Of a stretch of 64,000 nucleotides of DNA, positions 1 through 64,000 are shown piece by piece. The notes under the pieces are model-generated. The model saw nothing but the letters and a program-made list of their open reading frames with translations. It had not been told where the DNA came from and searched no databases. How positions within the stretch are numbered: the stretch's first letter is position 1; each line of letters begins with the position of its first letter. A program made the translations under genes and the position numbers. This DNA comes from Gammaproteobacteria bacterium (GTDB lineage Bacteria > Pseudomonadota > Gammaproteobacteria > Acidiferrobacterales > Sulfurifustaceae): the NCBI GenBank assembly GCA_016199745.1, contig JACQFZ010000049.1, positions 1 to 64,000 on the forward strand, read 5' to 3'.

Positions 1-36
1 AATATCCAATCCGATCACCGCTGCGTTAGTATTCAT
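1..36 (-). CDS. 5' end of a leftward gene, probable IS110-family transposase (partial)
   Basis: Twelve codons starting at an ATG whose first base is 36 read MNTNAAVIGLDI and run out of the window. A perfect Shine-Dalgarno (AGGAGGTG on the minus strand, positions 52-45) lies 8 nt before the ATG, so a real gene start is well supported. The VIGLDI string matches the first strand of the RNase H-like DEDD domain with which IS110-family transposases usually begin (V-G-[IL]-D-[IL]-[AG]-K). The identity is inferred from those few residues only; another actin/RNase H-fold protein is possible. Confidence 0.45.
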   Translation of the reverse strand, partial: MNTNAAVIGLDI

Positions 37-130
37 CTGGGCTCCACCTCCTGACGATAGCGCGTTGACCGATTCAACCCGCTTGGCGCATTGTGACGCC
101 GTTGAGTAAGGGGGTGGAGTCCATTGCATT

Positions 131-169
131 AGGGTGGGCAACGCCTTTTTGCCCACCCTACATTTTTTT
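131..169 (+). terminator. 11-bp hairpin followed by a T-run
   Basis: The arms 131-141 and 149-159 are perfectly complementary (AGGGTGGGCAA / TTGCCCACCCT) around a 7-nt loop, and seven T residues follow at 163-169. This is an intrinsic-terminator shape for rightward transcription, but no rightward gene precedes it in the window. The TGCCCACCCTAC type of sequence is also a common dispersed intergenic palindrome, so it may be only a repeat. Confidence 0.5.
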
Positions 170-170
170 A

Positions 171-293
171 TTCCCTCCCCTGCGCAGCGGGGGGTGAGGC
201 AGAGTTTTCGCGAGTGTCCGGTGGACACTCGCGCCGCCGAACGGGCGCGCTGAAGTTAGCGCGCACTGGGCGGGAATGGTTAGGGTGGGGGCG
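171..293 (-). repeat. 123-bp structured repeat, copy 1 (inverted relative to copy 2)
   Basis: The reverse complement of 171-293 aligns without gaps to 3559-3681 with about three mismatches. It contains two palindromes: CGCGAGTGTCC / GGACACTCGCG at 209-219 and 223-233, and GCGCGCT / AGCGCGC around 246-264. The stop codon of dctM (280-282) lies inside the repeat, so the final Pro-Pro-Pro of DctM is repeat-encoded. A diverged third copy lies at 53228-53352. Confidence 0.85.
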
Positions 294-1731
294 TTTGTGG
301 TTGTTGTTCGTTCCAGTGCGATTCCGGTGTCGATATGTCGCTACCGTCCAACGGCTGATATTCCGGTCTCGGAATTTCAATCTTATCGATATCAATCGTT
401 GGACTCTGCTCGACCCAGCTCGTCACCAAGCCCGGCCAGAAGATGACGACCAAAACCATCACCAGCTGCAGCCCCACCCACGGCAACGCGCCGAGGTAGA
501 TCTCGCTGCTCTTCACTTGCTTCGGCGCGATGCCGCGTAAATAACACAATGCGAAACCGAACGGCGGATGCATGAATGACGTCTGCATGTTCACGCATAA
601 CAACACGCCGAACCAAATTAAGTCGATGCCCATGTTGGCGGCAACGGGAGCGAGCATCGGCACGATGATGAAGGCGATCTCGAAGAAATCGAGGAAGAAC
701 GCCAAGAAAAATACGAATAGGTTAACGAATACCAGGAAGCCGACGACGCCGCCGGGTAACGACGATAAGTGATGCTCGATCCAGCGGCTGCCGTCCACAC
801 CCTGGAATACCAGACTAAAAATGGTCGAGCCGATCAGAATGAAAATCACCATGGCGGTGATGCGCATGGTGGTTTCCATGCCTTGTTGCACCAGCGGCCA
901 CGACAAGCGTTTGTGCAGCGCCGCCAAAACCAGGGCGCCGACGGCGCCCATGGCGCCGGCTTCGGTCGGGGTCGCCAAGCCCATGAAAATGGTGCCGAGT
1001 ACGAGGAAGATCAGTACCAGCGATGGCACCATGCCCCACAGCACGCGTTTGATCAGCGGCCAACCGTGCAGTGCGCGTGCCGACTTCGGTAGCGGCGGTA
1101 CCCACTGCGGTTTAATCAGCGAGATGACGAAGATATAAACGATGAACAACAGTGTTTGCAGGATCGACGGGCCGATGGCGCCGGCGTACATATCGCCGAC
1201 CGAGCGGCCGAGTTGATCGGCAAGCACGATCAGCACCAGTGAGGGTGGAATCAGTTGCGTGATCGTGCCGGACGCAGCGATCACACCGGTCGCGGTCTTC
1301 ATGTCGTAGCCGTAGCGCATCATGATCGGCAACGAGATCATGCCCATGGCGATGACCGAGGCAGCGACTGTGCCGGTGATGGCGCCGAGAATCGCGCCGA
1401 CGATGATGACGGCGTAGGCGAGGCCGCCGGGCACCGGCCCGAATAATTGACCGGTTCCTTCGAGCAGGTCCTCGGCCAGACCGCAGCGCTCGAGGATCGC
1501 GCCCATGAAAGTAAAGAACGGAATCGCCAGCAGCAGCTCGTTCGACAAAATACCGAACACGCGCAGCGGCAACGCCTGTAAGAAATCGACGGTGAAGAAG
1601 CCGAGTTTGATACTGACGAAAGCGCTGACCAAGCCCAGTGCCGCCAGCGAAAATGCCACCGGATAGCCGAGCAGCATGACGATCACCAGCGCGCCGAACA
1701 TCAACGGCGGCATCATTTCGACCGTGATCAT
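280..1731 (-). CDS. dctM: TRAP transporter large permease, DctM family
   Basis: This is the 483-residue large membrane subunit of a tripartite ATP-independent periplasmic transporter. It forms the ion-driven transport channel in the inner membrane. The sequence is almost entirely hydrophobic helices (about 12) and carries family features such as the early GYPVAFSLAALGL segment and the glycine-rich GAILGAITGTVAASVIAMG stretch. It is longer than the usual ~430 residues, mainly through a polar C-terminal tail (the last ~45 residues), whose end (PQTPPP) is encoded by repeat copy 1. Its start overlaps the end of dctQ by 4 bp, showing translational coupling in a dctQ-dctM operon. The binding protein dctP is transcribed divergently. 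Substrate is inferred from DctP as an alpha-keto acid. Confidence 0.93.
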   Translation of the reverse strand: MITVEMMPPLMFGALVIVMLLGYPVAFSLAALGLVSAFVSIKLGFFTVDFLQALPLRVFGILSNELLLAIPFFTFMGAILERCGLAEDLLEGTGQLFGPVPGGLAYAVIIVGAILGAITGTVAASVIAMGMISLPIMMRYGYDMKTATGVIAASGTITQLIPPSLVLIVLADQLGRSVGDMYAGAIGPSILQTLLFIVYIFVISLIKPQWVPPLPKSARALHGWPLIKRVLWGMVPSLVLIFLVLGTIFMGLATPTEAGAMGAVGALVLAALHKRLSWPLVQQGMETTMRITAMVIFILIGSTIFSLVFQGVDGSRWIEHHLSSLPGGVVGFLVFVNLFVFFLAFFLDFFEIAFIIVPMLAPVAANMGIDLIWFGVLLCVNMQTSFMHPPFGFALCYLRGIAPKQVKSSEIYLGALPWVGLQLVMVLVVIFWPGLVTSWVEQSPTIDIDKIEIPRPEYQPLDGSDISTPESHWNEQQPQTPPP

Positions 1732-2267
1732 TGCAGCGGTCGCTCGTAATGCGTGTCCATCGAGTAGCGACCGGTCAGAAAGCCGATGCGCTTGATGACT
1801 TCAGCGACGCCTTGTAACGACAACAGCGTGAAGCCGAGCGGCAGCAACAACTTAACCCACCACAACGTGAGGCCGCCCGGGTTGGCCGAGATCTCGTCGA
1901 GACGATACGAGTTGACGAAGAACGGCCACGCGAACCATGCCAACAGCACCGTCGCCGGCAACAGGAACAGCAGGCAACCGATCAAGTCGATCCAGGCGCA
2001 AACTCGCGGCGGCAAGCGGTTGTAAAAAATGTCGACGCGCACATGTTCGTTCAGCTTGAGCGTGTAAGACGCACCTAGCATGACGATACCGGCGAACAGA
2101 TACCACTGCACCTCGAGCCACGCGTTCGAGCTCATGTGCAGCGCGTAGCGCACCAGTGCGTTGCCGGCACTGATCAAACACGCCAGCAGCACCGCCCAGT
2201 TCGCCAGCTTGCCGAAGCCCTTGTTCAGCGTGTCGATAGCACCGGCGATTTTCAACAGTAAATCCAT
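1728..2267 (-). CDS. dctQ: TRAP transporter small permease, DctQ family
   Basis: The 179-residue small membrane subunit has four predicted transmembrane helices, with the family motif YTLKLNEHVRVDIFYNRLPPR in the middle (around residues 65-85). It partners the large permease and helps dock the periplasmic binding protein. A purine-rich sequence (AAGGAG on the minus strand) precedes the ATG at 2267. About 100 bp separate it from the divergent dctP, so the promoters of both transcripts must lie at 2268-2367. Confidence 0.92.
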   Translation of the reverse strand: MDLLLKIAGAIDTLNKGFGKLANWAVLLACLISAGNALVRYALHMSSNAWLEVQWYLFAGIVMLGASYTLKLNEHVRVDIFYNRLPPRVCAWIDLIGCLLFLLPATVLLAWFAWPFFVNSYRLDEISANPGGLTLWWVKLLLPLGFTLLSLQGVAEVIKRIGFLTGRYSMDTHYERPLQ

Positions 2268-2367
2268 AGCTACTCCTTGTGGGTGCTCCGGCGGAACGTG
2301 ACTATAGTCAATGACGGTTCAGATATGCTATTAGCCGTCACCACGTTGTCACCACCAAGGAGGAAAA

Positions 2368-3468
2368 ATGACCGACAAGAATAGACGCTCGTTCCTGAAG
2401 CAAGCCGGTGCCGGCGTGGCCGTAGGCGCCGCCACCGTTACCGGTGCGGCGATCGCCGCGGAATCGCCGGCGGTCAAATGGCGTTTGGCATCGAGCTTTC
2501 CGGAGAGTTTGGACACTATTTATGGTGGTGCGCAATATTTGGCGGAACGCGTGCGCAAGCTCACCGACGGTAAGTTCGACATCCAAGTGTTTGCCGCCGG
2601 CAAGATCGTGCCGGGACTGCAAGTCCTGGAAGCAGTGCAGAACGCGACGGTGCAGTGCGGTCATACCGCGAGTTACTACTTCGTCGGCAAGAACAAGGCG
2701 TTTGCGTTCGACTGCGCGATTCCGTTCGGTCTGACGGCGCGCCAGCAAAATGCCTGGATGTACTATGGCAACGGTTTGAAGCTCACGCGCGAGTTCTTCG
2801 CCGACTACAACATTCTCAATTTCCCGGGCGGCAACACCGGCACGCAAATGGGCGGCTGGTTCCGCAACGAAATCAAATCGGTCGCCGATCTCAAAGGCAT
2901 CAAGATGCGGATTCCCGGCTTCGGCGGTGAGATCATGTCGAAGCTCGGCGTCATTCCGCAAACGCTGGCCGGCGGTGACATCTATCCGGCGTTGGAAAAG
3001 GGTACGATTGATGCCACCGAATGGGTCGGCCCGTACGACGACGAGAAGCTCGGCTTCTATAAGGTCGTTAAGAACTATTACTACCCGGGTTGGTGGGAAC
3101 CGGAGGCACAGCTGTCGTTGTACGTGAACGCCAAAGAGTGGGATAAGTTACCGAAGCCCTATCAAGAAGCGTTCAGCAGCGCTGCCGCCGAAGCCAATCA
3201 ATACATGACCGCCGAGTACGACTCGAAAAATCCGCTGGCGATTCAACGTTTGCTCGGTTACGGCGTGAAGCTGCATCGTTATCCGCAAGACGTGATGGTG
3301 GCGGCTTACAAGATTGCGTTCGAGCTGTTCGAGGACGAGGCCGGCAAAAATCCGGCGTTCAAGAAGATCTACACCGACTGGCTCAAGTTCCGCGGCACGG
3401 TACAACCGTGGCATGGATTGGCCGAGCATACGATGGAGAATTTCTTGTATACGACGGCGCGGAAGTAA
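2368..3468 (+). CDS. dctP: TRAP substrate-binding protein, DctP family, TakP-like
   Basis: This 366-residue periplasmic solute-binding protein starts after a strong AAGGAGG. The N-terminus has a twin-arginine signal (RRSFLKQAG followed by an Ala-rich hydrophobic stretch and cleavage after AIAA), so export should be by the Tat system encoded at 9337-10859. The mature part contains FPESLDTIYGGAQYLAERV, FPGGNTGTQMGGWFR and WVGPYDDEKLGFYK. From memory these resemble the alpha-keto-acid binder TakP of Rhodobacter and related lactate/pyruvate binders more than C4-dicarboxylate binders. Specificity for pyruvate-like acids is therefore inferred, and is strengthened by pyruvate carboxylase next door. 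Confidence 0.92.
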   Translation: MTDKNRRSFLKQAGAGVAVGAATVTGAAIAAESPAVKWRLASSFPESLDTIYGGAQYLAERVRKLTDGKFDIQVFAAGKIVPGLQVLEAVQNATVQCGHTASYYFVGKNKAFAFDCAIPFGLTARQQNAWMYYGNGLKLTREFFADYNILNFPGGNTGTQMGGWFRNEIKSVADLKGIKMRIPGFGGEIMSKLGVIPQTLAGGDIYPALEKGTIDATEWVGPYDDEKLGFYKVVKNYYYPGWWEPEAQLSLYVNAKEWDKLPKPYQEAFSSAAAEANQYMTAEYDSKNPLAIQRLLGYGVKLHRYPQDVMVAAYKIAFELFEDEAGKNPAFKKIYTDWLKFRGTVQPWHGLAEHTMENFLYTTARK

Positions 3469-3558
3469 ATCGTTTAGTTGATGGCGATAAGCCTCGTGGA
3501 TGAAAGTACCACGGCTTCGCAAGCGTGCAGGATGGAGAACAGCAACCACAACAACAAC

Positions 3559-3681
3559 CGCCCCCACCCTAACCATTCCCGCCCAGTGCGCGCTAACTTC
3601 AGCGCGCCCGTTCGGCGGCGCGAGTGTCCACCGGACACTCGCGAAAACCCCGCCTCACCCCCCGCTGCGCAGGGGAGGGGA
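3559..3681 (+). repeat. 123-bp structured repeat, copy 2
   Basis: It is the inverted partner of 171-293, ungapped with about three mismatches. Internal palindromes are GCGCGCT (3588-3594) with AGCGCGC (3601-3607), and an 11-bp stem CGCGAGTGTCC (3619-3629) with GGACACTCGCG (3633-3643) closing a 3-nt loop. Together with copy 1 it brackets the TRAP genes. Confidence 0.85.
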
Positions 3682-3743
3682 TGAAAAGCAAACGCAAAAC
3701 CGACTAGGCCGTTAGTTACATAACACCCGCCGCCACCGATCCA

Positions 3744-3790
3744 TTCCCTCCTCCGCCCTAGCGGGGGAGGGTTAGGGTGGGGGGTGAGTG
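3744..3790. repeat. GC-rich CCCTCC...GGGAGGG repeat
   Basis: An imperfect palindrome (ATTCCCTCCTCCGCC, then GCGGGGGAGGG, then TTAGGGTGGGGG) shares blocks with the elements at 9204-9300, 33508-33545 and 53228-53352. No T-run follows. It is probably a degenerate member of the same dispersed family. Confidence 0.6.
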
Positions 3791-3848
3791 AAATGGGTAG
3801 TTGCAGTTGCTGTCAGACATAGTTAGTGAGCCAAAAGCGAGAAGCGCA

Positions 3849-3947
3849 GGATGCTTTGCGCCACCCCGGGGGGTGCTTTCTTTTGGTTACTTTTCTTTGC
3901 ACAAGCAAAGAAAAGTAACCCTGGGTGCGGGGCGGAGCATCCCGCTG
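3849..3947. repeat. Long hairpin repeat with a perfect 15-bp central stem
   Basis: GGTTACTTTTCTTTG (3885-3899) is perfectly complementary to CAAAGAAAAGTAACC (3906-3920) across a 6-nt loop. Outer arms GGATGCT (3849-3855) and AGCATCC (3937-3943) also pair, giving a hairpin of roughly 95 nt. The sequence is of the ACTTTTCTTTG type that recurs between genes in many proteobacteria and is often mis-annotated as small proteins. Confidence 0.75.
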
Positions 3948-3972
3948 AATATATTTATTACCCTCGACAGAC

Positions 3973-3991
3973 ATCGCCCCAACGGGGCGAT
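3973..3991 (-). terminator. Stem-loop just downstream of pyc
   Basis: ATCGCCCC (3973-3980) and GGGGCGAT (3984-3991) form a perfect 8-bp stem with a 3-nt loop, 5 bp beyond the stop codon of the leftward pyc gene. The position suggests a role at the 3' end of the message, but there is no U-run, so it is not a classical intrinsic terminator. Confidence 0.4.
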
Positions 3992-3995
3992 TCAA

Positions 3996-6900
3996 CTATC
4001 CCTCCAATTCCACCAACAAATCTTTAGCAACAATCGTCTTCCCCGGCTTCACGTACACATGCTTCACCACACCGTCCCGCGTCGCCCGTACCATCGTTTC
4101 CATCTTCATCGCTTCAATCGACACCAACGGATCGCCGGCATGCACACGCTGTCCCGCTTTGACAGCGACCGTCACCACCATACCCGGCATCGGCGCACCG
4201 ACATGCTTAGCGTTATCGTCCTGCGCCTTCGGATGCGCAGCAGCGGTAGACACCAGCCCGGCTTTGGGTACGCGGATCAAGCGCGGCTCGCCGTTCAGCT
4301 CGAAGAACAATTTCACGTCGCCGTCCTCATCCGGCTCGGCGCGGCCTTGCAGGCGGACGATGAGCGACTTGCCTTTGTCGATGTCGATCACAATCTCTTC
4401 GTGATCGCGTAAGCCGTAAAAGAACACCGGCGTCGGCAACTCGCTAATGCTGCCGTAATGTTTCTGATGCTCGGCGAAATCCTTGAACACGCGCGGATAC
4501 ATGAGATGCGATGCCAAGTCTTGATCGCTCGGCTTACGGCCGATAATCGTGGCCAGCTGCGTGCGCGTTTTGTCGAGATCGACCGGCGGCAAATGCGCGC
4601 CGGCACGACCGGACAGCGGCGGCTGGCCTTTTAAGACTTTGCGTTCGAGCGCTTTCGGAAAGCCATCGGCCGGAAACCCAAGCTCGCCTTTGAACAACGA
4701 CACCACCGACTCGGGGAAGGCGATATCTTTGTCCGGGTTCTTCACGTCATCCGGCGTGAGATCGTTCGCCACCATGTACAACGCCATGTCGCCGACCACC
4801 TTCGACGTCGGCGTCACTTTGACGATATCGCCGAACAGCAAATTCACGTCGGCGTAGGCGCGCGATACTTCCGGCCAGCGATGTTCCAGGCCCATCGCGC
4901 GTGCCTGTTCGCGCAGGTTGGTGTACTGACCGCCGGGCATCTCGTGCTTGTAGACATCGGCGGTACCGGAACGGATGTCAGCCTCGAACGGCTCGTAAAA
5001 GCGGCGCACGCCTTCCCAGTAATTCGAGATCGACTGCATCGCATCGAGATTGACGCCGGCATCGCGCTCGGAGCCGGCGAGAGCGGCGGCGATCGCGCCC
5101 AAGTTCGGCTGCGACGTCAGGCCGCTCATCGAGTCGAGCGCGCCATCGACGGCGTCGACGCCAGCGTCGACGGCCGCAAGCACTGAGGCGGCGGCGATGC
5201 CGCTGGTGTCGTGTGTGTGGAAATGGATCGGCAGGCCGACCTCTTGCTTCAATGCCCGCACCAACTCGCGTGCGGCGCGCGGCTTGCAAACGCCGGCCAT
5301 GTCTTTGATACCGAGAATGTGCGCGCCGGCCTTTTCCAATTGCTTGGCCATATCGACGTAGTACTTCAAGTTGTACTTCGGCCGCTTGGCGTCGAACAAA
5401 TCGCCGGTGTAGCAAATCGTGCCTTCGCATAGCGCGCCGGCTTCGCGTACCGCGTCCATGGCGACGCGCATGTTGTCGACCCAATTGAGCGAGTCGAACA
5501 CGCGGAACACGTCGACGCCGCTCTTAGCCGCTTGCTCGACGAAATAACGCACGACGTTGTCGGCGTAGTTCGTGTAGCCGACAGCGTTCGATGCGCGCAG
5601 CAGCATCTGCAGCAAAATATTCGGCACACGTTCGCGCAGGCCGGTCAGGCGTTCCCACGGATCTTCCTTCAGGAAACGCATCGCCACGTCGAATGTCGCG
5701 CCGCCCCAGCATTCGAGCGAGAACAGCTGCGGCAACAGCCGCGCGTAGTACGGTGCGATCTCGAGCATGTCCTTGGTACGCATGCGCGTCGCGAACAGCG
5801 ACTGGTGCGCATCGCGCATGGTCGTGTCGGTTAGCAGCACGCGTTGTTGCTGTTTCATCCACTGTGCGAATTTTTCCGGGCCGAGCTCGCGCAGCCGATG
5901 GCGCGTGCCCGGCGGAATCGGTTGCGTCAAATCGAACGCCGGCGGTGTCGCGCGGGTGAGATGGCCGGCCTGCCAAGCGGCCGGCGCTTCGCGACCTTTC
6001 ATCTCCGGATTGCCGTTGACCGCGACTTCGCCGATGAAGCGCAGCAAGCGCGTGGCACGGTCGCGGCGCAGCGGAAACTGGAACAACTCCGGCGTCGTAT
6101 CGATGAAGCGTGTCGTGCACTCGCCGTTGCGGAACAACGGGTGATCGATAACGTTTTCGAGAAATTGCAGATTGGTTGAAACGCCGCGGACGCGGAACTC
6201 GCGCAGTGCGCGGTTCATGCGCTGGATAACTTCTTCCGGCGTCTGCGCCCAGGTCGTGACTTTCACCAACAGCGAGTCGTAATACGGCGTGATGACCGCG
6301 CCGGCGTAGGCGGTGCCGCCGTCGAGGCGCACGCCGAAACCGGCGGCGCTGCGATAGGCGGTGATGCGACCGTAATCCGGCGTGAAGTTGTTTTCCGGAT
6401 CTTCGGTGGTAACACGGCACTGCAGCGCGTGTCCCATCAAGCGAATGCCGTCTTGTAATGGCACGCCGGCGTCGCCGCCGATGCGTGCGCCTTCGCTGAC
6501 GCGGATCTGGCTCTTGACGATATCGATGCCGGTGACGACTTCGGTGACGGTATGCTCGACTTGGATGCGCGGATTGACCTCGATGAAATAGAACTCATCG
6601 GTGTCGGCGTCCATCAGAAATTCGACGGTGCCGGCGTGCGTGTAATTGACAGCACGCGCGAGCTTGAGCGCGGCGTCGCATAATTTTTGTCGCTTAGCTT
6701 CGGCGAGGTACGGCGCCGGCGCGCGCTCGACCACTTTTTGATTGCGCCGCTGCACCGAGCAGTCGCGCTCGTAGAGATGGACGACGTTGCCGTAGGTATC
6801 GCCGAGGATTTGCACTTCAACGTGGCGCGCACGGCGCACCAGTTTTTCGAGGTACACCTCGTCGTTGCCGAACGCCGCCAGCGCTTCGCGCCGGGCAATG

Positions 6901-7454
6901 TCCAGTTGCTCCGCCAGATCGGCTTCGGCTTCGATCGTACGCATGCCGCGGCCGCCGCCGCCCCAGCTCGCCTTCAGCATCAGCGGGTAGCCGACCTTGG
7001 CGGCGGCGCGTTTGACCTCGGCGATGTCGCGCGATAGCGCGCCGGTCGCCGGAATCACCGGCACGCCGGCGGCGATCGCGGCGTTGCGCGCGGCGACTTT
7101 GTTGCCGAGCGTACGCATGACCTCGGGCGTCGGGCCGACGAAGGCGATGCCATGGGCGGCGCAAGCCGCGGCAAACTCCGGGTTCTCCGACAGAAAGCCG
7201 TAACCGGGGTGGATGGCGTCGACTTTCGCCTGCTTGGCGATATGGACGATGTCGTTGATATCGAGGTAGGCCTGAATCGGCTTTTTGCCGGCGCCGACCA
7301 GGTAACTCTCGTCGGCCTTGAACCGATGCAGCGAGAAGCGGTCTTCGTTGGCGTAGATCGCAACCGTGCGAATGCCCATTTCCGCTGCCGCGCGCATGAC
7401 GCGGATAGCGATTTCGCCGCGATTGGCGACCAGCAGGCTCTCAATTTTCGTCAT
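3996..7454 (-). CDS. pyc: Pyruvate carboxylase, single-chain
   Basis: This biotin enzyme of 1152 residues makes oxaloacetate from pyruvate, bicarbonate and ATP. The order of domains is biotin carboxylase at the N-terminus (about 1-450, with the ATP-grasp loop GGGGRGMR near residue 168 and ERDCSVQRRNQKVVE), carboxyltransferase in the middle (about 530-830, beginning TTMRDAHQSLFATRMRT), the conserved PYC domain, and a biotinyl domain at the end with AMKMET (biotinyl Lys near 1117). All catalytic blocks are present and the length matches the usual ~1150, so it is intact. It is transcribed away from hisF and toward the TRAP locus. Next to a keto-acid TRAP importer it would serve anaplerosis from imported pyruvate (inference). 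Confidence 0.97.
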   Translation of the reverse strand: MTKIESLLVANRGEIAIRVMRAAAEMGIRTVAIYANEDRFSLHRFKADESYLVGAGKKPIQAYLDINDIVHIAKQAKVDAIHPGYGFLSENPEFAAACAAHGIAFVGPTPEVMRTLGNKVAARNAAIAAGVPVIPATGALSRDIAEVKRAAAKVGYPLMLKASWGGGGRGMRTIEAEADLAEQLDIARREALAAFGNDEVYLEKLVRRARHVEVQILGDTYGNVVHLYERDCSVQRRNQKVVERAPAPYLAEAKRQKLCDAALKLARAVNYTHAGTVEFLMDADTDEFYFIEVNPRIQVEHTVTEVVTGIDIVKSQIRVSEGARIGGDAGVPLQDGIRLMGHALQCRVTTEDPENNFTPDYGRITAYRSAAGFGVRLDGGTAYAGAVITPYYDSLLVKVTTWAQTPEEVIQRMNRALREFRVRGVSTNLQFLENVIDHPLFRNGECTTRFIDTTPELFQFPLRRDRATRLLRFIGEVAVNGNPEMKGREAPAAWQAGHLTRATPPAFDLTQPIPPGTRHRLRELGPEKFAQWMKQQQRVLLTDTTMRDAHQSLFATRMRTKDMLEIAPYYARLLPQLFSLECWGGATFDVAMRFLKEDPWERLTGLRERVPNILLQMLLRASNAVGYTNYADNVVRYFVEQAAKSGVDVFRVFDSLNWVDNMRVAMDAVREAGALCEGTICYTGDLFDAKRPKYNLKYYVDMAKQLEKAGAHILGIKDMAGVCKPRAARELVRALKQEVGLPIHFHTHDTSGIAAASVLAAVDAGVDAVDGALDSMSGLTSQPNLGAIAAALAGSERDAGVNLDAMQSISNYWEGVRRFYEPFEADIRSGTADVYKHEMPGGQYTNLREQARAMGLEHRWPEVSRAYADVNLLFGDIVKVTPTSKVVGDMALYMVANDLTPDDVKNPDKDIAFPESVVSLFKGELGFPADGFPKALERKVLKGQPPLSGRAGAHLPPVDLDKTRTQLATIIGRKPSDQDLASHLMYPRVFKDFAEHQKHYGSISELPTPVFFYGLRDHEEIVIDIDKGKSLIVRLQGRAEPDEDGDVKLFFELNGEPRLIRVPKAGLVSTAAAHPKAQDDNAKHVGAPMPGMVVTVAVKAGQRVHAGDPLVSIEAMKMETMVRATRDGVVKHVYVKPGKTIVAKDLLVELEG

Positions 7455-7618
7455 GAATGTCTCTGGAATCGGCGGAAATGAGTGGGGTCGATCCTATCAA
7501 ATAACTCAGCTAGCGCTTTTGTTAAAAAGACGTCGCAATTACAACAATCGGCCGCCGTCGTCGGTCGGCGCCGCATTTTTTGCTCTAAAGCACACGCACG
7601 GTACGTTAGAATCGCGCT
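7455..7618. promoter_or_regulatory. Divergent promoter region pyc / hisF
   Basis: These 164 bp must carry both promoters. A good -10 candidate for hisF is TAGAAT at 7607-7612, which would place the transcription start at or within a few bases of the hisF ATG (7619). No clear Shine-Dalgarno precedes that ATG. No strong -35 at the correct distance was found, so the assignment is tentative. Confidence 0.35.
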
Positions 7619-8389
7619 ATGGGCCTAGCAAAACGCGTCATCCCTTGCCTCGACGTTGATAATGGTCGTGTGGTTAAGGGCGTCAAGTTCGTCGAAATCC
7701 GCGATGCCGGCGATCCGGTCGAGATCGCGCGCCGGTACGACGAGCAGGGGGCGGACGAGATCACCTTTCTCGATATCACCGCCAGCAGCGATAACCGCGG
7801 CACGATGGTGCATGTGGTCGAGCGTATGGCCGACCAGGTGTTCATTCCGCTCACCGTCGGCGGCGGTATTCGCACCGTCGACGACGTCCGGCGCATGTTG
7901 AACGCCGGTGCCGACAAAGTATCGATCAATACCGCTGCGGTTACTGACCCCGATTTCGTCAAACGCGCGGCTGATCGTTTCGGTGCGCAGTGCATCGTTG
8001 TCGCGGTCGATGCCAAACAGACGCAGACGGGCCCGGCGCCGCGCTGGGAGGTCTACACCCACGGCGGCCGGCGGGCGACCGGCCTCGACGTCATCGAATG
8101 GGCCGCGCGCATGGCGGCGTACGGCGCCGGCGAAATCCTGTTGACCAGCATGGATCGTGACGGCACTAAGAATGGCTTCGATTTACCGCTGACACGGGCG
8201 GTGGCCGATGCCGTGAGCGTGCCGGTGATTGCTTCCGGTGGTGTCGGCAATCTCGACCACTTGGTAGCTGGGGTGCGTGAAGGCGCCGCCGATGCGGTGT
8301 TGGCGGCTAGTATTTTCCATTTTGGCGAGTACACCGTCGGCCAAGCGAAGCAGCGTATGGCGGAGGCCGGTCTTGAGGTACGAAGATAG
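7619..8389 (+). CDS. hisF: Imidazole glycerol phosphate synthase cyclase subunit
   Basis: This 256-residue (beta/alpha)8 protein takes the ammonia produced by HisH and converts PRFAR to IGP and AICAR. The start [21 protein letters not shown] and the catalytic Asp in CLDV (Asp11 region) and in [12 protein letters not shown] (near residue 130) are canonical, as are the phosphate-binding VGGGIRT and ASGGVGN loops. Only the last histidine genes hisF, hisI and hisE lie here; the rest of the pathway would have to be just upstream in an ancestral operon, but pyc occupies that place. hisF thus has its own promoter. Confidence 0.97.
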
Positions 8390-8461
8390 CCAAGCCACCC
8401 TAATTATTCCCCGCGTTAAAAACGCGAAGATGGAATTAAGAGGGGGATAGCCTCTGCTATC

Positions 8462-8866
8462 ATGGTTCAACCTATGAGTGACTCCTGGCTCGACAACGTA
8501 AAGTGGGGAAACGATGGCCTCGTCCCTGCTATTGCTCAAGACGCCGGCACCGGTAAGGTGCTGACGCTGGCGTGGATGAATCGCGAGTCGTTGGCGGCAA
8601 CTGCGCTCGAGGGCCGGGCGGTGTACTGGTCGCGTTCACGCGCCAAGTTATGGCGCAAGGGTGAAGAATCGGGGCACGTGCAGCGAATTCGCGAAATTCG
8701 CCTGGATTGCGACAACGACGCGGTCCTGTTGTTGGTCGAACAACTGGGCGGTATCGCTTGTCATACCGGTCGGGAAAGCTGTTTTTATCAGCGCCTGACC
8801 CAGGACCAGTGGGCCGCGGTCGAGCCGGTATTGAAGCCGGCCCGGGAAATTTATGGCAAGAAATAG
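8462..8866 (+). CDS. hisI: Phosphoribosyl-AMP cyclohydrolase
   Basis: This 134-residue stand-alone cyclohydrolase hydrolyses the adenine ring of PR-AMP in histidine synthesis. Family motifs are visible: LAWMNRESL, the metal-binding run [13 protein letters not shown] and the Cys-rich [10 protein letters not shown]. The first ATG (8462) is 12 nt after GAGGGGGA; a second in-frame ATG at 8474 (MSDSW) is an alternative. HisI and HisE are separate genes here, unlike the fused HisIE of enteric bacteria. Confidence 0.96.
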
Positions 8867-8868
8867 CG

Positions 8869-9198
8869 ATGTCAGATACTTTAAGTAAGGTGGCAGCGAT
8901 GCTCGAGGCGCGCAAGGGTGCAGCGCCGGAGACGTCGTATGCCGCCAGCCTCTATGCCAAAGGGCTCGATGCCATACTTAAGAAGATCGGCGAAGAGGCG
9001 ACGGAGACGGTAATTGCGGCCAAAGGCGGAGAGCGGTCGCAGTTGATCCACGAGGTCGCTGACCTCTGGTTTCACACCCTGGTGTTGCTGGCGCAGCAAG
9101 GACTCAAACCGGACGACATCTTGCAGGAGCTCGATCGGCGATTGGGCCGGTCCGGGCTCGAGGAAAAGGCGTCGCGTGCGTTGAAAGACCCGCGGTAA
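8869..9198 (+). CDS. hisE: Phosphoribosyl-ATP pyrophosphatase
   Basis: This 109-residue all-alpha MazG-like enzyme hydrolyses PR-ATP to PR-AMP. The start at [16 protein letters not shown], 2 bp after hisI, is chosen over longer in-frame extensions because those would read through hisI out of frame. The [12 protein letters not shown] motif and [14 protein letters not shown] carry the metal-binding acidic residues of the family. It is the third gene of the short hisFIE group and lies 138 bp before tatA. Confidence 0.95.
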
Positions 9199-9203
9199 CT
9201 TTT

Positions 9204-9300
9204 AATATTTCCCTCCTCCGTTGTGGGAAGGGAAGGAGAGCGGGCTTCGAAATGGCCCCCTCTCCCCATCCCTCCCCCGCAAGGGGGGAGGGAGAGCAGG
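9204..9300. repeat. GC-rich palindromic repeat between hisE and tatA
   Basis: TCCCTCCCCC (9269-9278) pairs perfectly with GGGGGAGGGA (9284-9293) around a 5-nt loop, and a related degenerate CCCTCC/GGGAAGG pair lies just before it. The element is of the family seen in murB and trpA. There is no T-run. If transcribed, it would be a strong hairpin in the his-tat spacer. Confidence 0.7.
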
Positions 9301-9336
9301 TTCGCTAACGCGGTTCATTTGATCTGGAGATATCGC

Positions 9337-9588
9337 ATGGGTAGCTGGAGTATTTGGCATTGGTTGATCGTTCTGGTCGTAGTGATGCTGGTTTTCGGCA
9401 CCAAGAAGCTCGGCAATATTGGCGGTGATTTGGGCTCAGCCATCCGCAATTTCAAAAAGGCAGTGAAGGACGGCGAGCAGGAAGACGAGAAGCAAGCGCC
9501 GGCGCCGGCCGAGCCGCCGCGATTCGCTAACAGCGGTCGCGTGATCGACGCCGAAGTCACCACTACCAAGGACAAGAGCAAGGCCTAA
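9337..9588 (+). CDS. tatA: Sec-independent translocase protein TatA
   Basis: This 83-residue protein has one N-terminal transmembrane helix ([15 protein letters not shown]), the hinge [14 protein letters not shown] and an amphipathic helix (AIRNFKKAV), then a charged tail. TatA multimers form the pore through which folded twin-arginine proteins cross the inner membrane. The start is set at the ATG at 9337, preceded by CTGGAGAT. An upstream in-frame ATG at 9223 would add residues encoded by the palindromic repeat and is rejected. Confidence 0.96.
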
Positions 9589-9612
9589 GCGCGCAGACGG
9601 CGCGCCGCTCGT

Positions 9613-10113
9613 ATGTTTGACGTCGGTTTTTCCGAGTTGCTGATCGTTGGCCTAGTCGCACTACTGGTGCTCGGTCCAAAACGGTTGCCCGAAGTTGCCA
9701 GCACCGCTGGGCGCTGGCTCGGGCGGTTGCGGGCGTTTATGGCGGATGCCAAACGCGATTTGGACCGTGAGATTCAGCAGGCGAATATACCCGAGTGGCA
9801 GCAGCTGACGGGCGAGTTGGACGATGCGCGCCGGTTGATGGACGAAACATCGGCGCAGTTATCGCACGATCTTGCCAGTGCTGTGCCGAATGCCAGCGAT
9901 ATCGGCGTTCCGTCGATTGCACCGCCGGCTGCCGAGCCAGCGGCAGTCGAAGCCGTAGCAGCGGAAGAGAGTGCTGCCGCCGTACCCAAGAAGGCGAAGG
10001 CTCGCCGCAAAACGGCAGTTCGTAAACCGAAGGCCGTTACTAAGAAGAAAAGCGTCCAGGCGCCGGAAGTTGCAGACGCCGAACCCGAAGTTAAACCCGA
10101 AATCAAAGAGTAA
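9613..10113 (+). CDS. tatB: Sec-independent translocase protein TatB
   Basis: This 166-residue protein begins [27 protein letters not shown], a canonical TatB transmembrane helix and hinge, followed by a long amphipathic helix. The last ~60 residues are Ala-, Glu- and Lys-rich ([15 protein letters not shown]) and variable in the family. TatB with TatC forms the receptor for twin-arginine signals. It lies 24 bp after tatA and 5 bp before tatC. Confidence 0.96.
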
Positions 10114-10118
10114 TACCG

Positions 10119-10859
10119 GTGGCTGAGACCGACGAGGTCAGCGGCACGCTCATTTCGCACCTGCTCGAGCTGCGCAATCGCATTCTGTATGCGGTGATTG
10201 CCGTCGCCGTCGTGTTCATTGGGTTGGTGCCGTGGTCGAACGACGTTTACACGCTGTTGGCGCAACCGCTGCTGGCGGTATTGCCGGCCGGCGCCAGCAT
10301 GATCGCCACCGACGTGGCCTCGCCATTCCTCACACCGATTCGATTGACGGCGATGGTATCGGTCGCAATCGCGGCGCCGATTCTGCTCTATCAGATTTGG
10401 GCATTTGTCGCGCCGGGGTTGTATAAGCACGAGCGCCGGTTGGTCGTGCCGCTGGTGGTATCGAGCGTTGTGCTGTTTTACAGCGGCATGGCATTCGCCT
10501 ATTTCGCGGTATTTCCGGTGGTGTTCAAGTTTTTTGTCGGCACCGTCCCGGAAGGCGTGATGATGATGCCATCCATCTCGGCCTATCTCGATTTTGTTTT
10601 CTCGCTGTTCTTCGCGTTTGGCATTGCCTTCGAGGTACCGGTGGCCGTCGTCATTTTGGTCTACATGGGCGTCGTCAGCCCCGAGGCGCTGAGTGAGAAG
10701 CGACCGTACGTAATTGTCGGGATCTTTATCGCCGCCGCCATTTTGACGCCGCCGGACGTGCTATCGCAGTTGTTATTGGCGGTGCCGATGTGCTTACTGT
10801 ATGAGGTCGGCGCATTGGTGGCGCGCCGGATCCACAAGCGTTCGCCCCGGCCCGAGTAG
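10119..10859 (+). CDS. tatC: Sec-independent translocase protein TatC
   Basis: This 246-residue protein with six membrane spans recognises the twin-arginine signal. The conserved N-terminal HLLELRNR motif and the FAYFAVFPVVFKFF and SPEALSEKRPYVIVGIF segments are typical. Translation begins at a GTG (VAETDEV, Met in the protein) 5 bp after tatB. Likely clients in this window are DctP and the Rieske protein PetA, whose genes flank this locus on both sides. Confidence 0.96.
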   Translation: MAETDEVSGTLISHLLELRNRILYAVIAVAVVFIGLVPWSNDVYTLLAQPLLAVLPAGASMIATDVASPFLTPIRLTAMVSVAIAAPILLYQIWAFVAPGLYKHERRLVVPLVVSSVVLFYSGMAFAYFAVFPVVFKFFVGTVPEGVMMMPSISAYLDFVFSLFFAFGIAFEVPVAVVILVYMGVVSPEALSEKRPYVIVGIFIAAAILTPPDVLSQLLLAVPMCLLYEVGALVARRIHKRSPRPE

Positions 10860-11113
10860 GCGCCGGACAATCGGCAGGGGGATTAGTCAGGCAGCGATAA
10901 AATAATTGCAAAGTGGTTCGGCCGCGCCTAACTCCGATAGAATCCACCTTCTTGGCCGCGCGGATCATGGCGTTTCGCTTGACTAGAACCAGGCCTTATA
11001 TGATCCTATGCCGCCTTTTTTAGCCTAGAAGTACATGCCAACACACCAAGTTTCTACGCCGGCCGATTTATCGCCCGGTAAGATTATTACGTTCGAAAAT
11101 TTCAGGGGGTTTC
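10860..11113 (+). promoter_or_regulatory. Spacer with a probable petABC promoter
   Basis: This 254-bp gap contains two possible promoter cores: TAGAAT at 10938-10943, and TTGACT at 10979-10984 followed by an AT-rich TTATAT/CCTATG region. Neither has an ideal 17-bp spacing, so the exact start is undecided. The petA start is preceded by TCAGGGGG at 11102-11109. No gene is seen in the gap. Confidence 0.35.
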
Positions 11114-11731
11114 ATGAGCGCTGAGGGTGTCGATCCGCGTCGCCGGCGATTGCTGGTAGCGACGACGGGTCTTGGATTGGTCGGGGCTGCATTTGCAGCT
11201 ACACCCTTCGTTAAGAGCATGCTGCCGAGTGCGCGTGCGCGTGCCGCCGGTGCGCCGGTTGAAGTCGATATCAGCAAGCTCGAGTCGGGCCAGCTGATCA
11301 CCGTCGAATGGCGCGGTAAGCCGGTCTGGATCGTGCGGCGCACGCCAGAGATGTTGGAATCCCTGAAGCAGGACGAAGGGATTCTGGCTGATCCGCAGTC
11401 GACGGTCGTGTCGCAGCAGCCGGCGTACGCCAAGAACCCGGGACGCTCGATTAAGCCAGAGGTGTTGGTGCTGGTCGGTATCTGTACCCATCTCGGTTGC
11501 TCGCCCGACAAGCGCCTCACCGCTGGTGCTACCTCTGGTCTCGGCGACAACTGGCCGGGTGGTTTCTTCTGCCCGTGCCACGGCTCTAAGTTCGACCTCG
11601 CCGGCCGCGTGTTCAAGAACGTGCCGGCGCCGACCAACCTGGTGGTGCCGCAGCACAGCTACCTGAGCGACAGCCGCGTTCTCATCGGCGTCGATCCGAA
11701 AGATCAGAAAGATCAGAAAGGAGCCGCCTAA
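11114..11731 (+). CDS. petA: Ubiquinol-cytochrome c reductase, Rieske iron-sulfur subunit
   Basis: This 205-residue subunit of the bc1 complex carries the 2Fe-2S cluster that takes the first electron from ubiquinol. The two ligand boxes are CTHLGCSPDK (near 119-128) and CPCHGSKFD (near 156-164); each gives a Cys and a His ligand plus the disulfide Cys. The N-terminus has a twin-arginine motif (DPRRRRLLVATTG) and a hydrophobic anchor, so it is a Tat substrate, as expected for proteobacterial Rieske proteins. The C-terminus ends in a tandem KDQKDQKDQK from 9-bp repeats; that same DNA supplies the AAAGGAG for petB. Its stop codon overlaps the petB start by 1 bp. Confidence 0.97.
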   Translation: MSAEGVDPRRRRLLVATTGLGLVGAAFAATPFVKSMLPSARARAAGAPVEVDISKLESGQLITVEWRGKPVWIVRRTPEMLESLKQDEGILADPQSTVVSQQPAYAKNPGRSIKPEVLVLVGICTHLGCSPDKRLTAGATSGLGDNWPGGFFCPCHGSKFDLAGRVFKNVPAPTNLVVPQHSYLSDSRVLIGVDPKDQKDQKGAA

Positions 11732-12999
11732 TGAAGCCGAGCGAAAGTAAAGGATTGGTCGGCTGGGTCGATGAGCGCTTCCCGCTGACCGAGACCTGGG
11801 AGCTACACGCTTCCAAGTACTCCACGCCGAAGAACTTCAACTTCTGGTACTACTTCGGCTCGCTGGCGCTGGTGGTGTTGGCGATGCAGATCCTGACGGG
11901 CATCTTCCTGACGATGCATTACAAGCCGGACACCGGCTTGGCGTTCTCGTCGGTCGAGTACATCATGCGCGACGTCGAGTACGGTTGGTTGCTGCGTTAC
12001 CTGCATTCGACCGGCGCATCGATGTTCTTCGTCGTCGTCTATCTCCACATCTTCCGGGCGTTCTTATACGGTTCGCACCGCGGTCCGCGTGAGTTGCTGT
12101 GGATCATCGGTGTCGTCATCTTCATCGTGCTGATGGCCGAGGCGTTCATGGGCTATCTGCTGCCGTGGGGCAACATGTCTTACTGGGGCGCGCAGGTAAT
12201 TATCTCGCTGTTCGACGCTATCCCGGTCGTTGGTCCTGGTCTGTCCGAGTGGATCCGCGGCGACTTCGTCGTATCCGATGCCACGTTGAATCGCTTCTTC
12301 TCGTTGCATGTTATCGCCATGCCGATCGTGTTGATCCTGTTGGTATTCATCCACATCGTCGCCCTGCACAAGGTCGGCTCGAACAATCCGGACGGCATCG
12401 AAATCAAGAAGAACAAAGGTCCGAATGGTTTGCCGCTCGACGGTATTCCGATGCATCCGTACTTCACGTTGAAGGATCTGGTCGGCACGACCGTGTTCTT
12501 GATGATTTTCTCGGCCATCGTGTTTTTCTGGCCGGAAATGTCTGGCTGGTTTCTGGAGCACGATAACTTCACGCCGGCGAATATCCTGCAGACGCCGGTC
12601 GACATCACGCCGCTTTGGTACTTCACACCGTTCTATTCGATCCTGCGCGCCAACACGATTAACTTTCTCTGGGTTAACGCGAAGATCTGGGGCGTGTTGT
12701 TCATGGGGCTTTCGATCGCGGTCCTTTTCTTAGTGCCGTGGCTCGATCGCTCGCCGGTGAAGTCGATCCGTTATCGTGGCTGGATGTACAAAACCGCGTT
12801 GGCGATCTTCACCGTAAGTTTCTTTGTTCTCGGCTATCTCGGAACCAAGAAGCCGGACGACATCGATTTGTTTCTCTTCAAGAACGTGTACTGGGCGCAG
12901 CTTGGTACCGTGCTGTATTTCGCATTCTTCTTCTTGATGCCGATCTACACGAAGTTAGACAAAACTAAACCGGTGCCGGAGAGGGTGACGTCCAAATGA
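11731..12999 (+). CDS. petB: Cytochrome b of the bc1 complex
   Basis: This 422-residue membrane subunit holds hemes bL and bH and both quinone sites. Heme-ligand histidines occur in the second helix (YLHSTGASMFFVVVYLH) and fourth helix (FFSLHVIAMPIVLILLVFIH). The Qo-site motif that is PEWY in mitochondria reads PLWY here (ITPLWYFTPFY, near residue 290), so the conserved Glu is replaced by Leu. PVWY is known in other beta/gammaproteobacteria, so this variant probably reflects lineage rather than damage. There are eight membrane spans. It overlaps petC by 4 bp. Confidence 0.97.
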   Translation: MKPSESKGLVGWVDERFPLTETWELHASKYSTPKNFNFWYYFGSLALVVLAMQILTGIFLTMHYKPDTGLAFSSVEYIMRDVEYGWLLRYLHSTGASMFFVVVYLHIFRAFLYGSHRGPRELLWIIGVVIFIVLMAEAFMGYLLPWGNMSYWGAQVIISLFDAIPVVGPGLSEWIRGDFVVSDATLNRFFSLHVIAMPIVLILLVFIHIVALHKVGSNNPDGIEIKKNKGPNGLPLDGIPMHPYFTLKDLVGTTVFLMIFSAIVFFWPEMSGWFLEHDNFTPANILQTPVDITPLWYFTPFYSILRANTINFLWVNAKIWGVLFMGLSIAVLFLVPWLDRSPVKSIRYRGWMYKTALAIFTVSFFVLGYLGTKKPDDIDLFLFKNVYWAQLGTVLYFAFFFLMPIYTKLDKTKPVPERVTSK

Positions 13000-13772
13000 G
13001 AAAGCTTCTATTAGTGCTCATGCTGGCCCTGGTGCCGGCCGCTGCCTTCGCCGGTGGCCGTGGCGAGGCGCATCTCGACCCGGTCAAGATCGACTTGGGC
13101 GACAAGCCGTCACTGCAGCGCGGCGCGCGCATCTTCGTCAACTATTGCCTGTCGTGTCACAGCGCTGCTTACATGCGCTACAACCGTATGGGGAAAGACC
13201 TCGGTATCTCTGAAGAGTTGGTAGAAGAAAACCTGCTGTTCGCCGCCGACAAGGTCGGGGACCTCATGAAGGCAGTTATGCCGAAGGATGAGGCCAAGGC
13301 AACCTTCGGTGTAGCGCCGCCAGATCTCACGCTGGTAGCGCGTTCGCGCGGTCCGGAGTGGGTTTACACTTACATGCGCAGCTTCTACCGCGATGATAAG
13401 TCGGTTTCCGGCTGGAACAATATGGTCTTCCCGCATGTTGCCATGCCGCACGTGTTGTACGAGTGGCAAGGCGAGCAACGGCCAGTTTACAAGATCGAGA
13501 AGCAGACGACGCACGTTGAGCAAGACGGCAAGCAGGTCGAGAAGGTCGTCGAGACGTCGGTGTTCGAGAAGTTCGAGCTGGCGAAGCCTGGTACCATGAA
13601 GCCGGCCGAGTACGATCGCTCGATGCGCGATCTGACGAACTTCCTCGTGTATTTGGGTGAACCCGCCAAGCTCGATCGTTATCGTATCGGCGGTTATGTG
13701 TTGCTATTCCTCGCCATATTCCTGGTCTTCGCTTATCTGCTGAAGAAGGAATACTGGAAAGACGTCCACTAG
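12996..13772 (+). CDS. petC: Cytochrome c1
   Basis: This 258-residue periplasmic c-type cytochrome is anchored by a C-terminal helix (YVLLFLAIFLVFAYLLKKEYWKDVH). An N-terminal Sec signal (KLLLVLMLALVPAAAFA) is followed by the single heme-binding site CLSCHS near residue 50. The distal Met ligand probably lies in the MPHVLYEWQGEQ region. It accepts electrons from the Rieske protein and passes them to soluble cytochrome c. It is the last gene of the petABC operon, 65 bp before sspA. Confidence 0.97.
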   Translation: MRKLLLVLMLALVPAAAFAGGRGEAHLDPVKIDLGDKPSLQRGARIFVNYCLSCHSAAYMRYNRMGKDLGISEELVEENLLFAADKVGDLMKAVMPKDEAKATFGVAPPDLTLVARSRGPEWVYTYMRSFYRDDKSVSGWNNMVFPHVAMPHVLYEWQGEQRPVYKIEKQTTHVEQDGKQVEKVVETSVFEKFELAKPGTMKPAEYDRSMRDLTNFLVYLGEPAKLDRYRIGGYVLLFLAIFLVFAYLLKKEYWKDVH

Positions 13773-13837
13773 TTGTCCGTTCACCACCGCCGTGCGTTAT
13801 GCGCGGCGGTGCTTTTGAAGGCCCGGAGTCCGCGTAT

Positions 13838-14494
13838 ATGACCGTAGAACGTACTTTTGATCCATTGGTGCCGGCGGCGCGTAAGCCGATTATGACGCTG
13901 TATGCCGGTCTGTCCGACCCCTACAGCCATCGCACCCGCATCGTGTTGTTCGAAAAAGATGTCGAGTGCCAAATTGTTGATGTCGATATCAGCAAGAAGC
14001 CGCAAGAGTTGGCGGATCTCAATCCGTACAACCAGGTTCCGACCATGGTCGACCGCGATTTGGTGCTGTACGAATCGAACATCATCAACGAGTACCTCGA
14101 CGAACGGTTGCCGCATCCGCCGTTGATGCCGGTCGATCCGGTGTCGCGCGCCCGTGCGCGTTTGATGTTGCTGCGCTTCGATCGCGATTGGTACAGCTTG
14201 ATCCCGGACATCACCGGCGGCGACAAGAAAGTCGGCCTGCGTGCCCGTACGATCATCCGCGACGGTTTGGCGGTGATCTCGCCGATCTTCAAGGACCAGC
14301 AATTCGTCCTGGGCGAAGAGCTGAGTTTGGTCGATTGCGCGCTGGCGCCATTGTTGTGGCGTCTACAGATTTACGAAATCGAGTTACCGAAGCAGGCCAA
14401 ACCGATCCTCGACTATGCCGAGCGCCTATTTGCGCGTAAGGCGTTCAAGCTCAGCCTGACTGAGCCTGAAAAGGAAATGCATAAGCCGGTTTAG
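13838..14494 (+). CDS. sspA: Stringent starvation protein A
   Basis: This 218-residue protein has a glutathione-S-transferase fold that binds RNA polymerase and modulates transcription under nutrient stress. The N-terminal thioredoxin-like part includes LYAGLSDPYSHRTRIVLFEK and the surface motif NPYNQVPTMVDRDLVLYESNIINEYLDERLPHPPLMP, which is highly conserved in SspA. The ATG at 13838 gives a short N-terminal extension (MTVERTFDPLVPAARK) relative to E. coli; a start at 13892 (MTLYAG) is possible. sspB follows after 9 bp, the usual arrangement. Confidence 0.95.
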   Translation: MTVERTFDPLVPAARKPIMTLYAGLSDPYSHRTRIVLFEKDVECQIVDVDISKKPQELADLNPYNQVPTMVDRDLVLYESNIINEYLDERLPHPPLMPVDPVSRARARLMLLRFDRDWYSLIPDITGGDKKVGLRARTIIRDGLAVISPIFKDQQFVLGEELSLVDCALAPLLWRLQIYEIELPKQAKPILDYAERLFARKAFKLSLTEPEKEMHKPV

Positions 14495-14503
14495 GCCGCC
14501 GCC

Positions 14504-14893
14504 ATGACGCCGTTAAAGCTTTACTTGCTGCGTGCTGTCTACGACTGGACGGTCGAAGGCGGCCTTACTCCGCATGTGATCGTCGATGCCGGTCAACCCG
14601 AGGTCAGCGTTCCATCGGCGTATGTGCAGGACGGCAAGATCGTATTGAATGTCGCTGCCCGAGCCGTACAACACTTTGAGCTGACCGAGCAAGCGCTGTC
14701 GTTTTCCGCTCGCTTCGGCGGCCGACCGTTCAATGTGTTTTGCCCGCTCGCCGCTATTCGCGCCATCTATGCGCGCGAGAACGGCCAGGGGATTGCATTT
14801 CCCGAAGCCGAAGAAGCCACACCGAGTACGCCGCCGGATGTCACTCCGCCACCGGTACCGCGCAAGGGTCCGGTGCTTAAGCGCATCAAGTAA
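14504..14893 (+). CDS. sspB: ClpXP protease specificity-enhancing factor SspB
   Basis: This 129-residue adaptor delivers ssrA-tagged and other substrates to ClpXP. The folded domain (about 1-105) contains LLRAVYDWTVEGGLTPH and the conserved VLNVAARAVQHFEL and FSARFGG strands. A Pro-rich linker follows, and the last residues (RKGPVLKRIK) match the ClpX-binding tail found at the C-terminus of SspB proteins. It is probably co-transcribed with sspA and possibly with petABC. Confidence 0.95.
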   Translation: MTPLKLYLLRAVYDWTVEGGLTPHVIVDAGQPEVSVPSAYVQDGKIVLNVAARAVQHFELTEQALSFSARFGGRPFNVFCPLAAIRAIYARENGQGIAFPEAEEATPSTPPDVTPPPVPRKGPVLKRIK

Positions 14894-14935
14894 CCGGGCG
14901 ATAATGGGCGCCCGTTCGCGTTCGGAGTCGCCCGT

Positions 14936-15427
14936 ATGATTCGCGTCCTGCAAGCCGATATCACGACGCTCAAGGTCGGGGCCATCGTCAATGCCGCCAA
15001 TGAAACGTTGCTCGGCGGTGGCGGTGTCGACGGCGCGATTCATCGCGCCGCCGGTCCCGAGCTGCTAGCACATTGCCGGAGACTTGGCGGTTGCCCGACC
15101 GGTGAAGCGAAAATTACGCCCGCCTTTAAACTTCCCGTTCAATGGATCATCCACACGGTTGGGCCGGTTTGGCGCGGTGGTGACCATCACGAAGCGACGT
15201 TGCTAGCCAACTGTTATCGCCATTCATTGGAGTTGGCGTTGACGCATGCCGTCGGTTCCATTGCGTTTCCGTCGATCAGCACTGGCGTCTATCGTTACCC
15301 GAAGGAAGAGGCGGCGCGCATTGCGGTGTCGGTGCTGCGCGAGTACGAGCGTCGCTTCGAGGAGATCATCGCTTGTTGCTTCAGTGCCGGGGATCAGGCG
15401 ATGTATGAGCGCTTGTTGCGGGAGTAG
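14936..15427 (+). CDS. Macro-domain ADP-ribose / O-acetyl-ADP-ribose hydrolase
   Basis: This 163-residue stand-alone macro domain is of the MacroD/YmdB type. Diagnostic blocks are [24 protein letters not shown] (residues ~17-40) and the phosphate loop [12 protein letters not shown] near residue 107. These enzymes hydrolyse O-acetyl-ADP-ribose and remove ADP-ribose from acidic residues. It lies 42 bp after sspB. The cellular role is not evident from its neighbours. Confidence 0.93.
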
Positions 15428-15473
15428 TAACGCTTGTTGGTCTCTTGACGCATCTAATTAACACAACGCCTTC

Positions 15474-15845
15474 ATGTTAGCTGATGTCATCCTCGTTACT
15501 CATGCCCTCATCGTCGGTTTTATTGCGCTCGGCTTTGTCGTTATCCCGCTCGGAAATTTGTGCCACTGGCGTTTTGTGCGCCACCGCTCACTGCGATTGC
15601 TGCATCTCGGTGGTATCTTGTTTGTTGCCGCCGAAGCACTGCTAGGCATCACATGTCCGTTGACAGTATGGGAAGACGCGCTGCGCGGCGCCACCGATGG
15701 CGATGGTGGATTTATCGTGCGTTGGCTGTCGTGGCTGCTCTACTACAACGTGCCGCTTTGGATATTCTCACTGATCTATGTGGTGGCAGCGTTGCTGGCG
15801 CTTTCGTTATGGCGCTGGGTGCCGGTCGAACGGAAGCGGGACTAG
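15474..15845 (+). CDS. DUF2784 family membrane protein
   Basis: This 123-residue protein has three or four hydrophobic segments (ADVILVTHALIVGFIALGF, a central helix around LLHLGGILFVAAEALLG, and LYYNVPLWIFSLIYVVAALLAL). The pattern of N-terminal HALIV.F, RLLHL and GITCPLTVWED is that of DUF2784. No function is known. Its last 4 bases overlap the end of the convergent rfaE2 gene. Confidence 0.8.
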   Translation: MLADVILVTHALIVGFIALGFVVIPLGNLCHWRFVRHRSLRLLHLGGILFVAAEALLGITCPLTVWEDALRGATDGDGGFIVRWLSWLLYYNVPLWIFSLIYVVAALLALSLWRWVPVERKRD

Positions 15846-16318
15846 TTGCGGATACGGCGCAGTAGATCCGTTGTCGAACGTTCAAAGCGGAACGGAATCG
15901 AATGTGTTTTGCCGCCGTAAGATTGAACGACGTCATGACCGACGATCTTGTCGATCGACCAATCGCCACCTTTGACGAGATGCTCCGGACGAATACGTTG
16001 GATGAGCTCGAGCGGCGTGTCGTCGTCGAACGGTACCACCAGCGAAACACTTTCGAGTGACGCCAAGATCGCTAGGCGATCGTCGAGCGGATTGATGGGC
16101 CGATCGCTGCCCTTGTCCAGGCGTTTGACCGACGCGTCGGTATTAACACCAACGATTAGACTGGCACCGAGCGCGCGCGCTTCTTCGAGATACGTCACGT
16201 GCCCGCGGTGCAGAATGTCGAAGCAACCATTGGTGAACACCAGCGGTCGTGGCAGTGCCGCGAGACGCGCGGCCAGCTCGTTGCTGTCGCGGGCGATTTT
16301 TTGGCTGGCTCGAATCAA
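15842..16318 (-). CDS. rfaE2: D-glycero-beta-D-manno-heptose 1-phosphate adenylyltransferase
   Basis: This 158-residue nucleotidyltransferase corresponds to the C-terminal half of E. coli HldE and transfers AMP to heptose-1-phosphate to form ADP-heptose for LPS core. The cytidylyltransferase-like signature TNGCFDILHRGHVTYL (HxGH motif) is at residues ~29-44, and STTDLLRRIR near the end is the ISTTxII-type motif. It lies 1 bp downstream of the SIS-domain gene. The kinase half (HldE-N/RfaE1) is not in the window. Confidence 0.93.
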   Translation of the reverse strand: MIRASQKIARDSNELAARLAALPRPLVFTNGCFDILHRGHVTYLEEARALGASLIVGVNTDASVKRLDKGSDRPINPLDDRLAILASLESVSLVVPFDDDTPLELIQRIRPEHLVKGGDWSIDKIVGHDVVQSYGGKTHSIPFRFERSTTDLLRRIRN

Positions 16319-16319
16319 T

Positions 16320-17382
<1,063 letters not shown>

Positions 17383-17389
17383 CTCCGCG

Positions 17390-19258
17390 TCAACGGGCGT
17401 CGAGCAGGCGCGGCACGCCGTTACGGAACTTGGCCCACGCCAGTTGCCGTTGCAGGCGACCTTCCGAATCCAGGCTCAAGCCGCTGGTAACGCCGGCGAA
17501 GCGTGCGGAATTCTCCGTGCTGATGCGGTTCAACTGCGACAGGATCGCGTAGCTATCCATGCCAAGCGCGTACAGCCGGTCGAGCTCGGTGTGCGCGTAG
17601 CGCCAGTCGGTTTGTAATTGCCGCAGCTCGGCGTAGCGACCGCTGTTGATCAGCATCCACGGCATGTCGCCGAACTGAATACCGTCGAGGTCGGCGTCCT
17701 GCGCCGGATCGGGCCTACCGGCGTAGATGTCGGACGTGGCGTATACCGGGATGTCGCCGGCATGAAAATAGTTGAGCTGCGGTTTGATCAGTCGCGCATG
17801 GCGCGGCTTAGCGGCCAGGAACAAGCACTGAATATCGTGACGCGGCCGCGGATCGAATTGCAGTCGCTGACCGATGCGGCGTTCAATCAGTGCACGCCGC
17901 TCTTCGCTTTGCACGATATTGAGCAGTTGCTTGATCGGTCCTGAAAAATCGACCTCGTTTTCGTTATAGCCATGGCTGGCCTGCACCAATCCACCGAGTC
18001 GCTGCCAATGACCGCTGAAGGCGGTGCTCATACGCTCGCCCCAGGCACCGGTTGGATAAAGCATCGCCGCTTGCCGGCAGCCATCGAGGTAAGCCCGCTC
18101 GGCCGCCTCGCGCGCTTCTTGCTCGGGTGGCAGGCCGAATTGAAACAGGCGTGCCGCGCCGGCAGGTTTTTCATCGGTATGACTCAGTAACAGTGTCGGT
18201 GCACCGAGATTCGCCTGGCGCACAATCGTATCGGTGGCCTCGCGGCCGAGCGGGCCGACGATGACTTGTGCGCCTTCGCGTACCGCGCGGTCGTACACTT
18301 GCGGCGCTAACGCGGGGTTAGCGCCGAGATCGTAAATAGTCACTTTGGGGCGCTCGGCTTCCGGTGTCGTCGAATGCATCGCCAGAAAACCATCGCGCAC
18401 GGCTTGGGCCGCTAATGCGTAGTCGGAAGTCAGCGGTAGCAGCAGGGCAATGTGTTCGATCCGGCCAGTGATCGCCGGTGCGCCGACCGTCAAGCTATCG
18501 AGCAACGGTTTGCCGGCTGGATGTTGCGGGTAATGGGCACGCCATTCGGCGATGCTGTGGGTGATTGCGGTAGCGTTCTTGGCGTTGTCGCGTGTCGTTA
18601 ACGCCAGCTCGATCCAACCGGCGATCACCGGATCGCGCGCTTGCGCGAGTTCGGCGCGCAGTTTGTCTTGCGGTACCGATTCGAGCGCGCGCCACAACTT
18701 CATCTGATTGTCGGCGACGGCGGCGTCAGCGTGTAGGTATTGTTCGCGTTGCGCGAGTTGTTGAGTGGCGGCGAACGGGCGATTGAGCGCGAGTTCGGCT
18801 TGTGCCCGCGCTTCGTAGAGATCGGCTTGCACGGCGGGATTGAGGCCACTGCTGCGCGCAGCGCTGTCGAGAACAACGACGGCCTTTGCCGGTGCGCCGT
18901 CGGCGAGCGCTAAACGTGCTTCAAGAATACGTTTGCGGGCGATGATGTCTGGGGCTAGCCCGTTGACCGAAATCGTGTCGAGTTTTTCATGCGCCGACTT
19001 TAACCAGCCGCCTTTGATCAAAGACTCGACCGCGTTCAACAGATACGTTTGCTTTTGCGGGGGATGTGCCGTTTCCGCCAGTTGCTCGAACTGGCGCGCC
19101 GCGACCACATACTCGCCGCTGTTCTTGGCTCGTTCCGCTGTTTCTACCGACGCGGGTTCGATCGTCGACGTTGCCGCCGGCGCCATCGGAAATGTCGTAC
19201 AACCGATGAGTAGTAACGCTGTGCCCAGCGTACCGAGCCATGAGCGAGTGGCGTGCAT
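17390..19258 (-). CDS. lpoA: Penicillin-binding protein activator LpoA (outer-membrane lipoprotein)
   Basis: This 622-residue lipoprotein stimulates PBP1A from the outer membrane. The start is set at the ATG at 19258 because it gives a proper lipoprotein signal (WLGTLGTALLLIGC, with Cys as the acylation site); a longer in-frame ORF has no signal. The N-terminal half is an Ala-rich TPR-like domain. The C-terminal half is a type 1 periplasmic-binding-protein fold (HIALLLPLTSDYALAAQAVRDGF, VIVGPLGREAT). Order lpoA-yraN-SIS, divergent from rsmI, is that of E. coli yraM-yraN-diaA. Confidence 0.92.
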   Translation of the reverse strand: MHATRSWLGTLGTALLLIGCTTFPMAPAATSTIEPASVETAERAKNSGEYVVAARQFEQLAETAHPPQKQTYLLNAVESLIKGGWLKSAHEKLDTISVNGLAPDIIARKRILEARLALADGAPAKAVVVLDSAARSSGLNPAVQADLYEARAQAELALNRPFAATQQLAQREQYLHADAAVADNQMKLWRALESVPQDKLRAELAQARDPVIAGWIELALTTRDNAKNATAITHSIAEWRAHYPQHPAGKPLLDSLTVGAPAITGRIEHIALLLPLTSDYALAAQAVRDGFLAMHSTTPEAERPKVTIYDLGANPALAPQVYDRAVREGAQVIVGPLGREATDTIVRQANLGAPTLLLSHTDEKPAGAARLFQFGLPPEQEAREAAERAYLDGCRQAAMLYPTGAWGERMSTAFSGHWQRLGGLVQASHGYNENEVDFSGPIKQLLNIVQSEERRALIERRIGQRLQFDPRPRHDIQCLFLAAKPRHARLIKPQLNYFHAGDIPVYATSDIYAGRPDPAQDADLDGIQFGDMPWMLINSGRYAELRQLQTDWRYAHTELDRLYALGMDSYAILSQLNRISTENSARFAGVTSGLSLDSEGRLQRQLAWAKFRNGVPRLLDAR

Positions 19259-19298
19259 GTTAAGATGGGTGTTGGACGCTGAGAGCAGTGGGGGCATC

Positions 19299-20168
19299 GT
19301 GTCAAACCTGACGGCGGCGTTGTATGTGGTGGCGACGCCCATCGGCAATCTTGAAGATATCTCCGCGCGTGCGCTCGAAGTGCTCGCGCACGTCGACCTG
19401 ATCGCCGCTGAAGATACGCGGCACAGTACTAAGCTGCTGCAGCACTATGGGATTCCTACCAAGCTAACGAGCGTCCATGAACATAACGAGCGCAAGCAAG
19501 TACCTATATTGATTGAGGCATTGCGCGCCGGTAAGTCTATCGCACTCATCAGCGATGCCGGTACCCCCCTGTTAAGCGATCCTGGATTTCAACTCGTACG
19601 TGCCGCCCGCATCGCCGGTATTCGTGTCGTGCCGGTGCCAGGTCCGTGCGCGGCAATTGCCGCATTGTCGGTCGCCGGCTTGCCGACCGATCGTTTCGCC
19701 TTCGAAGGGTTTCCGCCGCCGCGTGAAGCGGCGCGCCGAGCGGCGTTCGAGGCGGTAAAAAGCGAGACGCGCACGCTCGTCTACTACGAAAGCGCACATC
19801 GTATCGTGGCGTCGCTCGTCGACATGGTTAGCGTTTTCGGCGGTGAGCGATTGGCCGTCATCGGTCGTGAGTTGACGAAGAAATTCGAGACGATCCTCGA
19901 AGGCACACTTGCCGATTTGCAGGCGTTGGTACAGCGTGAGGCGAATGAGCAGCTCGGTGAATTTGTCGTGCTCATCCATGGCGCCGCTGATGTTGCGATC
20001 GCCCCACAGGATGCCGAAGCCGAGCGCGTGTTGCGAATATTGCTCGAATCGGTGTCGTTGAAGGAGGCGGTGAACTTAGCCGCGCGCCTGACAGGAATGC
20101 ACAAAAATCCGTTGTATGAGCGTGCCCTGGCGTTAAAGCGTGATTTAGCGACTGATGCTGACGCGTAA
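19299..20168 (+). CDS. rsmI: 16S rRNA (cytidine1402-2'-O)-methyltransferase RsmI
   Basis: This 289-residue tetrapyrrole-methylase-fold enzyme methylates C1402 in the decoding centre of 16S rRNA. Hallmarks are ALYVVATPIGNLEDISARAL at the N-terminus, AEDTRHS and ALISDAGTPLLSDPG (SAM-binding), and VVPVPGPCAAIAALSVAGLP. Translation starts at a GTG (19299) after GTGGGGGC; a longer in-frame ORF would extend back through the lpoA promoter and coding region. Only 40 bp separate the divergent starts of rsmI and lpoA. Confidence 0.95.
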   Translation: MSNLTAALYVVATPIGNLEDISARALEVLAHVDLIAAEDTRHSTKLLQHYGIPTKLTSVHEHNERKQVPILIEALRAGKSIALISDAGTPLLSDPGFQLVRAARIAGIRVVPVPGPCAAIAALSVAGLPTDRFAFEGFPPPREAARRAAFEAVKSETRTLVYYESAHRIVASLVDMVSVFGGERLAVIGRELTKKFETILEGTLADLQALVQREANEQLGEFVVLIHGAADVAIAPQDAEAERVLRILLESVSLKEAVNLAARLTGMHKNPLYERALALKRDLATDADA

Positions 20169-20193
20169 TTGCGGGTTTCCTTAGGCAGGATGC

Positions 20194-20201
20194 GATAAAA
20201 T
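20194..20201 (+). promoter_or_regulatory. Probable -10 element of rnpB
   Basis: TAAAAT at 20196-20201 ends 7 bp before the predicted 5' end of RNase P RNA and is preceded by TGCGA, close to an extended -10. No good -35 hexamer is seen at the right distance; the rsmI stop is only 26 bp upstream. Confidence 0.45.
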
Positions 20202-20207
20202 ACCGCC

Positions 20208-20560
20208 CGGAGTCAGCCAGACAGTCGCTCTGCCTTCAGTGGCGGAGAGGAAAGTCCGGGCTCCATAGGGCAGGGTGCCAGGTAACGCCTGGGCGGCGCG
20301 AGCCGACGGAAAGTGCCACAGAAAATATACCGCCTAAGCCTTCTCACGAAGGCCGGTAAGGGTGAAAAGGTGCGGTAAGAGCGCACCGCGCGGGTGGCAA
20401 CATCTCGTGGCAGGGCAAACCCCACCCGGAGCAAGACCAAATAGGGGAACTATGGTGCGGCCCGTACCGTTCCCGGGTTGGTTGCTTGAGGCGCACGGCG
20501 ACGTGCGTCCCAGACGAATGACTGTCCTCGACAAAACCCGGCTTATCGGCTGACTCCACA
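20208..20560 (+). ncRNA. rnpB: RNase P RNA (class A)
   Basis: This is the catalytic RNA that matures tRNA 5' ends. Long blocks identical to the E. coli RNA are visible: CCAGACAGTCGC, GGAGAGGAAAGTCCGGGCTCC with ATAGGGCAGGGTGCCAGGTAACGCCTGG, GGTAAGGGTGAAAAGGTGCGGTAAGAGCGCACCGCG, GGAGCAAGACCAAATAGGGG, and at the end ATGACTGTCC..GACA.AACCCGGCTTATCGG. The outer helix P1 is GGAGTCAGCC (20209-20218) with GGCTGACTCC (20548-20557). It lies between rsmI and mraZ, with P12 variable as usual. Confidence 0.98.
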
Positions 20561-20567
20561 CTTTTTT

Positions 20568-20602
20568 GTTGTGTAGGAACGTACTATTCCGTCCTACACA
20601 AC
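20568..20602. repeat. Perfect 11-bp inverted repeat downstream of rnpB
   Basis: GTTGTGTAGGA (20568-20578) and TCCTACACAAC (20592-20602) are perfectly complementary with a 13-nt loop that itself contains GGAA/TTCC. It starts directly after the T6 run (20562-20567) that follows helix P1. Since the T-run precedes rather than follows the hairpin, it is not a classical terminator in this direction; read leftward it would be followed by AAAAAA on the other strand's T-run equivalent only weakly. Confidence 0.7.
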
Positions 20603-20884
20603 GGCGGGTCGGAGCGGTAACGAACCCCAATTAACGCGTTTGTACCGGCGAATGAGCCACCAGCGCTCGGCGGTGTCTTCTGAGCTCAAGTTTGAGCGAG
20701 CACTTTAAGTTAGTTTTCTAATCCACTGTTTTTACTCGCCCTGTCGGCGCTGATTTTGCGCGTCAAGGCCATCTTTTTTGTACGAATTTCCGCCTAGCCT
20801 ATCTGAATACCGGTCGTCGGTTCGACAACCGCGCTAACGTTTTGTCTTTCAAGGAAGAAGCTGACGCGCGATCACAACAATTCC
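20603..20884. other. Non-coding spacer between rnpB and the mraZ promoter
   Basis: No ORF, RNA gene or repeat could be supported in these 282 bp. The stretch is clearly more AT-rich than the neighbouring genes (several T-runs), consistent with a regulatory or terminator-bearing spacer. Confidence 0.5.
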
Positions 20885-20914
20885 TTGACGGCTTTTACTG
20901 CGAGCCACTATAGT
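20885..20914 (+). promoter_or_regulatory. mraZ (dcw cluster) promoter
   Basis: TTGACG at 20885-20890 and TATAGT at 20909-20914 are separated by 18 bp, a good sigma-70 match. Transcription would start near 20921, just before the MraZ-type boxes and about 50 bp before the mraZ ATG. This is the natural main promoter for the mraZ-lpxC cluster. Confidence 0.75.
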
Positions 20915-20922
20915 GTCTGTAG

Positions 20923-20967
20923 GTGGGGAATAGTGGATTTTTGTGGTTTACAGCGGGAGAAAGGGGA
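20923..20967 (+). promoter_or_regulatory. Five 10-bp-spaced MraZ-type operator repeats
   Basis: GTGG occurs at 20923, 20933 and 20943, GCGG at 20953 and GGGG at 20963, i.e. exactly every 10 bp. This matches the known MraZ target, direct repeats of TGGGN separated by 5 bp, located just after the promoter. MraZ should bind here and repress its own cluster. The last box also provides purines near the ribosome-binding site. Confidence 0.75.
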
Positions 20968-20972
20968 AATAA

Positions 20973-21431
20973 ATGATGTTTCGCGGGGTCAACGCGCTCC
21001 AACTCGATAGCAAGGGTCGCCTTGCTATACCGACGCGTTATCGCGAGACACTGATACGTCAATGTAATGGCCAGATGATCATGACGGTTGATCGTGATCG
21101 CTGCCTATTGCTTTACCCCTTACCCGACTGGGAAGAAATCGAACGCAAGCTGGTCAAATTGCCAAGCTTCAACAAGCAAGCGCGTCGGCTCCAACGTTTG
21201 CTGATGGGGCATGCTACCGAGTGCGACCTCGATGCTTCCGGCCGTATTCTGGTACCACCCCCGTTGCGGGAATTCGCCGGCCTCAACAAGTCTGTGGTGT
21301 TGATTGGTCAGGGAAATAAATTCGAACTTTGGAGTGAAGAAGTGTGGAACGTGCGCCGTGCGGAGTGGTTAGCCGCCGGTGACGACGACGGCGGCGATTT
21401 GCCGCCGGATCTCGAATCATTGTCGCTGTAG
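20973..21431 (+). CDS. mraZ: Transcriptional regulator MraZ
   Basis: This 152-residue protein has two SpoVT/AbrB-like halves and forms a ring that binds the repeats in its own promoter. Conserved blocks are FRGVNALQLDSKGRLAIPTRYR (first half) and ATECDLDASGRILVPPPLREFAGL (second half). Two ATGs in tandem (20973, 20976) may start it; a GAAAGGGG lies upstream. It heads the dcw cluster and is followed by rsmH after 6 bp. Confidence 0.97.
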   Translation: MMFRGVNALQLDSKGRLAIPTRYRETLIRQCNGQMIMTVDRDRCLLLYPLPDWEEIERKLVKLPSFNKQARRLQRLLMGHATECDLDASGRILVPPPLREFAGLNKSVVLIGQGNKFELWSEEVWNVRRAEWLAAGDDDGGDLPPDLESLSL

Positions 21432-21437
21432 AGGCGC

Positions 21438-22382
21438 GTGAATGAAGCGTCGCACATCCCTGTACTCCTCGCTGAGGTAATACAGGCACTCAACGTCAAG
21501 CCCGATGCGGTAGTGGTCGATGCGACCTACGGCCGCGGTGGGCATGCCGGGGAAATCATGAAACAGTTGAGTGGGTCGGGTCGGCTGATAGCGCTGGATC
21601 GAGATCCGCAAGCGATTGCTGATGCGCGTCGCCGTTTTGCCGGCGAATCGCGCGTGCAGGTTGAACAATCCCGATTTTCACAAATCGGTCGCGTCTGCGA
21701 CCGCCTGGCGCTTAGCGGCCGGGTCGATGGCATTTTGTTCGATTTCGGTGTTTCTTCGCCACAGCTCGATGATGCCGCCCGCGGCTTCAGTTTCCGCAAT
21801 GCCGGTCCGCTCGATATGCGCATGGATCCCAGCACCGGTGAATCGGCAGCGGATTGGGTCAATCGCGCCGATGAAGTCGATATCGCCAATGTGATTTTTG
21901 AATACGGCGAAGAGCGTCACTCGCGTCGTATTGCCCGCGCCATCGTCCGCGCACGTGCGCAAGCGCCGATCACCGATACCCTTACGCTGGCCAAGCTCGT
22001 CGCCGCCGCCGTGCCGGGTCGTGAGCGCAAGAAGGACCCGGCGACACGCACATTTCAGGCGATCCGCCTGTATATCAATCGCGAGCTCGATGAGATCGAT
22101 GCGGCGTTGCCGGAAGCCTTGCGCGTGCTCGCGCCGGCCGGACGTCTTGCAGTTATTAGTTTTCACTCGCTCGAAGACCGCCGCGTAAAAAATTTCATCC
22201 GTAACGAGGCCAACGGCCCGGAGATACCGCGCGGCATGCCGGCGCCACCGGTGCCGTTTCGGCCGCGGTTGCGCGCACTGGGCCGCGCTATTCGCGCGAG
22301 CGACACTGAAGTCGCGCGCAATCCGCGTGCTCGCAGTGCCGTGTTGCGCGTTGCCGAGCGCACCGAGGTGGCCCATGCCTAA
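21438..22382 (+). CDS. rsmH: 16S rRNA (cytosine1402-N4)-methyltransferase
   Basis: This 314-residue SAM enzyme (formerly MraW) methylates N4 of C1402, the same nucleotide targeted on its ribose by RsmI (gene at 19299), so both enzymes for the m4Cm mark lie within 3 kb. Motifs: HIPVLLAEV at the start, DATYGRGGHAGEIM, DFGVSSPQLDDAARGFSF and FHSLEDRRVKNF. Translation starts at a GTG 6 bp after mraZ. Its 3' end overlaps ftsL by 8 bp. Confidence 0.97.
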   Translation: MNEASHIPVLLAEVIQALNVKPDAVVVDATYGRGGHAGEIMKQLSGSGRLIALDRDPQAIADARRRFAGESRVQVEQSRFSQIGRVCDRLALSGRVDGILFDFGVSSPQLDDAARGFSFRNAGPLDMRMDPSTGESAADWVNRADEVDIANVIFEYGEERHSRRIARAIVRARAQAPITDTLTLAKLVAAAVPGRERKKDPATRTFQAIRLYINRELDEIDAALPEALRVLAPAGRLAVISFHSLEDRRVKNFIRNEANGPEIPRGMPAPPVPFRPRLRALGRAIRASDTEVARNPRARSAVLRVAERTEVAHA

Positions 22383-22650
22383 GCCGTTGTTACTGCTTAG
22401 CCTCGCGGTCCTCGCCAGTGCGATGTTTGTTATTGAAGAACGCCATCAAAGTCGCCAGTTATTCGCGCAACTGCAGAAGTTGCAGGGTGAGCGCGACTCG
22501 CTCAACACCGAGTGGGGTCAGTTGTTGTTGGAAGAGGGCACGTGGTCCGAGCATCGGCGGGTTGAGACGGCAGCTCGGTTGCAGCTCGATATGAATACTC
22601 CGGCGCGCGACCGCATTGTCGTCGTGCGCCCGATCGCAGGCGCGCCATGA
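22375..22650 (+). CDS. ftsL: Cell division protein FtsL
   Basis: This 91-residue bitopic membrane protein has a short cytoplasmic N-terminus, one transmembrane helix (LLLLSLAVLASAMFVI) and a periplasmic leucine-zipper-like coiled coil (QLFAQLQKLQGERDSLNTEWGQLLLEEG). It forms the FtsQLB complex that activates septal synthesis. The start at 22375 (MPKPLLLLS) is chosen because upstream in-frame ATGs would overlap rsmH much further. It overlaps ftsI by 4 bp. Confidence 0.92.
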   Translation: MPKPLLLLSLAVLASAMFVIEERHQSRQLFAQLQKLQGERDSLNTEWGQLLLEEGTWSEHRRVETAARLQLDMNTPARDRIVVVRPIAGAP

Positions 22651-24479
22651 CGAACGCCCGCCCCAAACCGGTTTCGCGCCTACGCTCGCGGTTGGTGCTG
22701 ATATTCCTGTTCAGCGGCTTCGCGCTGCTGGCGGCGCGCGCGGTGTATTTGCAGGTGATCAATGCGAGTTATCTGCAATCGCAAGGGACGGCGCGATACA
22801 CGCGCGTCGTTAAGGACAACTCGCATCGCGGCATGATCCTCGATCGCAACGGGGTGCCGCTCGCTATCAGCACACCGGTCGATTCGGTATGGGTGCATCC
22901 CGCCACCGCTTTGGAAGACCGTAAATCGTTCGGCGCGCTGGCGCGGGTGTTGGCGATGACGTCGGCCGAGTTGACCCAGTTGCTCGAACGCAATGCCGAT
23001 CGCGAATTCCTGTATTTGAAGCGGCACGTACCGCCGAGCTTCGCCGAGCAGGTGATGCGCCTCAAGGTGCCCGGGGTGTCGCTGCTGCGTGAATATCGTC
23101 GCTACTATCCGTCGGGGCCGGTAGCCGGGCACGTGCTCGGTTTCACCAACGTCGACGATCACGGTCAAGAAGGCCTTGAGCTCGCGTACGACGCTAGTTT
23201 GCGCGCCATCCCTGGCACCAAGCGCGTGCTGAAAGACATGCGTGGCAATACGGTGGAGATGATCGAGAGCCTGCAGTTGCCGGTGCCGGGCAAAGATCTC
23301 GTCACTAGTTTGGATCGCCGCATTCAATATCTGGCTTATCGAGAGTTGAAGGCGGCCGTAGAAGCGAGCGGTGCACGCGCCGGCAGCGCGGTGGTGCTCG
23401 ATGCTTATACGGGTGAGGTGTTGGCGCTGGTGAACGAGCCCGACTTCAATCCGAATAATCGCGCGCACCTGGATAGTCAGACATTCCGCAATCGCGTCGT
23501 CACCGATCTCTATGAGCCGGGCTCGACATTGAAACCATTCACCGTCGCCGCGGCTCTGGAGACCGGCAGATATACGCCGACGACGCTGATCGATACGACA
23601 CCGGGCACGTTCCAAGTCGGCAATAAGCTTATCCGCGACATGCATAACTACGGTGTGATCTCAGTCGCCCGCGTTATCGAAAAGTCGAGCAACGTTGGCG
23701 CCAGCAAGATCGCGTTGTCGATGAAAGGCGAAACGCTGTGGAGCATGTTGCGGCGGGTCGGTCTCGCCGGTTCGACCGGTAGCAAGTTGCCCGGTGAAGT
23801 GACCGGCATTCTGCATCCGCCGACGACCTGGGTGCCGATCGAGCAGGCAACGGTGTCATACGGTTATGGTCTTTCGGTGACGCCGATCCAGCTCGCGCGC
23901 GCCTATACCGTGCTTGCCAACGGCGGTGAGTTGGCGCCGGTGACTTTGCTGCGGCAAGACACCCCGCCGGCGCGTAAGCGAGTGATGTCAGCGAAGATCG
24001 CGCAGGCGGTGCGGCAGATGCTGGAGCTTGCGGTCGGTGGCGACGGCACCGGCGGTGCCGCGCGCGTGCTCGATTATCGTGTCGGCGGCAAGACCGGCAC
24101 CGTACACAAACTCATTGCCGGTAATTATGCCAGTCACGATTACGTCGCCTGGTTCGCCGGTTTTGCGCCGGCGACTAATCCACGTTTGGTGATGGTCGTG
24201 GCTATCGACGGTCCACAACGAGACCACCACTTTGGCGGTGACGTTGCCGCGCCGGTATTCGGACAAGTCATGGCGGGCGCGTTGCGGCTGCTCGATATTC
24301 CGCCGGATGCGCCGCGGCCGGCGGGAACGCAGATCGTGAAGACGCCGCCAGCGCACGATCGTGCGCCGGTGGCGAAGGTAGTCACGGAACCAAAATCTAT
24401 TCCGCTCGCCAGTCAGCCGCCGCACCCAGGCGAAGGGAAAGTTGGCGCGTTGATGCGATCGATGGAGGCCGGCACATGA
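22647..24479 (+). CDS. ftsI: Septal peptidoglycan transpeptidase FtsI (PBP3)
   Basis: This 610-residue class B penicillin-binding protein cross-links septal peptidoglycan. It has one N-terminal membrane helix (LIFLFSGFALLAARAVYLQV), a pedestal domain, and a transpeptidase with the three active-site motifs: STLKPF (Ser nucleophile near residue 295), SSN (in KSSNVGASK) and KTGT. The last ~60 residues after the catalytic domain are Pro-rich and unlike the E. coli protein, which is typical variable tail. It shares an ATGA overlap with murE. Confidence 0.96.
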   Translation: MTNARPKPVSRLRSRLVLIFLFSGFALLAARAVYLQVINASYLQSQGTARYTRVVKDNSHRGMILDRNGVPLAISTPVDSVWVHPATALEDRKSFGALARVLAMTSAELTQLLERNADREFLYLKRHVPPSFAEQVMRLKVPGVSLLREYRRYYPSGPVAGHVLGFTNVDDHGQEGLELAYDASLRAIPGTKRVLKDMRGNTVEMIESLQLPVPGKDLVTSLDRRIQYLAYRELKAAVEASGARAGSAVVLDAYTGEVLALVNEPDFNPNNRAHLDSQTFRNRVVTDLYEPGSTLKPFTVAAALETGRYTPTTLIDTTPGTFQVGNKLIRDMHNYGVISVARVIEKSSNVGASKIALSMKGETLWSMLRRVGLAGSTGSKLPGEVTGILHPPTTWVPIEQATVSYGYGLSVTPIQLARAYTVLANGGELAPVTLLRQDTPPARKRVMSAKIAQAVRQMLELAVGGDGTGGAARVLDYRVGGKTGTVHKLIAGNYASHDYVAWFAGFAPATNPRLVMVVAIDGPQRDHHFGGDVAAPVFGQVMAGALRLLDIPPDAPRPAGTQIVKTPPAHDRAPVAKVVTEPKSIPLASQPPHPGEGKVGALMRSMEAGT

Positions 24480-25936
24480 GCGCTGGCAAGAAATTGAGCG
24501 AGTTGCTGGCCGGCATCGGCGCCGTCAGTGGCGCTCAAGATCGCTTGGTGCAGGCGCTAACGTTGGATAGCCGCGCCGTTTCTACCGGCGCGTTGTTCGT
24601 CGCCTTGCCGGGCGCGCGTCATGACGGTCGTACCTTTCTCACGGATGTCGCCGCGCGCGGTGTTGCGGCAATTGTTTACGAGGCCAACGATTTCGTGCCG
24701 TCGGTATTACCGGTTCCGGCGATCGGTGTGCACGGTTTGGCGGACCATCTCGGCACCATCGCCGATCGTTTCTACGATGCGCCGTCACGGCGTTTAGTCG
24801 TCGTCGGCGTGACCGGTACCAACGGCAAGACCACGTGCACGCAATTGTTGGCGCAGGCGCTCGATCGCCCGCCGCGTCGCTGCGGCATCATCGGCACGCT
24901 CGGCTACGGTTTCCCCGGTGCGCTCGACGCCGGTCTGCATACAACGCCCGATGCGCTTGCCGTGCATCGCCTGTTAGCCGAATTCGTCGCTGCCTCGGCC
25001 GCGCATGTATCGATGGAAGTGTCCTCGCATGCGCTCGATCAAGGTCGCGTCAACGCCGTTGCCTTCGAGGTCGCGGTGTTCACCAACTTGAGCCGCGATC
25101 ATCTCGACTATCACGGTGCGATGGAACATTACGCGGCGGCGAAGACCCGGCTGTTTACCTGCGCCGGTCTCAAGACCGCAGTGATCAATGGCGATGACGA
25201 GCACGGTCGCAAGCTCATCGATCTCTTGGCCGGTCGTGCGCGCGTCATCGCTTACGGTCGTTCGGCCGGCGACGTTTACGCTCGTTCATTGAAGTGCTCG
25301 CGTGAGGGGTTGCAGTTAATCGCCGCCACACCGCAAGGCGACGTCGAAATTCGCGCACCGCTCTTCGGTGAGTTCAATGCCTTGAACCTAGTCGCGGTGT
25401 TGGCCACGTTGCTTGCGCTTGGGCTCGACGCCACCGACGCCGCGCAACGGCTCGCCGGCGCCCGGCCGGTACCGGGACGGGTCGAACGTTTCGGCGGCGG
25501 CGTGCAGCCGCTGGTCATGATCGACTATGCACATACACCGGATGCGCTCGAGCAAGTATTACAGGCGTTACGGCCGCATGTCAGCGGGCAGCTGTGGTGC
25601 GTGTTTGGTTGCGGTGGCAACCGCGATCGCGGTAAGCGGCCGCAGATGGGGGCGATCGCCGAGCGCCTGGCCGATGTCGTTATCCTCACCGACGACAATC
25701 CACGGCACGAAGCGGGCGCGACCATCATCGACGAGATTCGCGCTGGCATGCGGCAACCGGCGCGTGTGATCCGCGATCGGCGCGCCGCCATTACCGCCGC
25801 GCTGAGCGAAGCGGCTAGCGACGATGTCGTGCTGATCGCCGGCAAAGGTCACGAGGACTATCAGCAGATCGGCGATACCCGTCACCCGTACAGTGATCGC
25901 GACACCGTGCGCGAGCTATTGGGGCGGGCCGCATGA
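24476..25936 (+). CDS. murE: UDP-MurNAc-tripeptide synthetase MurE (meso-DAP adding)
   Basis: This 486-residue Mur ligase adds the third amino acid to UDP-MurNAc-L-Ala-D-Glu. The ATP-binding P-loop is GVTGTNGKTTCTQLL; SLDLD-type substrate motif region LTLDSRAV is near the N-terminus. The DNPRHE motif near residue 405 is the signature selecting meso-diaminopimelate over lysine. It is flanked by 4-bp ATGA overlaps on both sides (ftsI and murF). Confidence 0.97.
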   Translation: MSAGKKLSELLAGIGAVSGAQDRLVQALTLDSRAVSTGALFVALPGARHDGRTFLTDVAARGVAAIVYEANDFVPSVLPVPAIGVHGLADHLGTIADRFYDAPSRRLVVVGVTGTNGKTTCTQLLAQALDRPPRRCGIIGTLGYGFPGALDAGLHTTPDALAVHRLLAEFVAASAAHVSMEVSSHALDQGRVNAVAFEVAVFTNLSRDHLDYHGAMEHYAAAKTRLFTCAGLKTAVINGDDEHGRKLIDLLAGRARVIAYGRSAGDVYARSLKCSREGLQLIAATPQGDVEIRAPLFGEFNALNLVAVLATLLALGLDATDAAQRLAGARPVPGRVERFGGGVQPLVMIDYAHTPDALEQVLQALRPHVSGQLWCVFGCGGNRDRGKRPQMGAIAERLADVVILTDDNPRHEAGATIIDEIRAGMRQPARVIRDRRAAITAALSEAASDDVVLIAGKGHEDYQQIGDTRHPYSDRDTVRELLGRAA

Positions 25937-27393
25937 TGTCGCTCGAATTGCTTGCCAACGAGTTGCGCGCACCTTGGGTCGGACCGGACGTTCGTTTCAC
26001 CGGCGTCGGTACTGACACGCGTACCTTACAAAAGGGCGATCTGTTCGTCGCCTTGACCGGCCCCAACTTCGACGGCCACCACTTTTTGGCGCAAGCGATG
26101 GCGAAGGGCGCGGTCGCGGCGTTGGTCGCGCGCGAGCTCGATACCGCGCTGCCGTATGTGCATGTCGCCGACACTCGACTCGCGCTCGGCGAGTTCGCGG
26201 CGTTTTGGCGTCGCCAATTCAATATCCCGGTGGTCGCTGTTACCGGCAGCAACGGCAAGACCACCGTCAAAGAAATGATCGGCAGCATCTTGGCGCAGGT
26301 CGGCCCGGTTTGCGTGACTCGCGGCAACTACAACAACGATATCGGTTTGCCGCTGACGTTATTGCGTCTGCGCAGCAGTGATCGCACCGCGGTGATCGAG
26401 ATGGGCATGAACCATCGCGGCGAGATCGACTACTTGTCGCGTCTGACGCAGCCGACGGTGGCGCTCATCAACAACGCCGCCGAAGCGCACCTCGCCGGTC
26501 TCGGCAGTCTCGATCAGGTGGCGCGTTCGAAGGGCGAAATTTTTATGGGCCTGGCCAAGGACGGTGTGGCCATTCTCAACGCCGATGATCCTTACCTCGG
26601 ACTGTGGCGCTCGCTAGCGGCGCCGCGCAAGTGCCTGACATTCGGTTTGGACCATCCTGCGGATTTCACGGCGCAGTATCAGTTGAGCACCGCGGGTAGC
26701 GCCATCCAGATGCAAACCCCCCACGGAGAGGTCGAAATGCGCATTGCGTTGATCGGCAAACACAACGTGTTGAACGCCCTTGCCGCGGCGGCGGCGTCAT
26801 TGAGCGCCGGTGCCACCGCTGCCGATGTGATCAAAGGATTGGAAAAACTCCAAGCCATCTCCGGTCGGCTCGAGTTCAAAGCCGGCCTCAGCGGCGCGCG
26901 CGTGATTGACGACACGTACAACGCCAATCCCGGTTCAGTCACCGCCGGCCTGCAAGTGTTGCGCGAATCGAGGGGCGAACGCGTGCTGGTGCTCGGCGAT
27001 ATGGGCGAGCTCGGACCGTCGGCACCCGACATTCATCGGCGCATCGGCGAGTTGGCGCAGCATCTCGGCATCGATCGGCTATATGCGCTCGGCGAGCTCA
27101 GTGCGCTCGCGGTCGAACGCTTCGGTAAAGGCGGCAAGCATTTCCGCGCGCGCGAGGCGTTGATCGAGGCGCTGGTCGATTGCATGCACGGCGATATGAC
27201 GTTGCTGGTGAAGGGATCTCGCATGATGCAGATGGAGAAGGTTGTTGCTGGGATTATTCAGCAGCCCGATCTTATGAAGGTCGCCGCTCACCTCGCGGGA
27301 GAGGGGAGCGCGGGCGCGAAGGAAGTCGAGCGGTCGTCGGTTTCCTCCTCTTCTCATAGCTCCTCCACGAGTGGGGAGGGAGAGACGGAATGA
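25933..27393 (+). CDS. murF: UDP-MurNAc-tripeptide--D-Ala-D-Ala ligase MurF
   Basis: This 486-residue Mur ligase completes the UDP-MurNAc-pentapeptide. P-loop AVTGSNGKTTVKEMI is near residue 105, followed by GNYNNDIGLPLTLL and MGMNHRGEIDYL, all typical of MurF. The natural end of the fold is near KGSRMMQMEKVVAGI; after that comes a 35-residue low-complexity tail (SSVSSSSHSSSTSGEGETE) that appears derived from a degenerate CCTCC/GGGGAGGG repeat (27335-27390). Start is at tandem ATGs 25933/25936. Confidence 0.96.
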   Translation: MMSLELLANELRAPWVGPDVRFTGVGTDTRTLQKGDLFVALTGPNFDGHHFLAQAMAKGAVAALVARELDTALPYVHVADTRLALGEFAAFWRRQFNIPVVAVTGSNGKTTVKEMIGSILAQVGPVCVTRGNYNNDIGLPLTLLRLRSSDRTAVIEMGMNHRGEIDYLSRLTQPTVALINNAAEAHLAGLGSLDQVARSKGEIFMGLAKDGVAILNADDPYLGLWRSLAAPRKCLTFGLDHPADFTAQYQLSTAGSAIQMQTPHGEVEMRIALIGKHNVLNALAAAAASLSAGATAADVIKGLEKLQAISGRLEFKAGLSGARVIDDTYNANPGSVTAGLQVLRESRGERVLVLGDMGELGPSAPDIHRRIGELAQHLGIDRLYALGELSALAVERFGKGGKHFRAREALIEALVDCMHGDMTLLVKGSRMMQMEKVVAGIIQQPDLMKVAAHLAGEGSAGAKEVERSSVSSSSHSSSTSGEGETE

Positions 27394-27422
27394 AAACACT
27401 TTTAATAACTGGAGCCACCTAA

Positions 27423-28505
27423 TTGCTCTACTACCTGTTTGAGCGCTTAGCGACCGAGTTCTCGATTTTCAATGTCTTTCGCTATCTCACCTTTCGCGCG
27501 ATCTTGGGCGTGATCACGGCGCTCGTGATCTCGTGGTGTATCGGTCCGGTCGTCATCCGCCGATTGGTCTATCGGCAGATGGGTCAGGCGATCCGCAAAG
27601 ACGGGCCGCAAAGCCATTTGTCCAAGGTCGGCACACCGACCATGGGCGGGGCGATGATCCTGATCGCGGTGTTCGTCGCCACGTTATTGTGGGCCGATCT
27701 GCGCAATCGTTTTGTCTGGGTCGTCTTGTTGGTAACGCTCGCCTTCGGCGCGATCGGTTGGGTCGACGATTACAAAAAGGTCATCAACAAAGATCCGAAA
27801 GGGTTGGCCGCCAAGTGGAAGTTTTTCTGGCAGACCGTATTCGGTTTCGGCGCTGCTACTTTTCTGTACCTGACGGCGCAGACACCGGCGGAGACCGGCT
27901 TATTGGTGCCGCTGTTGAAGGATGTGATCGTGCCGCTCGGCCCGGTGTACATCCTGCTGAGCTACTGCGTGATCGTCGGCAGCAGCAACGCCGTTAACTT
28001 CACCGACGGTCTCGACGGCTTGGCGATCATGCCGTCGGCGCTGGTCGCCGCCGGTCTCGGTGTGTTCGCCTACGTCACCGGTCACGCCAACTTCTCGGCG
28101 TACTTAGGATTTCCGCACATCGCCGGTGTCGGCGAAGTGCTGATCATCTGCGCCGCCATCGTCGGCGCCGGCCTCGGCTTCCTCTGGTTCAACACCTATC
28201 CGGCGATGGTGTTCATGGGCGACATCGGCGCGCTCGCGCTCGGTGCGGCACTCGGCGCCATTGCCGTGGTCGTACGTCAGGAACTGGTGTTGTTCATCAT
28301 GGGCGGCGTGTTCGTGATGGAGATGGTGTCGGTCATCTTACAAGTGGTGTCGTTCAAGCTCACCGGCAAGCGCATCTTCCGGATGGCGCCGTTGCACCAC
28401 CATTTTGAATTGAAGGGTTGGCCGGAACCGCGCGTGATCGTGCGCTTCTGGATCATTTCACTGATCCTGGTCTTGATCGGTTTGGCGACGTTGAAGATTC
28501 GGTAA
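27423..28505 (+). CDS. mraY: Phospho-MurNAc-pentapeptide transferase MraY
   Basis: This 360-residue integral membrane enzyme makes lipid I by linking phospho-MurNAc-pentapeptide to undecaprenyl phosphate. There are ten predicted helices. Catalytic motifs: [18 protein letters not shown] and [11 protein letters not shown] (Asp residues), and the late [13 protein letters not shown] loop. Translation starts at a TTG (27423) in a sequence with GGAGCCACC 9 bp ahead. It overlaps murD by 1 bp (TAATG). Confidence 0.97.
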
Positions 28506-29857
28506 TGTTGGCAATGGCAAAGACAGCGATGAAGAAGCGTGCACTGGTGGTGGGCCTCGGGTTCACGGGCGCGACCTGCGTGCGTTATTTACTGAAGCAA
28601 GGTTACGACGTCGTCGGCGTCGATACGCGTCGGCAACCGCCGAATCTCCACGAGCTGCAGCGCGAATTCCCGAACGTAGTGCTGCACACCGGTGGTCTCG
28701 ACGAACGTTTGTTACGCGATCATGACTTACTGGTCGTTAGCCCCGGGGTGTCGTTGAAAGAGCCGGCGATTGCGCAAGCGATCGCTGCCGGTAGCGAAGT
28801 GGTCGGCGACATCGAGCTGTTCGCGCGCGCTGCCAAAGCGCCGGTGTTGGCCATTACCGGCGCCAACGGCAAGAGCACGGTGACGTCGTTGGTTGGAACA
28901 ATGTGCCAGATTGCCGGCCTCAATACGAAAGTCGGCGGCAACATTGGTGTCGCGGCGCTGTCATTGCTCGGCCCGCGTGAGCCGCACGTGTACGTGCTGG
29001 AGCTGTCGAGCTTTCAGTTGGAGACCACGTCGAGCTTGAATGCGCGTGCGGCGACGGTGCTCAACATTACCCCCGACCATATGGACCGCTACGCCGACAT
29101 TAACGATTATGCCGCCGCTAAAGCGCGCATTTTTCGCGGCGACGGCTTGATGGTGCTCAACGCCGACGACGCGATCGTGCAGCAGTTGGTCCAGCCGGCG
29201 CGGCGGGTCGCGCGTTTCTGTTTAGGCGAGCCGTCGTCATCGATTGACTATGGTCTGCAGCAACGCAACGGTGAAACTTGGTTGGTGCATGGCGACGAGC
29301 CGATCCTGCGCGCGGTCGACGTGCCGCTGCCGGGAAGTCACAACTTGGCGAATGTGTTGGCGGCGTTGGCACTGACCGATGCGCTCAATGTTCCGCGCGC
29401 GGCGCAAGTGGCGGCGGTGCGCGCGTTCAAAGGCTTGCCGCATCGCACCGAGTTGGTCGGCGAACGCGATGGTGTGCGCTGGATCAACGATTCGAAGGGC
29501 ACGAACGTCGGTGCGACCGCGGCGGCATTGAACGGTATGACGGCGCCGGTGGTGTTGATCGCCGGCGGCGACGGCAAAGGTGCTGACTTCAGCGAGCTCA
29601 AGGACGTTTGCGCCGCGCATGCGCGCGCCGTCGTCCTCATCGGCCGCGACGCCGCCAAGATCGAGGCGGCGCTGCAGGGCGTCGTACCGACGCAGCACGC
29701 ACACGATATGAAAGAGGCGGTACGCGCGGCGCACGCGTTCGCCCAGCCGGGCGATATCGTCTTGCTGTCGCCGGCGTGCGCCAGTCTCGATATGTACAAG
29801 AACTACGAGCATCGCGGCGCGACCTTCCGCGCCGCCGTCGAGGAGCTGCTCCGATGA
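28505..29857 (+). CDS. murD: UDP-MurNAc-L-alanine--D-glutamate ligase MurD
   Basis: This 450-residue Mur ligase adds D-Glu. The N-terminal UDP-binding part starts ALVVGLGFTGATCVRYLL; P-loop is AITGANGKSTVTSLV; the Mg-binding LELSSFQLE and the NDSKGTN and LLSPACASLDMYKNYEHRG blocks identify MurD specifically. The start is placed at ATG 28505 in the TAATG junction with mraY, rather than an in-frame ATG inside mraY. Confidence 0.97.
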   Translation: MLAMAKTAMKKRALVVGLGFTGATCVRYLLKQGYDVVGVDTRRQPPNLHELQREFPNVVLHTGGLDERLLRDHDLLVVSPGVSLKEPAIAQAIAAGSEVVGDIELFARAAKAPVLAITGANGKSTVTSLVGTMCQIAGLNTKVGGNIGVAALSLLGPREPHVYVLELSSFQLETTSSLNARAATVLNITPDHMDRYADINDYAAAKARIFRGDGLMVLNADDAIVQQLVQPARRVARFCLGEPSSSIDYGLQQRNGETWLVHGDEPILRAVDVPLPGSHNLANVLAALALTDALNVPRAAQVAAVRAFKGLPHRTELVGERDGVRWINDSKGTNVGATAAALNGMTAPVVLIAGGDGKGADFSELKDVCAAHARAVVLIGRDAAKIEAALQGVVPTQHAHDMKEAVRAAHAFAQPGDIVLLSPACASLDMYKNYEHRGATFRAAVEELLR

Positions 29858-31017
29858 GCCGCGTGCTGACCGCCGACGATACACGCGCCGCCGGCCGCGC
29901 CCGCGCTCCGTGGGACTACACGCTAATCGGCGCGGTGCTGGCGCTGGCGTCGTTCGGGTTGGTAATGGTGCACTCGGCGTCGGTCGACTATGCCACGCGT
30001 ACCCAAGGCAGCAGCCTGTATTTTCTGCTGCATCACGGATTTTATCTATTCATCGGCGCCATCTTCGCCGCCTTCGCCGTACGCACCCGCGTGAGCTGGT
30101 GGGCTGCTGCCGGTCCGTACTTATTATTAGTCGGGCTGGTGTTGCTGGTGGTGGTGCTGTTGCCCGGTATCGGCATGAACGTCAACGGCAGCTCGCGCTG
30201 GTTACGCTTAGGGCTGATAACGGTGCAGCCGTCCGAATTCATGAAGCTGTTCATCGTCGCCTACGTTGCCGGCTATCTCGTACGCAAGCAGGAAGAGCTC
30301 AAAAAATTCACGCGCGGCATCTTGATGATCGGCATCGTCGTCGCCATGGTCGGCATTCTGCTGTTGCTGGAACCTGATCTCGGCAGTGTCGTCGTCATTA
30401 GCATTACCGTGTTGACGATGTTGTTCCTCGGCGGCGTCCGTTTCTGGCACTTCATGCTCGTCGTCGGTGCCGGTGCCGTTGGTGTCGTCGCGCTGACATT
30501 GATCGCGCCGTACCGCATGAACCGCGTGACCAGTTTCCTCGATCCGTGGGCCGATCCGTTCGGTACCGGCTTTCAGCTGGTGCAGGCGTTGATCGCGTTC
30601 GGTCGCGGTGAGTGGTTCGGCGTCGGTCTCGGCGCGAGCGTGCAGAAGTTGTCGTACTTGCCGGCGGCACATACCGATTTCTTAATGGCGGTGATCGCCG
30701 AAGAGCTCGGTCTCATGGGCGTGCTCACGGTGATCGGACTCATCGGTGTGATAACGCTGCGTGCCTTCGCCATCGCTCGTCAGGCGGAGGCCGCCGGCCA
30801 GCTCTATGGCGCACGTCTGGCGCAGGGGCTCGGCATGCTGCTGTCGACGCAAGCGATGATCAATCTTGGCGTGAACATGGGACTGCTGCCGACCAAGGGG
30901 CTGACCTTGCCGTTCTTGAGCTACGGCGGTTCGAGCATCGTCGTCTGTTCGATCGCCGCCGGCTTACTGCTGATGATCGAACGCGAATCGCGCGGCCTCG
31001 TATGGGGGCGCCATTGA
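29854..31017 (+). CDS. ftsW: Septal glycosyltransferase FtsW
   Basis: This 387-residue SEDS-family polymerase works with FtsI to build septal glycan strands. About ten membrane helices. Family landmarks: LVMVHSASV near the start, NGSSRWLRLG with QPSEFMKLF, the long loop containing the catalytic Asp (FLDPWADPFGTGFQLVQALIAFGRG), and NLGVNMGLLPTKGLTLPFLSYGGSS. Start at 29854 overlaps murD by 4 bp (ATGA). Confidence 0.96.
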   Translation: MSRVLTADDTRAAGRARAPWDYTLIGAVLALASFGLVMVHSASVDYATRTQGSSLYFLLHHGFYLFIGAIFAAFAVRTRVSWWAAAGPYLLLVGLVLLVVVLLPGIGMNVNGSSRWLRLGLITVQPSEFMKLFIVAYVAGYLVRKQEELKKFTRGILMIGIVVAMVGILLLLEPDLGSVVVISITVLTMLFLGGVRFWHFMLVVGAGAVGVVALTLIAPYRMNRVTSFLDPWADPFGTGFQLVQALIAFGRGEWFGVGLGASVQKLSYLPAAHTDFLMAVIAEELGLMGVLTVIGLIGVITLRAFAIARQAEAAGQLYGARLAQGLGMLLSTQAMINLGVNMGLLPTKGLTLPFLSYGGSSIVVCSIAAGLLLMIERESRGLVWGRH

Positions 31018-32090
31018 GCGGCGTCATGATCATGGCCGGCGGCACCGGCGGTCACGTGTTTCCCGGTCTCGCGGTGGCGCGGCGCTTGCGTGCGCAACAA
31101 GTACCGGTGATGTGGCTCGGCACCCGCGAAGGTTTAGAAGCGCGCGTGGTGCCGGCAGCGGCGCCCGATATCGATATGGAATGGATCACGATTCGCAGCG
31201 TGCGCGGCGGTGGTGTATTGCGTTGGTTGGCGTTGCCGTGGCGCATGGCGCGGGCGATGGCGCAGGCGTTCGCGGTGTTACGTCGGCGGCGACCGCAAGT
31301 GGTGTTGTCGATGGGCGGTTTTGTCGCCGGCCCCGGCGGATTAGTGGCCTGGCTCACACGCACGCCGCTGTTGATTCATGAGCAGAACGCGATCCCCGGC
31401 ATGACGAATAAATGGCTGGCGTTGTTCGCGCGCCAAGTGCTTACCGGTTTTCCGATCACCTTCGGTAATCACAAACGCGTGCGCCACGTCGGTAATCCGG
31501 TACGCGCCGAAATCGCCCGTCTGCCGGATCCGACGGCGCGCTTCATCGGCCGCCAGGGCGCATTGCGCTTGCTGGTCGTCGGCGGCAGCTTGGGGGCGAC
31601 GGCGTTGAATCAGGTGGTGCCGCAAGCCTTGCGCGCACTGAATGCAACCGCGCGGCCCGAGGTGTGGCATCAATGTGGACGCGATTCGGTGGTCAAGGTT
31701 GAACAGGCCTACGGCGATGTGCCGGCGAAAGTGCTGTCGTTTATCGACGATATGGCGGCGGCGTATGCCTGGGCCGATGTCGTTCTGTGTCGTGCCGGCG
31801 CGATGACGGTTGCTGAGCTTGCTGCCGCCGGTCTCGGCGCCATCCTCGTACCGTATCCGCATGCGGTCGATGATCATCAGACGGCCAATGCGCGCTTTTT
31901 GGTAGATCGCGGCGCTGCCGTATTAGTGCAACAACGCGAGCTCATGGCCGAGCGGTTGGTGGAGTTGCTGCAGACATTCAGCGCCGATCGGCAAGCCTTA
32001 TTAAAGATGGCGCAAGCGGCACGTGCCTGCAGCTTGCCGACCGCCGACGATACGGTGGCGCAGCTGTGTCTGGAGGTGTGCCATGCGTGA
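31014..32090 (+). CDS. murG: Lipid II synthase MurG
   Basis: This 358-residue GT-B glycosyltransferase adds GlcNAc to lipid I. The G-loop [21 protein letters not shown] begins the protein; [20 protein letters not shown] and [14 protein letters not shown] are canonical donor/acceptor motifs. The start chosen is TTG 31014 in a TTGA overlap with ftsW, preceded by GGGGG at 31004-31008. ATG 31002 (four codons earlier) is equally possible. It overlaps murC by 8 bp. Confidence 0.96.
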
Positions 32091-33486
32091 TCGCGTCAGG
32101 CGCGTGCACTTCGTCGGCATCGGTGGCGTCGGAATGTGCGGCATCGCCGAAGTGTTGCACAACCAGGGTTATGAAGTATCCGGTTCGGATGCGCGCGAGA
32201 GCGCCAACACGCGTCGTTTGCAGCAACTGGGCGTCACCGTACGCATCGGCCATGTCGCCGATTGGGTGAAGGGCGTCGACGTGGTTGTCATCTCGTCGGC
32301 GGTCACCAACGACAACCCGGAAGTGGTGGCGGCCCGTGCCGCCAAGGTCCCGGTGATTCCACGTGCGGAGATGCTGGGTGAATTGATGAAGCTGCAGCGT
32401 GGCATTGCCATCGCCGGCACGCATGGCAAGACCACGACCACGAGCTTGGTAGCGAGCTGCCTCGCGGAGGGTGGGATCGATCCGACCTTCGTCATCGGCG
32501 GTCGCTTGAACAGCGCCGGCACCCACGCGCGTCTCGGTCGCGGCGAATACTTGGTCGCCGAAGCCGACGAATCGGACGCGTCGTTCCTGCATCTAACGCC
32601 GTTCATGGCGGTCGTCACCAACATCGATGCCGACCACATGGAAACCTACGGCGGCGACTTCGAAAAGTTGAAGCAAACCTTCGTCGACTTTCTGCACAAT
32701 TTGCCGTTCTACGGGTTGGCGGTGTTGTGCACCGATGATCCGGTCGTGCGCGACATTCTGCCGGCGGTGCACAAACCCGTGCGTACCTACGGCATCGATT
32801 CGGCGGCCGACGTGCGGGCGCACGACGTGCGCCAAGACGGATTGCAGATGAGCTTCCGTGTGAGCTTGCCGGGCGCGCCCAACTGGGCCGAGATCACGGT
32901 TAATCATCCCGGCCGGCATACCGTATTGAATACGCTCGCCGCCATCACCGTCGCGCACGCGCTCGAGATTAAAAAAGAGGCGATCGTGCGCGCGCTCGCG
33001 CAATTCGGCGGCATCGGTCGGCGTTTCCAAATCAACGGCCGCGTTACTGTCGACGGCGGCGATGTCATTCTGGTCGACGATTACGGCCATCATCCGCGCG
33101 AGCTCGCCGTCACTATCGCCGCCGCGCGCGGTGCATGGCCGGAGCGGCGCTTGGTGGTGGTGTTCCAACCGCATCGTTACACGCGCACACGCGATCTGCT
33201 CGACGACTTCAGCGCCGTGCTGAGCGAACTCGACGTGTTGTTGTTGACCGAGGTTTACGCGGCCGGCGAAGCACCGATCAGCGGCGCCGATGGTCGGGCG
33301 CTGGCACGGGCAATCCGCACGCGCGGCCGCACCGATCCTATCTTCGTTGCCGATGTGCAGACGTTGCCGGAAGCCCTGCAAGGCGTGCTGCGAGCGAATG
33401 ACGTGGTATTGACGCTCGGCGCCGGCAGCATCGGTCAAGTCGCGGCGAGCTTGGCGGACGCGTTGTCGACCGGGAGGGCTGAATGA
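32083..33486 (+). CDS. murC: UDP-N-acetylmuramate--L-alanine ligase MurC
   Basis: This 467-residue Mur ligase adds the first amino acid of the stem peptide. [24 protein letters not shown] is the Rossmann UDP-binding start; P-loop [23 protein letters not shown] and DDYGHHPRE are MurC-specific. Start ATG 32083 lies inside the end of murG after TGGAGGTG. The stop overlaps the murB ATG (ATGA). Confidence 0.97.
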
Positions 33487-34427
33487 TGGGGCTGCGACGC
33501 AACCCACCCCCACCCTCATTCCCTCCCCCTGAGGGGGAGGGAGGCGAGCCGTTGCTGCGCGGTCAACTGCTTAAAAATGAGCCGATGGCGCGCCATACGA
33601 GCTGGCGTGTCGGCGGTCCAGTCGATCGTTTTTACGTGCCGGCCGATGTCGACGATCTGGCGGCGTTTTTGCGAACGTTGCCGGCTGACGAGGCCATCCA
33701 TTGGGTGGGCTTGGGCAGCAACTTATTAGTTCGCGATGGCGGCGTGCGCGGCACCGTGATCGTTACCAGCGGCGCGCTCGGCGGGCTGAAAGTGCTGGCG
33801 CCCGAGCGCGTGCGGGCTGAGGCCGGCGTCGCTTGTGCCAAGCTCGCGCGCTTGTGCGTTAACCAAGGTTTGAGCGGCGCCGAATTCATGGCCGGCATTC
33901 CCGGCACCGTCGGCGGCGCGTTGGCAATGAACGCCGGTGCGCACGGTGGCGAGACCTGGAGCTTCGTCGAGGCGGTCGAAACGGTCGATCGCGCCGGCGT
34001 GCTGCGGCAGCGTACCGCCGCCGAATACCAAGTCACCTATCGGCGCGTGCAGGGCCCGACGAACGAATGGTTTATCGCCGGTCACTTTCGTTTCCCCAAG
34101 GACACGAAACAAGAAGGTCGCGGTCTGATTCGACGCTTGCTGGCGCGCCGCGGCGCAACTCAACCGACGCAGCTGCCGAACGCCGGTTCGATCTTCAAGA
34201 ATCCGCCGAACGATCATGCCGCACGGTTGATCGAGGCTTGCGGTTTGAAGGGCGCGCGCGTTGGCGCCGCCGCCGTGTCCGAATTGCATGCGAACTTTAT
34301 CGTCAATACCGGCGGCGCTCGTGCCGCCGATATCGAGCGGCTGATCGCGCTGGTGCAGGCGGAAGTTGAAACCAAACAAGGGGTGCACCTCGAGACCGAG
34401 GTGCGGGTCATTGGTGAAGCGGTATGA
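33483..34427 (+). CDS. murB: UDP-N-acetylenolpyruvoylglucosamine reductase MurB
   Basis: This 314-residue FAD enzyme reduces UDP-GlcNAc-enolpyruvate to UDP-MurNAc with NADPH. Motifs: [29 protein letters not shown] (FAD), [22 protein letters not shown] and [10 protein letters not shown]. It is of the short MurB type. Oddity: residues ~5-22 ([18 protein letters not shown]) are encoded by a GC-rich palindrome (33520-33542) of the dispersed repeat family, so the N-terminus is probably a repeat insertion or a mis-called extension. The true fold starts near [17 protein letters not shown]; the internal Met in EPMARH at about residue 35 is a possible alternative start, though that would remove conserved residues before RHTSW. 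Confidence 0.95.
33508..33545. repeat. GC-rich palindrome inside the murB 5' coding region
   Basis: TCCCTCCCCC (33520-33529) pairs with GGGGGAGGGA (33533-33542) around TGA, a perfect 10-bp arm, preceded by CACCCCCACCCTCAT as in the repeat at 3560-3580. It keeps the murB frame open. A strong hairpin so close to the start codon could reduce translation of murB. Confidence 0.75.
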
Positions 34428-35344
34428 ATAACAAACGATTTGGCAAAGTTGCCGTACTGATGGGTGGCCGCTCGGCGGAACGCGAGATCTCGCTGTTGAG
34501 CGGTAACGCGGTATTAGCGGCGTTGCGTCGCCAGGGCGTCGATGCGCATGCGTTCGACCCGGCGGAACGGCCGCTGGAAGATTTGCGGCGCGACGGTTTT
34601 GCGCGCGCCCATATCGCTTTGCACGGGCGCTTCGGCGAAGACGGCACGGTGCAGGGCGCGCTCGAGCTGCTCGGCCTTCCGTACACCGGCAGCGGCGTGA
34701 TGGCGTCGGCGATCGCGATGGACAAGTGGCGCACCAAGCTCATGTGGCAGGCGGTCGGTGTGCCGACGCCGCGCTATACGATGCTCGATGCCGACAGCGA
34801 TTTCGATGCCGTGGTCAAGAATTTGGGATTGCCGCTGATCGTGAAGCCGGCGTGCGAAGGATCCACCATCGGTTTGAGCAAAGTGACGACCGCGAAAGAT
34901 TTGCCGACGGCGTACCAACTTGCCGCACAACACGATCGTTTGGTGTTGGTCGAAGAGTTCATCGCCGGACAGGAACTGACCGCCGCGATTATCGGCGATA
35001 CCGCGTTGCCGCTGGTGCGCATCCAACCGATGGTCGAGTTGTACGACTACCAAGCGAAATATTTCTCCGATGACACGAAATATTTTTGTCCGAGCGGCCT
35101 GCCGGCCGAGCAGGAACGGACGATTCAACAGCAGGCGTTGCAGGCGTATCGCATCGTCGGTTGCGAAGGATGGGGCCGGGTCGATGTAATTTTGCACAGC
35201 TCCGGCAAGCCGTATTTTCTAGAGGTCAACACCTCGCCGGGAATGACCGGCCACAGTCTGGTGCCGATGGCGGCGAAGCAAGCCGGCATCGACTTCGACG
35301 AATTGGCGTTACGCATTTTGGAAACGAGCCATCGTGATCGCTGA
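34424..35344 (+). CDS. ddl: D-alanine--D-alanine ligase
   Basis: This 306-residue ATP-grasp ligase makes the D-Ala-D-Ala dipeptide used by MurF. Motifs: [17 protein letters not shown] at the N-terminus, [12 protein letters not shown], the ATP-binding [14 protein letters not shown] and [14 protein letters not shown] near the C-terminus. It corresponds to DdlB, the copy located in the dcw cluster. It overlaps murB by 4 bp and ftsQ by 11 bp. Confidence 0.97.
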
Positions 35345-36125
35345 ACGCGCTAACACGATCAATTACGCTGCGGTCGCGACGGCGCTGCGGTTCGTCATTG
35401 CGCTCGGATTTCTGGTGGCGTTTTCGTACGCTGCCGATTGGTTGTTGCGGGCGGAGAACTATCCGGTACGGGCGTTGTATTTCGAAGGTCCGTTCAAACA
35501 TGTCCAGCATCGCAAGCTCGAAGCGGCGGTGCTCAGTACCGTCCGCGGCAACTTTTTTCTGGTCGATTTGACCGCCGTGCGGCAACGGCTGGAGAGCGTG
35601 CCGTGGGTGCAGGGCGTCTCGGTGCGCCGCCGCTTTCCGCAGGACATCGTCGTCGAATTTACCGAGCAGCAATTGATCGCTCGTTGGGGCGACGCCGCCT
35701 GGGTGAATTCCAACGGTGAGGTGGTGCGGGTCGACGGTAGCGACTTGCCGACCGATCTGCCGCGTCTGGCCGGTCCTGATGGAACGGCGCCGCAGGTGCT
35801 GACCGCTTTTAGCGATTTTCAAGCGTCGCTGGCCAAGCTCAATCTTCGGTTGACGGGATTGAGCTTAACGGCGCGGCGTAGTTGGCGATTGGAGCTCGAT
35901 GGCGCGGCCGAAGGCGGCCCGCTGGTGCTGGTGCTCGATCACCAACAACCGCAGGCGCGACTGGAACGATTTGCGCAGGTCTACGGCGCAACGCTGGCCG
36001 AGCAGGCGCATGCGATCAAGCAAGTCGACCTGCGTTACACGAACGGGTTCGCGGTGGAATGGCGTGACCCGAATGCAGCAAGCGCGAGTACCGCAGAGGC
36101 GGCAGCCTCGCGCAACGAGGGTTAA
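35334..36125 (+). CDS. ftsQ: Cell division protein FtsQ
   Basis: This 263-residue bitopic protein links early and late divisome parts with FtsL and FtsB. One N-terminal membrane helix ([19 protein letters not shown]), then a POTRA domain ([15 protein letters not shown]...[17 protein letters not shown]) and the FtsQ beta domain ([22 protein letters not shown]). It starts with GTG inside ddl. ftsA follows after 7 bp. Confidence 0.95.
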
Positions 36126-36132
36126 CAAAAGA

Positions 36133-37371
36133 ATGGCAAAAAGAGACGACGGAAAATTGATCGTGGGGTTGGATATCGGCACCTCGAAGGTGCTGGCGAT
36201 CGTGGCTGAAGTGACACCGACGGGTGAGGTCGAAATCGTCGGTGTCGGCCATCATCCGTCGCGCGGTATGAAGCGGGGTGTGGTGGTTAACATCGAGTCG
36301 ACCGTGCAATCGATTCAGCGCGCGGTCGAAGAGGCCGAGCTGATGGCCGGCTGCCAAATTCATTCGGTATTCGCTGGAATCGCCGGTTCGCATATTGCCA
36401 GCTTCAATTCGCACGGCATCGTCGCTATCAAGGACAAAGAAGTTGGTCAGGACGACGTCGAGCGCGTGCTCGAAGCGGCGCGGGCGTTGGCGATTCCGGC
36501 CGATCAAAAACTGCTGCACATCTTGCCGCAGGAATTCATCATCGATAAGCAAGACGGTATCCGCGAGCCGATCGGCATGAGCGGGGTGCGGCTTGAAGCG
36601 AAGGTGCACATCGTTACCGGCGCCGTGAGTGCGGCACAGAACATCGTCAAGTGCGTGCGTCGCTGCGGGCTCGAAGTCGACGACATCATTCTGGAGCAGC
36701 TTGCTTCCAGTATGTCGACGCTGACCGAAGACGAGAAAGAGCTCGGTGTGTGCATGATCGACATCGGCGGCGGTACTACCGATATCTCGGTGTTCACCGA
36801 AGGCGCGATCCGGCATACCGCCGTGATTCCAATCGCCGGCGATCAAGTCACGAACGACATCGCGATTGCGTTGCGTACACCGACGCAGTTCGCCGAGGAC
36901 ATCAAACAGAAATACGGCTGCGCGTTGACGCAGCTCGCGCATCGCGACGAGTCGCTCGAAGTTCCGAGCGTCGGCGATCGTGCGCCGCGCAAATTGTCGC
37001 GACAGATGCTGGCGGAAGTGATCGAGCCGCGCATCGAAGAGCTTTACGGCCTGGTGCAGGCGGAATTGCGCCGCAGCGGTTTCGAGGACGTGCTCGGTTC
37101 GGGCATGGTCATCACCGGTGGCAGCAGCAAGATGGAAGGCATGGTGGATTTGGCGGAAGAGGTATTCCACATGCCGGTACGTTTGGGCATCCCGCAGTAC
37201 GTTGGCGGGTTGAAGGGCGTTGTGCAGAACCCGATTTTCGCGACTGGTGTCGGGCTCGTGCTCTACGGTGCGCGCAGTCGCCAAGGCAGAGGTTTCGTGC
37301 CCCGGCCACAAGTAGCCGGAGTGAAAGGCCTTTGGACAAAAATGCGAGGTTGGTTTGAAGGCAACTTCTAA
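36133..37371 (+). CDS. ftsA: Cell division protein FtsA
   Basis: This 412-residue actin-like protein tethers FtsZ to the membrane. Motifs: LIVGLDIGTSKVLAIV (phosphate 1), VCMIDIGGGTTDISVF (phosphate 2), VITGGSSKMEGM (adenosine). The extreme C-terminus (TKMRGWFEGNF) is the amphipathic membrane-targeting helix. Start is at 36133, since a longer in-frame ORF from inside ftsQ lacks family similarity. ftsZ begins 41 bp downstream. Confidence 0.97.
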   Translation: MAKRDDGKLIVGLDIGTSKVLAIVAEVTPTGEVEIVGVGHHPSRGMKRGVVVNIESTVQSIQRAVEEAELMAGCQIHSVFAGIAGSHIASFNSHGIVAIKDKEVGQDDVERVLEAARALAIPADQKLLHILPQEFIIDKQDGIREPIGMSGVRLEAKVHIVTGAVSAAQNIVKCVRRCGLEVDDIILEQLASSMSTLTEDEKELGVCMIDIGGGTTDISVFTEGAIRHTAVIPIAGDQVTNDIAIALRTPTQFAEDIKQKYGCALTQLAHRDESLEVPSVGDRAPRKLSRQMLAEVIEPRIEELYGLVQAELRRSGFEDVLGSGMVITGGSSKMEGMVDLAEEVFHMPVRLGIPQYVGGLKGVVQNPIFATGVGLVLYGARSRQGRGFVPRPQVAGVKGLWTKMRGWFEGNF

Positions 37372-37412
37372 CGATTTTCTATTTATGACGGATATATCTG
37401 GAGGTACTAACA

Positions 37413-38567
37413 ATGTTTGAGCTCATCGACACCTACGGCCAACAAGCCGTTATCAAAGTAATAGGAGTGGGCGGCGGCGGCGGAAACGCGGTTGACCACA
37501 TGGTTGCGGCTAATATCGACGGCGTCGAGTTCATTATCGCCAACACCGATGCCCAGGCGTTGAAGCGCACGCAGGCGAAAACCGTGCTACAGCTTGGCAC
37601 CAACCTAACCAAAGGATTGGGTTGCGGTGCTGATCCTACGGTCGGTCGGCAGGCGGCAGTCGAAGATCGCGAGCGTATCGCTGAAGTGTTGCAGGGCGCC
37701 GATATGATCTTTATTACCGCCGGCATGGGCGGTGGCACCGGCACCGGCGCGGCGCCGGTAGTGGCGCAGGTGGCGAAGGATATGGGCGTGCTGACGGTCG
37801 CGGTCGTGACCAAACCGTTCCCCTTCGAAGGCAAGAAGCGCATGGCGATAGCCGAGCAAGGTATCCGCGAGCTCAGCGAGTTCGTCGACTCCATCATTAC
37901 TATTCCGAATGAAAAGCTCCTAACCATCCTTGGCAAGGGCGCAAGTTTGCTCGATGCCTTCGCCAAGGCGAACCAAGTGCTGCAGAATGCCGTGCAGGGT
38001 ATCGCTGAGTTGATTACTCGTCCGGGCCTTATCAACGTCGACTTTGCTGACGTTCGTACGGTGATGTCAGAGATGGGTATGGCGATGATGGGTTCGGCCA
38101 CGGCTACTGGCGAGGGTCGGGCGCAAGAAGCGGCTATGGCGGCGATCTCCAGCCCGCTGCTCGAGGATGTCCATATTTCTGGCGCGCGTGGTTTGCTGGT
38201 GAACATCACGGCTGGACTTAATATGTCGATTGGTGAGTTCGAGGAGGTCGGTAATACGATTAAGGAATTCGCCGCGGAAGACGCGACTGTGGTCATCGGT
38301 ACGGTCATCGAGCCGCAGTTGACCGACGAGCTCCGGGTGACGGTGGTTGCCACCGGCCTTGGCCAAGATAAGCGTAAGCAGCAACACCAGCACCAACACC
38401 AGCCGTATAAGGTGATAAAAACAGGAACTGGAACAATGGATTACGAGTCGCTGGACACCCCGACCGTGATTCGCCATCGCCGGTCCGATCGGCGCTCAGA
38501 GGGCGCTGTGGACGGTGGGTTAGAATATTTGGATATACCCGCTTTCTTGCGCAAACAAGCTGACTAA
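37413..38567 (+). CDS. ftsZ: Cell division GTPase FtsZ
   Basis: This 384-residue tubulin homologue forms the Z-ring. The tubulin signature GMGGGTGTGAAPVVAQ is near residue 105, with NTDAQAL and the T7 loop NVDFADVRTVM. The C-terminal conserved peptide for FtsA/ZipA binding is LDIPAFLRKQ. The linker before it begins with an unusual Gln/His run (KRKQQHQHQHQPYK) and is followed by a Arg-rich patch. SD is GGAGG at 37400-37404. Confidence 0.98.
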   Translation: MFELIDTYGQQAVIKVIGVGGGGGNAVDHMVAANIDGVEFIIANTDAQALKRTQAKTVLQLGTNLTKGLGCGADPTVGRQAAVEDRERIAEVLQGADMIFITAGMGGGTGTGAAPVVAQVAKDMGVLTVAVVTKPFPFEGKKRMAIAEQGIRELSEFVDSIITIPNEKLLTILGKGASLLDAFAKANQVLQNAVQGIAELITRPGLINVDFADVRTVMSEMGMAMMGSATATGEGRAQEAAMAAISSPLLEDVHISGARGLLVNITAGLNMSIGEFEEVGNTIKEFAAEDATVVIGTVIEPQLTDELRVTVVATGLGQDKRKQQHQHQHQPYKVIKTGTGTMDYESLDTPTVIRHRRSDRRSEGAVDGGLEYLDIPAFLRKQAD

Positions 38568-38808
38568 GTGCAAGGCTGTTCATCCGTTCGTCGTGGGATG
38601 AGGTCCAAATAGTAAATACCCACGAAATGCGGCTGGACAGCCTCAGCTATTTGTTCTTAAATTACTCCGAATCCGTTGTTTCCACGGAGGATGGATTGGC
38701 TGCCGTCGCAATGTTCCGCAGCAGGGGTAGCCGCGCTCACCTCCACAGTGACTGGGACGTTGCATTTATCCAATCGTTTGTGAGCGAAAAAACACGCGAT
38801 AAAGAGTA
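38568..38808. other. ftsZ-lpxC spacer
   Basis: This 241-bp gap is the largest within the cluster and probably holds a separate lpxC promoter, as in E. coli, but no clear -35/-10 pair was identified. A 60-codon ORF (38627-38809) has no recognisable features or ribosome-binding site and ends in the lpxC ATG. Confidence 0.4.
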
Positions 38809-39720
38809 ATGATTAAGCAGCGCACACTTAAAAATGTCATCCGCGCTACCGGCGTCGGTTTGCATACGGGGGAAAAGGTTTACCTGACGCTGCGTCCAGC
38901 GCCGGTGGAAACCGGCATTGTATTCCGTCGTACGGATCTCAAGGCTCCGGTCGAGATCCGTGCTCGTCCTGAGAATGTTTCCGATACGCGTTTATCAACC
39001 ACGCTTGAATCGAACGGCGTACGCGTATCGACCGTTGAACATTTAATGTCGGCGTTTGCCGGTTTAGGTATCGACAACGCTTATGTCGAATTGACCGCGC
39101 CCGAAGTTCCGATCATGGACGGTAGCGCTGGTCCGTTTGTATTTCTTATTCAATCTGCCGGCATTGCCGAGCAGGTGGCGCCTAAGCGCTTTATTCGTAT
39201 TAAACGCCGTATCGAACTGACCGATGGTGACAAATGGGCTGCATTCGAGCCGTTTGAGGGCTTTAAGGTTTCGTTCGGTATCGACTTCGATCATCCGATG
39301 TTCCGCAGCTCGGCGCAGCATACCTGTGTAGATTTCTCGACTACCTCGTTCGTACGCGAAGTAAGCCGCGCGCGTACCTTCGGTTTTATGGCCGATCTCG
39401 AGACCATGCGTCAGGCCGGGCTAGCGCGCGGCGGCGGTATGGACAACGCCATCGTGCTCGACGAATACCGCATGCTGAACGACGATGGGCTACGTTACGA
39501 AGACGAGTTTGTTAAGCATAAGGTGCTGGATGCCATCGGCGATCTTTATTTGTTAGGTTGCCCCTTGATCGGTGCTTTCAGTGCTTATAAGTCTGGCCAT
39601 TCGCTCAATAATCGTTTACTACGTCAGCTCGTCGCTACGCGCGATGCCTGGGAGCTGATGACTTACACCGATAACGAGGAAGCACCCATCTCGTTTATCC
39701 GGACGCTGCCGGCAACCTGA
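38809..39720 (+). CDS. lpxC: UDP-3-O-acyl-GlcNAc deacetylase LpxC
   Basis: This 303-residue zinc amidase carries out the committed step of lipid A synthesis. Zn ligands: His in [14 protein letters not shown] (near residue 79) and the [14 protein letters not shown] block (His and Asp near 238-242); the catalytic Glu is in [12 protein letters not shown] region and general His in YKSGHSLNN. Length equals the family. A GATAAAGAG precedes the ATG. It shows the organism makes lipid A. Confidence 0.97.
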
Positions 39721-39731
39721 TTTAGGTCAGA

Positions 39732-39800
39732 TCGGAAAAGTTCGTCCACCCGACTTTTCCGACGACGCGAGCACAGTGTAATTTGCTGGCTCGCGCCAGC
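39732..39800. terminator. Two stem-loops downstream of lpxC
   Basis: TCGGAAAAGT (39732-39741) pairs with ACTTTTCCGA (39753-39762), 11-nt loop; a second hairpin GCTGGC-TCGC-GCCAGC spans 39785-39800. Neither has a T-run, so Rho-independent termination is doubtful, but they mark the end of the dcw transcript. Confidence 0.45.
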
Positions 39801-39859
39801 CGTCGTTTGCAAGGCAGCCCGCGCCTGAGGGCGGCTTAACTAAAAATAAGAGAGAGCCG

Positions 39860-40780
39860 ATGAACATCATTCTCGTTCCAGGCAAGTCAGGTAGCGGTAG
39901 GAACAGCTGCCTTTCTCACCGCCACCTCATGGTGATTATCTTCGTCGGCGGTGTGCTGCTGCCGTTCATTATTGGATTCGTCGCCCTACGTATTCAATCC
40001 TTAGTGAATCGATCCGCTGTTGCGGAAGATCGAATTACGACGTTTGCCGCTGAGATCACCAATCAGTCGCGCGCACTGGAAGCTGCAAAGCAACAAGCAA
40101 GCACGCACCTTAACGCGTTGGCATTGCGCATGGGCCAACTGCAAGCGCAGGTACTTCGGCTTAATGCGTTGGGCGGAAGACTGACGCGGATGGCAGGGTT
40201 GGACGATCGTGAGTTCGATTTTGAGGGCGAGGTGGCGCAGGGCGGACCGGAGCGTCTGACGCAAGCGCAGGGGATAGATGTTTCGACCAGCCTGGATCGA
40301 TTGGCTGATGAAATCCGCGGCTCAGAGACGCGCCTAAGGGCGCTTGATGCCTTGCTGCTGCATCGCCGAGTGACGGAAGCAGTGACGCCCACCGGCTGGC
40401 CGGTCGAAGGAGGTTTTATTTCTTCTGGTTTCGGTGAACGTGCCGATCCCTTTTCCGGCAATGTTGCGTTTCATTCGGGCGTTGATATTGCCTCCCACTT
40501 TGGTTCACCCATTCGCGCAATGGCCGATGGTGTTGTCTCATTCTCGGGGGAAACGACCGGCTATGGTCGAGTCATCGAGCTTACCCATGCCAGCGGCCTG
40601 GTCACGCGCTATGCGCATACCCTATCGCTGTTGGTCAAGGTCGGTGATAAGGTGACCCGCGGCGACGCTATTGCATTGGTAGGCTCGTCGGGCCGATCTA
40701 CGGGCCCTCATGTCCATTTCGAGGTGTTAAAGGACGGCCAAGCAGTGAATCCGATGGCATACTTACAAGCTGCTCGTTAG
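39860..40780 (+). CDS. M23 family (LytM-type) peptidoglycan endopeptidase
   Basis: This 306-residue protein has one N-terminal membrane helix (VIIFVGGVLLPFIIGFVAL), a coiled-coil stalk (~50-110, QSRALEAAKQQASTHLNALALRMGQLQAQVL) and a C-terminal LytM domain. The zinc ligands appear intact: His and Asp in FHSGVDIA, and His in the HVHFE motif; the YAH catalytic His is also present. It should cleave peptide cross-links in the periplasm. Location between lpxC and secA is common in gamma/betaproteobacteria. Substrate and activator are unknown. Confidence 0.92.
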   Translation: MNIILVPGKSGSGRNSCLSHRHLMVIIFVGGVLLPFIIGFVALRIQSLVNRSAVAEDRITTFAAEITNQSRALEAAKQQASTHLNALALRMGQLQAQVLRLNALGGRLTRMAGLDDREFDFEGEVAQGGPERLTQAQGIDVSTSLDRLADEIRGSETRLRALDALLLHRRVTEAVTPTGWPVEGGFISSGFGERADPFSGNVAFHSGVDIASHFGSPIRAMADGVVSFSGETTGYGRVIELTHASGLVTRYAHTLSLLVKVGDKVTRGDAIALVGSSGRSTGPHVHFEVLKDGQAVNPMAYLQAAR

Positions 40781-40871
40781 GTCGGGATCTGTCGCTTCAA
40801 GTCGCTGTCATTTTCCTCCATAATCCCGCGCTTCAAGCCGAATTTGTTGCGCACCGCGCGGTTTTTTCTCA

Positions 40872-43577
40872 ATGATCACCAAAACACTTACCAAGATTTT
40901 CGGTAGCCGAAATTCTCGGCTACTTAAGACCATGCAACGGCAGGTCGAGCGCATTAATACGCTCGAGCCGAGCGTGGCAGCGTTGTCCGATGAAGCCTTG
41001 CGAGCCAAGACGGCTGAATTTAAGACGCGTGTCTCGCAAGGCGAAGAGCTGGACGCACTGCTGCCGGAAGCCTTTGCAGCGGTGCGCGAAGCGGCCAAAC
41101 GCGCGCTCGGCATGCGGCATTTCGACGTTCAGCTGATCGGCGGCATGGTGCTGCATCAGGGCAAGATTGCCGAGATGCGTACCGGCGAAGGCAAAACGCT
41201 GATGGCAACCTTGCCGGCGTACCTCAACGCGCTGTCGGGCCGCGGGGTGCATGTGGTAACGGTGAATGACTACCTCGCCCGCCGCGACGCGGAATGGATG
41301 GGCAAGGTTTATAGCTTCTTGGGGCTGACCGTAGGTGTGGTTGTGCCTGGACAGGATCGCGACACCAAACGCGCCGGTTACGCCGCCGATATTACTTATG
41401 GCACCAACAACGAATACGGTTTCGATTACCTGCGCGACAACATGGCATTTCGTGCCGAGGATCGTGCCCAGCGCGGTCTGAATTTTGCCATTGTCGATGA
41501 AGTCGACTCGATCCTGATCGACGAGGCGCGCACGCCACTGATCATCTCCGGCCCGGCGGAAGAGAGCACCGATCTTTACGTCAAGATCAACACGATCATC
41601 CCGAAGCTGCAGAAACAAGAGCAGGAAGACGGTCCGGGCGATTACAGCGTCGACGAAAAAACGCGCCAGGCGTTCCTCACCGAAGCCGGGCACGAGAAGG
41701 TCGAACGTTTGCTTACACAAGCCGGCTTGCTTGAGGCAGGCGGCAATCTCTATGACGTTTCCAGTCTAGCGTTGATGCATCACCTCAACGCCGCTTTGCG
41801 GGCGCATGCGTTGTATCGGCGCGAGGTCGACTACATCGTGCGTGATGAGCAGGTCATCATCATCGATGAGTTCACCGGCCGCATGATGGTAGGGCGGCGC
41901 TGGTCCGAGGGTCTGCATCAGGCGATCGAGGCCAAAGAAGGCGCGCGGATCGAGAACGAGAACCATACGCTCGCGACCATCACCTTCCAGAATTATTTCC
42001 GGCTGTATAAGAAATTGTCGGGCATGACCGGAACCGCCGACACCGAGGCCTTCGAGTTCCAGCAGATTTATGGCCTCGAAGTCGTTGTCATCCCGACGCA
42101 CAACCCGATGGTGCGGCAGGACAACGGCGATCAGGTTTACCGGACCGCTAAGGAAAAACACGTTGCCATCTTTACCGACATCAAAGATTGCAACGCCCGT
42201 GGACAGCCGGTGCTCGTCGGCACGATCTCAATCGAAGCGTCCGAGCAGCTGTCGCGTCTGCTTGAAAAGGAAAAGATTCCGCATCAAGTATTGAACGCCA
42301 AGCAACACGAGCGCGAAGCGTTGATCGTCGCGCAGGCGGGCAGCCCGGGTGCGGTGACGATTGCGACCAACATGGCGGGCCGCGGCACCGACATCGTGCT
42401 CGGCGGTAACTTGACCATGGAACTCGCCGCGGTTGGCGATGACGCGCAAAAGCAGCAACAAATTCGCGCCGATTGGGAGCAACGTCACCGGCAAGTCGTC
42501 GCCGCCGGTGGTTTGCACGTAGTCGGCACCGAGCGCCACGAGTCGCGCCGTATCGACAATCAGCTGCGTGGACGTTCCGGTCGGCAAGGCGATCCGGGGT
42601 CGACTCGCTTCTATCTATCGCTCGAAGACAACTTACTGCGTATCTTCGGTTCCGACCGAGTCGCCGGCCTCATGCAAAAACTCGGCATGGAGGAAGGCGA
42701 GGCGATCGAGCATCCGTGGGTAACGCGGGCGATCGAAAACGCGCAACGCAAGGTCGAAGGGCGCAACTTCGATATCCGCAAGCAGTTGCTCGAGTACGAT
42801 GACGTCGCTAATGAGCAGCGCAAAGTTATTTACGATCAACGCAATCGCTTGCTCGACGTCGGCGATATCTCCGACAGTATTCGCGCTATTCGCCACGATG
42901 TGGTTAACGCCGCCATCGATCAATACCTCCCGGCGCAAAGTCTACCGGAGCAGTGGAATGTCCCGGCGCTGGAAGAGAATGTAGAACGCGAGTTCGGCGC
43001 GAAGCTACCGCTCGCGCGTTGGTTGGACGAGGACAGTGCCCTCGACGACAGCAAACTGCGCGAACGCATCCTTAGCGAAATCGAGCGGCGCCAAGAAGAA
43101 AAAGCCGCCGGCGCCGGCCCAGAGGTAATGCGTCACTTAGAGAAAGCGGTGATGCTGCAGGTGCTGGATCAACAGTGGAAAGATCACCTGGCGGCGATGG
43201 ATTATTTGCGTCAGGGCATTCATCTGCGCGGCTACGCCCAGAAGAACCCGAAGCAGGAATACAAGCGCGAGGCGTTCGAGCTGTTCTCCGATATGCTCGG
43301 GCGAGTGAAGCACGAAGTTGTAACGATGCTCGCGCGCCTGCAATTTCAACAGCAGCCGGAAGCGGCGCCGGTGGTTGAACCGCCGCCACCGCGACCGCAA
43401 CCGCCGATGCAGTTTTTGCATCCGTCCGCTGACGGCAATGAAGCCACCCACGAAGGTGATGATGTCGCTGTGGCCCAGCGTCCAGCGGTGCGCAAGCAGC
43501 CGAAGGTCGGTCGCAATCAACCGTGTCCGTGCGGCTCCGGTAAGAAATATAAACAGTGTCACGGCCGGCTCGAATGA
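40872..43577 (+). CDS. secA: Preprotein translocase ATPase SecA
   Basis: This 901-residue motor drives proteins through SecYEG. Walker A is [17 protein letters not shown] (near residue 105), Walker B is [17 protein letters not shown], and the second nucleotide domain has [14 protein letters not shown] and [10 protein letters not shown]. The C-terminal zinc-binding motif [13 protein letters not shown], used for SecB and phospholipid contact, is complete. A Pro-rich linker ([13 protein letters not shown]) precedes it. A weak promoter (TTCAAG, 17 bp, CATAAT at 40819-40824) lies upstream. Full length. Confidence 0.98.
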
Positions 43578-43605
43578 GCCGCCGCTTCCGTTAGGCGAAA
43601 CTTCG

Positions 43606-44826
43606 ATGGCAGTTGGACTCACCGGTCTTCCGACCATGCATCCCGTTGCCGGCGTTCGGCTGGGCACGACCATGGCGGGCCTGCGTAAAGCGAATCGTCG
43701 CGATCTAGTCGTGATTGAATGCACGCCGAGTACGGAAGCCGCTGCGACCTTTACCCGCAATCGTTTTTGCGCCGCGCCGGTCCACGTTGCGCGGGCACAT
43801 CTCGAGAGCGGTGCAGTGCGGGCGTTGGTAATCAATACCGGTTTTGCCAATGCCGGTACCGGCGACGCCGGTCTGCAGGATGCGAACGCCACCTGCGCCG
43901 CGCTCGCGCACGCAATTAGTTGCAATGCATCACAGATATTGCCGTTCTCGACCGGAGTGATTGGCGAGCGCTTTCCGCTCGACCGTTTGACGGCCGGATT
44001 GCCGTCGGCGGTGGCTGCGCTGAGCGAGTCTGGCTGGGCCGACGCCGCGTACGGCATCATGACCACGGATACCGTGCCCAAAGGCAGCTCGCGTCGTCTC
44101 AAGCTCGGCGAGCATGAGATTACCATTACCGGTATCACTAAGGGTGCCGGCATGATCCGCCCCGATATGGCAACGATGTTGGCGTTTATTGCCACCGACG
44201 CTGCCGTTGGCCAAGCGGCGCTGGCGGCCTGCATCAGCGACGCGACCGACGCCTCGTTCAATCGTATTACAATCGACGGCGATACCTCGACTAACGATGC
44301 CTGTGTGTTGCTGGCAACCGGTCGCGCCGGTAACGATCGCATCGACCAACCGCAGGGTGCGCTTTACGAACGCTTTCGTACGGCGGTGCGCGAAGTCTGT
44401 ATCGAGCTGGCGCAGGCGATTGTGCGCGACGGCGAAGGTGCGACCAAATTCATCACCGTCGAAGTAATCGATGGTGACTCCGAAGCGGATTGTTTGGCAG
44501 TGGCCTACACCATTGCTCATTCGCCGTTGGTTAAAACGGCGTTCTTCGCTTCCGATCCGAATTGGGGCCGGCTATTGGCGGCGGTCGGTCGCGCGCCGAT
44601 TGCGCGGCTCGATGTCGACCGAGTGGCGATCTGGCTCAACGACACCTGTGTGGTACGGAACGGCGCGCTCGCCGCCGATTACACCGAAGCCAAGGGGCGC
44701 GAGGCGATGCGTCCGGCCGAAATTCATGTGCGGGTATCGCTCGGGCTTGGTCACCATCGTACGCAGGTTTGGACTTGTGACTTCTCGCACGACTACGTGC
44801 GAATCAACGCCGATTACCGCAGCTAA
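43606..44826 (+). CDS. argJ: Glutamate N-acetyltransferase / N-acetylglutamate synthase ArgJ
   Basis: This 406-residue Ntn-type enzyme recycles the acetyl group between N-acetylornithine and glutamate in arginine synthesis. The autocleavage site Ala-Thr is in KGAGMIRPDMATMLAFIATDA (near residue 190), giving alpha and beta chains with Thr as nucleophile. Other landmarks: NTGFANAGTG, FSTGVIGE, DTSTNDAC and the late NWGRLLAAVGRA. Start is at 43606 (MAVGLTGLP), 28 bp after secA; an in-frame extension back into secA is rejected. Confidence 0.96.
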   Translation: MAVGLTGLPTMHPVAGVRLGTTMAGLRKANRRDLVVIECTPSTEAAATFTRNRFCAAPVHVARAHLESGAVRALVINTGFANAGTGDAGLQDANATCAALAHAISCNASQILPFSTGVIGERFPLDRLTAGLPSAVAALSESGWADAAYGIMTTDTVPKGSSRRLKLGEHEITITGITKGAGMIRPDMATMLAFIATDAAVGQAALAACISDATDASFNRITIDGDTSTNDACVLLATGRAGNDRIDQPQGALYERFRTAVREVCIELAQAIVRDGEGATKFITVEVIDGDSEADCLAVAYTIAHSPLVKTAFFASDPNWGRLLAAVGRAPIARLDVDRVAIWLNDTCVVRNGALAADYTEAKGREAMRPAEIHVRVSLGLGHHRTQVWTCDFSHDYVRINADYRS

Positions 44827-44843
44827 TCCGCTAGAAGCGTGAA

Positions 44844-45830
44844 GTGACGCGACCTGCAATCCATGTCGTTGCCGGCCTGCTGATCGACGGCCGCCGCATA
44901 TGTCTTTCGCGCCGCCGGGCCGATGTGCATCAAGCTGGCAAATGGGAATTCCCTGGCGGTAAATTGCACGCGGGTGAGACGCCGTATGCCGCGCTCGCAC
45001 GCGAGTTGCACGAAGAGCTCGGTATCGACGTCGAGCAGGCGCAGCCGTTCGTACAGGTGCACCACGCCTATCCCGAGCTCGATGTGTTGCTCGATATCTG
45101 GCAGGTACAGCGCTATCGCGGCGTGCCTTATGGTCGAGAGGATCAAGAAGTGCGCTGGTCCGATATTGCGCAGCTTGTACCCAGTGAATTTCCCAACGCT
45201 GACCGGCCGGTATTGCGGCGCCTGCAACTTCCATCGTTGTACCTCATCAGTGACGCGCACCGTTTGGGCGAAGCCGTGTTCGAGCAGCGGCTCGAGCGGG
45301 CGTTGGCCGCGGGCGCGCGTTTGGTTCAGTTGCGTGAGCCTGGGCTCGACCGCCAACGATTTTGTGCTTATGCGCGACGACTTTCGACGGTCTGCCGGCA
45401 GTACGGCGCACGGCTGTTAGTGAATGCGGAACCGGAGTGGGTGCGCGAATGCGACGCTGACGGGGTGCATCTAAATAGCCGGCGGCTCATGACGCTGTCG
45501 GTGCGTCCGCTCGGTGTCGATCAATGGGTCGCTGCTTCTTGCCACAATGCGGCGGAGATCAAACGTGCCCAAGCGTTGGCGGTCGATTTCGTCGTGCTCG
45601 GTCCGGTGCAATCGACGGCGAGTCATCCGGCAGCGACCGTGCTCGGATGGGACGCTTTTGCGGCGCTGAGTGTCGACTCTCCGTTGCCGATTTATGCGCT
45701 GGGGGGGATGCGCACCGACGATATTTCGCCAGCACGAGCGAACGGTGCGCAAGGGCTAGCGATGATCAGTGGTGTGTGGGGGTGTGACGACTTCGAGCGC
45801 GTCGTGCGGGCGCTCAGCCCACAAAGTTAG
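44844..45830 (+). CDS. Nudix hydrolase fused to a ThiE-like domain (MutT-type)
   Basis: This 328-residue fusion begins at a GTG. Residues ~1-130 are a Nudix domain with a perfect Nudix box, GGKLHAGETPYAALARELHEELGI, and the MutT-like GRRICLSRRRADVHQAGKWEFPG start, consistent with removal of oxidised dGTP. Residues ~135-328 resemble thiamine phosphate synthase (YLISDA, GARLVQLREP, CDADGVHLNSRRL, ALGGM), but the HLGQED and GPIFPTPTK substrate motifs are degenerate (HLNSRR, GPVQSTASHP). The second domain may thus be inactive as ThiE. Such fusions are known in proteobacteria; the role of the second domain is unresolved. Confidence 0.9.
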   Translation: MTRPAIHVVAGLLIDGRRICLSRRRADVHQAGKWEFPGGKLHAGETPYAALARELHEELGIDVEQAQPFVQVHHAYPELDVLLDIWQVQRYRGVPYGREDQEVRWSDIAQLVPSEFPNADRPVLRRLQLPSLYLISDAHRLGEAVFEQRLERALAAGARLVQLREPGLDRQRFCAYARRLSTVCRQYGARLLVNAEPEWVRECDADGVHLNSRRLMTLSVRPLGVDQWVAASCHNAAEIKRAQALAVDFVVLGPVQSTASHPAATVLGWDAFAALSVDSPLPIYALGGMRTDDISPARANGAQGLAMISGVWGCDDFERVVRALSPQS

Positions 45831-46432
45831 TTGGCAGCGGCGAGCGCGCGATAGCGGGTGTCGAGTCGCTCGATATCGTGTTCCAGTTGTTCGAGCGTAC
45901 CTTTGTTGGCGATAACGTCGTCAGCGTGAGCAAGTCGCTGCGATCGACCGGCCTGTGCTGCCATGATGCGAACCACCGCCTGTTCAGCGACGCCGTCGCG
46001 CATCATGGTTCGCTCGATCTGATGTTTCTTATCGGCGTCGACGACCAACACTCGATCGACAAATTCCTCGAAGTGGGTCTCGATCAGCAGTGGTACCACA
46101 ATGATGCAATAAGGTTCGTTCAGCTTGGCCAGCTCCGCTTTCACGGTGTTGCGAATGCGCGGATGGAGAATCGCTTCGAGCCGATGGCGCGCGGTCGGAT
46201 CGTCGAATATGAGTCCGCGGACTTTGGCGCGATCGAGATTGCCGTTGGCATCGATGACGTCGGCGCCAAAGGCACGCTCGATTTCTTGCAGCGCTGGTTG
46301 GCCGGCGCGCACGAGATCATGCGCAATTTCATCGGTGTCGATCACCGGCGCGCCGCGGCGGGCGAACATAGCCGCGACCGTGGATTTTCCGCTACCGATT
46401 CCGCCTGTCAGTCCGATCCGTAACATACGCAT
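45827..46432 (-). CDS. coaE: Dephospho-CoA kinase
   Basis: This 201-residue P-loop kinase performs the last step of coenzyme A synthesis. The N-terminus LTGGIGSGKSTVAAMFARRG contains Walker A; DTDEIAHDLVRAGQPAL and LIFDDPTARHRLEAILHPRIR are CoaE-specific. It is the last gene of the leftward pilB-pilC-pilD-coaE group, 3 bp after pilD, and its end overlaps the convergent Nudix/ThiE gene by 4 bp. Association of coaE with pilD is frequent in gammaproteobacteria. Confidence 0.96.
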   Translation of the reverse strand: MRMLRIGLTGGIGSGKSTVAAMFARRGAPVIDTDEIAHDLVRAGQPALQEIERAFGADVIDANGNLDRAKVRGLIFDDPTARHRLEAILHPRIRNTVKAELAKLNEPYCIIVVPLLIETHFEEFVDRVLVVDADKKHQIERTMMRDGVAEQAVVRIMAAQAGRSQRLAHADDVIANKGTLEQLEHDIERLDTRYRALAAAN

Positions 46433-46435
46433 AGC

Positions 46436-47308
46436 TTAGCTGAAGCGGGCCAACTGCAAGTAAGCGCGGGTAATATCGTCCCCCCAAAGCAGCGCTACCC
46501 AGCCGGCCAGGCAAAGAAACGGCCCAAACGGAATAGGCAGACTGCGATCTCGGCCCTTAAAGGCGATAAAGCCGACGCCGATTACCGCCCCCAAAAACGA
46601 CGACAGCAGAATAATAAGTGGCAGTTGTTGCCAGCCGAGCCAAGCGCCAAACGCCGCGAACAGCTTGAAATCGCCATAGCCCATGCCTTCTTTGCCCGTT
46701 AGCAGCCTGAATAGTTGATAGACCAGCCATAACGATAAATAGCCCGCGAGCGCACCGATAACGGCCGACGGAAGCGCGGCATAGGTGGCTTGCAGGTTGA
46801 AGATCAGTCCGAGCCACAGCAACGGTAACGTGAGGTCGTCCGGCAAGAGCTGATGGTCGTAATCGATGAACGTTAGCGCAACCAGGATCCAGGTGAGCAG
46901 CAGAGCGCCCAGCGCTGCGGTGCTGATGCCCAAGCGCCAAGCAACGAATGCCGACATCACGCCGGTAAACAGCTCGACCATCGGATAGCGCAACGGAATG
47001 CGTTTGGCACAGCCGGCGCATTTGCCGCCGAGCCAAGCGAAGCTGAGAAGCGGAATGTTTTCCAGCGCTGTGATGCGATGTTCGCACTGCGGACAATGCG
47101 AGCGTGGAACGATTAAGTTGTAGCGCTCGGTTTCACGCATCGGCTGGCCGGACAGCTCTTCGCACTGCGCGCGCCAGCGCCGATCGAGCATGATCGGCAA
47201 ACGATGAATAACGACATTGAGGAAGCTGCCCACGAGCAGACCTAACACGAAAATCGTAACGATAAACGCCGCGGGGTAGGTGGCGAAAAATGGCGCTAAT
47301 GCAGTCAT
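46436..47308 (-). CDS. pilD: Type IV prepilin peptidase / N-methyltransferase PilD
   Basis: This 290-residue inner-membrane aspartyl protease cleaves prepilin leaders and methylates the new N-terminal Phe. The cytoplasmic zinc-binding loop has two CxxC pairs (CPQCEHRITALEN and GKCAGCAKRIP, near 75-105). The catalytic Asp residues are in TFIDYDHQLLPD and GMGYGDFKLF. Eight hydrophobic segments. It is 44 bp after pilC and followed at once by coaE. It also serves type II secretion if present. Confidence 0.96.
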   Translation of the reverse strand: MTALAPFFATYPAAFIVTIFVLGLLVGSFLNVVIHRLPIMLDRRWRAQCEELSGQPMRETERYNLIVPRSHCPQCEHRITALENIPLLSFAWLGGKCAGCAKRIPLRYPMVELFTGVMSAFVAWRLGISTAALGALLLTWILVALTFIDYDHQLLPDDLTLPLLWLGLIFNLQATYAALPSAVIGALAGYLSLWLVYQLFRLLTGKEGMGYGDFKLFAAFGAWLGWQQLPLIILLSSFLGAVIGVGFIAFKGRDRSLPIPFGPFLCLAGWVALLWGDDITRAYLQLARFS

Positions 47309-47352
47309 GAAATAGCCGGCATCGCCGGTGTGATAAGCATGCGTACCTGGTG

Positions 47353-48588
47353 TTAGACGGTTGACGCCATCTTGAAGATCGGGAGATACATCGCCACTAC
47401 CATGCCGCCGACGACGATACCGAGGAATGCCATGATAATCGGCTCAAGCAAGCTGCTCAGCGCGGCCACGGCGTCATCGACCTCGGCCTCGTAGAAATCC
47501 GCCACTTTGCCGAGCATGGCATCGAGCTCGCCGGATTCCTCGCCGATCGCGACCATTTGGATCACCATGTTGGGAAACAGACCGGTGGCGTTCATGGCCG
47601 CCTGTAGCTGCATACCGGTCGATACATCGGCACGAATCGCTTGCGTGCCTTCGAAGTAGACACGATTACCGGCGGCACCGGCGACCGATTCGAGCGCTTC
47701 CACAAGCGGCACGCCGGCGGCGAACATGGTGGCTAGGGTACGGGCAAAGCGAGCGATGGTCGCCTTTTTGATGATGACACCGATAACCGGGGCCTTTAGG
47801 ACCAACCGATCCATGGTGTGCTGCGCCTTGATCGAGCGTTTATAGCTATAGCTCGCAAACATGATACTGCCGACGGCGCCAGGAATAATGATGTACCACG
47901 TTGCTTGGAAGCCGCGCGATAAATCGACCACGAACTTTGTTAGTGCCGGCAGATCGGCGCCGAATCCTTTGAACAGGTCTTCGAATTGCGGAATCACAAA
48001 CACCAAAAGGATGGCGGTGATGATGAAGGCGACGACGACGACGGCAGCTGGGTAAAACAGCGCCGATTTAATTTTACCTTTGATGTTCTCGATCTTTTCT
48101 TTGTAAATGGCGAGCTTCTCTAGGATGCCGTCGAGAATACCGGCTTGTTCGCCGGCGGCGACCAGATTGCAGAAGAGCGAGTCGAAGTAGAGCGGATGCT
48201 TGGAGAGCGAGATCGTCAAATTGGTGCCCGACTCGATATCGCTCTTGATGCTCATAATGAGATCTTGCATCGACGGGTTCTCGTGGCCCTTGCCAACGAT
48301 ATCAAATGCCTGCACTACCGGTATGCCAGCTTGCAGCATCACCGCAAGTTGGCGGGTAAATACGGCGATGTCTTTCGTCTTAATTTTCTTCTTGTTTGCC
48401 GCCTTGAACAGGCTATTGCCACGTTTCGATACCTTGGCCGGATTAATTCCTTGGCGGCGTAAAGTGGCGTTGACGAAGGCAACGCTGGCCGCCTCCATCT
48501 CGCCCTTTACCTTCTTGCCTTGCTTGTCGGTGCCTTCCCAAACATAGGCATCGAACTTAGGTTTTGTTTTGGTTGCGGCTGTGGCCAT
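47353..48588 (-). CDS. pilC: Type IV pilus inner-membrane platform protein PilC
   Basis: This 411-residue GspF-fold protein sits under the pilus base and transmits PilB/PilT action. Two repeated GspF domains are visible (DIAVFTRQLAVMLQAGIPVVQAFD near residue 75 and RFARTLATMFAAGVPLVEALE near 280), with three membrane helices, the last near the C-terminus (IIMAFLGIVVGGMVVAMYLPIF). It starts 5 bp after the end of pilB. Confidence 0.96.
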   Translation of the reverse strand: MATAATKTKPKFDAYVWEGTDKQGKKVKGEMEAASVAFVNATLRRQGINPAKVSKRGNSLFKAANKKKIKTKDIAVFTRQLAVMLQAGIPVVQAFDIVGKGHENPSMQDLIMSIKSDIESGTNLTISLSKHPLYFDSLFCNLVAAGEQAGILDGILEKLAIYKEKIENIKGKIKSALFYPAAVVVVAFIITAILLVFVIPQFEDLFKGFGADLPALTKFVVDLSRGFQATWYIIIPGAVGSIMFASYSYKRSIKAQHTMDRLVLKAPVIGVIIKKATIARFARTLATMFAAGVPLVEALESVAGAAGNRVYFEGTQAIRADVSTGMQLQAAMNATGLFPNMVIQMVAIGEESGELDAMLGKVADFYEAEVDDAVAALSSLLEPIIMAFLGIVVGGMVVAMYLPIFKMASTV

Positions 48589-48593
48589 AGGAT

Positions 48594-50309
48594 TTATTGG
48601 TTAGTAAGGCGTTCGACTTCTTCGAGACTGGTTACGCCGGCGCGAACTTTGCGCAGACCGGATTGACGGAGATCCGGGACTCCGTCCTTTTGCGCTTGCT
48701 GTTCTATGTCGAGCTGATTGCCGCCGCGCATGATAATTTCGCCAATGGGTTCGGACAGCGGCATAATCTGGTAAATACCTACCCGACCTTTATAGCCTTT
48801 GTTGCATAGATCGCAACCGGCGGGTCCATAGACCGAGATTTTGTTGATCTCACTGGGATCAAAGCCCGCCTTAAGTAACGCTTGTTCGGGGACCTCGAGC
48901 TGTACTTTGCAGTTGGGGCACAGACGACGAGCCAAGCGTTGGGCAACGATCAGGTTGACGGCTGAGGCGATATTGAACGGTGGTACGCCCATGTTCACGA
49001 GACGCGTTAATGTGGCCGGCGCATCGTTGGTATGTAGTGTCGACAGCACCATGTGACCGGTTTGCGCCGCCTTGATGGCGATCTCGGCGGTTTCGAGGTC
49101 GCGTATTTCGCCGACCATGATGATGTCCGGATCTTGGCGCAAGAAGGCGCGCAAGGCATTGGCGAAGGTGAGGCCGGCCTTGTCGTTGATGTTGACCTGG
49201 TTGATGCCGGCGACGTTAATTTCTACCGGGTCTTCGGCGGTTGAGATGTTGGTACCGGGCGTATTCAGAATGTTGAGCGCGGTATAAAGCGACACTGTTT
49301 TACCGCTACCCGTCGGACCGGTCACCAGTACCATGCCGTAGGGACGTTGGATTTGTTCGAGGAATACCTTCTTTTGATCGTCCTCGAAGCCGAGTTTTTC
49401 AACGCCGAGCGTTGCCGATGTCGGATCGAGGATACGCATCACCACCTTTTCGCCCCAGATTGTCGGCAGCGTGCTGACGCGGAAGTCGATCGCTCGGTTT
49501 TTGGAGATGCGCATCTTCATGCGGCCGTCTTGCGGCACACGTCGTTCGGCGATGTCGAGTCGAGCTAAAATCTTGATGCGGGCAGAAATGCGGCCGGACA
49601 GCGCCAGCGGCGGGCTGGCCACTTCATTCAGGATGCCGTCTTGGCGGTAGCGGACGCGATAGGTCTTTTCATACGGCTCGATATGGATATCGGAAGCGCC
49701 GCGGTTGATCGCATCCATCAACACTTTGTTGACGAACTTGACGATTGGCGTGTCATTGACGCCTTCTTCGGTCTGCGGTCCGTCTTTTTCTTCCTGGCCG
49801 GCGACGATCTCGAGGTTTTCGAGACTGTCGTCGGTCGACATATCGAGCAACGGCGTGTCCTGCGCTTCGAGACACTTCTCGATCATGCTCGCGAGCTTGT
49901 CTTCCTCCACCAGGATCGGCTCGGTGCCGAGGCCGGTGTGGAACTTGATCTCGTCGAGTGCCTGCAGATTGGTCGGGTCGCCAATAGCGACAAACAGACG
50001 CGAACCGCGCTTGTGCAGCGGCAGCACGTGGTGCCGGCGCAGGATCTTCTCGTCGACCAGCTTAACCGGCGCCGATTCTAAATCGAGGGTGGAAATGTCG
50101 AAGAGCGGGACACCAAACTCTTCTGACGCGATGCGGGCGATGATGCCGGCATTGAGCTTTTTGTTCTCAACGAGATATGTTACGAACGGAAGTTTGACGG
50201 CCAGGGCATCGGTCTGTGCGCGTTCGGCGTCGGCCGGCGTCAGTAAGTTCTCGCGCACCAGCCGCAGGGCTAATCCGCTCAAATTGTTGGTGGGGTTTAC
50301 GGTTGCCAT
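48594..50309 (-). CDS. pilB: Type IV pilus extension ATPase PilB
   Basis: This 571-residue hexameric ATPase powers pilus assembly. N-terminal MshEN domain (~1-160), then the ATPase with Walker A GPTGSGKTVSLYTAL, the Asp box and Walker B (DIIMVGEIRDLETAEIA), the His box (STLHTNDAPATLTRL) and a tetracysteine zinc site (CPNCK ... CDLCNKGYKGR). Complete. No major pilin gene (pilA) is found next to it, although the usual place is divergent from pilB; there lies rubrerythrin, 389 bp away. Confidence 0.97.
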   Translation of the reverse strand: MATVNPTNNLSGLALRLVRENLLTPADAERAQTDALAVKLPFVTYLVENKKLNAGIIARIASEEFGVPLFDISTLDLESAPVKLVDEKILRRHHVLPLHKRGSRLFVAIGDPTNLQALDEIKFHTGLGTEPILVEEDKLASMIEKCLEAQDTPLLDMSTDDSLENLEIVAGQEEKDGPQTEEGVNDTPIVKFVNKVLMDAINRGASDIHIEPYEKTYRVRYRQDGILNEVASPPLALSGRISARIKILARLDIAERRVPQDGRMKMRISKNRAIDFRVSTLPTIWGEKVVMRILDPTSATLGVEKLGFEDDQKKVFLEQIQRPYGMVLVTGPTGSGKTVSLYTALNILNTPGTNISTAEDPVEINVAGINQVNINDKAGLTFANALRAFLRQDPDIIMVGEIRDLETAEIAIKAAQTGHMVLSTLHTNDAPATLTRLVNMGVPPFNIASAVNLIVAQRLARRLCPNCKVQLEVPEQALLKAGFDPSEINKISVYGPAGCDLCNKGYKGRVGIYQIMPLSEPIGEIIMRGGNQLDIEQQAQKDGVPDLRQSGLRKVRAGVTSLEEVERLTNQ

Positions 50310-50592
50310 CGATTATTTATTGATACCGCCGTGCGGTTTGGCTGATCCCTAGTTCTAAGAATACTAGTGCACCCCGGCGGGTCACGCCAAATGATCCACT
50401 GAAATAACAAAAACATGCCCGAAGGTGTTGTTGTGGTGTTTAATTGTGGCTCGACGATGCCTGGGAAACAGGTTGGCGACGCTCTGTAAGAATAGTCGCA
50501 GTTGCGGTTGAATCTATGGACGATAGCGCCGTCTTTCTGCGATGAACGGAATATTCACTACCCGCGTTTTTTAATCTTATTTTCGCTATGCG
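50310..50592. promoter_or_regulatory. Divergent spacer upstream of pilB
   Basis: These 283 bp hold no ORF with support. They must include the leftward pilB promoter. I looked for a sigma-54 (GG-N10-GC) element reading leftward and did not find one with proper spacing. The part 50540-50592 is AT-rich and leads into the rubrerythrin promoter. Confidence 0.4.
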
Positions 50593-50632
50593 TTGACAGT
50601 GAAAACATCCCTAATTTAGACTGATTCTAAAT
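50593..50632 (+). promoter_or_regulatory. Rubrerythrin promoter with an overlapping PerR/Fur-type operator
   Basis: A perfect -35 TTGACA is at 50593-50598; the -10 is in TTTAGACT (50615-50622), 16-18 bp downstream. Covering this -10 is ATTTAGACTGATTCTAAAT (50614-50632), a 9-1-9 inverted repeat with one mismatch. Its core TTAGACT-G-ATTCTAA follows the 7-1-7 layout bound by Fur-family repressors, especially PerR (TTATAATnATTATAA type). Binding would block RNA polymerase and be lifted by peroxide. The assignment to PerR is inferred. Confidence 0.65.
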
Positions 50633-50698
50633 CTCCCGATCGATAAGTTACTTTTTAAAATCAGCAGCTTGTTAAACCTTAACCGGAGGAGTATTGCA

Positions 50699-51121
50699 AT
50701 GGCACAGCTCAAAGGCAGCAAGACCGAAGGCAATTTGAAGGCCGCTTTTGCCGGCGAATCGCAGGCAAACCGGCGTTATCTGTATTTCGCCGCCAAGGCC
50801 GATGTTGAAGGCTATAACGACGTTTCCGCGGTTTTCCGTTCGACCGCCGAAGGCGAGACCGGCCACGCCCACGGTCATTTGGAATACCTCGAAACCTGCG
50901 GCGATCCGGCCACCGGTCTGCCAATCGGTTCCACCTCGAACAATCTGAAGGCGGCCATCGCCGGTGAGACCCACGAGTACACCGACATGTACCCAGGGAT
51001 GGCCAAGGCCGCCCGTGACGAAGGTTTTGCCGAAATTTCCGACTGGTTCGAGACCCTGGCTAAGGCCGAACGCTCGCACGCCAATCGTTTCCAAAAGGCG
51101 CTCGACACGTTAGGCAAGTAA
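50699..51121 (+). CDS. rbr: Rubrerythrin (short form, no rubredoxin domain)
   Basis: This 140-residue four-helix-bundle di-iron protein is likely an NAD(P)H- or ferredoxin-linked peroxidase. Both halves have iron-ligand motifs: [20 protein letters not shown] and [15 protein letters not shown] in the first, [21 protein letters not shown] and [11 protein letters not shown] in the second (E..ExxH). Classical rubrerythrins end in a rubredoxin domain with CxxC pairs; that is missing, so an external electron donor is needed. Start at 50699 follows a strong GGAGGA (50685-50690). It is the first gene of a three-gene group with the Fe-S protein and DUF3501. Confidence 0.95.
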
Positions 51122-51179
51122 GCCGTTCCTGTCACGACGAACCGACCCGGCGTATGCCGGGTCGGGACGAGGGCCAGTC

Positions 51180-52529
51180 ATGTCCAAACCGACGCCGACG
51201 GAACAGCGCGAAGGCAGCCTCGAAGCGCCGACTCGCCATCCGCTCGATTGGCAGAATCCCGATTTCTACAGCGAGGCCTCGCTCTTTAAAGAGTTGGAGC
51301 GGGTCTATGACATCTGTCATGGCTGTCGCCGTTGCTTCAGCCTATGTAATTCCTTCCCGACCCTGTTCGATTTGATCGATAACTCCGAGTCGATGGAGGT
51401 CGACGGCGTTGCCAAGGCAGATTATTGGAAGGTTGTGGATCACTGTTATCTGTGTGACATGTGCTACATGACCAAGTGCCCGTACGTGCCGCCGCATCCC
51501 TGGAACGTCGATTTTCCGCACCTAATGCTGCGGGCGAAGGCGGTGAAGTTTAAGCAGGGCGAAACGCGGTTTCGCGATCGCCTGCTGACGAATACCGATG
51601 TTGTCGGTCGCCTCGCCGGTATTCCGGTGGTGGTGCATGCGGTCAACGCTGCCAACAAGAATCCAACGATGCGCCGGGTGCTCGATAAAACCCTCGGCGT
51701 TCATGCCGATGCAACACTACCCAAATATCACGCCGATACATTGCGCAAGCGCGCCCAGCGTCGGCCGACGTCACCGGTAGTTCCGCAACCGACGGCGCAT
51801 ACGCGCGGCCAAGTCGCGTTGTTCGCGACTTGTTACGGCAATCGCAACGCACCCGAGATCGGCGTAGACCTGATCAAAATTTTCGAGCACAACGGCATCC
51901 CAGTGCGGATCGCCGAGCGCGAGCGTTGCTGCGGCATGCCGAAGCTCGAGCTCGGCGATTTGGCAGCGGTGCAACAGGCGAAAGACGTCAACATTCCGGT
52001 GCTAGCGCAGCTCGTCGATCAAGGCTGGGACATCGTTGCACCGGTGCCGTCATGCGTGCTCATGTTCAAGCAAGAGCTGCCGCTCATGTTCCCGGACGAT
52101 GCCGACGTGCGCAAAGTGCGCGATGCCATGTTCGATCCGTTCGAGTATCTGATGTTGCGTCATGAGGAAGGCCGGCTGCGTACCGATTTCAAAAATTCGC
52201 TCGGCAAGATCGCTTATCACGTCGCTTGTCATTTGCGCGTGCAAAACATCGGTTTGAAGACGCGCGACGTATTGACGTTGGTACCGAATACCGAGGTCGA
52301 GCCGATCGAGCGCTGTTCCGGGCACGACGGTACCTATGCCGTGAAGTCCGAGTTCCATGAAACGTCCATGAAAATCTGCCGGCCGGTGGTGAGCCGCGTG
52401 CAAGCCGCCGAAGCCGCGCATTACGCCAGCGACTGTCCGATGGCGGGTCATCAAATCGAAAACGGATTGCGCGATGGTCGCGAGCCGACACATCCGCTAA
52501 CGTTGTTACGCCGGGCTTACGGGCTGTAA
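51180..52529 (+). CDS. HdrD/GlpC-like iron-sulfur protein with CCG domains
   Basis: This 449-residue soluble protein has two N-terminal 4Fe-4S motifs, CHGCRRCFSLC (near residue 44) and CYLCDMCYMTKCP (near 90; note four residues before the last Cys instead of three), followed by two cysteine-rich CCG-like domains: FATCYGNRN...ERCCGMPKLELGD and YHVACHLRVQNIG...ERCSGHDGTY. In the second, the CC pair is CS. The layout is that of heterodisulfide reductase HdrD and glycerol-3-phosphate dehydrogenase GlpC, so it is an electron-transfer protein. No flavin domain is present. Placement 58 bp after rubrerythrin and before DUF3501 suggests it supplies electrons to rubrerythrin. Confidence 0.88.
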   Translation: MSKPTPTEQREGSLEAPTRHPLDWQNPDFYSEASLFKELERVYDICHGCRRCFSLCNSFPTLFDLIDNSESMEVDGVAKADYWKVVDHCYLCDMCYMTKCPYVPPHPWNVDFPHLMLRAKAVKFKQGETRFRDRLLTNTDVVGRLAGIPVVVHAVNAANKNPTMRRVLDKTLGVHADATLPKYHADTLRKRAQRRPTSPVVPQPTAHTRGQVALFATCYGNRNAPEIGVDLIKIFEHNGIPVRIAERERCCGMPKLELGDLAAVQQAKDVNIPVLAQLVDQGWDIVAPVPSCVLMFKQELPLMFPDDADVRKVRDAMFDPFEYLMLRHEEGRLRTDFKNSLGKIAYHVACHLRVQNIGLKTRDVLTLVPNTEVEPIERCSGHDGTYAVKSEFHETSMKICRPVVSRVQAAEAAHYASDCPMAGHQIENGLRDGREPTHPLTLLRRAYGL

Positions 52530-52599
52530 GGCGAGCGGCGGATGATCGAAGTTTCTGTGTTTCGCCTGGAATGACCGGTAAATTTTTAGGAAAACCTCT

Positions 52600-53187
52600 A
52601 TGCAAAAATTAACTCGCGACGATCTTTTTTCTCTCGAAGAGTACGCTCGCCGCCGATCCGAGTTCCGCGACAAAGTGATCGCGCACAAGCGCCAGCGGCA
52701 GGTGCCGATCGGACCGAACGCAACGCTCAGCTTTGAAGACCGATTAACGATGCAGTACCAAATCCAAGAGATGTTGCGCATCGAGCGTATCTTCGAGGCT
52801 GAAGGTATCCGTGACGAGCTCGATGCTTACAATCCGTTGATTCCGGATGGTAGTAACTGGAAGGCCACATTCTTGCTGGAGTATCCCGACGTCGATGAAC
52901 GCCGTACCGCGCTCGCGCAGCTGCGCGACGTCGAGCGCCATGTGTGGGCACGCATTGCCGGCTTTGATCCGATTTATGCCATTGCCGATGAGGACCTGGA
53001 GCGCACCGACGACAATAAGACATCGTCGGTCCATTTTCTGCGTTTCGAGTTGACGCGCGACATGGTGCAGGCCGTGCGCCAGGGAGCGAACATCGCTTTC
53101 GGTACAGATCATGCGAACTATCGCCATGCCGCCGACCCGGTTGCGCGTGACACGCGCGATGCGCTCGCGTGCGATTTGAACGACTAA
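52600..53187 (+). CDS. DUF3501 family protein
   Basis: This 195-residue soluble protein has an Arg/Glu-rich helical N-terminal half (DDLFSLEEYARRRSEFRDKVIAHKRQRQVPIGPN, then MQYQIQEMLRIERIFEAEGIRDELDAYNPLIPDGSNW) and an alpha/beta C-terminal half. This is the pattern of DUF3501, a family of unknown function found beside the rubrerythrin/Fe-S pair in many genomes. No cysteine cluster or cofactor motif is apparent. It starts 70 bp after the Fe-S gene. Confidence 0.85.
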   Translation: MQKLTRDDLFSLEEYARRRSEFRDKVIAHKRQRQVPIGPNATLSFEDRLTMQYQIQEMLRIERIFEAEGIRDELDAYNPLIPDGSNWKATFLLEYPDVDERRTALAQLRDVERHVWARIAGFDPIYAIADEDLERTDDNKTSSVHFLRFELTRDMVQAVRQGANIAFGTDHANYRHAADPVARDTRDALACDLND

Positions 53188-53227
53188 GCTACGTGAGGCT
53201 TTTCAGGCTGGTGGAAGGATTGGAACG

Positions 53228-53352
53228 CCCCCTCTCCCCTTGCCATTCCCGCCCAGGGTGCGCCAGAACCGCGCGCACCCGTTCGGCGGCGCGAACACAC
53301 GTTAAGTGTGTTCGCGAAATCCCCGCCTCACCCCCTGCGAGGGGGAGGGGGA
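53228..53352 (+). repeat. Structured repeat, copy 3 (diverged, with covarying stems)
   Basis: Same orientation and block order as 3559-3681: CCATTCCCGCCCAG, then CCGTTCGGCGGCGCGA, then CGCGAAA-CCCCGCCTCACCCC. The variable stems differ from copies 1 and 2 but stay complementary: GGGTGCGC (53256-53263) with GCGCACCC (53273-53280), and CGCGAACACAC (53290-53300) with GTGTGTTCGCG (53306-53316). It lies between DUF3501 and the CNP1-like gene. Confidence 0.85.
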
Positions 53353-53440
53353 GTTAGTTCGCTTCGCGTTGAATGATCGAATGCACCCAACCTCTTCGGT
53401 ATACTGCCGCCCCGTGTCATGGGGCTTTCTGCAAAAAGTA

Positions 53441-53977
53441 ATGATTGATTACGCGCGTACCTGCTTGCTGGTTGTCGCGGCCGTCGGTTTGCTTGGCGGT
53501 TCGCCAGCGGTGCTGGCATTCGGCAAAGACAAGCCGCGGCAGAACTATTCGGAGCCAGCGGAAGTCATCTGGCAAGAGCTGGCTGAGGTCGCCATCCCCG
53601 CATATCCGGATGCGAGCAATTTGGCGCAAGTGCCGGTGGAGAAATCCGCCGGCATCGCGATCGATATCGACCGCACGTCCGTGTCCCTTGGTCAGGACGG
53701 GGTAGTGCGTTTCGCGGTAGTCGTGCAATCGGCGCGCGGGGCGCGTAACGTGTTTTACGAAGGTATGCGCTGCGGATCGGCACAGTACAAAATCTATGCG
53801 ATTGGTACCTCCGAGCAAAAATTCCGCGCCGTGCAGAATCCGCGTTGGGCGCCGATTGCCGAGGAAGGGCCGAACGCTTTTCGCGACCTGCTGCGCGACT
53901 ACCACATTTGCCATCGAGGCAGCCCTCGTTCGCCGCAAGAAATTTTGCGGTCGCTAACGGCGCGTGACCGCGAATAA
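53441..53977 (+). CDS. CNP1-like family periplasmic protein
   Basis: This 178-residue protein has a Sec signal peptide (ARTCLLVVAAVGLLGGSPAVLA) and a single domain with PAEVIWQELAEVAIPAYPD, VSLGQDGVVRFAVVVQSARGARNVFYEGMRC and the C-terminal LLRDYHICH. This matches the CNP1-like family (cryptic neisserial protein 1), whose function is unknown. The start at 53441 gives the signal peptide; a longer frame begins inside the repeat. Two Cys in the mature domain may form a disulfide. Confidence 0.82.
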   Translation: MIDYARTCLLVVAAVGLLGGSPAVLAFGKDKPRQNYSEPAEVIWQELAEVAIPAYPDASNLAQVPVEKSAGIAIDIDRTSVSLGQDGVVRFAVVVQSARGARNVFYEGMRCGSAQYKIYAIGTSEQKFRAVQNPRWAPIAEEGPNAFRDLLRDYHICHRGSPRSPQEILRSLTARDRE

Positions 53978-53991
53978 TTGGATTAGCCCTT

Positions 53992-55884
53992 ATGAGCACC
54001 GTCTACGATTCCTCCGCCATTGAAGTCTTGACCGGGCTCGAGCCGGTTCGCCGGCGCCCGGGCATGTACACCCAGACCGAGCGCCCCAACCATCTGGCGC
54101 AAGAAGTCGTCGACAACAGCGTCGACGAAGCGATCGCGGGTTATGCCCAGACGATCGACGTGGTGCTGTACGACGACGGCTCGTTGTCGGTGACCGACGA
54201 CGGCCGTGGCATGCCGGTCGACAAGCACAAGGGTGAAAAAATTTCCGGCGTCGAAGTCATCCTCACGCGGTTGCACGCCGGCGGTAAATTCTCGAACAAG
54301 AACTACACCTACTCGGGCGGTCTGCACGGCGTCGGCGTGTCGGTGGTCAACGCGTTGTCGAAGAAGCTCGAAGTGCTGGTGCGGCGCGACGGCAAGCAAT
54401 ATCGCATGACCTTCGCCGACGGCGCCAAGACTTCCGAGCTGCGTGCTATCGGCACCGTCGGCAAGCGCGAGACCGGTACGACCGTACGCTTCTGGCCGGA
54501 TCCGAAATTTTTCGACACCGTGAAGTTCGGCGTACCGCGCTTGAAGCACTTGCTACGGGCGAAGGCGGTGCTGTGTCCCGGCTTGCACGTCACCTTCAAG
54601 AACGAATCCGAGCCGAAAGACGACGAAGAGTGGAAGTACGAAGACGGGCTCAAGGATTATCTGTTGAGCGAGCTCGGCGACATCGAGATGATTCCGGCAG
54701 AGCCGTTCTGCGGTCACTTCAAGGGCGCGAACGAAGAAGCCGATTGGGCGATCGTCTGGGCGGCGGAGCTTGCCGAGCCGGTGATGGAGAGCTACGTCAA
54801 TTTGATTCCGACCGTGCAAGACGGCACGCACGTGAACGGTTTTCGCACCGGCCTGACCGATGCGCTGCGCGAGTTCTGCGAGTTCCGCAATTTGTTGCCG
54901 CGCGGTATTAAGCTCGCGCCGGAAGATGTCTGGGGTAAAACCGCGTACGTGTTGTCGTTCAAGATGCGCGAGCCGCAATTCTCCGGGCAGACGAAGGAAC
55001 GGTTGTCGTCGCGCGAAGCGGCGGCGTTCGCCGCCGGCGTCACCAAGGATGCTTTCAGCATCTGGCTCGGCCAACATGTCGAAGACGCCGAGCGTATCGC
55101 TAGTCTTGCTATTGAATCGGCACAGCTGCGGCTGAAGGCCGAGAAGCGCATCGAGCGCAAGAAGATCGGCGTTGGTCCGGCGTTGCCCGGCAAGCTCGCC
55201 GATTGTTCCGGCACCGATCTCACGCGCACCGAATTATTTCTGGTCGAAGGCGACTCCGCCGGCGGCTCGGCCAAGCAGGCGCGCGATCGCGAGTTTCAGG
55301 CAGTATTGCCGCTGCGCGGAAAAATTTTGAACACCTGGGAAGTCGAGCACGGCGAAGTGCTCGGTTCGCAAGAAGTGCACGATATCGCCGTCGCCCTCGG
55401 TATCGATCCCGGCTCGGCGCAGATGAATGGATTGCGTTACGGCAAGGTTTGCATTCTGGCGGACGCCGATTCCGACGGTGCCCACATCGCGACGCTGTTG
55501 TGCGCGTTGTTCGTAAAGCACTTCCGGCCGTTGGTGGAGGCGGGGCACGTGTACGTAGCAATGCCGCCGCTATTCCGCATCGATGTCGGCAAGGACGTGT
55601 ATTACGCGCTCGATGAAGACGAGAAGAAGGGCGTGCTCGATCGCCTGCAAGCGGAGAAACGCCAGGCGAAGGTAATGATCACGCGCTTCAAAGGTCTCGG
55701 CGAAATGAACCCGATCCAGTTGCGCGAGACGACGATGGCGCCGGACACGCGCCGATTGGTACAACTCGAGCTCGGCGAGCTCAAGACCACGCAAAAGTTG
55801 CTCGACATGTTATTGGCCAAGAAACGTTCGGCCGATCGCAAGGAATGGTTAGAGAAGAAGGGCGATAAAGCCGAAGTGCTCTAA
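53992..55884 (+). CDS. parE: DNA topoisomerase IV subunit B
   Basis: This 630-residue ATPase subunit of topo IV decatenates daughter chromosomes with ParC. GHKL motifs: QEVVDNSVDEAIAGYA, DDGRGMPVDKH and GGLHGVGVSVVNALS. The TOPRIM domain has EGDSAGGSAKQARDREFQAVLPLRGKILN and the DADSDGAHIATLL metal site. The length and the RRRPGMYTQTERPNHLAQE start distinguish ParE from GyrB (~800). It lies 14 bp after the CNP1-like gene. Confidence 0.97.
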   Translation: MSTVYDSSAIEVLTGLEPVRRRPGMYTQTERPNHLAQEVVDNSVDEAIAGYAQTIDVVLYDDGSLSVTDDGRGMPVDKHKGEKISGVEVILTRLHAGGKFSNKNYTYSGGLHGVGVSVVNALSKKLEVLVRRDGKQYRMTFADGAKTSELRAIGTVGKRETGTTVRFWPDPKFFDTVKFGVPRLKHLLRAKAVLCPGLHVTFKNESEPKDDEEWKYEDGLKDYLLSELGDIEMIPAEPFCGHFKGANEEADWAIVWAAELAEPVMESYVNLIPTVQDGTHVNGFRTGLTDALREFCEFRNLLPRGIKLAPEDVWGKTAYVLSFKMREPQFSGQTKERLSSREAAAFAAGVTKDAFSIWLGQHVEDAERIASLAIESAQLRLKAEKRIERKKIGVGPALPGKLADCSGTDLTRTELFLVEGDSAGGSAKQARDREFQAVLPLRGKILNTWEVEHGEVLGSQEVHDIAVALGIDPGSAQMNGLRYGKVCILADADSDGAHIATLLCALFVKHFRPLVEAGHVYVAMPPLFRIDVGKDVYYALDEDEKKGVLDRLQAEKRQAKVMITRFKGLGEMNPIQLRETTMAPDTRRLVQLELGELKTTQKLLDMLLAKKRSADRKEWLEKKGDKAEVL

Positions 55885-55953
55885 CAGCAGCACGCGGACG
55901 AGTCCGCTTACATTTCAGACCCCCACAAGAGGGGAAAACGGGAGGAGTACGCG

Positions 55954-56394
55954 ATGCTAACGCTTAAGACGTTGGTCGAGATCGGTGCATCGGCGGAGCG
56001 GGTGTGGCAGGTGTTGACACATTTTACGGAGTATCCGAAATGGAATCCGTATCTGCGCGGCGTCATCGGCAGCGCTGAAGTCGGCAAACAGATAGTAGTT
56101 CGTCGACGGTTACCGAAACGCCAGGCGCAGGTATATGCGGCGCGCATCGTGAAGGCGATGCCGGCGGTGGAGCTGCGCTGGCGCCGCGACATTTTTATGA
56201 GAGGTTTATTCGATCGGGAACAGACGTTCATTGTGGTGCCGAACGGTGTCCACGGCGTGACGTTCATACAACGCGAAGATTTTTCCGGATTGCTCGCGCC
56301 GTTGATCGTGCCTTTCATTACTAAGCGGACGTTAGCGGGTATCGAGCGCATGAATGTTGCCTTGAAGAAGATCGCGGAATCGAAGAAACACTGA
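55954..56394 (+). CDS. SRPBCC-fold (START/polyketide cyclase-like) protein
   Basis: This 146-residue helix-grip protein starts [44 protein letters not shown], which is typical of the SRPBCC superfamily with a hydrophobic ligand pocket. Its ligand is unknown. It is sandwiched between parE and parC, and its TGA overlaps the parC ATG, so it is translated with parC. SD is GGGAGGAG (55939-55946). Confidence 0.85.
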
Positions 56395-58718
56395 TGGCTA
56401 CGAAAAAAGCGAGCAGTAAAGGTAAGAGCAAAGGCAAAGGTTCGGCGCGCAAAGGCGAAGCCGTAGCACCGCCGCGCAAGAGCTTCGAAGTCGAACGCCT
56501 GTTGTTATCGCAATTTACCGAGAAGGCGTACCTCGATTATTCGATGTACGTCATCCTCGACCGCGCGTTGCCGTTTATTGGTGACGGCCTAAAACCGGTA
56601 CAGCGTCGCATCATCTATGCGATGTCCGAGCTTGGGTTGTCGGCGGTGTCGAAGCATAAGAAATCGGCGCGTACTGTCGGTGACGTGCTCGGTAAGTATC
56701 ACCCGCACGGCGACAGCGCCTGCTATGAAGCGATGGTGTTGATGGCGCAGCCGTTCAGCTATCGCTACCCGCTGATCGACGGCCAAGGCAACTGGGGCTC
56801 GCAAGACGATCCGAAATCGTTCGCCGCCATGCGTTACACCGAGGCGCGGCTGACGCGTTATGCGCAAATCTTGTTGTCCGAGCTCGAGCACGGCACGGTC
56901 GAGTGGTCGCCGAACTTCGACGGTACGCTGCAAGAGCCGCGGACGATGCCGGCGCGCTTGCCAAATGTGCTGCTCAACGGCACCACCGGCATTGCCGTCG
57001 GCATGGCGACCGATATTCCGCCGCATAACGTGCGCGAGATCGCCGGTGCCTGTATCAAGCTGCTGGAAAAGCCGGATGCGACGCTGGGCGAATTGCTGAA
57101 GTTCGTGAAGGGCCCGGACTATCCGACCGAGGCCGAGATCGTCAGTCCGTCGTCGGAATTGAAATCGATTTACCAAACCGGCAACGGCAGTGTCCGTTGC
57201 CGTGCCCGCTGGGAACGCGAAGGCGACGAAATCATCATCACTGCGCTGCCGTACCAGGTGTCGGGCGGCAAGATCATGGAACAGATTGCGCAGCAGATGC
57301 AGCAGAAGAAGCTGCCGATGGTCGAAGACCTGCGTGACGAGTCCGATCACGAGAACCCGACGCGCCTGGTCATCGTGCCGCGTTCGAATCGAGTCGATGC
57401 GGTCGAGCTAATGGACCATTTGTTCGCCACCACCGATCTCGAGCGTAGCTACCGCGTCAACATGAATATGATCGGTCTCGACGGCCGGCCGCGCGTGTAC
57501 AACCTGCGCGATCTGTTGGCCGAGTGGCTCGAGTTCCGCACCGAGACCGTGCGCCGGCGCTTGCAGTTCCGGCTCGATAAGGTCGAGAGCCGGCTGCACA
57601 TCCTTGCCGGTTTGTTGATCGCTTATCTCAATCTCGATGAGGTGATCCGCATCATCCGCCGCGAGGACGAGCCGAAGCCGGTGTTGATGAAGCGCTTCAA
57701 GCTCAGCGAGATCCAGACGGAAGCGATCCTCGAAACCAAGTTGCGGCACTTGGCCAAGCTCGAGGAGATGAAGATCAAGGGCGAGCAGGACGAGCTCAAC
57801 CGCGAGCGCAAAGAGCTGGAAAAAATTCTCGGTTCGAAAGCGTTGCTCAAGCAGCGCGTGCGCGATGAGATCAAAGCAGACGCCGAAACCTTCGGTGATC
57901 CGCGGCGCTCGCCGCTGGTCGAGCGTGACGCGGCCAAGGCGATCGATGTTACGCAGCTGTTGCCGTCCGAGCCGGTGACTGTCGTGTTGTCGGAAAAGGG
58001 CTGGGTACGCGCGGCCAAAGGGCACGAGGTCGATCCACGCGCGCTCGAATATAAGACCGGCGACGGCTACATCCAAGCGGCGCGCGGCAAGAGCAATCAG
58101 CTTGCCATCTTTATCGACTCCACCGGTCGAACGTACACCGTGCCGGCACACAAGCTGCCGTCGGCGCGTGGCCACGGTGAGCCGTTGTCGTCGAGCTTGA
58201 ATCCGCCGCCGGGGGCTTCTTGGTCCGGCGTGATTATGGGCGAGCCGGACGATCTTTATCTGCTGGCATCCGATGCCGGTTACGGTCTCATCACTACGCT
58301 CGGCGAGCTCGTCACCGATCGCAAGGCCGGCAAATCCGTGCTCAACGTGCCGAAGGGTGCGAAGGCGTTGCCGCCGCAGCGCGTCGACAAACCGGAGGAA
58401 GATTGGCTCGCTGCCGTTACCAACACTGGGCAGATGCTGGTGTTCCTCGTCGGCGAATTGCCGCAGATGCCGAAGGGCAAGGGCGACAAAATCCTTAATG
58501 TGCCCGGCAAGAAAGTTGTCGCGCGCGAGGAATATGTCGCCAGTGTTGCCGTCTTCCGCGAGGGCGACTCATTGTTACTGCGCAGCGCTAAGGGCGAACT
58601 GACGTTGAAGGCCGGCAGTCCGATCGATCGCTATGTTAGCGAGCGTGGGCTGCGGGGTGCCAAGTTGCCGCGCGATCATCAGGAAGCGCGTACGCTCGAA
58701 CGCGTACCGAAGGCCTGA
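56394..58718 (+). CDS. parC: DNA topoisomerase IV subunit A
   Basis: This 774-residue subunit breaks and rejoins DNA. The catalytic Tyr is in [15 protein letters not shown] (near residue 148), with the [15 protein letters not shown] and [15 protein letters not shown] segments of the quinolone-resistance region. The latter has Ser at the drug-contact position (GDSA), the wild-type form. N-terminus carries a Lys/Ser-rich extension (~35 residues, [18 protein letters not shown]). The C-terminal beta-pinwheel is degenerate as in ParC. It overlaps the SRPBCC gene by 1 bp. Confidence 0.97.
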
Positions 58719-58787
58719 TTCCAGTAGGCCGCCGTCGGCGCGACGTCGACGGCGGCCGGATAGTGCCGGAATCGAGGGGCTTACAAG

Positions 58788-59477
58788 ATGCAAAACCTAT
58801 CGGTTGTCGACCTCGCCAGTTTGTCTTGGTTTATCGCGCTGTGGGTCGGTTACACCTGGTATACCGATCGCGGTCTACCGCGCGAGCGTTCGCTGCGCGG
58901 CGTCATGCATCGAAATCGTTATCGCTGGATGCGTCAGGTGCTGACGCGCGATAACCGAATGGTCGATGCGCACATCCTCGGTCAGCTCAGTCAGGGCACG
59001 TCGTTTTTTGCGTCGACCACGTTGTTGATACTGGTAGGTCTATTCACGGTGTTGGGCGCAACTGATACAGCGACCGTGGCACTGCGGCAGATCCCGTTTG
59101 CCGACACGCTCAGCGTTGCCCAGTGGGAATTGCGCCTGCTCGTGTTGATCGTCATCTTCGTGCATGCGTTCTTCAAGTTCACCTGGGGTTTACGTCAATT
59201 CAACTATTGCGCGGTATTAGTCGGTGCCGCGCCGGCGATGCCGAGCGCTGGCGACGATGAATGGGTGCAACGGGCGGCTTGGGTTAGCACGTTAGCGTCG
59301 AAAGATTTCAATCAGGGTCTGCGCGCTTATTACTTTGGGCTCGCGGTGATCGCGTGGTTCGTCAGCAGCTGGGCATTCGTTGTCAGCACCGCCATCGTTG
59401 TCGGTGTCATTTATTGGCGCGAGCATCACTCGGAAGCATTGCGCACGTTGGCGCCGCCGTCGGAGCGGCAAGTGTAG
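58788..59477 (+). CDS. DUF599 family membrane protein
   Basis: This 229-residue inner-membrane protein has four hydrophobic helices (LASLSWFIALWVGYTWY; TTLLILVGLFTVLGA; LLVLIVIFVHAFFKFTWGLRQFNYCAVLVGA; YYFGLAVIAWFVSSWAFVVSTAIVVGVIYW). The sequence FFKFTWGLRQFNYC and the late WLRREF-type WREH region are those of DUF599. No function is known. Its stop codon lies in a hairpin leading to truA. Confidence 0.82.
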   Translation: MQNLSVVDLASLSWFIALWVGYTWYTDRGLPRERSLRGVMHRNRYRWMRQVLTRDNRMVDAHILGQLSQGTSFFASTTLLILVGLFTVLGATDTATVALRQIPFADTLSVAQWELRLLVLIVIFVHAFFKFTWGLRQFNYCAVLVGAAPAMPSAGDDEWVQRAAWVSTLASKDFNQGLRAYYFGLAVIAWFVSSWAFVVSTAIVVGVIYWREHHSEALRTLAPPSERQV

Positions 59478-59498
59478 GGCGGACCGGTCTGCCCTACA
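59473..59498 (+). repeat. Hairpin over the DUF599 stop and truA leader
   Basis: TGTAGGGC (59473-59480) and GCCCTACA (59491-59498) are perfect inverted repeats, with GACCGGTC in between also self-complementary. The TAG stop of the DUF599 gene is in the left arm and the truA ATG is 3 bp after the right arm. It could uncouple or modulate truA translation; no T-run. Confidence 0.55.
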
Positions 59499-59501
59499 TT
59501 T

Positions 59502-60299
59502 ATGAGTACAATGGCGCGTATGCGCATCGCAGCGATCATCGAATACGACGGTTCGAATTTTTCCGGCTGGCAACGGCAGGATCAGGTGCGTTCGTTGCAA
59601 CAGTGCGTCGAGCAGGCGTTGTCGAAGGTGGCGAACGAGCCGATCGGTGTGATCGTTGCCGGCCGTACCGACGCCGGCGTGCACGCATTGGCGCAGGTCA
59701 TTCACTTCGAAACCCATGCACTACGGACGCCGTATGCTTGGATCCGCGGTGCTAACAGCAATTTGCCGCCGGAGTTGGCGCTATTGTGGGCGGCTGAGGT
59801 CGATCCGAAGTTTCATGCACGCTTTAGCGCCAGCGGCCGACATTATCACTACGTCGTGCTCAATCGCGCCGTGCGACCGACCTATCTGGCGCAGCGGGTA
59901 ACGCACGAGTATCGATCGATCGATGTCGAACGTATGCGCACGGCCGCAAGTTATTTGGTCGGTACTCACGACTTCACCTCGTTTCGCGCCGTCGAGTGCC
60001 AGGCCAAGTCGCCGGTGCGCGAGCTACGTGCGTTAACGGTCGAGCGCGATGGCGACTTGATCCACATTCGCGCCTATGCCAACGCCTTCTTACATCACAT
60101 GGTGCGTAACCTTGCCGGCATATTGCTGGCGATCGGCGCCGGCGAGCGCGAGCCGCTATGGGCGCGCGAAGTGCTGGAGGCGCGCGACCGGCGCAAAGGC
60201 GGGGTAACGGCGCCGCCGCACGGGCTATATCTTTCGGCCGTGGAATACCCGGCGGTATGTGGAATCCCTAAGCTTTCGGACCAACCGGCCCTCTGGTAA
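59502..60299 (+). CDS. truA: tRNA pseudouridine(38-40) synthase TruA
   Basis: This 265-residue enzyme modifies uridines in the tRNA anticodon arm. The catalytic Asp is in AGRTDAGVHALAQVIHF (near residue 58). Also IEYDGSNFSGWQRQ, HARFSASGRHYHYVV and HHMVRNLAGILLAIG. Three in-frame starts are close (59502, 59511, 59520, MRIAAIIEYDG); the last matches most homologues. truA before trpF is a common gamma/betaproteobacterial order. Confidence 0.96.
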   Translation: MSTMARMRIAAIIEYDGSNFSGWQRQDQVRSLQQCVEQALSKVANEPIGVIVAGRTDAGVHALAQVIHFETHALRTPYAWIRGANSNLPPELALLWAAEVDPKFHARFSASGRHYHYVVLNRAVRPTYLAQRVTHEYRSIDVERMRTAASYLVGTHDFTSFRAVECQAKSPVRELRALTVERDGDLIHIRAYANAFLHHMVRNLAGILLAIGAGEREPLWAREVLEARDRRKGGVTAPPHGLYLSAVEYPAVCGIPKLSDQPALW

Positions 60300-60316
60300 G
60301 CTCGTTAGCTTCCCGT

Positions 60317-60937
60317 ATGCGTACCCGTGTCAAAATCTGCGGTCTGACCCGTATCGACGACGTTCGCACCGTGGTCGCTGCCGGTGCGGATGCGATCGGT
60401 CTCAATTTCGATCCGGCCAGCCCGCGCGCCGTGACCGCCGAGCAAGCGCGGTCGTTAGCGGCGGTAGTACCGCCTTTTATCACCGTTGTCGGCTTGTTCG
60501 TTAATGCCGATACCGATGCCATTCGGGAAGTGTTGAATCGAGTACCGTTGTCCCTGATACAATTCCACGGCTCCGAAACTCCCGAACAATGCCGGCAGTT
60601 TGCCCGGCCTTATATAAAAGCCATACCCATGCGCGACCTCGTGGACTTGCCCGCGGCAGCCAAGCGTTATGACGATGCTGTCGGTTTGTTGCTCGATACA
60701 TTCGCCGCCGACAAGGCCGGTGGTACTGGGCGCACGTTTGACTGGGCACGCATTCCGACCGGGCTTGCCAAGCCCATCATTCTTGCCGGTGGCCTGACGC
60801 CGGAAAATGTCGCCGATGCCATTGCCCGCGTACATCCGGCCGCTGTCGATGTCAGCAGCGGCGTCGAGTCAGCGAAGGGCATCAAAGACGCCAACAAGAT
60901 TGCCGCGTTCATACAAGCGGTGCGAGAGACGACATGA
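60317..60937 (+). CDS. trpF: Phosphoribosylanthranilate isomerase
   Basis: This 206-residue (beta/alpha)8 enzyme carries out the Amadori rearrangement in tryptophan synthesis. The catalytic Cys is in [13 protein letters not shown] (Cys8) and Asp in [20 protein letters not shown] (Asp near 130). [13 protein letters not shown] and [16 protein letters not shown] bind phosphate. It stands alone, not fused to TrpC as in enterics. It overlaps trpB by 4 bp. Confidence 0.97.
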
Positions 60938-62133
60938 GCGCTTACGCATTACCCGATGCCCGCGGGCACTTCGGTCCTTACGGTGGCGTGTTCGCCTCCG
61001 AAACGTTGATGCAGCCGCTGACCGAGCTGTGCGAAGCGTATGAGCGCCTGCGTAACGATCCGAAATTCCAGGAAGAATTCACCGACGATCTACGGTTGTA
61101 CGTCGGCCGGCCGTCGCCGTTGTATCCGGCGAAGCGACTGACCGAGAATTGGGGCGGCGCGCGCGTTTATTTGAAGCGCGAAGATTTGAACCACACCGGT
61201 GCGCACAAGATTAACAACACTATCGGCCAAGGCTTGCTCGCGCGTTACATGGGCAAGAAGCGCATTATCGCCGAGACCGGTGCCGGCCAGCATGGCGTCG
61301 CCTCGGCGACGGTAGCGGCGCGCTTCGGCATGAAGTGTGTGGTGTACATGGGTTCCGAGGACATGAAGCGGCAGGCGATCAATGTCTACCGCATGAAGTT
61401 GCTTGGCGCTGAAGTTGTCCCGGTCGAGTCTGGTTCGAAGACGTTGAAGGATGCGCTCAATGAAGCGATCCGTGATTGGGTCACCCACGTCGAGAATACT
61501 TTTTATATCATCGGCACTGTCGCCGGCATGCATCCGTATCCGATGATGGTGCGCGACTTTCAATCGGTCATCGGCCGCGAAGTGCGTTGCCAGATCATGG
61601 AGTTCGAAGGTCGGCTGCCGGATGCGTTGGTCGCTTGCGTCGGTGGTGGTTCGAACGCGATGGGGTTGTTCTATCCGTTCATCGACGACGCTGAAGTCGC
61701 CATGATCGGTGTCGAAGCCGCCGGCGATGGCATCGAGACCGGGCGGCATGCGGCGACGCTTTGCGCCGGTCGCCCGGGTGTGTTGCACGGCAATCGGACT
61801 TATTTATTGCAAAGCGACGACGGCCAGATCATCGAGACCCATTCGATCTCGGCCGGTCTCGATTATCCCGGTGTAGGTCCGGAACATTCTTGGCTGAAAG
61901 ATTCGGGCCGCGCCCGTTATGCGGCAGTGACCGATCAAGAAGCGCTGGCCGCGTTCCATGAGCTGACGCTCACCGAAGGCATCATTCCGGCGCTCGAATC
62001 GAGCCATGCGATTGCGCATGCCAAGAAGTTGGCGCGCGAACTCGGCAAAGACAAAGCGATTGTCGTCTGCTTGTCAGGTCGCGGTGATAAGGACATCCAC
62101 ACCGTTGCCAACCTCGAAGGGATAAAATTCTAA
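60934..62133 (+). CDS. trpB: Tryptophan synthase beta chain
   Basis: This 399-residue PLP enzyme joins indole and serine. The PLP lysine is in [16 protein letters not shown] (near Lys 87), with the phosphate-binding VGGGSNAMG loop and the [13 protein letters not shown] segment. N-terminus [16 protein letters not shown] is classical. The stop overlaps the trpA start by 1 bp (TAATG), and the two proteins form the alpha2-beta2 channel complex. Confidence 0.98.
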
Positions 62134-63005
62134 TGCCACGCCTGTCACGTCTCGCGCAACAGTTCGCGTCGTTGAAGAAGCAGCGCCGCGCCGCACTGAT
62201 TCCATATGTCATGGCCGGCGATCCGGCGGCGTGGGCGACGGTGCCGCTCATGCACGCGCTCGTGCGCGCCGGTGCCAGCGTCATTGAATTGGGCGTGCCG
62301 TTTTCAGATCCGATGGCCGATGGCCCGGTGATCCAACGTGCCGGCGAACGCGCGCTCAAGAACGGCATTAGCTTGCGTCATGTGCTCGACATGGTGCGTG
62401 AGTTCCGCACGAAGGACACGATCACCCCGGTGGTGTTGATGGGGTATTTAAACCCTATTGAATGTATGGGATATGAAGCTTTTGCAACCGAAGCGGCGGA
62501 TGCTGGGGTAGATGCCGCCATTACCGTTGACCTGCCGCCGGAAGAGGCGGAGGGTATGCTCGCGGCGCTGCGGCGTCGGCAACTCGACGCCATTTTTCTA
62601 TTAGCGCCGACCAGCGGGCCGGAGCGCATTGCCGCCGTGGCGCGTGCCGCCGGCGGATTCATCTATTATGTATCTTTACGGGGCGTTACCGGCGCCAGCC
62701 ACCTGAATGTCGAGGAAGTGAAGGACAAACTCCATAGCATCCGCCGGCATACCGATCTACCGGTCGGTGTCGGTTTTGGTATTAGTGATCCCGAAACGGC
62801 GGCGCGCGTTGCCGCCTTTGCCGATGCCGTTGTCGTCGGCAGTGCCGTTGTCAGTCGTATGGAGCAGGATGCGGGCGATCCGGAACGGATGCTCGTGGAA
62901 GTGCCGGCGTTCGTCGCGCGTTTGCGCGCAGCAATGGACGCCAGCCAACATGAATCGCGGCAGCGAACCGACTCCCCCTCTCCCGCCGGGAGAGGGATGG
63001 GGTGA
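62133..63005 (+). CDS. trpA: Tryptophan synthase alpha chain
   Basis: This 290-residue TIM-barrel enzyme cleaves indole-3-glycerol phosphate. Catalytic Glu is in VIELGVPFSDPMADGPVIQRA (near residue 50) and Asp in AITVDLPPEEAEGM region near 125-135 (the family has D in G-V-D-A, here ADAGVDAAI). Phosphate site: FGISDPETAARVA and VVGSAVV. The last ~18 residues (HESRQRTDSPSPAGRGMG) are outside the fold and come from a palindromic CCCTCTCCC/GGGAGAGGG repeat. Confidence 0.97.
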   Translation: MPRLSRLAQQFASLKKQRRAALIPYVMAGDPAAWATVPLMHALVRAGASVIELGVPFSDPMADGPVIQRAGERALKNGISLRHVLDMVREFRTKDTITPVVLMGYLNPIECMGYEAFATEAADAGVDAAITVDLPPEEAEGMLAALRRRQLDAIFLLAPTSGPERIAAVARAAGGFIYYVSLRGVTGASHLNVEEVKDKLHSIRRHTDLPVGVGFGISDPETAARVAAFADAVVVGSAVVSRMEQDAGDPERMLVEVPAFVARLRAAMDASQHESRQRTDSPSPAGRGMG

Positions 63006-63006
63006 G
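62974..63006. repeat. GC-rich palindrome at the trpA 3' end
   Basis: CCCTCTCCC (62976-62984) pairs with GGGAGAGGG (62988-62996) around GCC, followed by ATGGGGTGAGGG. The TGA stop of trpA is formed by the GGGTGAGGG of the repeat. Same family as the elements in murB and the hisE-tatA spacer. It separates trpA from accD. Confidence 0.75.
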
Positions 63007-63078
63007 GGATGCAGCGGGTCGACGGTTTTAATCAATGGTACGAACAGCACCTCAATTATCTAACGTGAGCACAGCCTG

Positions 63079-63969
63079 ATGAGCTGGTTCGACAAACTCC
63101 TACCGCCGAAGATCAAGAGCCAGAGCGGCGCCAAGAAGGGCGCGGTTCCGGAAGGCGTGTGGAAAAAATGCCCGGCCTGCGGCGCCGTGCTTTATTCCGC
63201 CGAGATCGAGAGCAATCATCACGTTTGTACGAAGTGCGACCACCACATGCGTATCGGTGCGCGCAAACGGCTCGATATGGTCCTCGATCCGGACGGTCGC
63301 GAAGAGATCGCCGGCAATCTGGCGCCGGTCGATATTCTGAAGTTCAAAGATTTGAAACGTTACAAAGATCGCCTGGTCGACGCGCAACGCGAGACCGGCG
63401 AGCGCGATGCCTTGGTCGCCATGCTCGGTACGTTGAAGGGCGTGCCGCTCGTGAGCTGCGCTTTCGAGTTCGCGTTCATGGGCGGTTCGATGGGCTCGGT
63501 CGTCGGCGAGCGATTTGTGCGCAGTGTCAACGTCTGTATCGAACGGCATATTCCACTCGTGTGCTTCAGTGCCAGCGGCGGCGCGCGTATGCAGGAAGGT
63601 TTGTACTCGCTGATGCAGATGTCGAAGACCAGCGCCGCGCTGGCGCGTCTCGGCGAGCACGGCATCCCTTATATCTCGGTGTTAACCGATCCGACCATGG
63701 GCGGTGTCTCGGCCAGTTTGGCAATGTTGGCCGACGTCATCGTCGCTGAGCCGAAGGCGTTGATCGGTTTCGCCGGCCCGCGTGTGATCGAGCAGACCGT
63801 GCGCGAGAAGTTGCCCGAAGGGTTTCAACGTTCCGAATTTCTGCTGCAACACGGTGCCGTCGACATGATCGTTCAGCGGCGCGATATGCGCGATCGTCTC
63901 GCCTCGCTATTGGCGATGCTGACGCGCCAAGCAGCGCCAGCTCGCCAGCCCGCTGTGGAACACGCCTAA
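63079..63969 (+). CDS. accD: Acetyl-CoA carboxylase carboxyltransferase subunit beta
   Basis: This 296-residue subunit with AccA transfers CO2 from biotin to acetyl-CoA for fatty-acid synthesis. An N-terminal C4 zinc ribbon ([13 protein letters not shown] and [11 protein letters not shown], near 30-58) is followed by the crotonase-type domain with [19 protein letters not shown] and [26 protein letters not shown] beta after trpA, usually ahead of folC, is a conserved order. A TGAGCACAG precedes the ATG; no strong SD. Confidence 0.97.
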
Positions 63970-64000
63970 GTTTTGACTCCGACTCGTCGTACGCTTTCCG

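What the first reader, a model, noticed from the sequence alone, without database searches (positions are those of the whole stretch)
53228..53352. Compensatory changes keep both hairpins of the repeat family
In copies 1 and 2 one stem is CGCGAGTGTCC/GGACACTCGCG; in copy 3 the same place has CGCGAACACAC/GTGTGTTCGCG, with at least five paired changes. The other stem likewise changes from GCGCGCT/AGCGCGC to GGGTGCGC/GCGCACCC. Single-stranded blocks between them are conserved (CCATTCCCGCCCAG, CCGTTCGGCGGCGCGA, CCCCGCCTCACCCC). This is the signature of selection on structure: an RNA element, a transposition substrate handled as a hairpin (REP/RAYT-like), or a protein-bound cruciform.
Basis: seen in the sequence. 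Interest (0 to 1): 0.7.

Follow-up and report, generated by a model that had tools for sequence, protein, structure and literature searches.

The report
Mobile hairpin DNA repeat, unclassified family
The three repeats in this window belong to a small, widely scattered DNA element that always folds into the same set of hairpins and gets inserted beside or inside genes in many Proteobacteria; it resembles the known REP repeats but carries neither of their known tags, and no enzyme that moves it has been found.

Summary
The window genome has about 60 copies; related copies occur in 18 of 20 genomes of its family, in other Gammaproteobacteria and in Rhodobacteraceae. The unit is CCNG - hairpin H1 - CGYTC - GGCGG - palindrome H2 - 4-6 nt - CCGCC - TCRCC. 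In 78 distinct copies 97.9% of pair positions are paired and 23 of 25 pairs show two-sided changes (shuffles 18.6; slid controls 33-53% paired). Two supposed single-stranded blocks in fact pair with each other (GGCGG/CCGCC). G.T mismatches are no commoner than A.C, copies have no strand bias to genes, and no Rfam family matches: selection looks like it acts on DNA, not on a transcript. The TCRCC end is a precise junction: in seven gamma loci it abuts a duplicated end of the neighbouring tRNA or gene, and in eight alpha filled/empty comparisons the 49-50 nt module replaces exactly 7 nt. Best reading: a non-autonomous, REP-like mobile hairpin element joined at its TCRCC end by an unknown trans-acting enzyme. 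It fits neither the GTAG nor the CGTC REP superfamily; RAYT, IS110 and reverse transcriptase are not linked to it.

The parts
53246..53332 (+). copy 3, complete element core (TTCCCGCCCAG-H1-CGTTC-GGCGG-H2-AAATCC-CCGCC-TCACC)
   Evidence: 104.9 bits, E 2.1e-23
53256..53263 (+). H1 5' arm GGGTGCGC
   Evidence: covariation
53273..53280 (+). H1 3' arm GCGCACCC
   Evidence: covariation
53280..53284 (+). conserved CGYTC; its G-Y pairs with R-C of TCRCC
   Evidence: T-A 67, C-G 11, exception 1
53285..53289 (+). outer stem H3, 5' arm GGCGG
53290..53300 (+). H2 palindrome 5' arm CGCGAACACAC
53306..53316 (+). H2 palindrome 3' arm GTGTGTTCGCG
53323..53327 (+). outer stem H3, 3' arm CCGCC
53328..53332 (+). 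conserved terminal TCACC, the precise 3' junction of the element
53228..53245 (+). flanking C-rich arm CCCCCTCTCCCC..., part of a separate GC-rich repeat in which the core is nested
53333..53351 (+). flanking hairpin/arm ...GGGGGAGGGGG of the same GC-rich repeat
3576..3659 (+). copy 2, complete element core
   Evidence: 93.6 bits
193..276 (-). copy 1, complete element core
   Evidence: 90.2 bits

Best explanation
It is a non-autonomous, dispersed palindromic DNA repeat that works like a REP-type mobile hairpin. Shown: one conserved architecture across Alpha- and Gammaproteobacteria; structure kept by two-sided changes without wobble preference; filled and empty alleles of the same gene; a precise TCRCC end joined after a C in the target. 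Inferred: the element is recognised as a folded single strand, cut at the foot of the H3/H2 stem (TCRC^C) and transferred to a similar C^C site by a host-encoded enzyme that is not linked to the copies; the other end is resolved less strictly, leaving a 7-nt replacement in Rhodobacteraceae or a duplicated gene or tRNA end in the gamma loci. Selection for folding acts at the moment of transfer or on the DNA itself, which keeps both hairpins while their sequence drifts.
For: About 60 copies in the window genome and copies in 18 of 20 family genomes, up to ~38 per genome. Covariation: (490 two-sided cells against 128 in shuffles). G.T not above A.C: 21/28 own, 1/5 relatives, 14/18 in 78 distinct copies. 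No strand bias to flanking genes (with gene direction 11, against 10, convergent 11, divergent 3). Mobility: filled/empty comparisons within homologous genes, eight with exactly 7 nt replaced. Junction: the 20 nt after TCRCC match upstream DNA at 17/20 or better in 20 of 163 copies against 4 of 815 controls; target cuts GAATC|C, AAATC|C, GAGTC|C (tRNA T-arms), CTAAC|C, AAGAC|C, CCGAC|C, GCCTC|C; flank +1 C 79%, +2 pyrimidine 83%.
Against: No enzyme found: RAYT not adjacent; IS110 and reverse transcriptase are absent from several high-copy genomes. The two ends behave differently in Alpha (7-nt replacement) and Gamma (long duplication), so one mechanism for both is an assumption. In two gamma loci the duplicated fragments differ mostly at third codon positions (13 of 15, p = 3e-5), so they diverged as genes before being joined, which a plain target-site duplication does not explain. 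H1 is missing in the alpha coding insertions.
Confidence: 0.6

Rival explanations
1. A structured non-coding RNA or mRNA-stability element: the hairpins are kept because a transcript folds.
For: Strong RNA fold (z -6.1); covariation; many copies lie downstream of genes.
Against: No excess of G-U over A-C mismatches; no orientation bias relative to genes; no promoter or terminator pattern; no Rfam family; highly variable copy number between relatives.
Confidence: 0.1
2. Passive palindrome: copies spread by homologous exchange and natural transformation, and the arms are kept identical by template-switch (quasipalindrome) correction, with no transposition enzyme. Hairpin 3' ends act as hotspots of illegitimate joining, which displaces gene ends.
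For: Two-sided changes with almost no intermediates; third-codon-position divergence of duplicated fragments points to recombination between diverged alleles; duplicated tRNA and gene ends.
Against: Exactly 7 nt replaced in eight alpha comparisons, and a constant TCRCC end with C/pyrimidine preference, look enzymatic; template-switch correction would not keep CGYTC/TCRCC and CCNG constant; spread to unrelated loci in one genome.
Confidence: 0.2
3. A REP sequence moved by a RAYT (TnpAREP) transposase, with GGTGAG on the other strand acting like the GTAG tag.
For: Own genome has 8 Y1_Tnp matches. Within the family, copy number is higher in Y1_Tnp-positive genomes (p = 5e-4). TnpAREP cuts single-stranded REPs at CT beside the stem (PMC8266576), and the target cuts here are often C|CT.
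Against: No GTAG tag; no RAYT next to element copies and no excess of copies next to RAYTs; an own RAYT is flanked by GTAG repeats of another family; presence over 116 relatives is not associated (p = 0.22); genome size and mobile-DNA load confound the copy-number trend.
Confidence: 0.15
4. A recombination site used by an integrase or by genomic islands (attC-like or att-like), since it sits at tRNA ends and carries displaced gene ends.
For: Cuts at three different tRNA T-arms, at TTCRANTC|C; tandem units of gene end plus element (L114, L119, L243).
Against: No cassette genes or island between the repeats in the loci examined; attC boxes RYYYAAC/GTTRRRY absent from the consensus; target sequence differs at each locus.
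Confidence: 0.05

Closest known systems
GTAG-tagged REPs / REPINs with RAYT transposases
   Same: Dispersed small palindromes, intergenic, sometimes in genes, often paired head to head; hairpin needed for processing (PMC8266576, PMC3733652)
   Different: No GTAG tag; two hairpin domains and an outer stem with an asymmetric loop; no linked RAYT
CGTC-tagged REPs (including Rickettsia palindromic elements)
   Same: Common in Alphaproteobacteria, found inside genes, no dedicated transposase known (PMC3733652)
   Different: CGTC repeats have 8-9 bp stems beginning AT, 4-5 nt loops and a CCA tail; here CGYTC...TCRCC ends, an 11-bp variable palindrome inside a GGCGG/CCGCC stem, and H1
IS200/IS605-derived minimal elements (PATE-like)
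   Same: Left and right subterminal hairpins; a short sequence 5' of the hairpin (GGCGG) covaries with a sequence at the cleaved end (CCGCC), like a guide/cleavage pair
   Different: IS200/IS605 insertion neither duplicates nor removes target bases (own knowledge); here 7 nt are replaced or a gene end is duplicated; no parent IS found
Integron attC sites
   Same: Folded single-strand site, variable hairpin with conserved base, tandem arrays
   Different: attC core boxes absent; no cassettes

Membership tests
GTAG REP / REPtron | unpaired GTAG tetranucleotide 5' of the palindrome | tested here: not met
   Consensus ends are CGYTC and TCRCC (GGYGA on the other strand)
GTAG REP / REPtron | RAYT gene flanked by the repeat | tested here: not met
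   0 of 147 element loci have a RAYT hit; 1 of 33 RAYT loci has a copy
GTAG REP / REPtron | dispersed short palindrome, mostly intergenic, high copy | tested here: met
CGTC REP | CGTC/TGTC/CCTC tag, 8-9 bp stem starting AT, 4-5 nt loop, CCA tail | tested here: not met
   Consensus of A4 against the definition in PMC3733652
Rfam RNA family | match above gathering score | tested here: not met
functional RNA (general) | wobble pairs tolerated on the transcribed strand | tested here: not met
   G.T 14 against A.C 18, p = 0.6; 21/28 and 1/5
MITE with terminal inverted repeats and short target duplication | TIRs at both ends and constant short direct repeat | tested here: not met
   No TIR at the core; constant 7-nt replacement or long duplications
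Integron attC | RYYYAAC / GTTRRRY boxes | tested here: not met
   Consensus
IS200/IS605 type | guide and cleavage sequences complementary | tested here: inconclusive
   GGCGG/CCGCC covary, but ordinary stem pairing gives the same pattern
IS200/IS605 type | HUH transposase acting on it | not testable with these tools
   needs biochemistry

The most novel reading that the evidence does not exclude
A third superfamily of REP-like mobile hairpins, spread over Alpha- and Gammaproteobacteria, that is moved by an undescribed strand-transfer enzyme cutting folded DNA at TCRC^C and joining it to C^C sites in tRNA arms and gene ends, rewriting gene ends as it goes.
Probability: 0.35. Interest if true: 0.85.

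Novelty: new variant of a known kind. Interest (0 to 1): 0.6.

Why it matters
CGTC repeats have been known for years without a mover (PMC3733652); here is a further palindromic family with the same puzzle, but with a precise end, a countable footprint (7 nt replaced) and target sites in tRNA arms, which makes the mover searchable and assayable. Inserted copies add about 14 residues in frame to genes of gene transfer agents and other proteins, so the family is also a source of new peptide segments. The very clean two-sided changes give a natural set for testing how palindromes stay perfect while their sequence changes.

Tried and rejected
RAYT as mover: adjacency tests negative. IS110 and reverse transcriptase: absent from several high-copy genomes. 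Alternative pairing of 5' CCCGCC with GGCGG, favoured by the RNA minimum-energy fold of copy 3: no two-sided change in 29 copies, so dropped. Search for a recurrent protein family beside the element: only housekeeping families and syntenic repeats. Phage records: none; plasmids: 6 weak hits. Literature by sequence motif: nothing relevant. Whole-phylum model scan: 6 of 397 other genomes, a lower bound because only 11 candidates per genome were scored. Gamma empty sites at nucleotide level were not obtained because flanks of relatives are too diverged.

Full report
Observation. The window holds three copies of one element: 193-276 (-), 3576-3659 (+) and 53246-53332 (+). The quoted stems are exact. 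The H2 stem of copy 3 differs from copies 1 and 2 by five paired changes. For H1 the three copies alone give only one aligned two-sided change and a shift in stem length.

Copy number. A DNA search of the window genome gives about 40 clear copies; a covariance model built from 29 of them gives about 60 (E-values are rough, about 48 copies score 67 bits or more). Among 116 genomes scanned with the same model, 24 are positive including the window genome, 18 of 20 in its own family, with 1 to 38 matches per genome.

Structure. In 29 copies aligned by MAFFT without structure, the model H1 + GGCGG/CCGCC + H2 has 95.2% paired cells, 13 of 21 pairs with two-sided changes and 91 two-sided cells, against 84.3%, 8.1 and 30 in shuffles and 26-66% paired cells in slid controls. 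In 81 copies from Alpha- and Gammaproteobacteria (78 distinct) it has 97.9% paired cells, 23 of 25 pairs with two-sided changes and 490 two-sided cells (shuffles 128). That alignment was fitted to the model, and the genome-contig loci were found with a pattern that fixes GGCGG/CCGCC, so for them only H1 and H2 are independent; H3 changes come from the other loci. A further pair, Y of CGYTC with R of TCRCC, covaries almost perfectly (67 T-A, 11 C-G, 1 exception). The competing pairing of 5' CCCGCC with GGCGG has no two-sided support.

DNA or RNA. Stem mismatches are G.T 21 and A.C 28 in own copies, 1 and 5 in relatives, 14 and 18 in the wide set (p = 0.6). A transcript under selection should tolerate G-U on its own strand. 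Copies lie mostly between convergent or tandem genes, rarely divergent ones, and point with or against the flanking genes equally often (11 against 10; genes called by a simple ORF rule). No Rfam family matches. DNA and RNA folds are both strong (z -5.5 and -6.1), so energy alone does not decide.

Wider family. An exact pattern (CGTTCGGCGG, 26-42 nt, CCGCCTCACC) finds the same architecture in Candidatus Muproteobacteria, Sulfuricaulis, Lysobacteraceae, Halomonas and Billgrantia, and in Rhodobacteraceae such as Rhodobacter, Thioclava, Frigidibacter and Jannaschia, along with chance hits that lack the hairpin. In viral contigs it sits inside reading frames of genes that look like those of the Rhodobacterales gene transfer agent (tail tape-measure-like and DUF2163-like, named from my own knowledge), read as peptides such as GEADKQTVRGTVCPPNG.

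Mobility. Homologous genes with and without the module show that it inserts. Two sites in the tape-measure-like gene are each filled in one contig and empty in the other. In eight filled/empty comparisons, representing about six distinct sites, the 49-50 nt module stands in place of exactly 7 nt.

Junctions in Gammaproteobacteria. The DNA right after TCRCC often repeats a nearby upstream segment: 20 of 163 copies match at 17/20 or better, against 4 of 815 control pairings. In L112 and L119 the segment is the 3' end of a tRNA cut in the T-arm (GGTTCRAATC|C), in L121 the same for another tRNA (GAGTC|C), and in L114, L151 and L243 the start of a protein gene. The order is gene - B - element - B, repeated in tandem in some loci. 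In L151 and L243 the two B copies differ at 15 positions, 13 of them third codon positions (p = 3e-5): the fragments diverged as coding DNA before they were joined. This suggests joining between different alleles, as when DNA from a relative recombines on one side by homology while the element's end is joined on the other. After TCRCC the first base is C in 79% and the second a pyrimidine in 83% of distinct flanks.

Mover. The window genome has eight Y1_Tnp matches, but one of its RAYTs carries GTAG-type repeats of its own, none of 147 element loci contains a RAYT hit, and 1 of 33 RAYT loci has a copy, about what density predicts. Within the family, copy number is higher where Y1_Tnp is present (p = 5e-4), but presence over 116 relatives is not associated (p = 0.22), and genome quality and mobile-DNA load confound it. 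IS110 and reverse transcriptase are absent from several high-copy genomes.

Known kinds. Di Nocera and colleagues divided REPs into GTAG and CGTC superfamilies and noted that CGTC repeats lack a dedicated transposase (PMC3733652). TnpAREP cuts single-stranded REPs at CT beside the stem and depends on GTAG (PMC8266576). The present element meets neither tag definition. It works like a REP in being a dispersed palindrome found between and within genes, but it is not filed as a member of either superfamily.

Verdict. A real, widespread, DNA-level hairpin element, mobile by comparison of alleles, mover unknown. The step from precise ends to an enzyme acting on a folded single strand is inference.

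Noticed in passing
L119 (G075), whole locus: A tRNA-Met gene is flanked on both sides by tandem arrays of the element, each unit carrying a fragment of the nearest tRNA end.
   Followed up: partly
L006, L007, L011, L015: In several own copies the element lies inside a ~330 bp repeat with terminal inverted repeats around CCCGAGTCATTAATTC, a separate MITE-like family.
   Followed up: no
53228-53245 and 53333-53351, and most own copies: The core is nested in GC-rich repeats (CCCCTCTCCC...GGGAGAGGGG or CCCACCCCCACCC...), often as head-to-head pairs where one arm has lost the hairpins.
   Followed up: partly
L038 1330-1360 and 1915-1945: A RAYT gene flanked by GTAGGATGGGTGAAACCCATC repeats, a typical GTAG REPtron, independent of the element studied.
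   Followed up: partly
L424, L429, L441, L484: DUF2163-like gene-transfer-agent gene with the element followed by a partial duplication of the gene end with diverged sequence.
   Followed up: partly
window 193-3659; L146, L163, L243: Copies 1 and 2 flank a TRAP transporter operon (DctM/DctP); element copies also lie near TRAP transporter genes in Muproteobacteria contigs.
   Followed up: no
L149 394-441: Weak Rfam match (below cut-off) of the element to Brucella sRNA BASRCI153, perhaps because that sRNA overlaps a related repeat.
   Followed up: no
window 20209-20561: Bacterial RNase P RNA, class A, complete.
   Followed up: no
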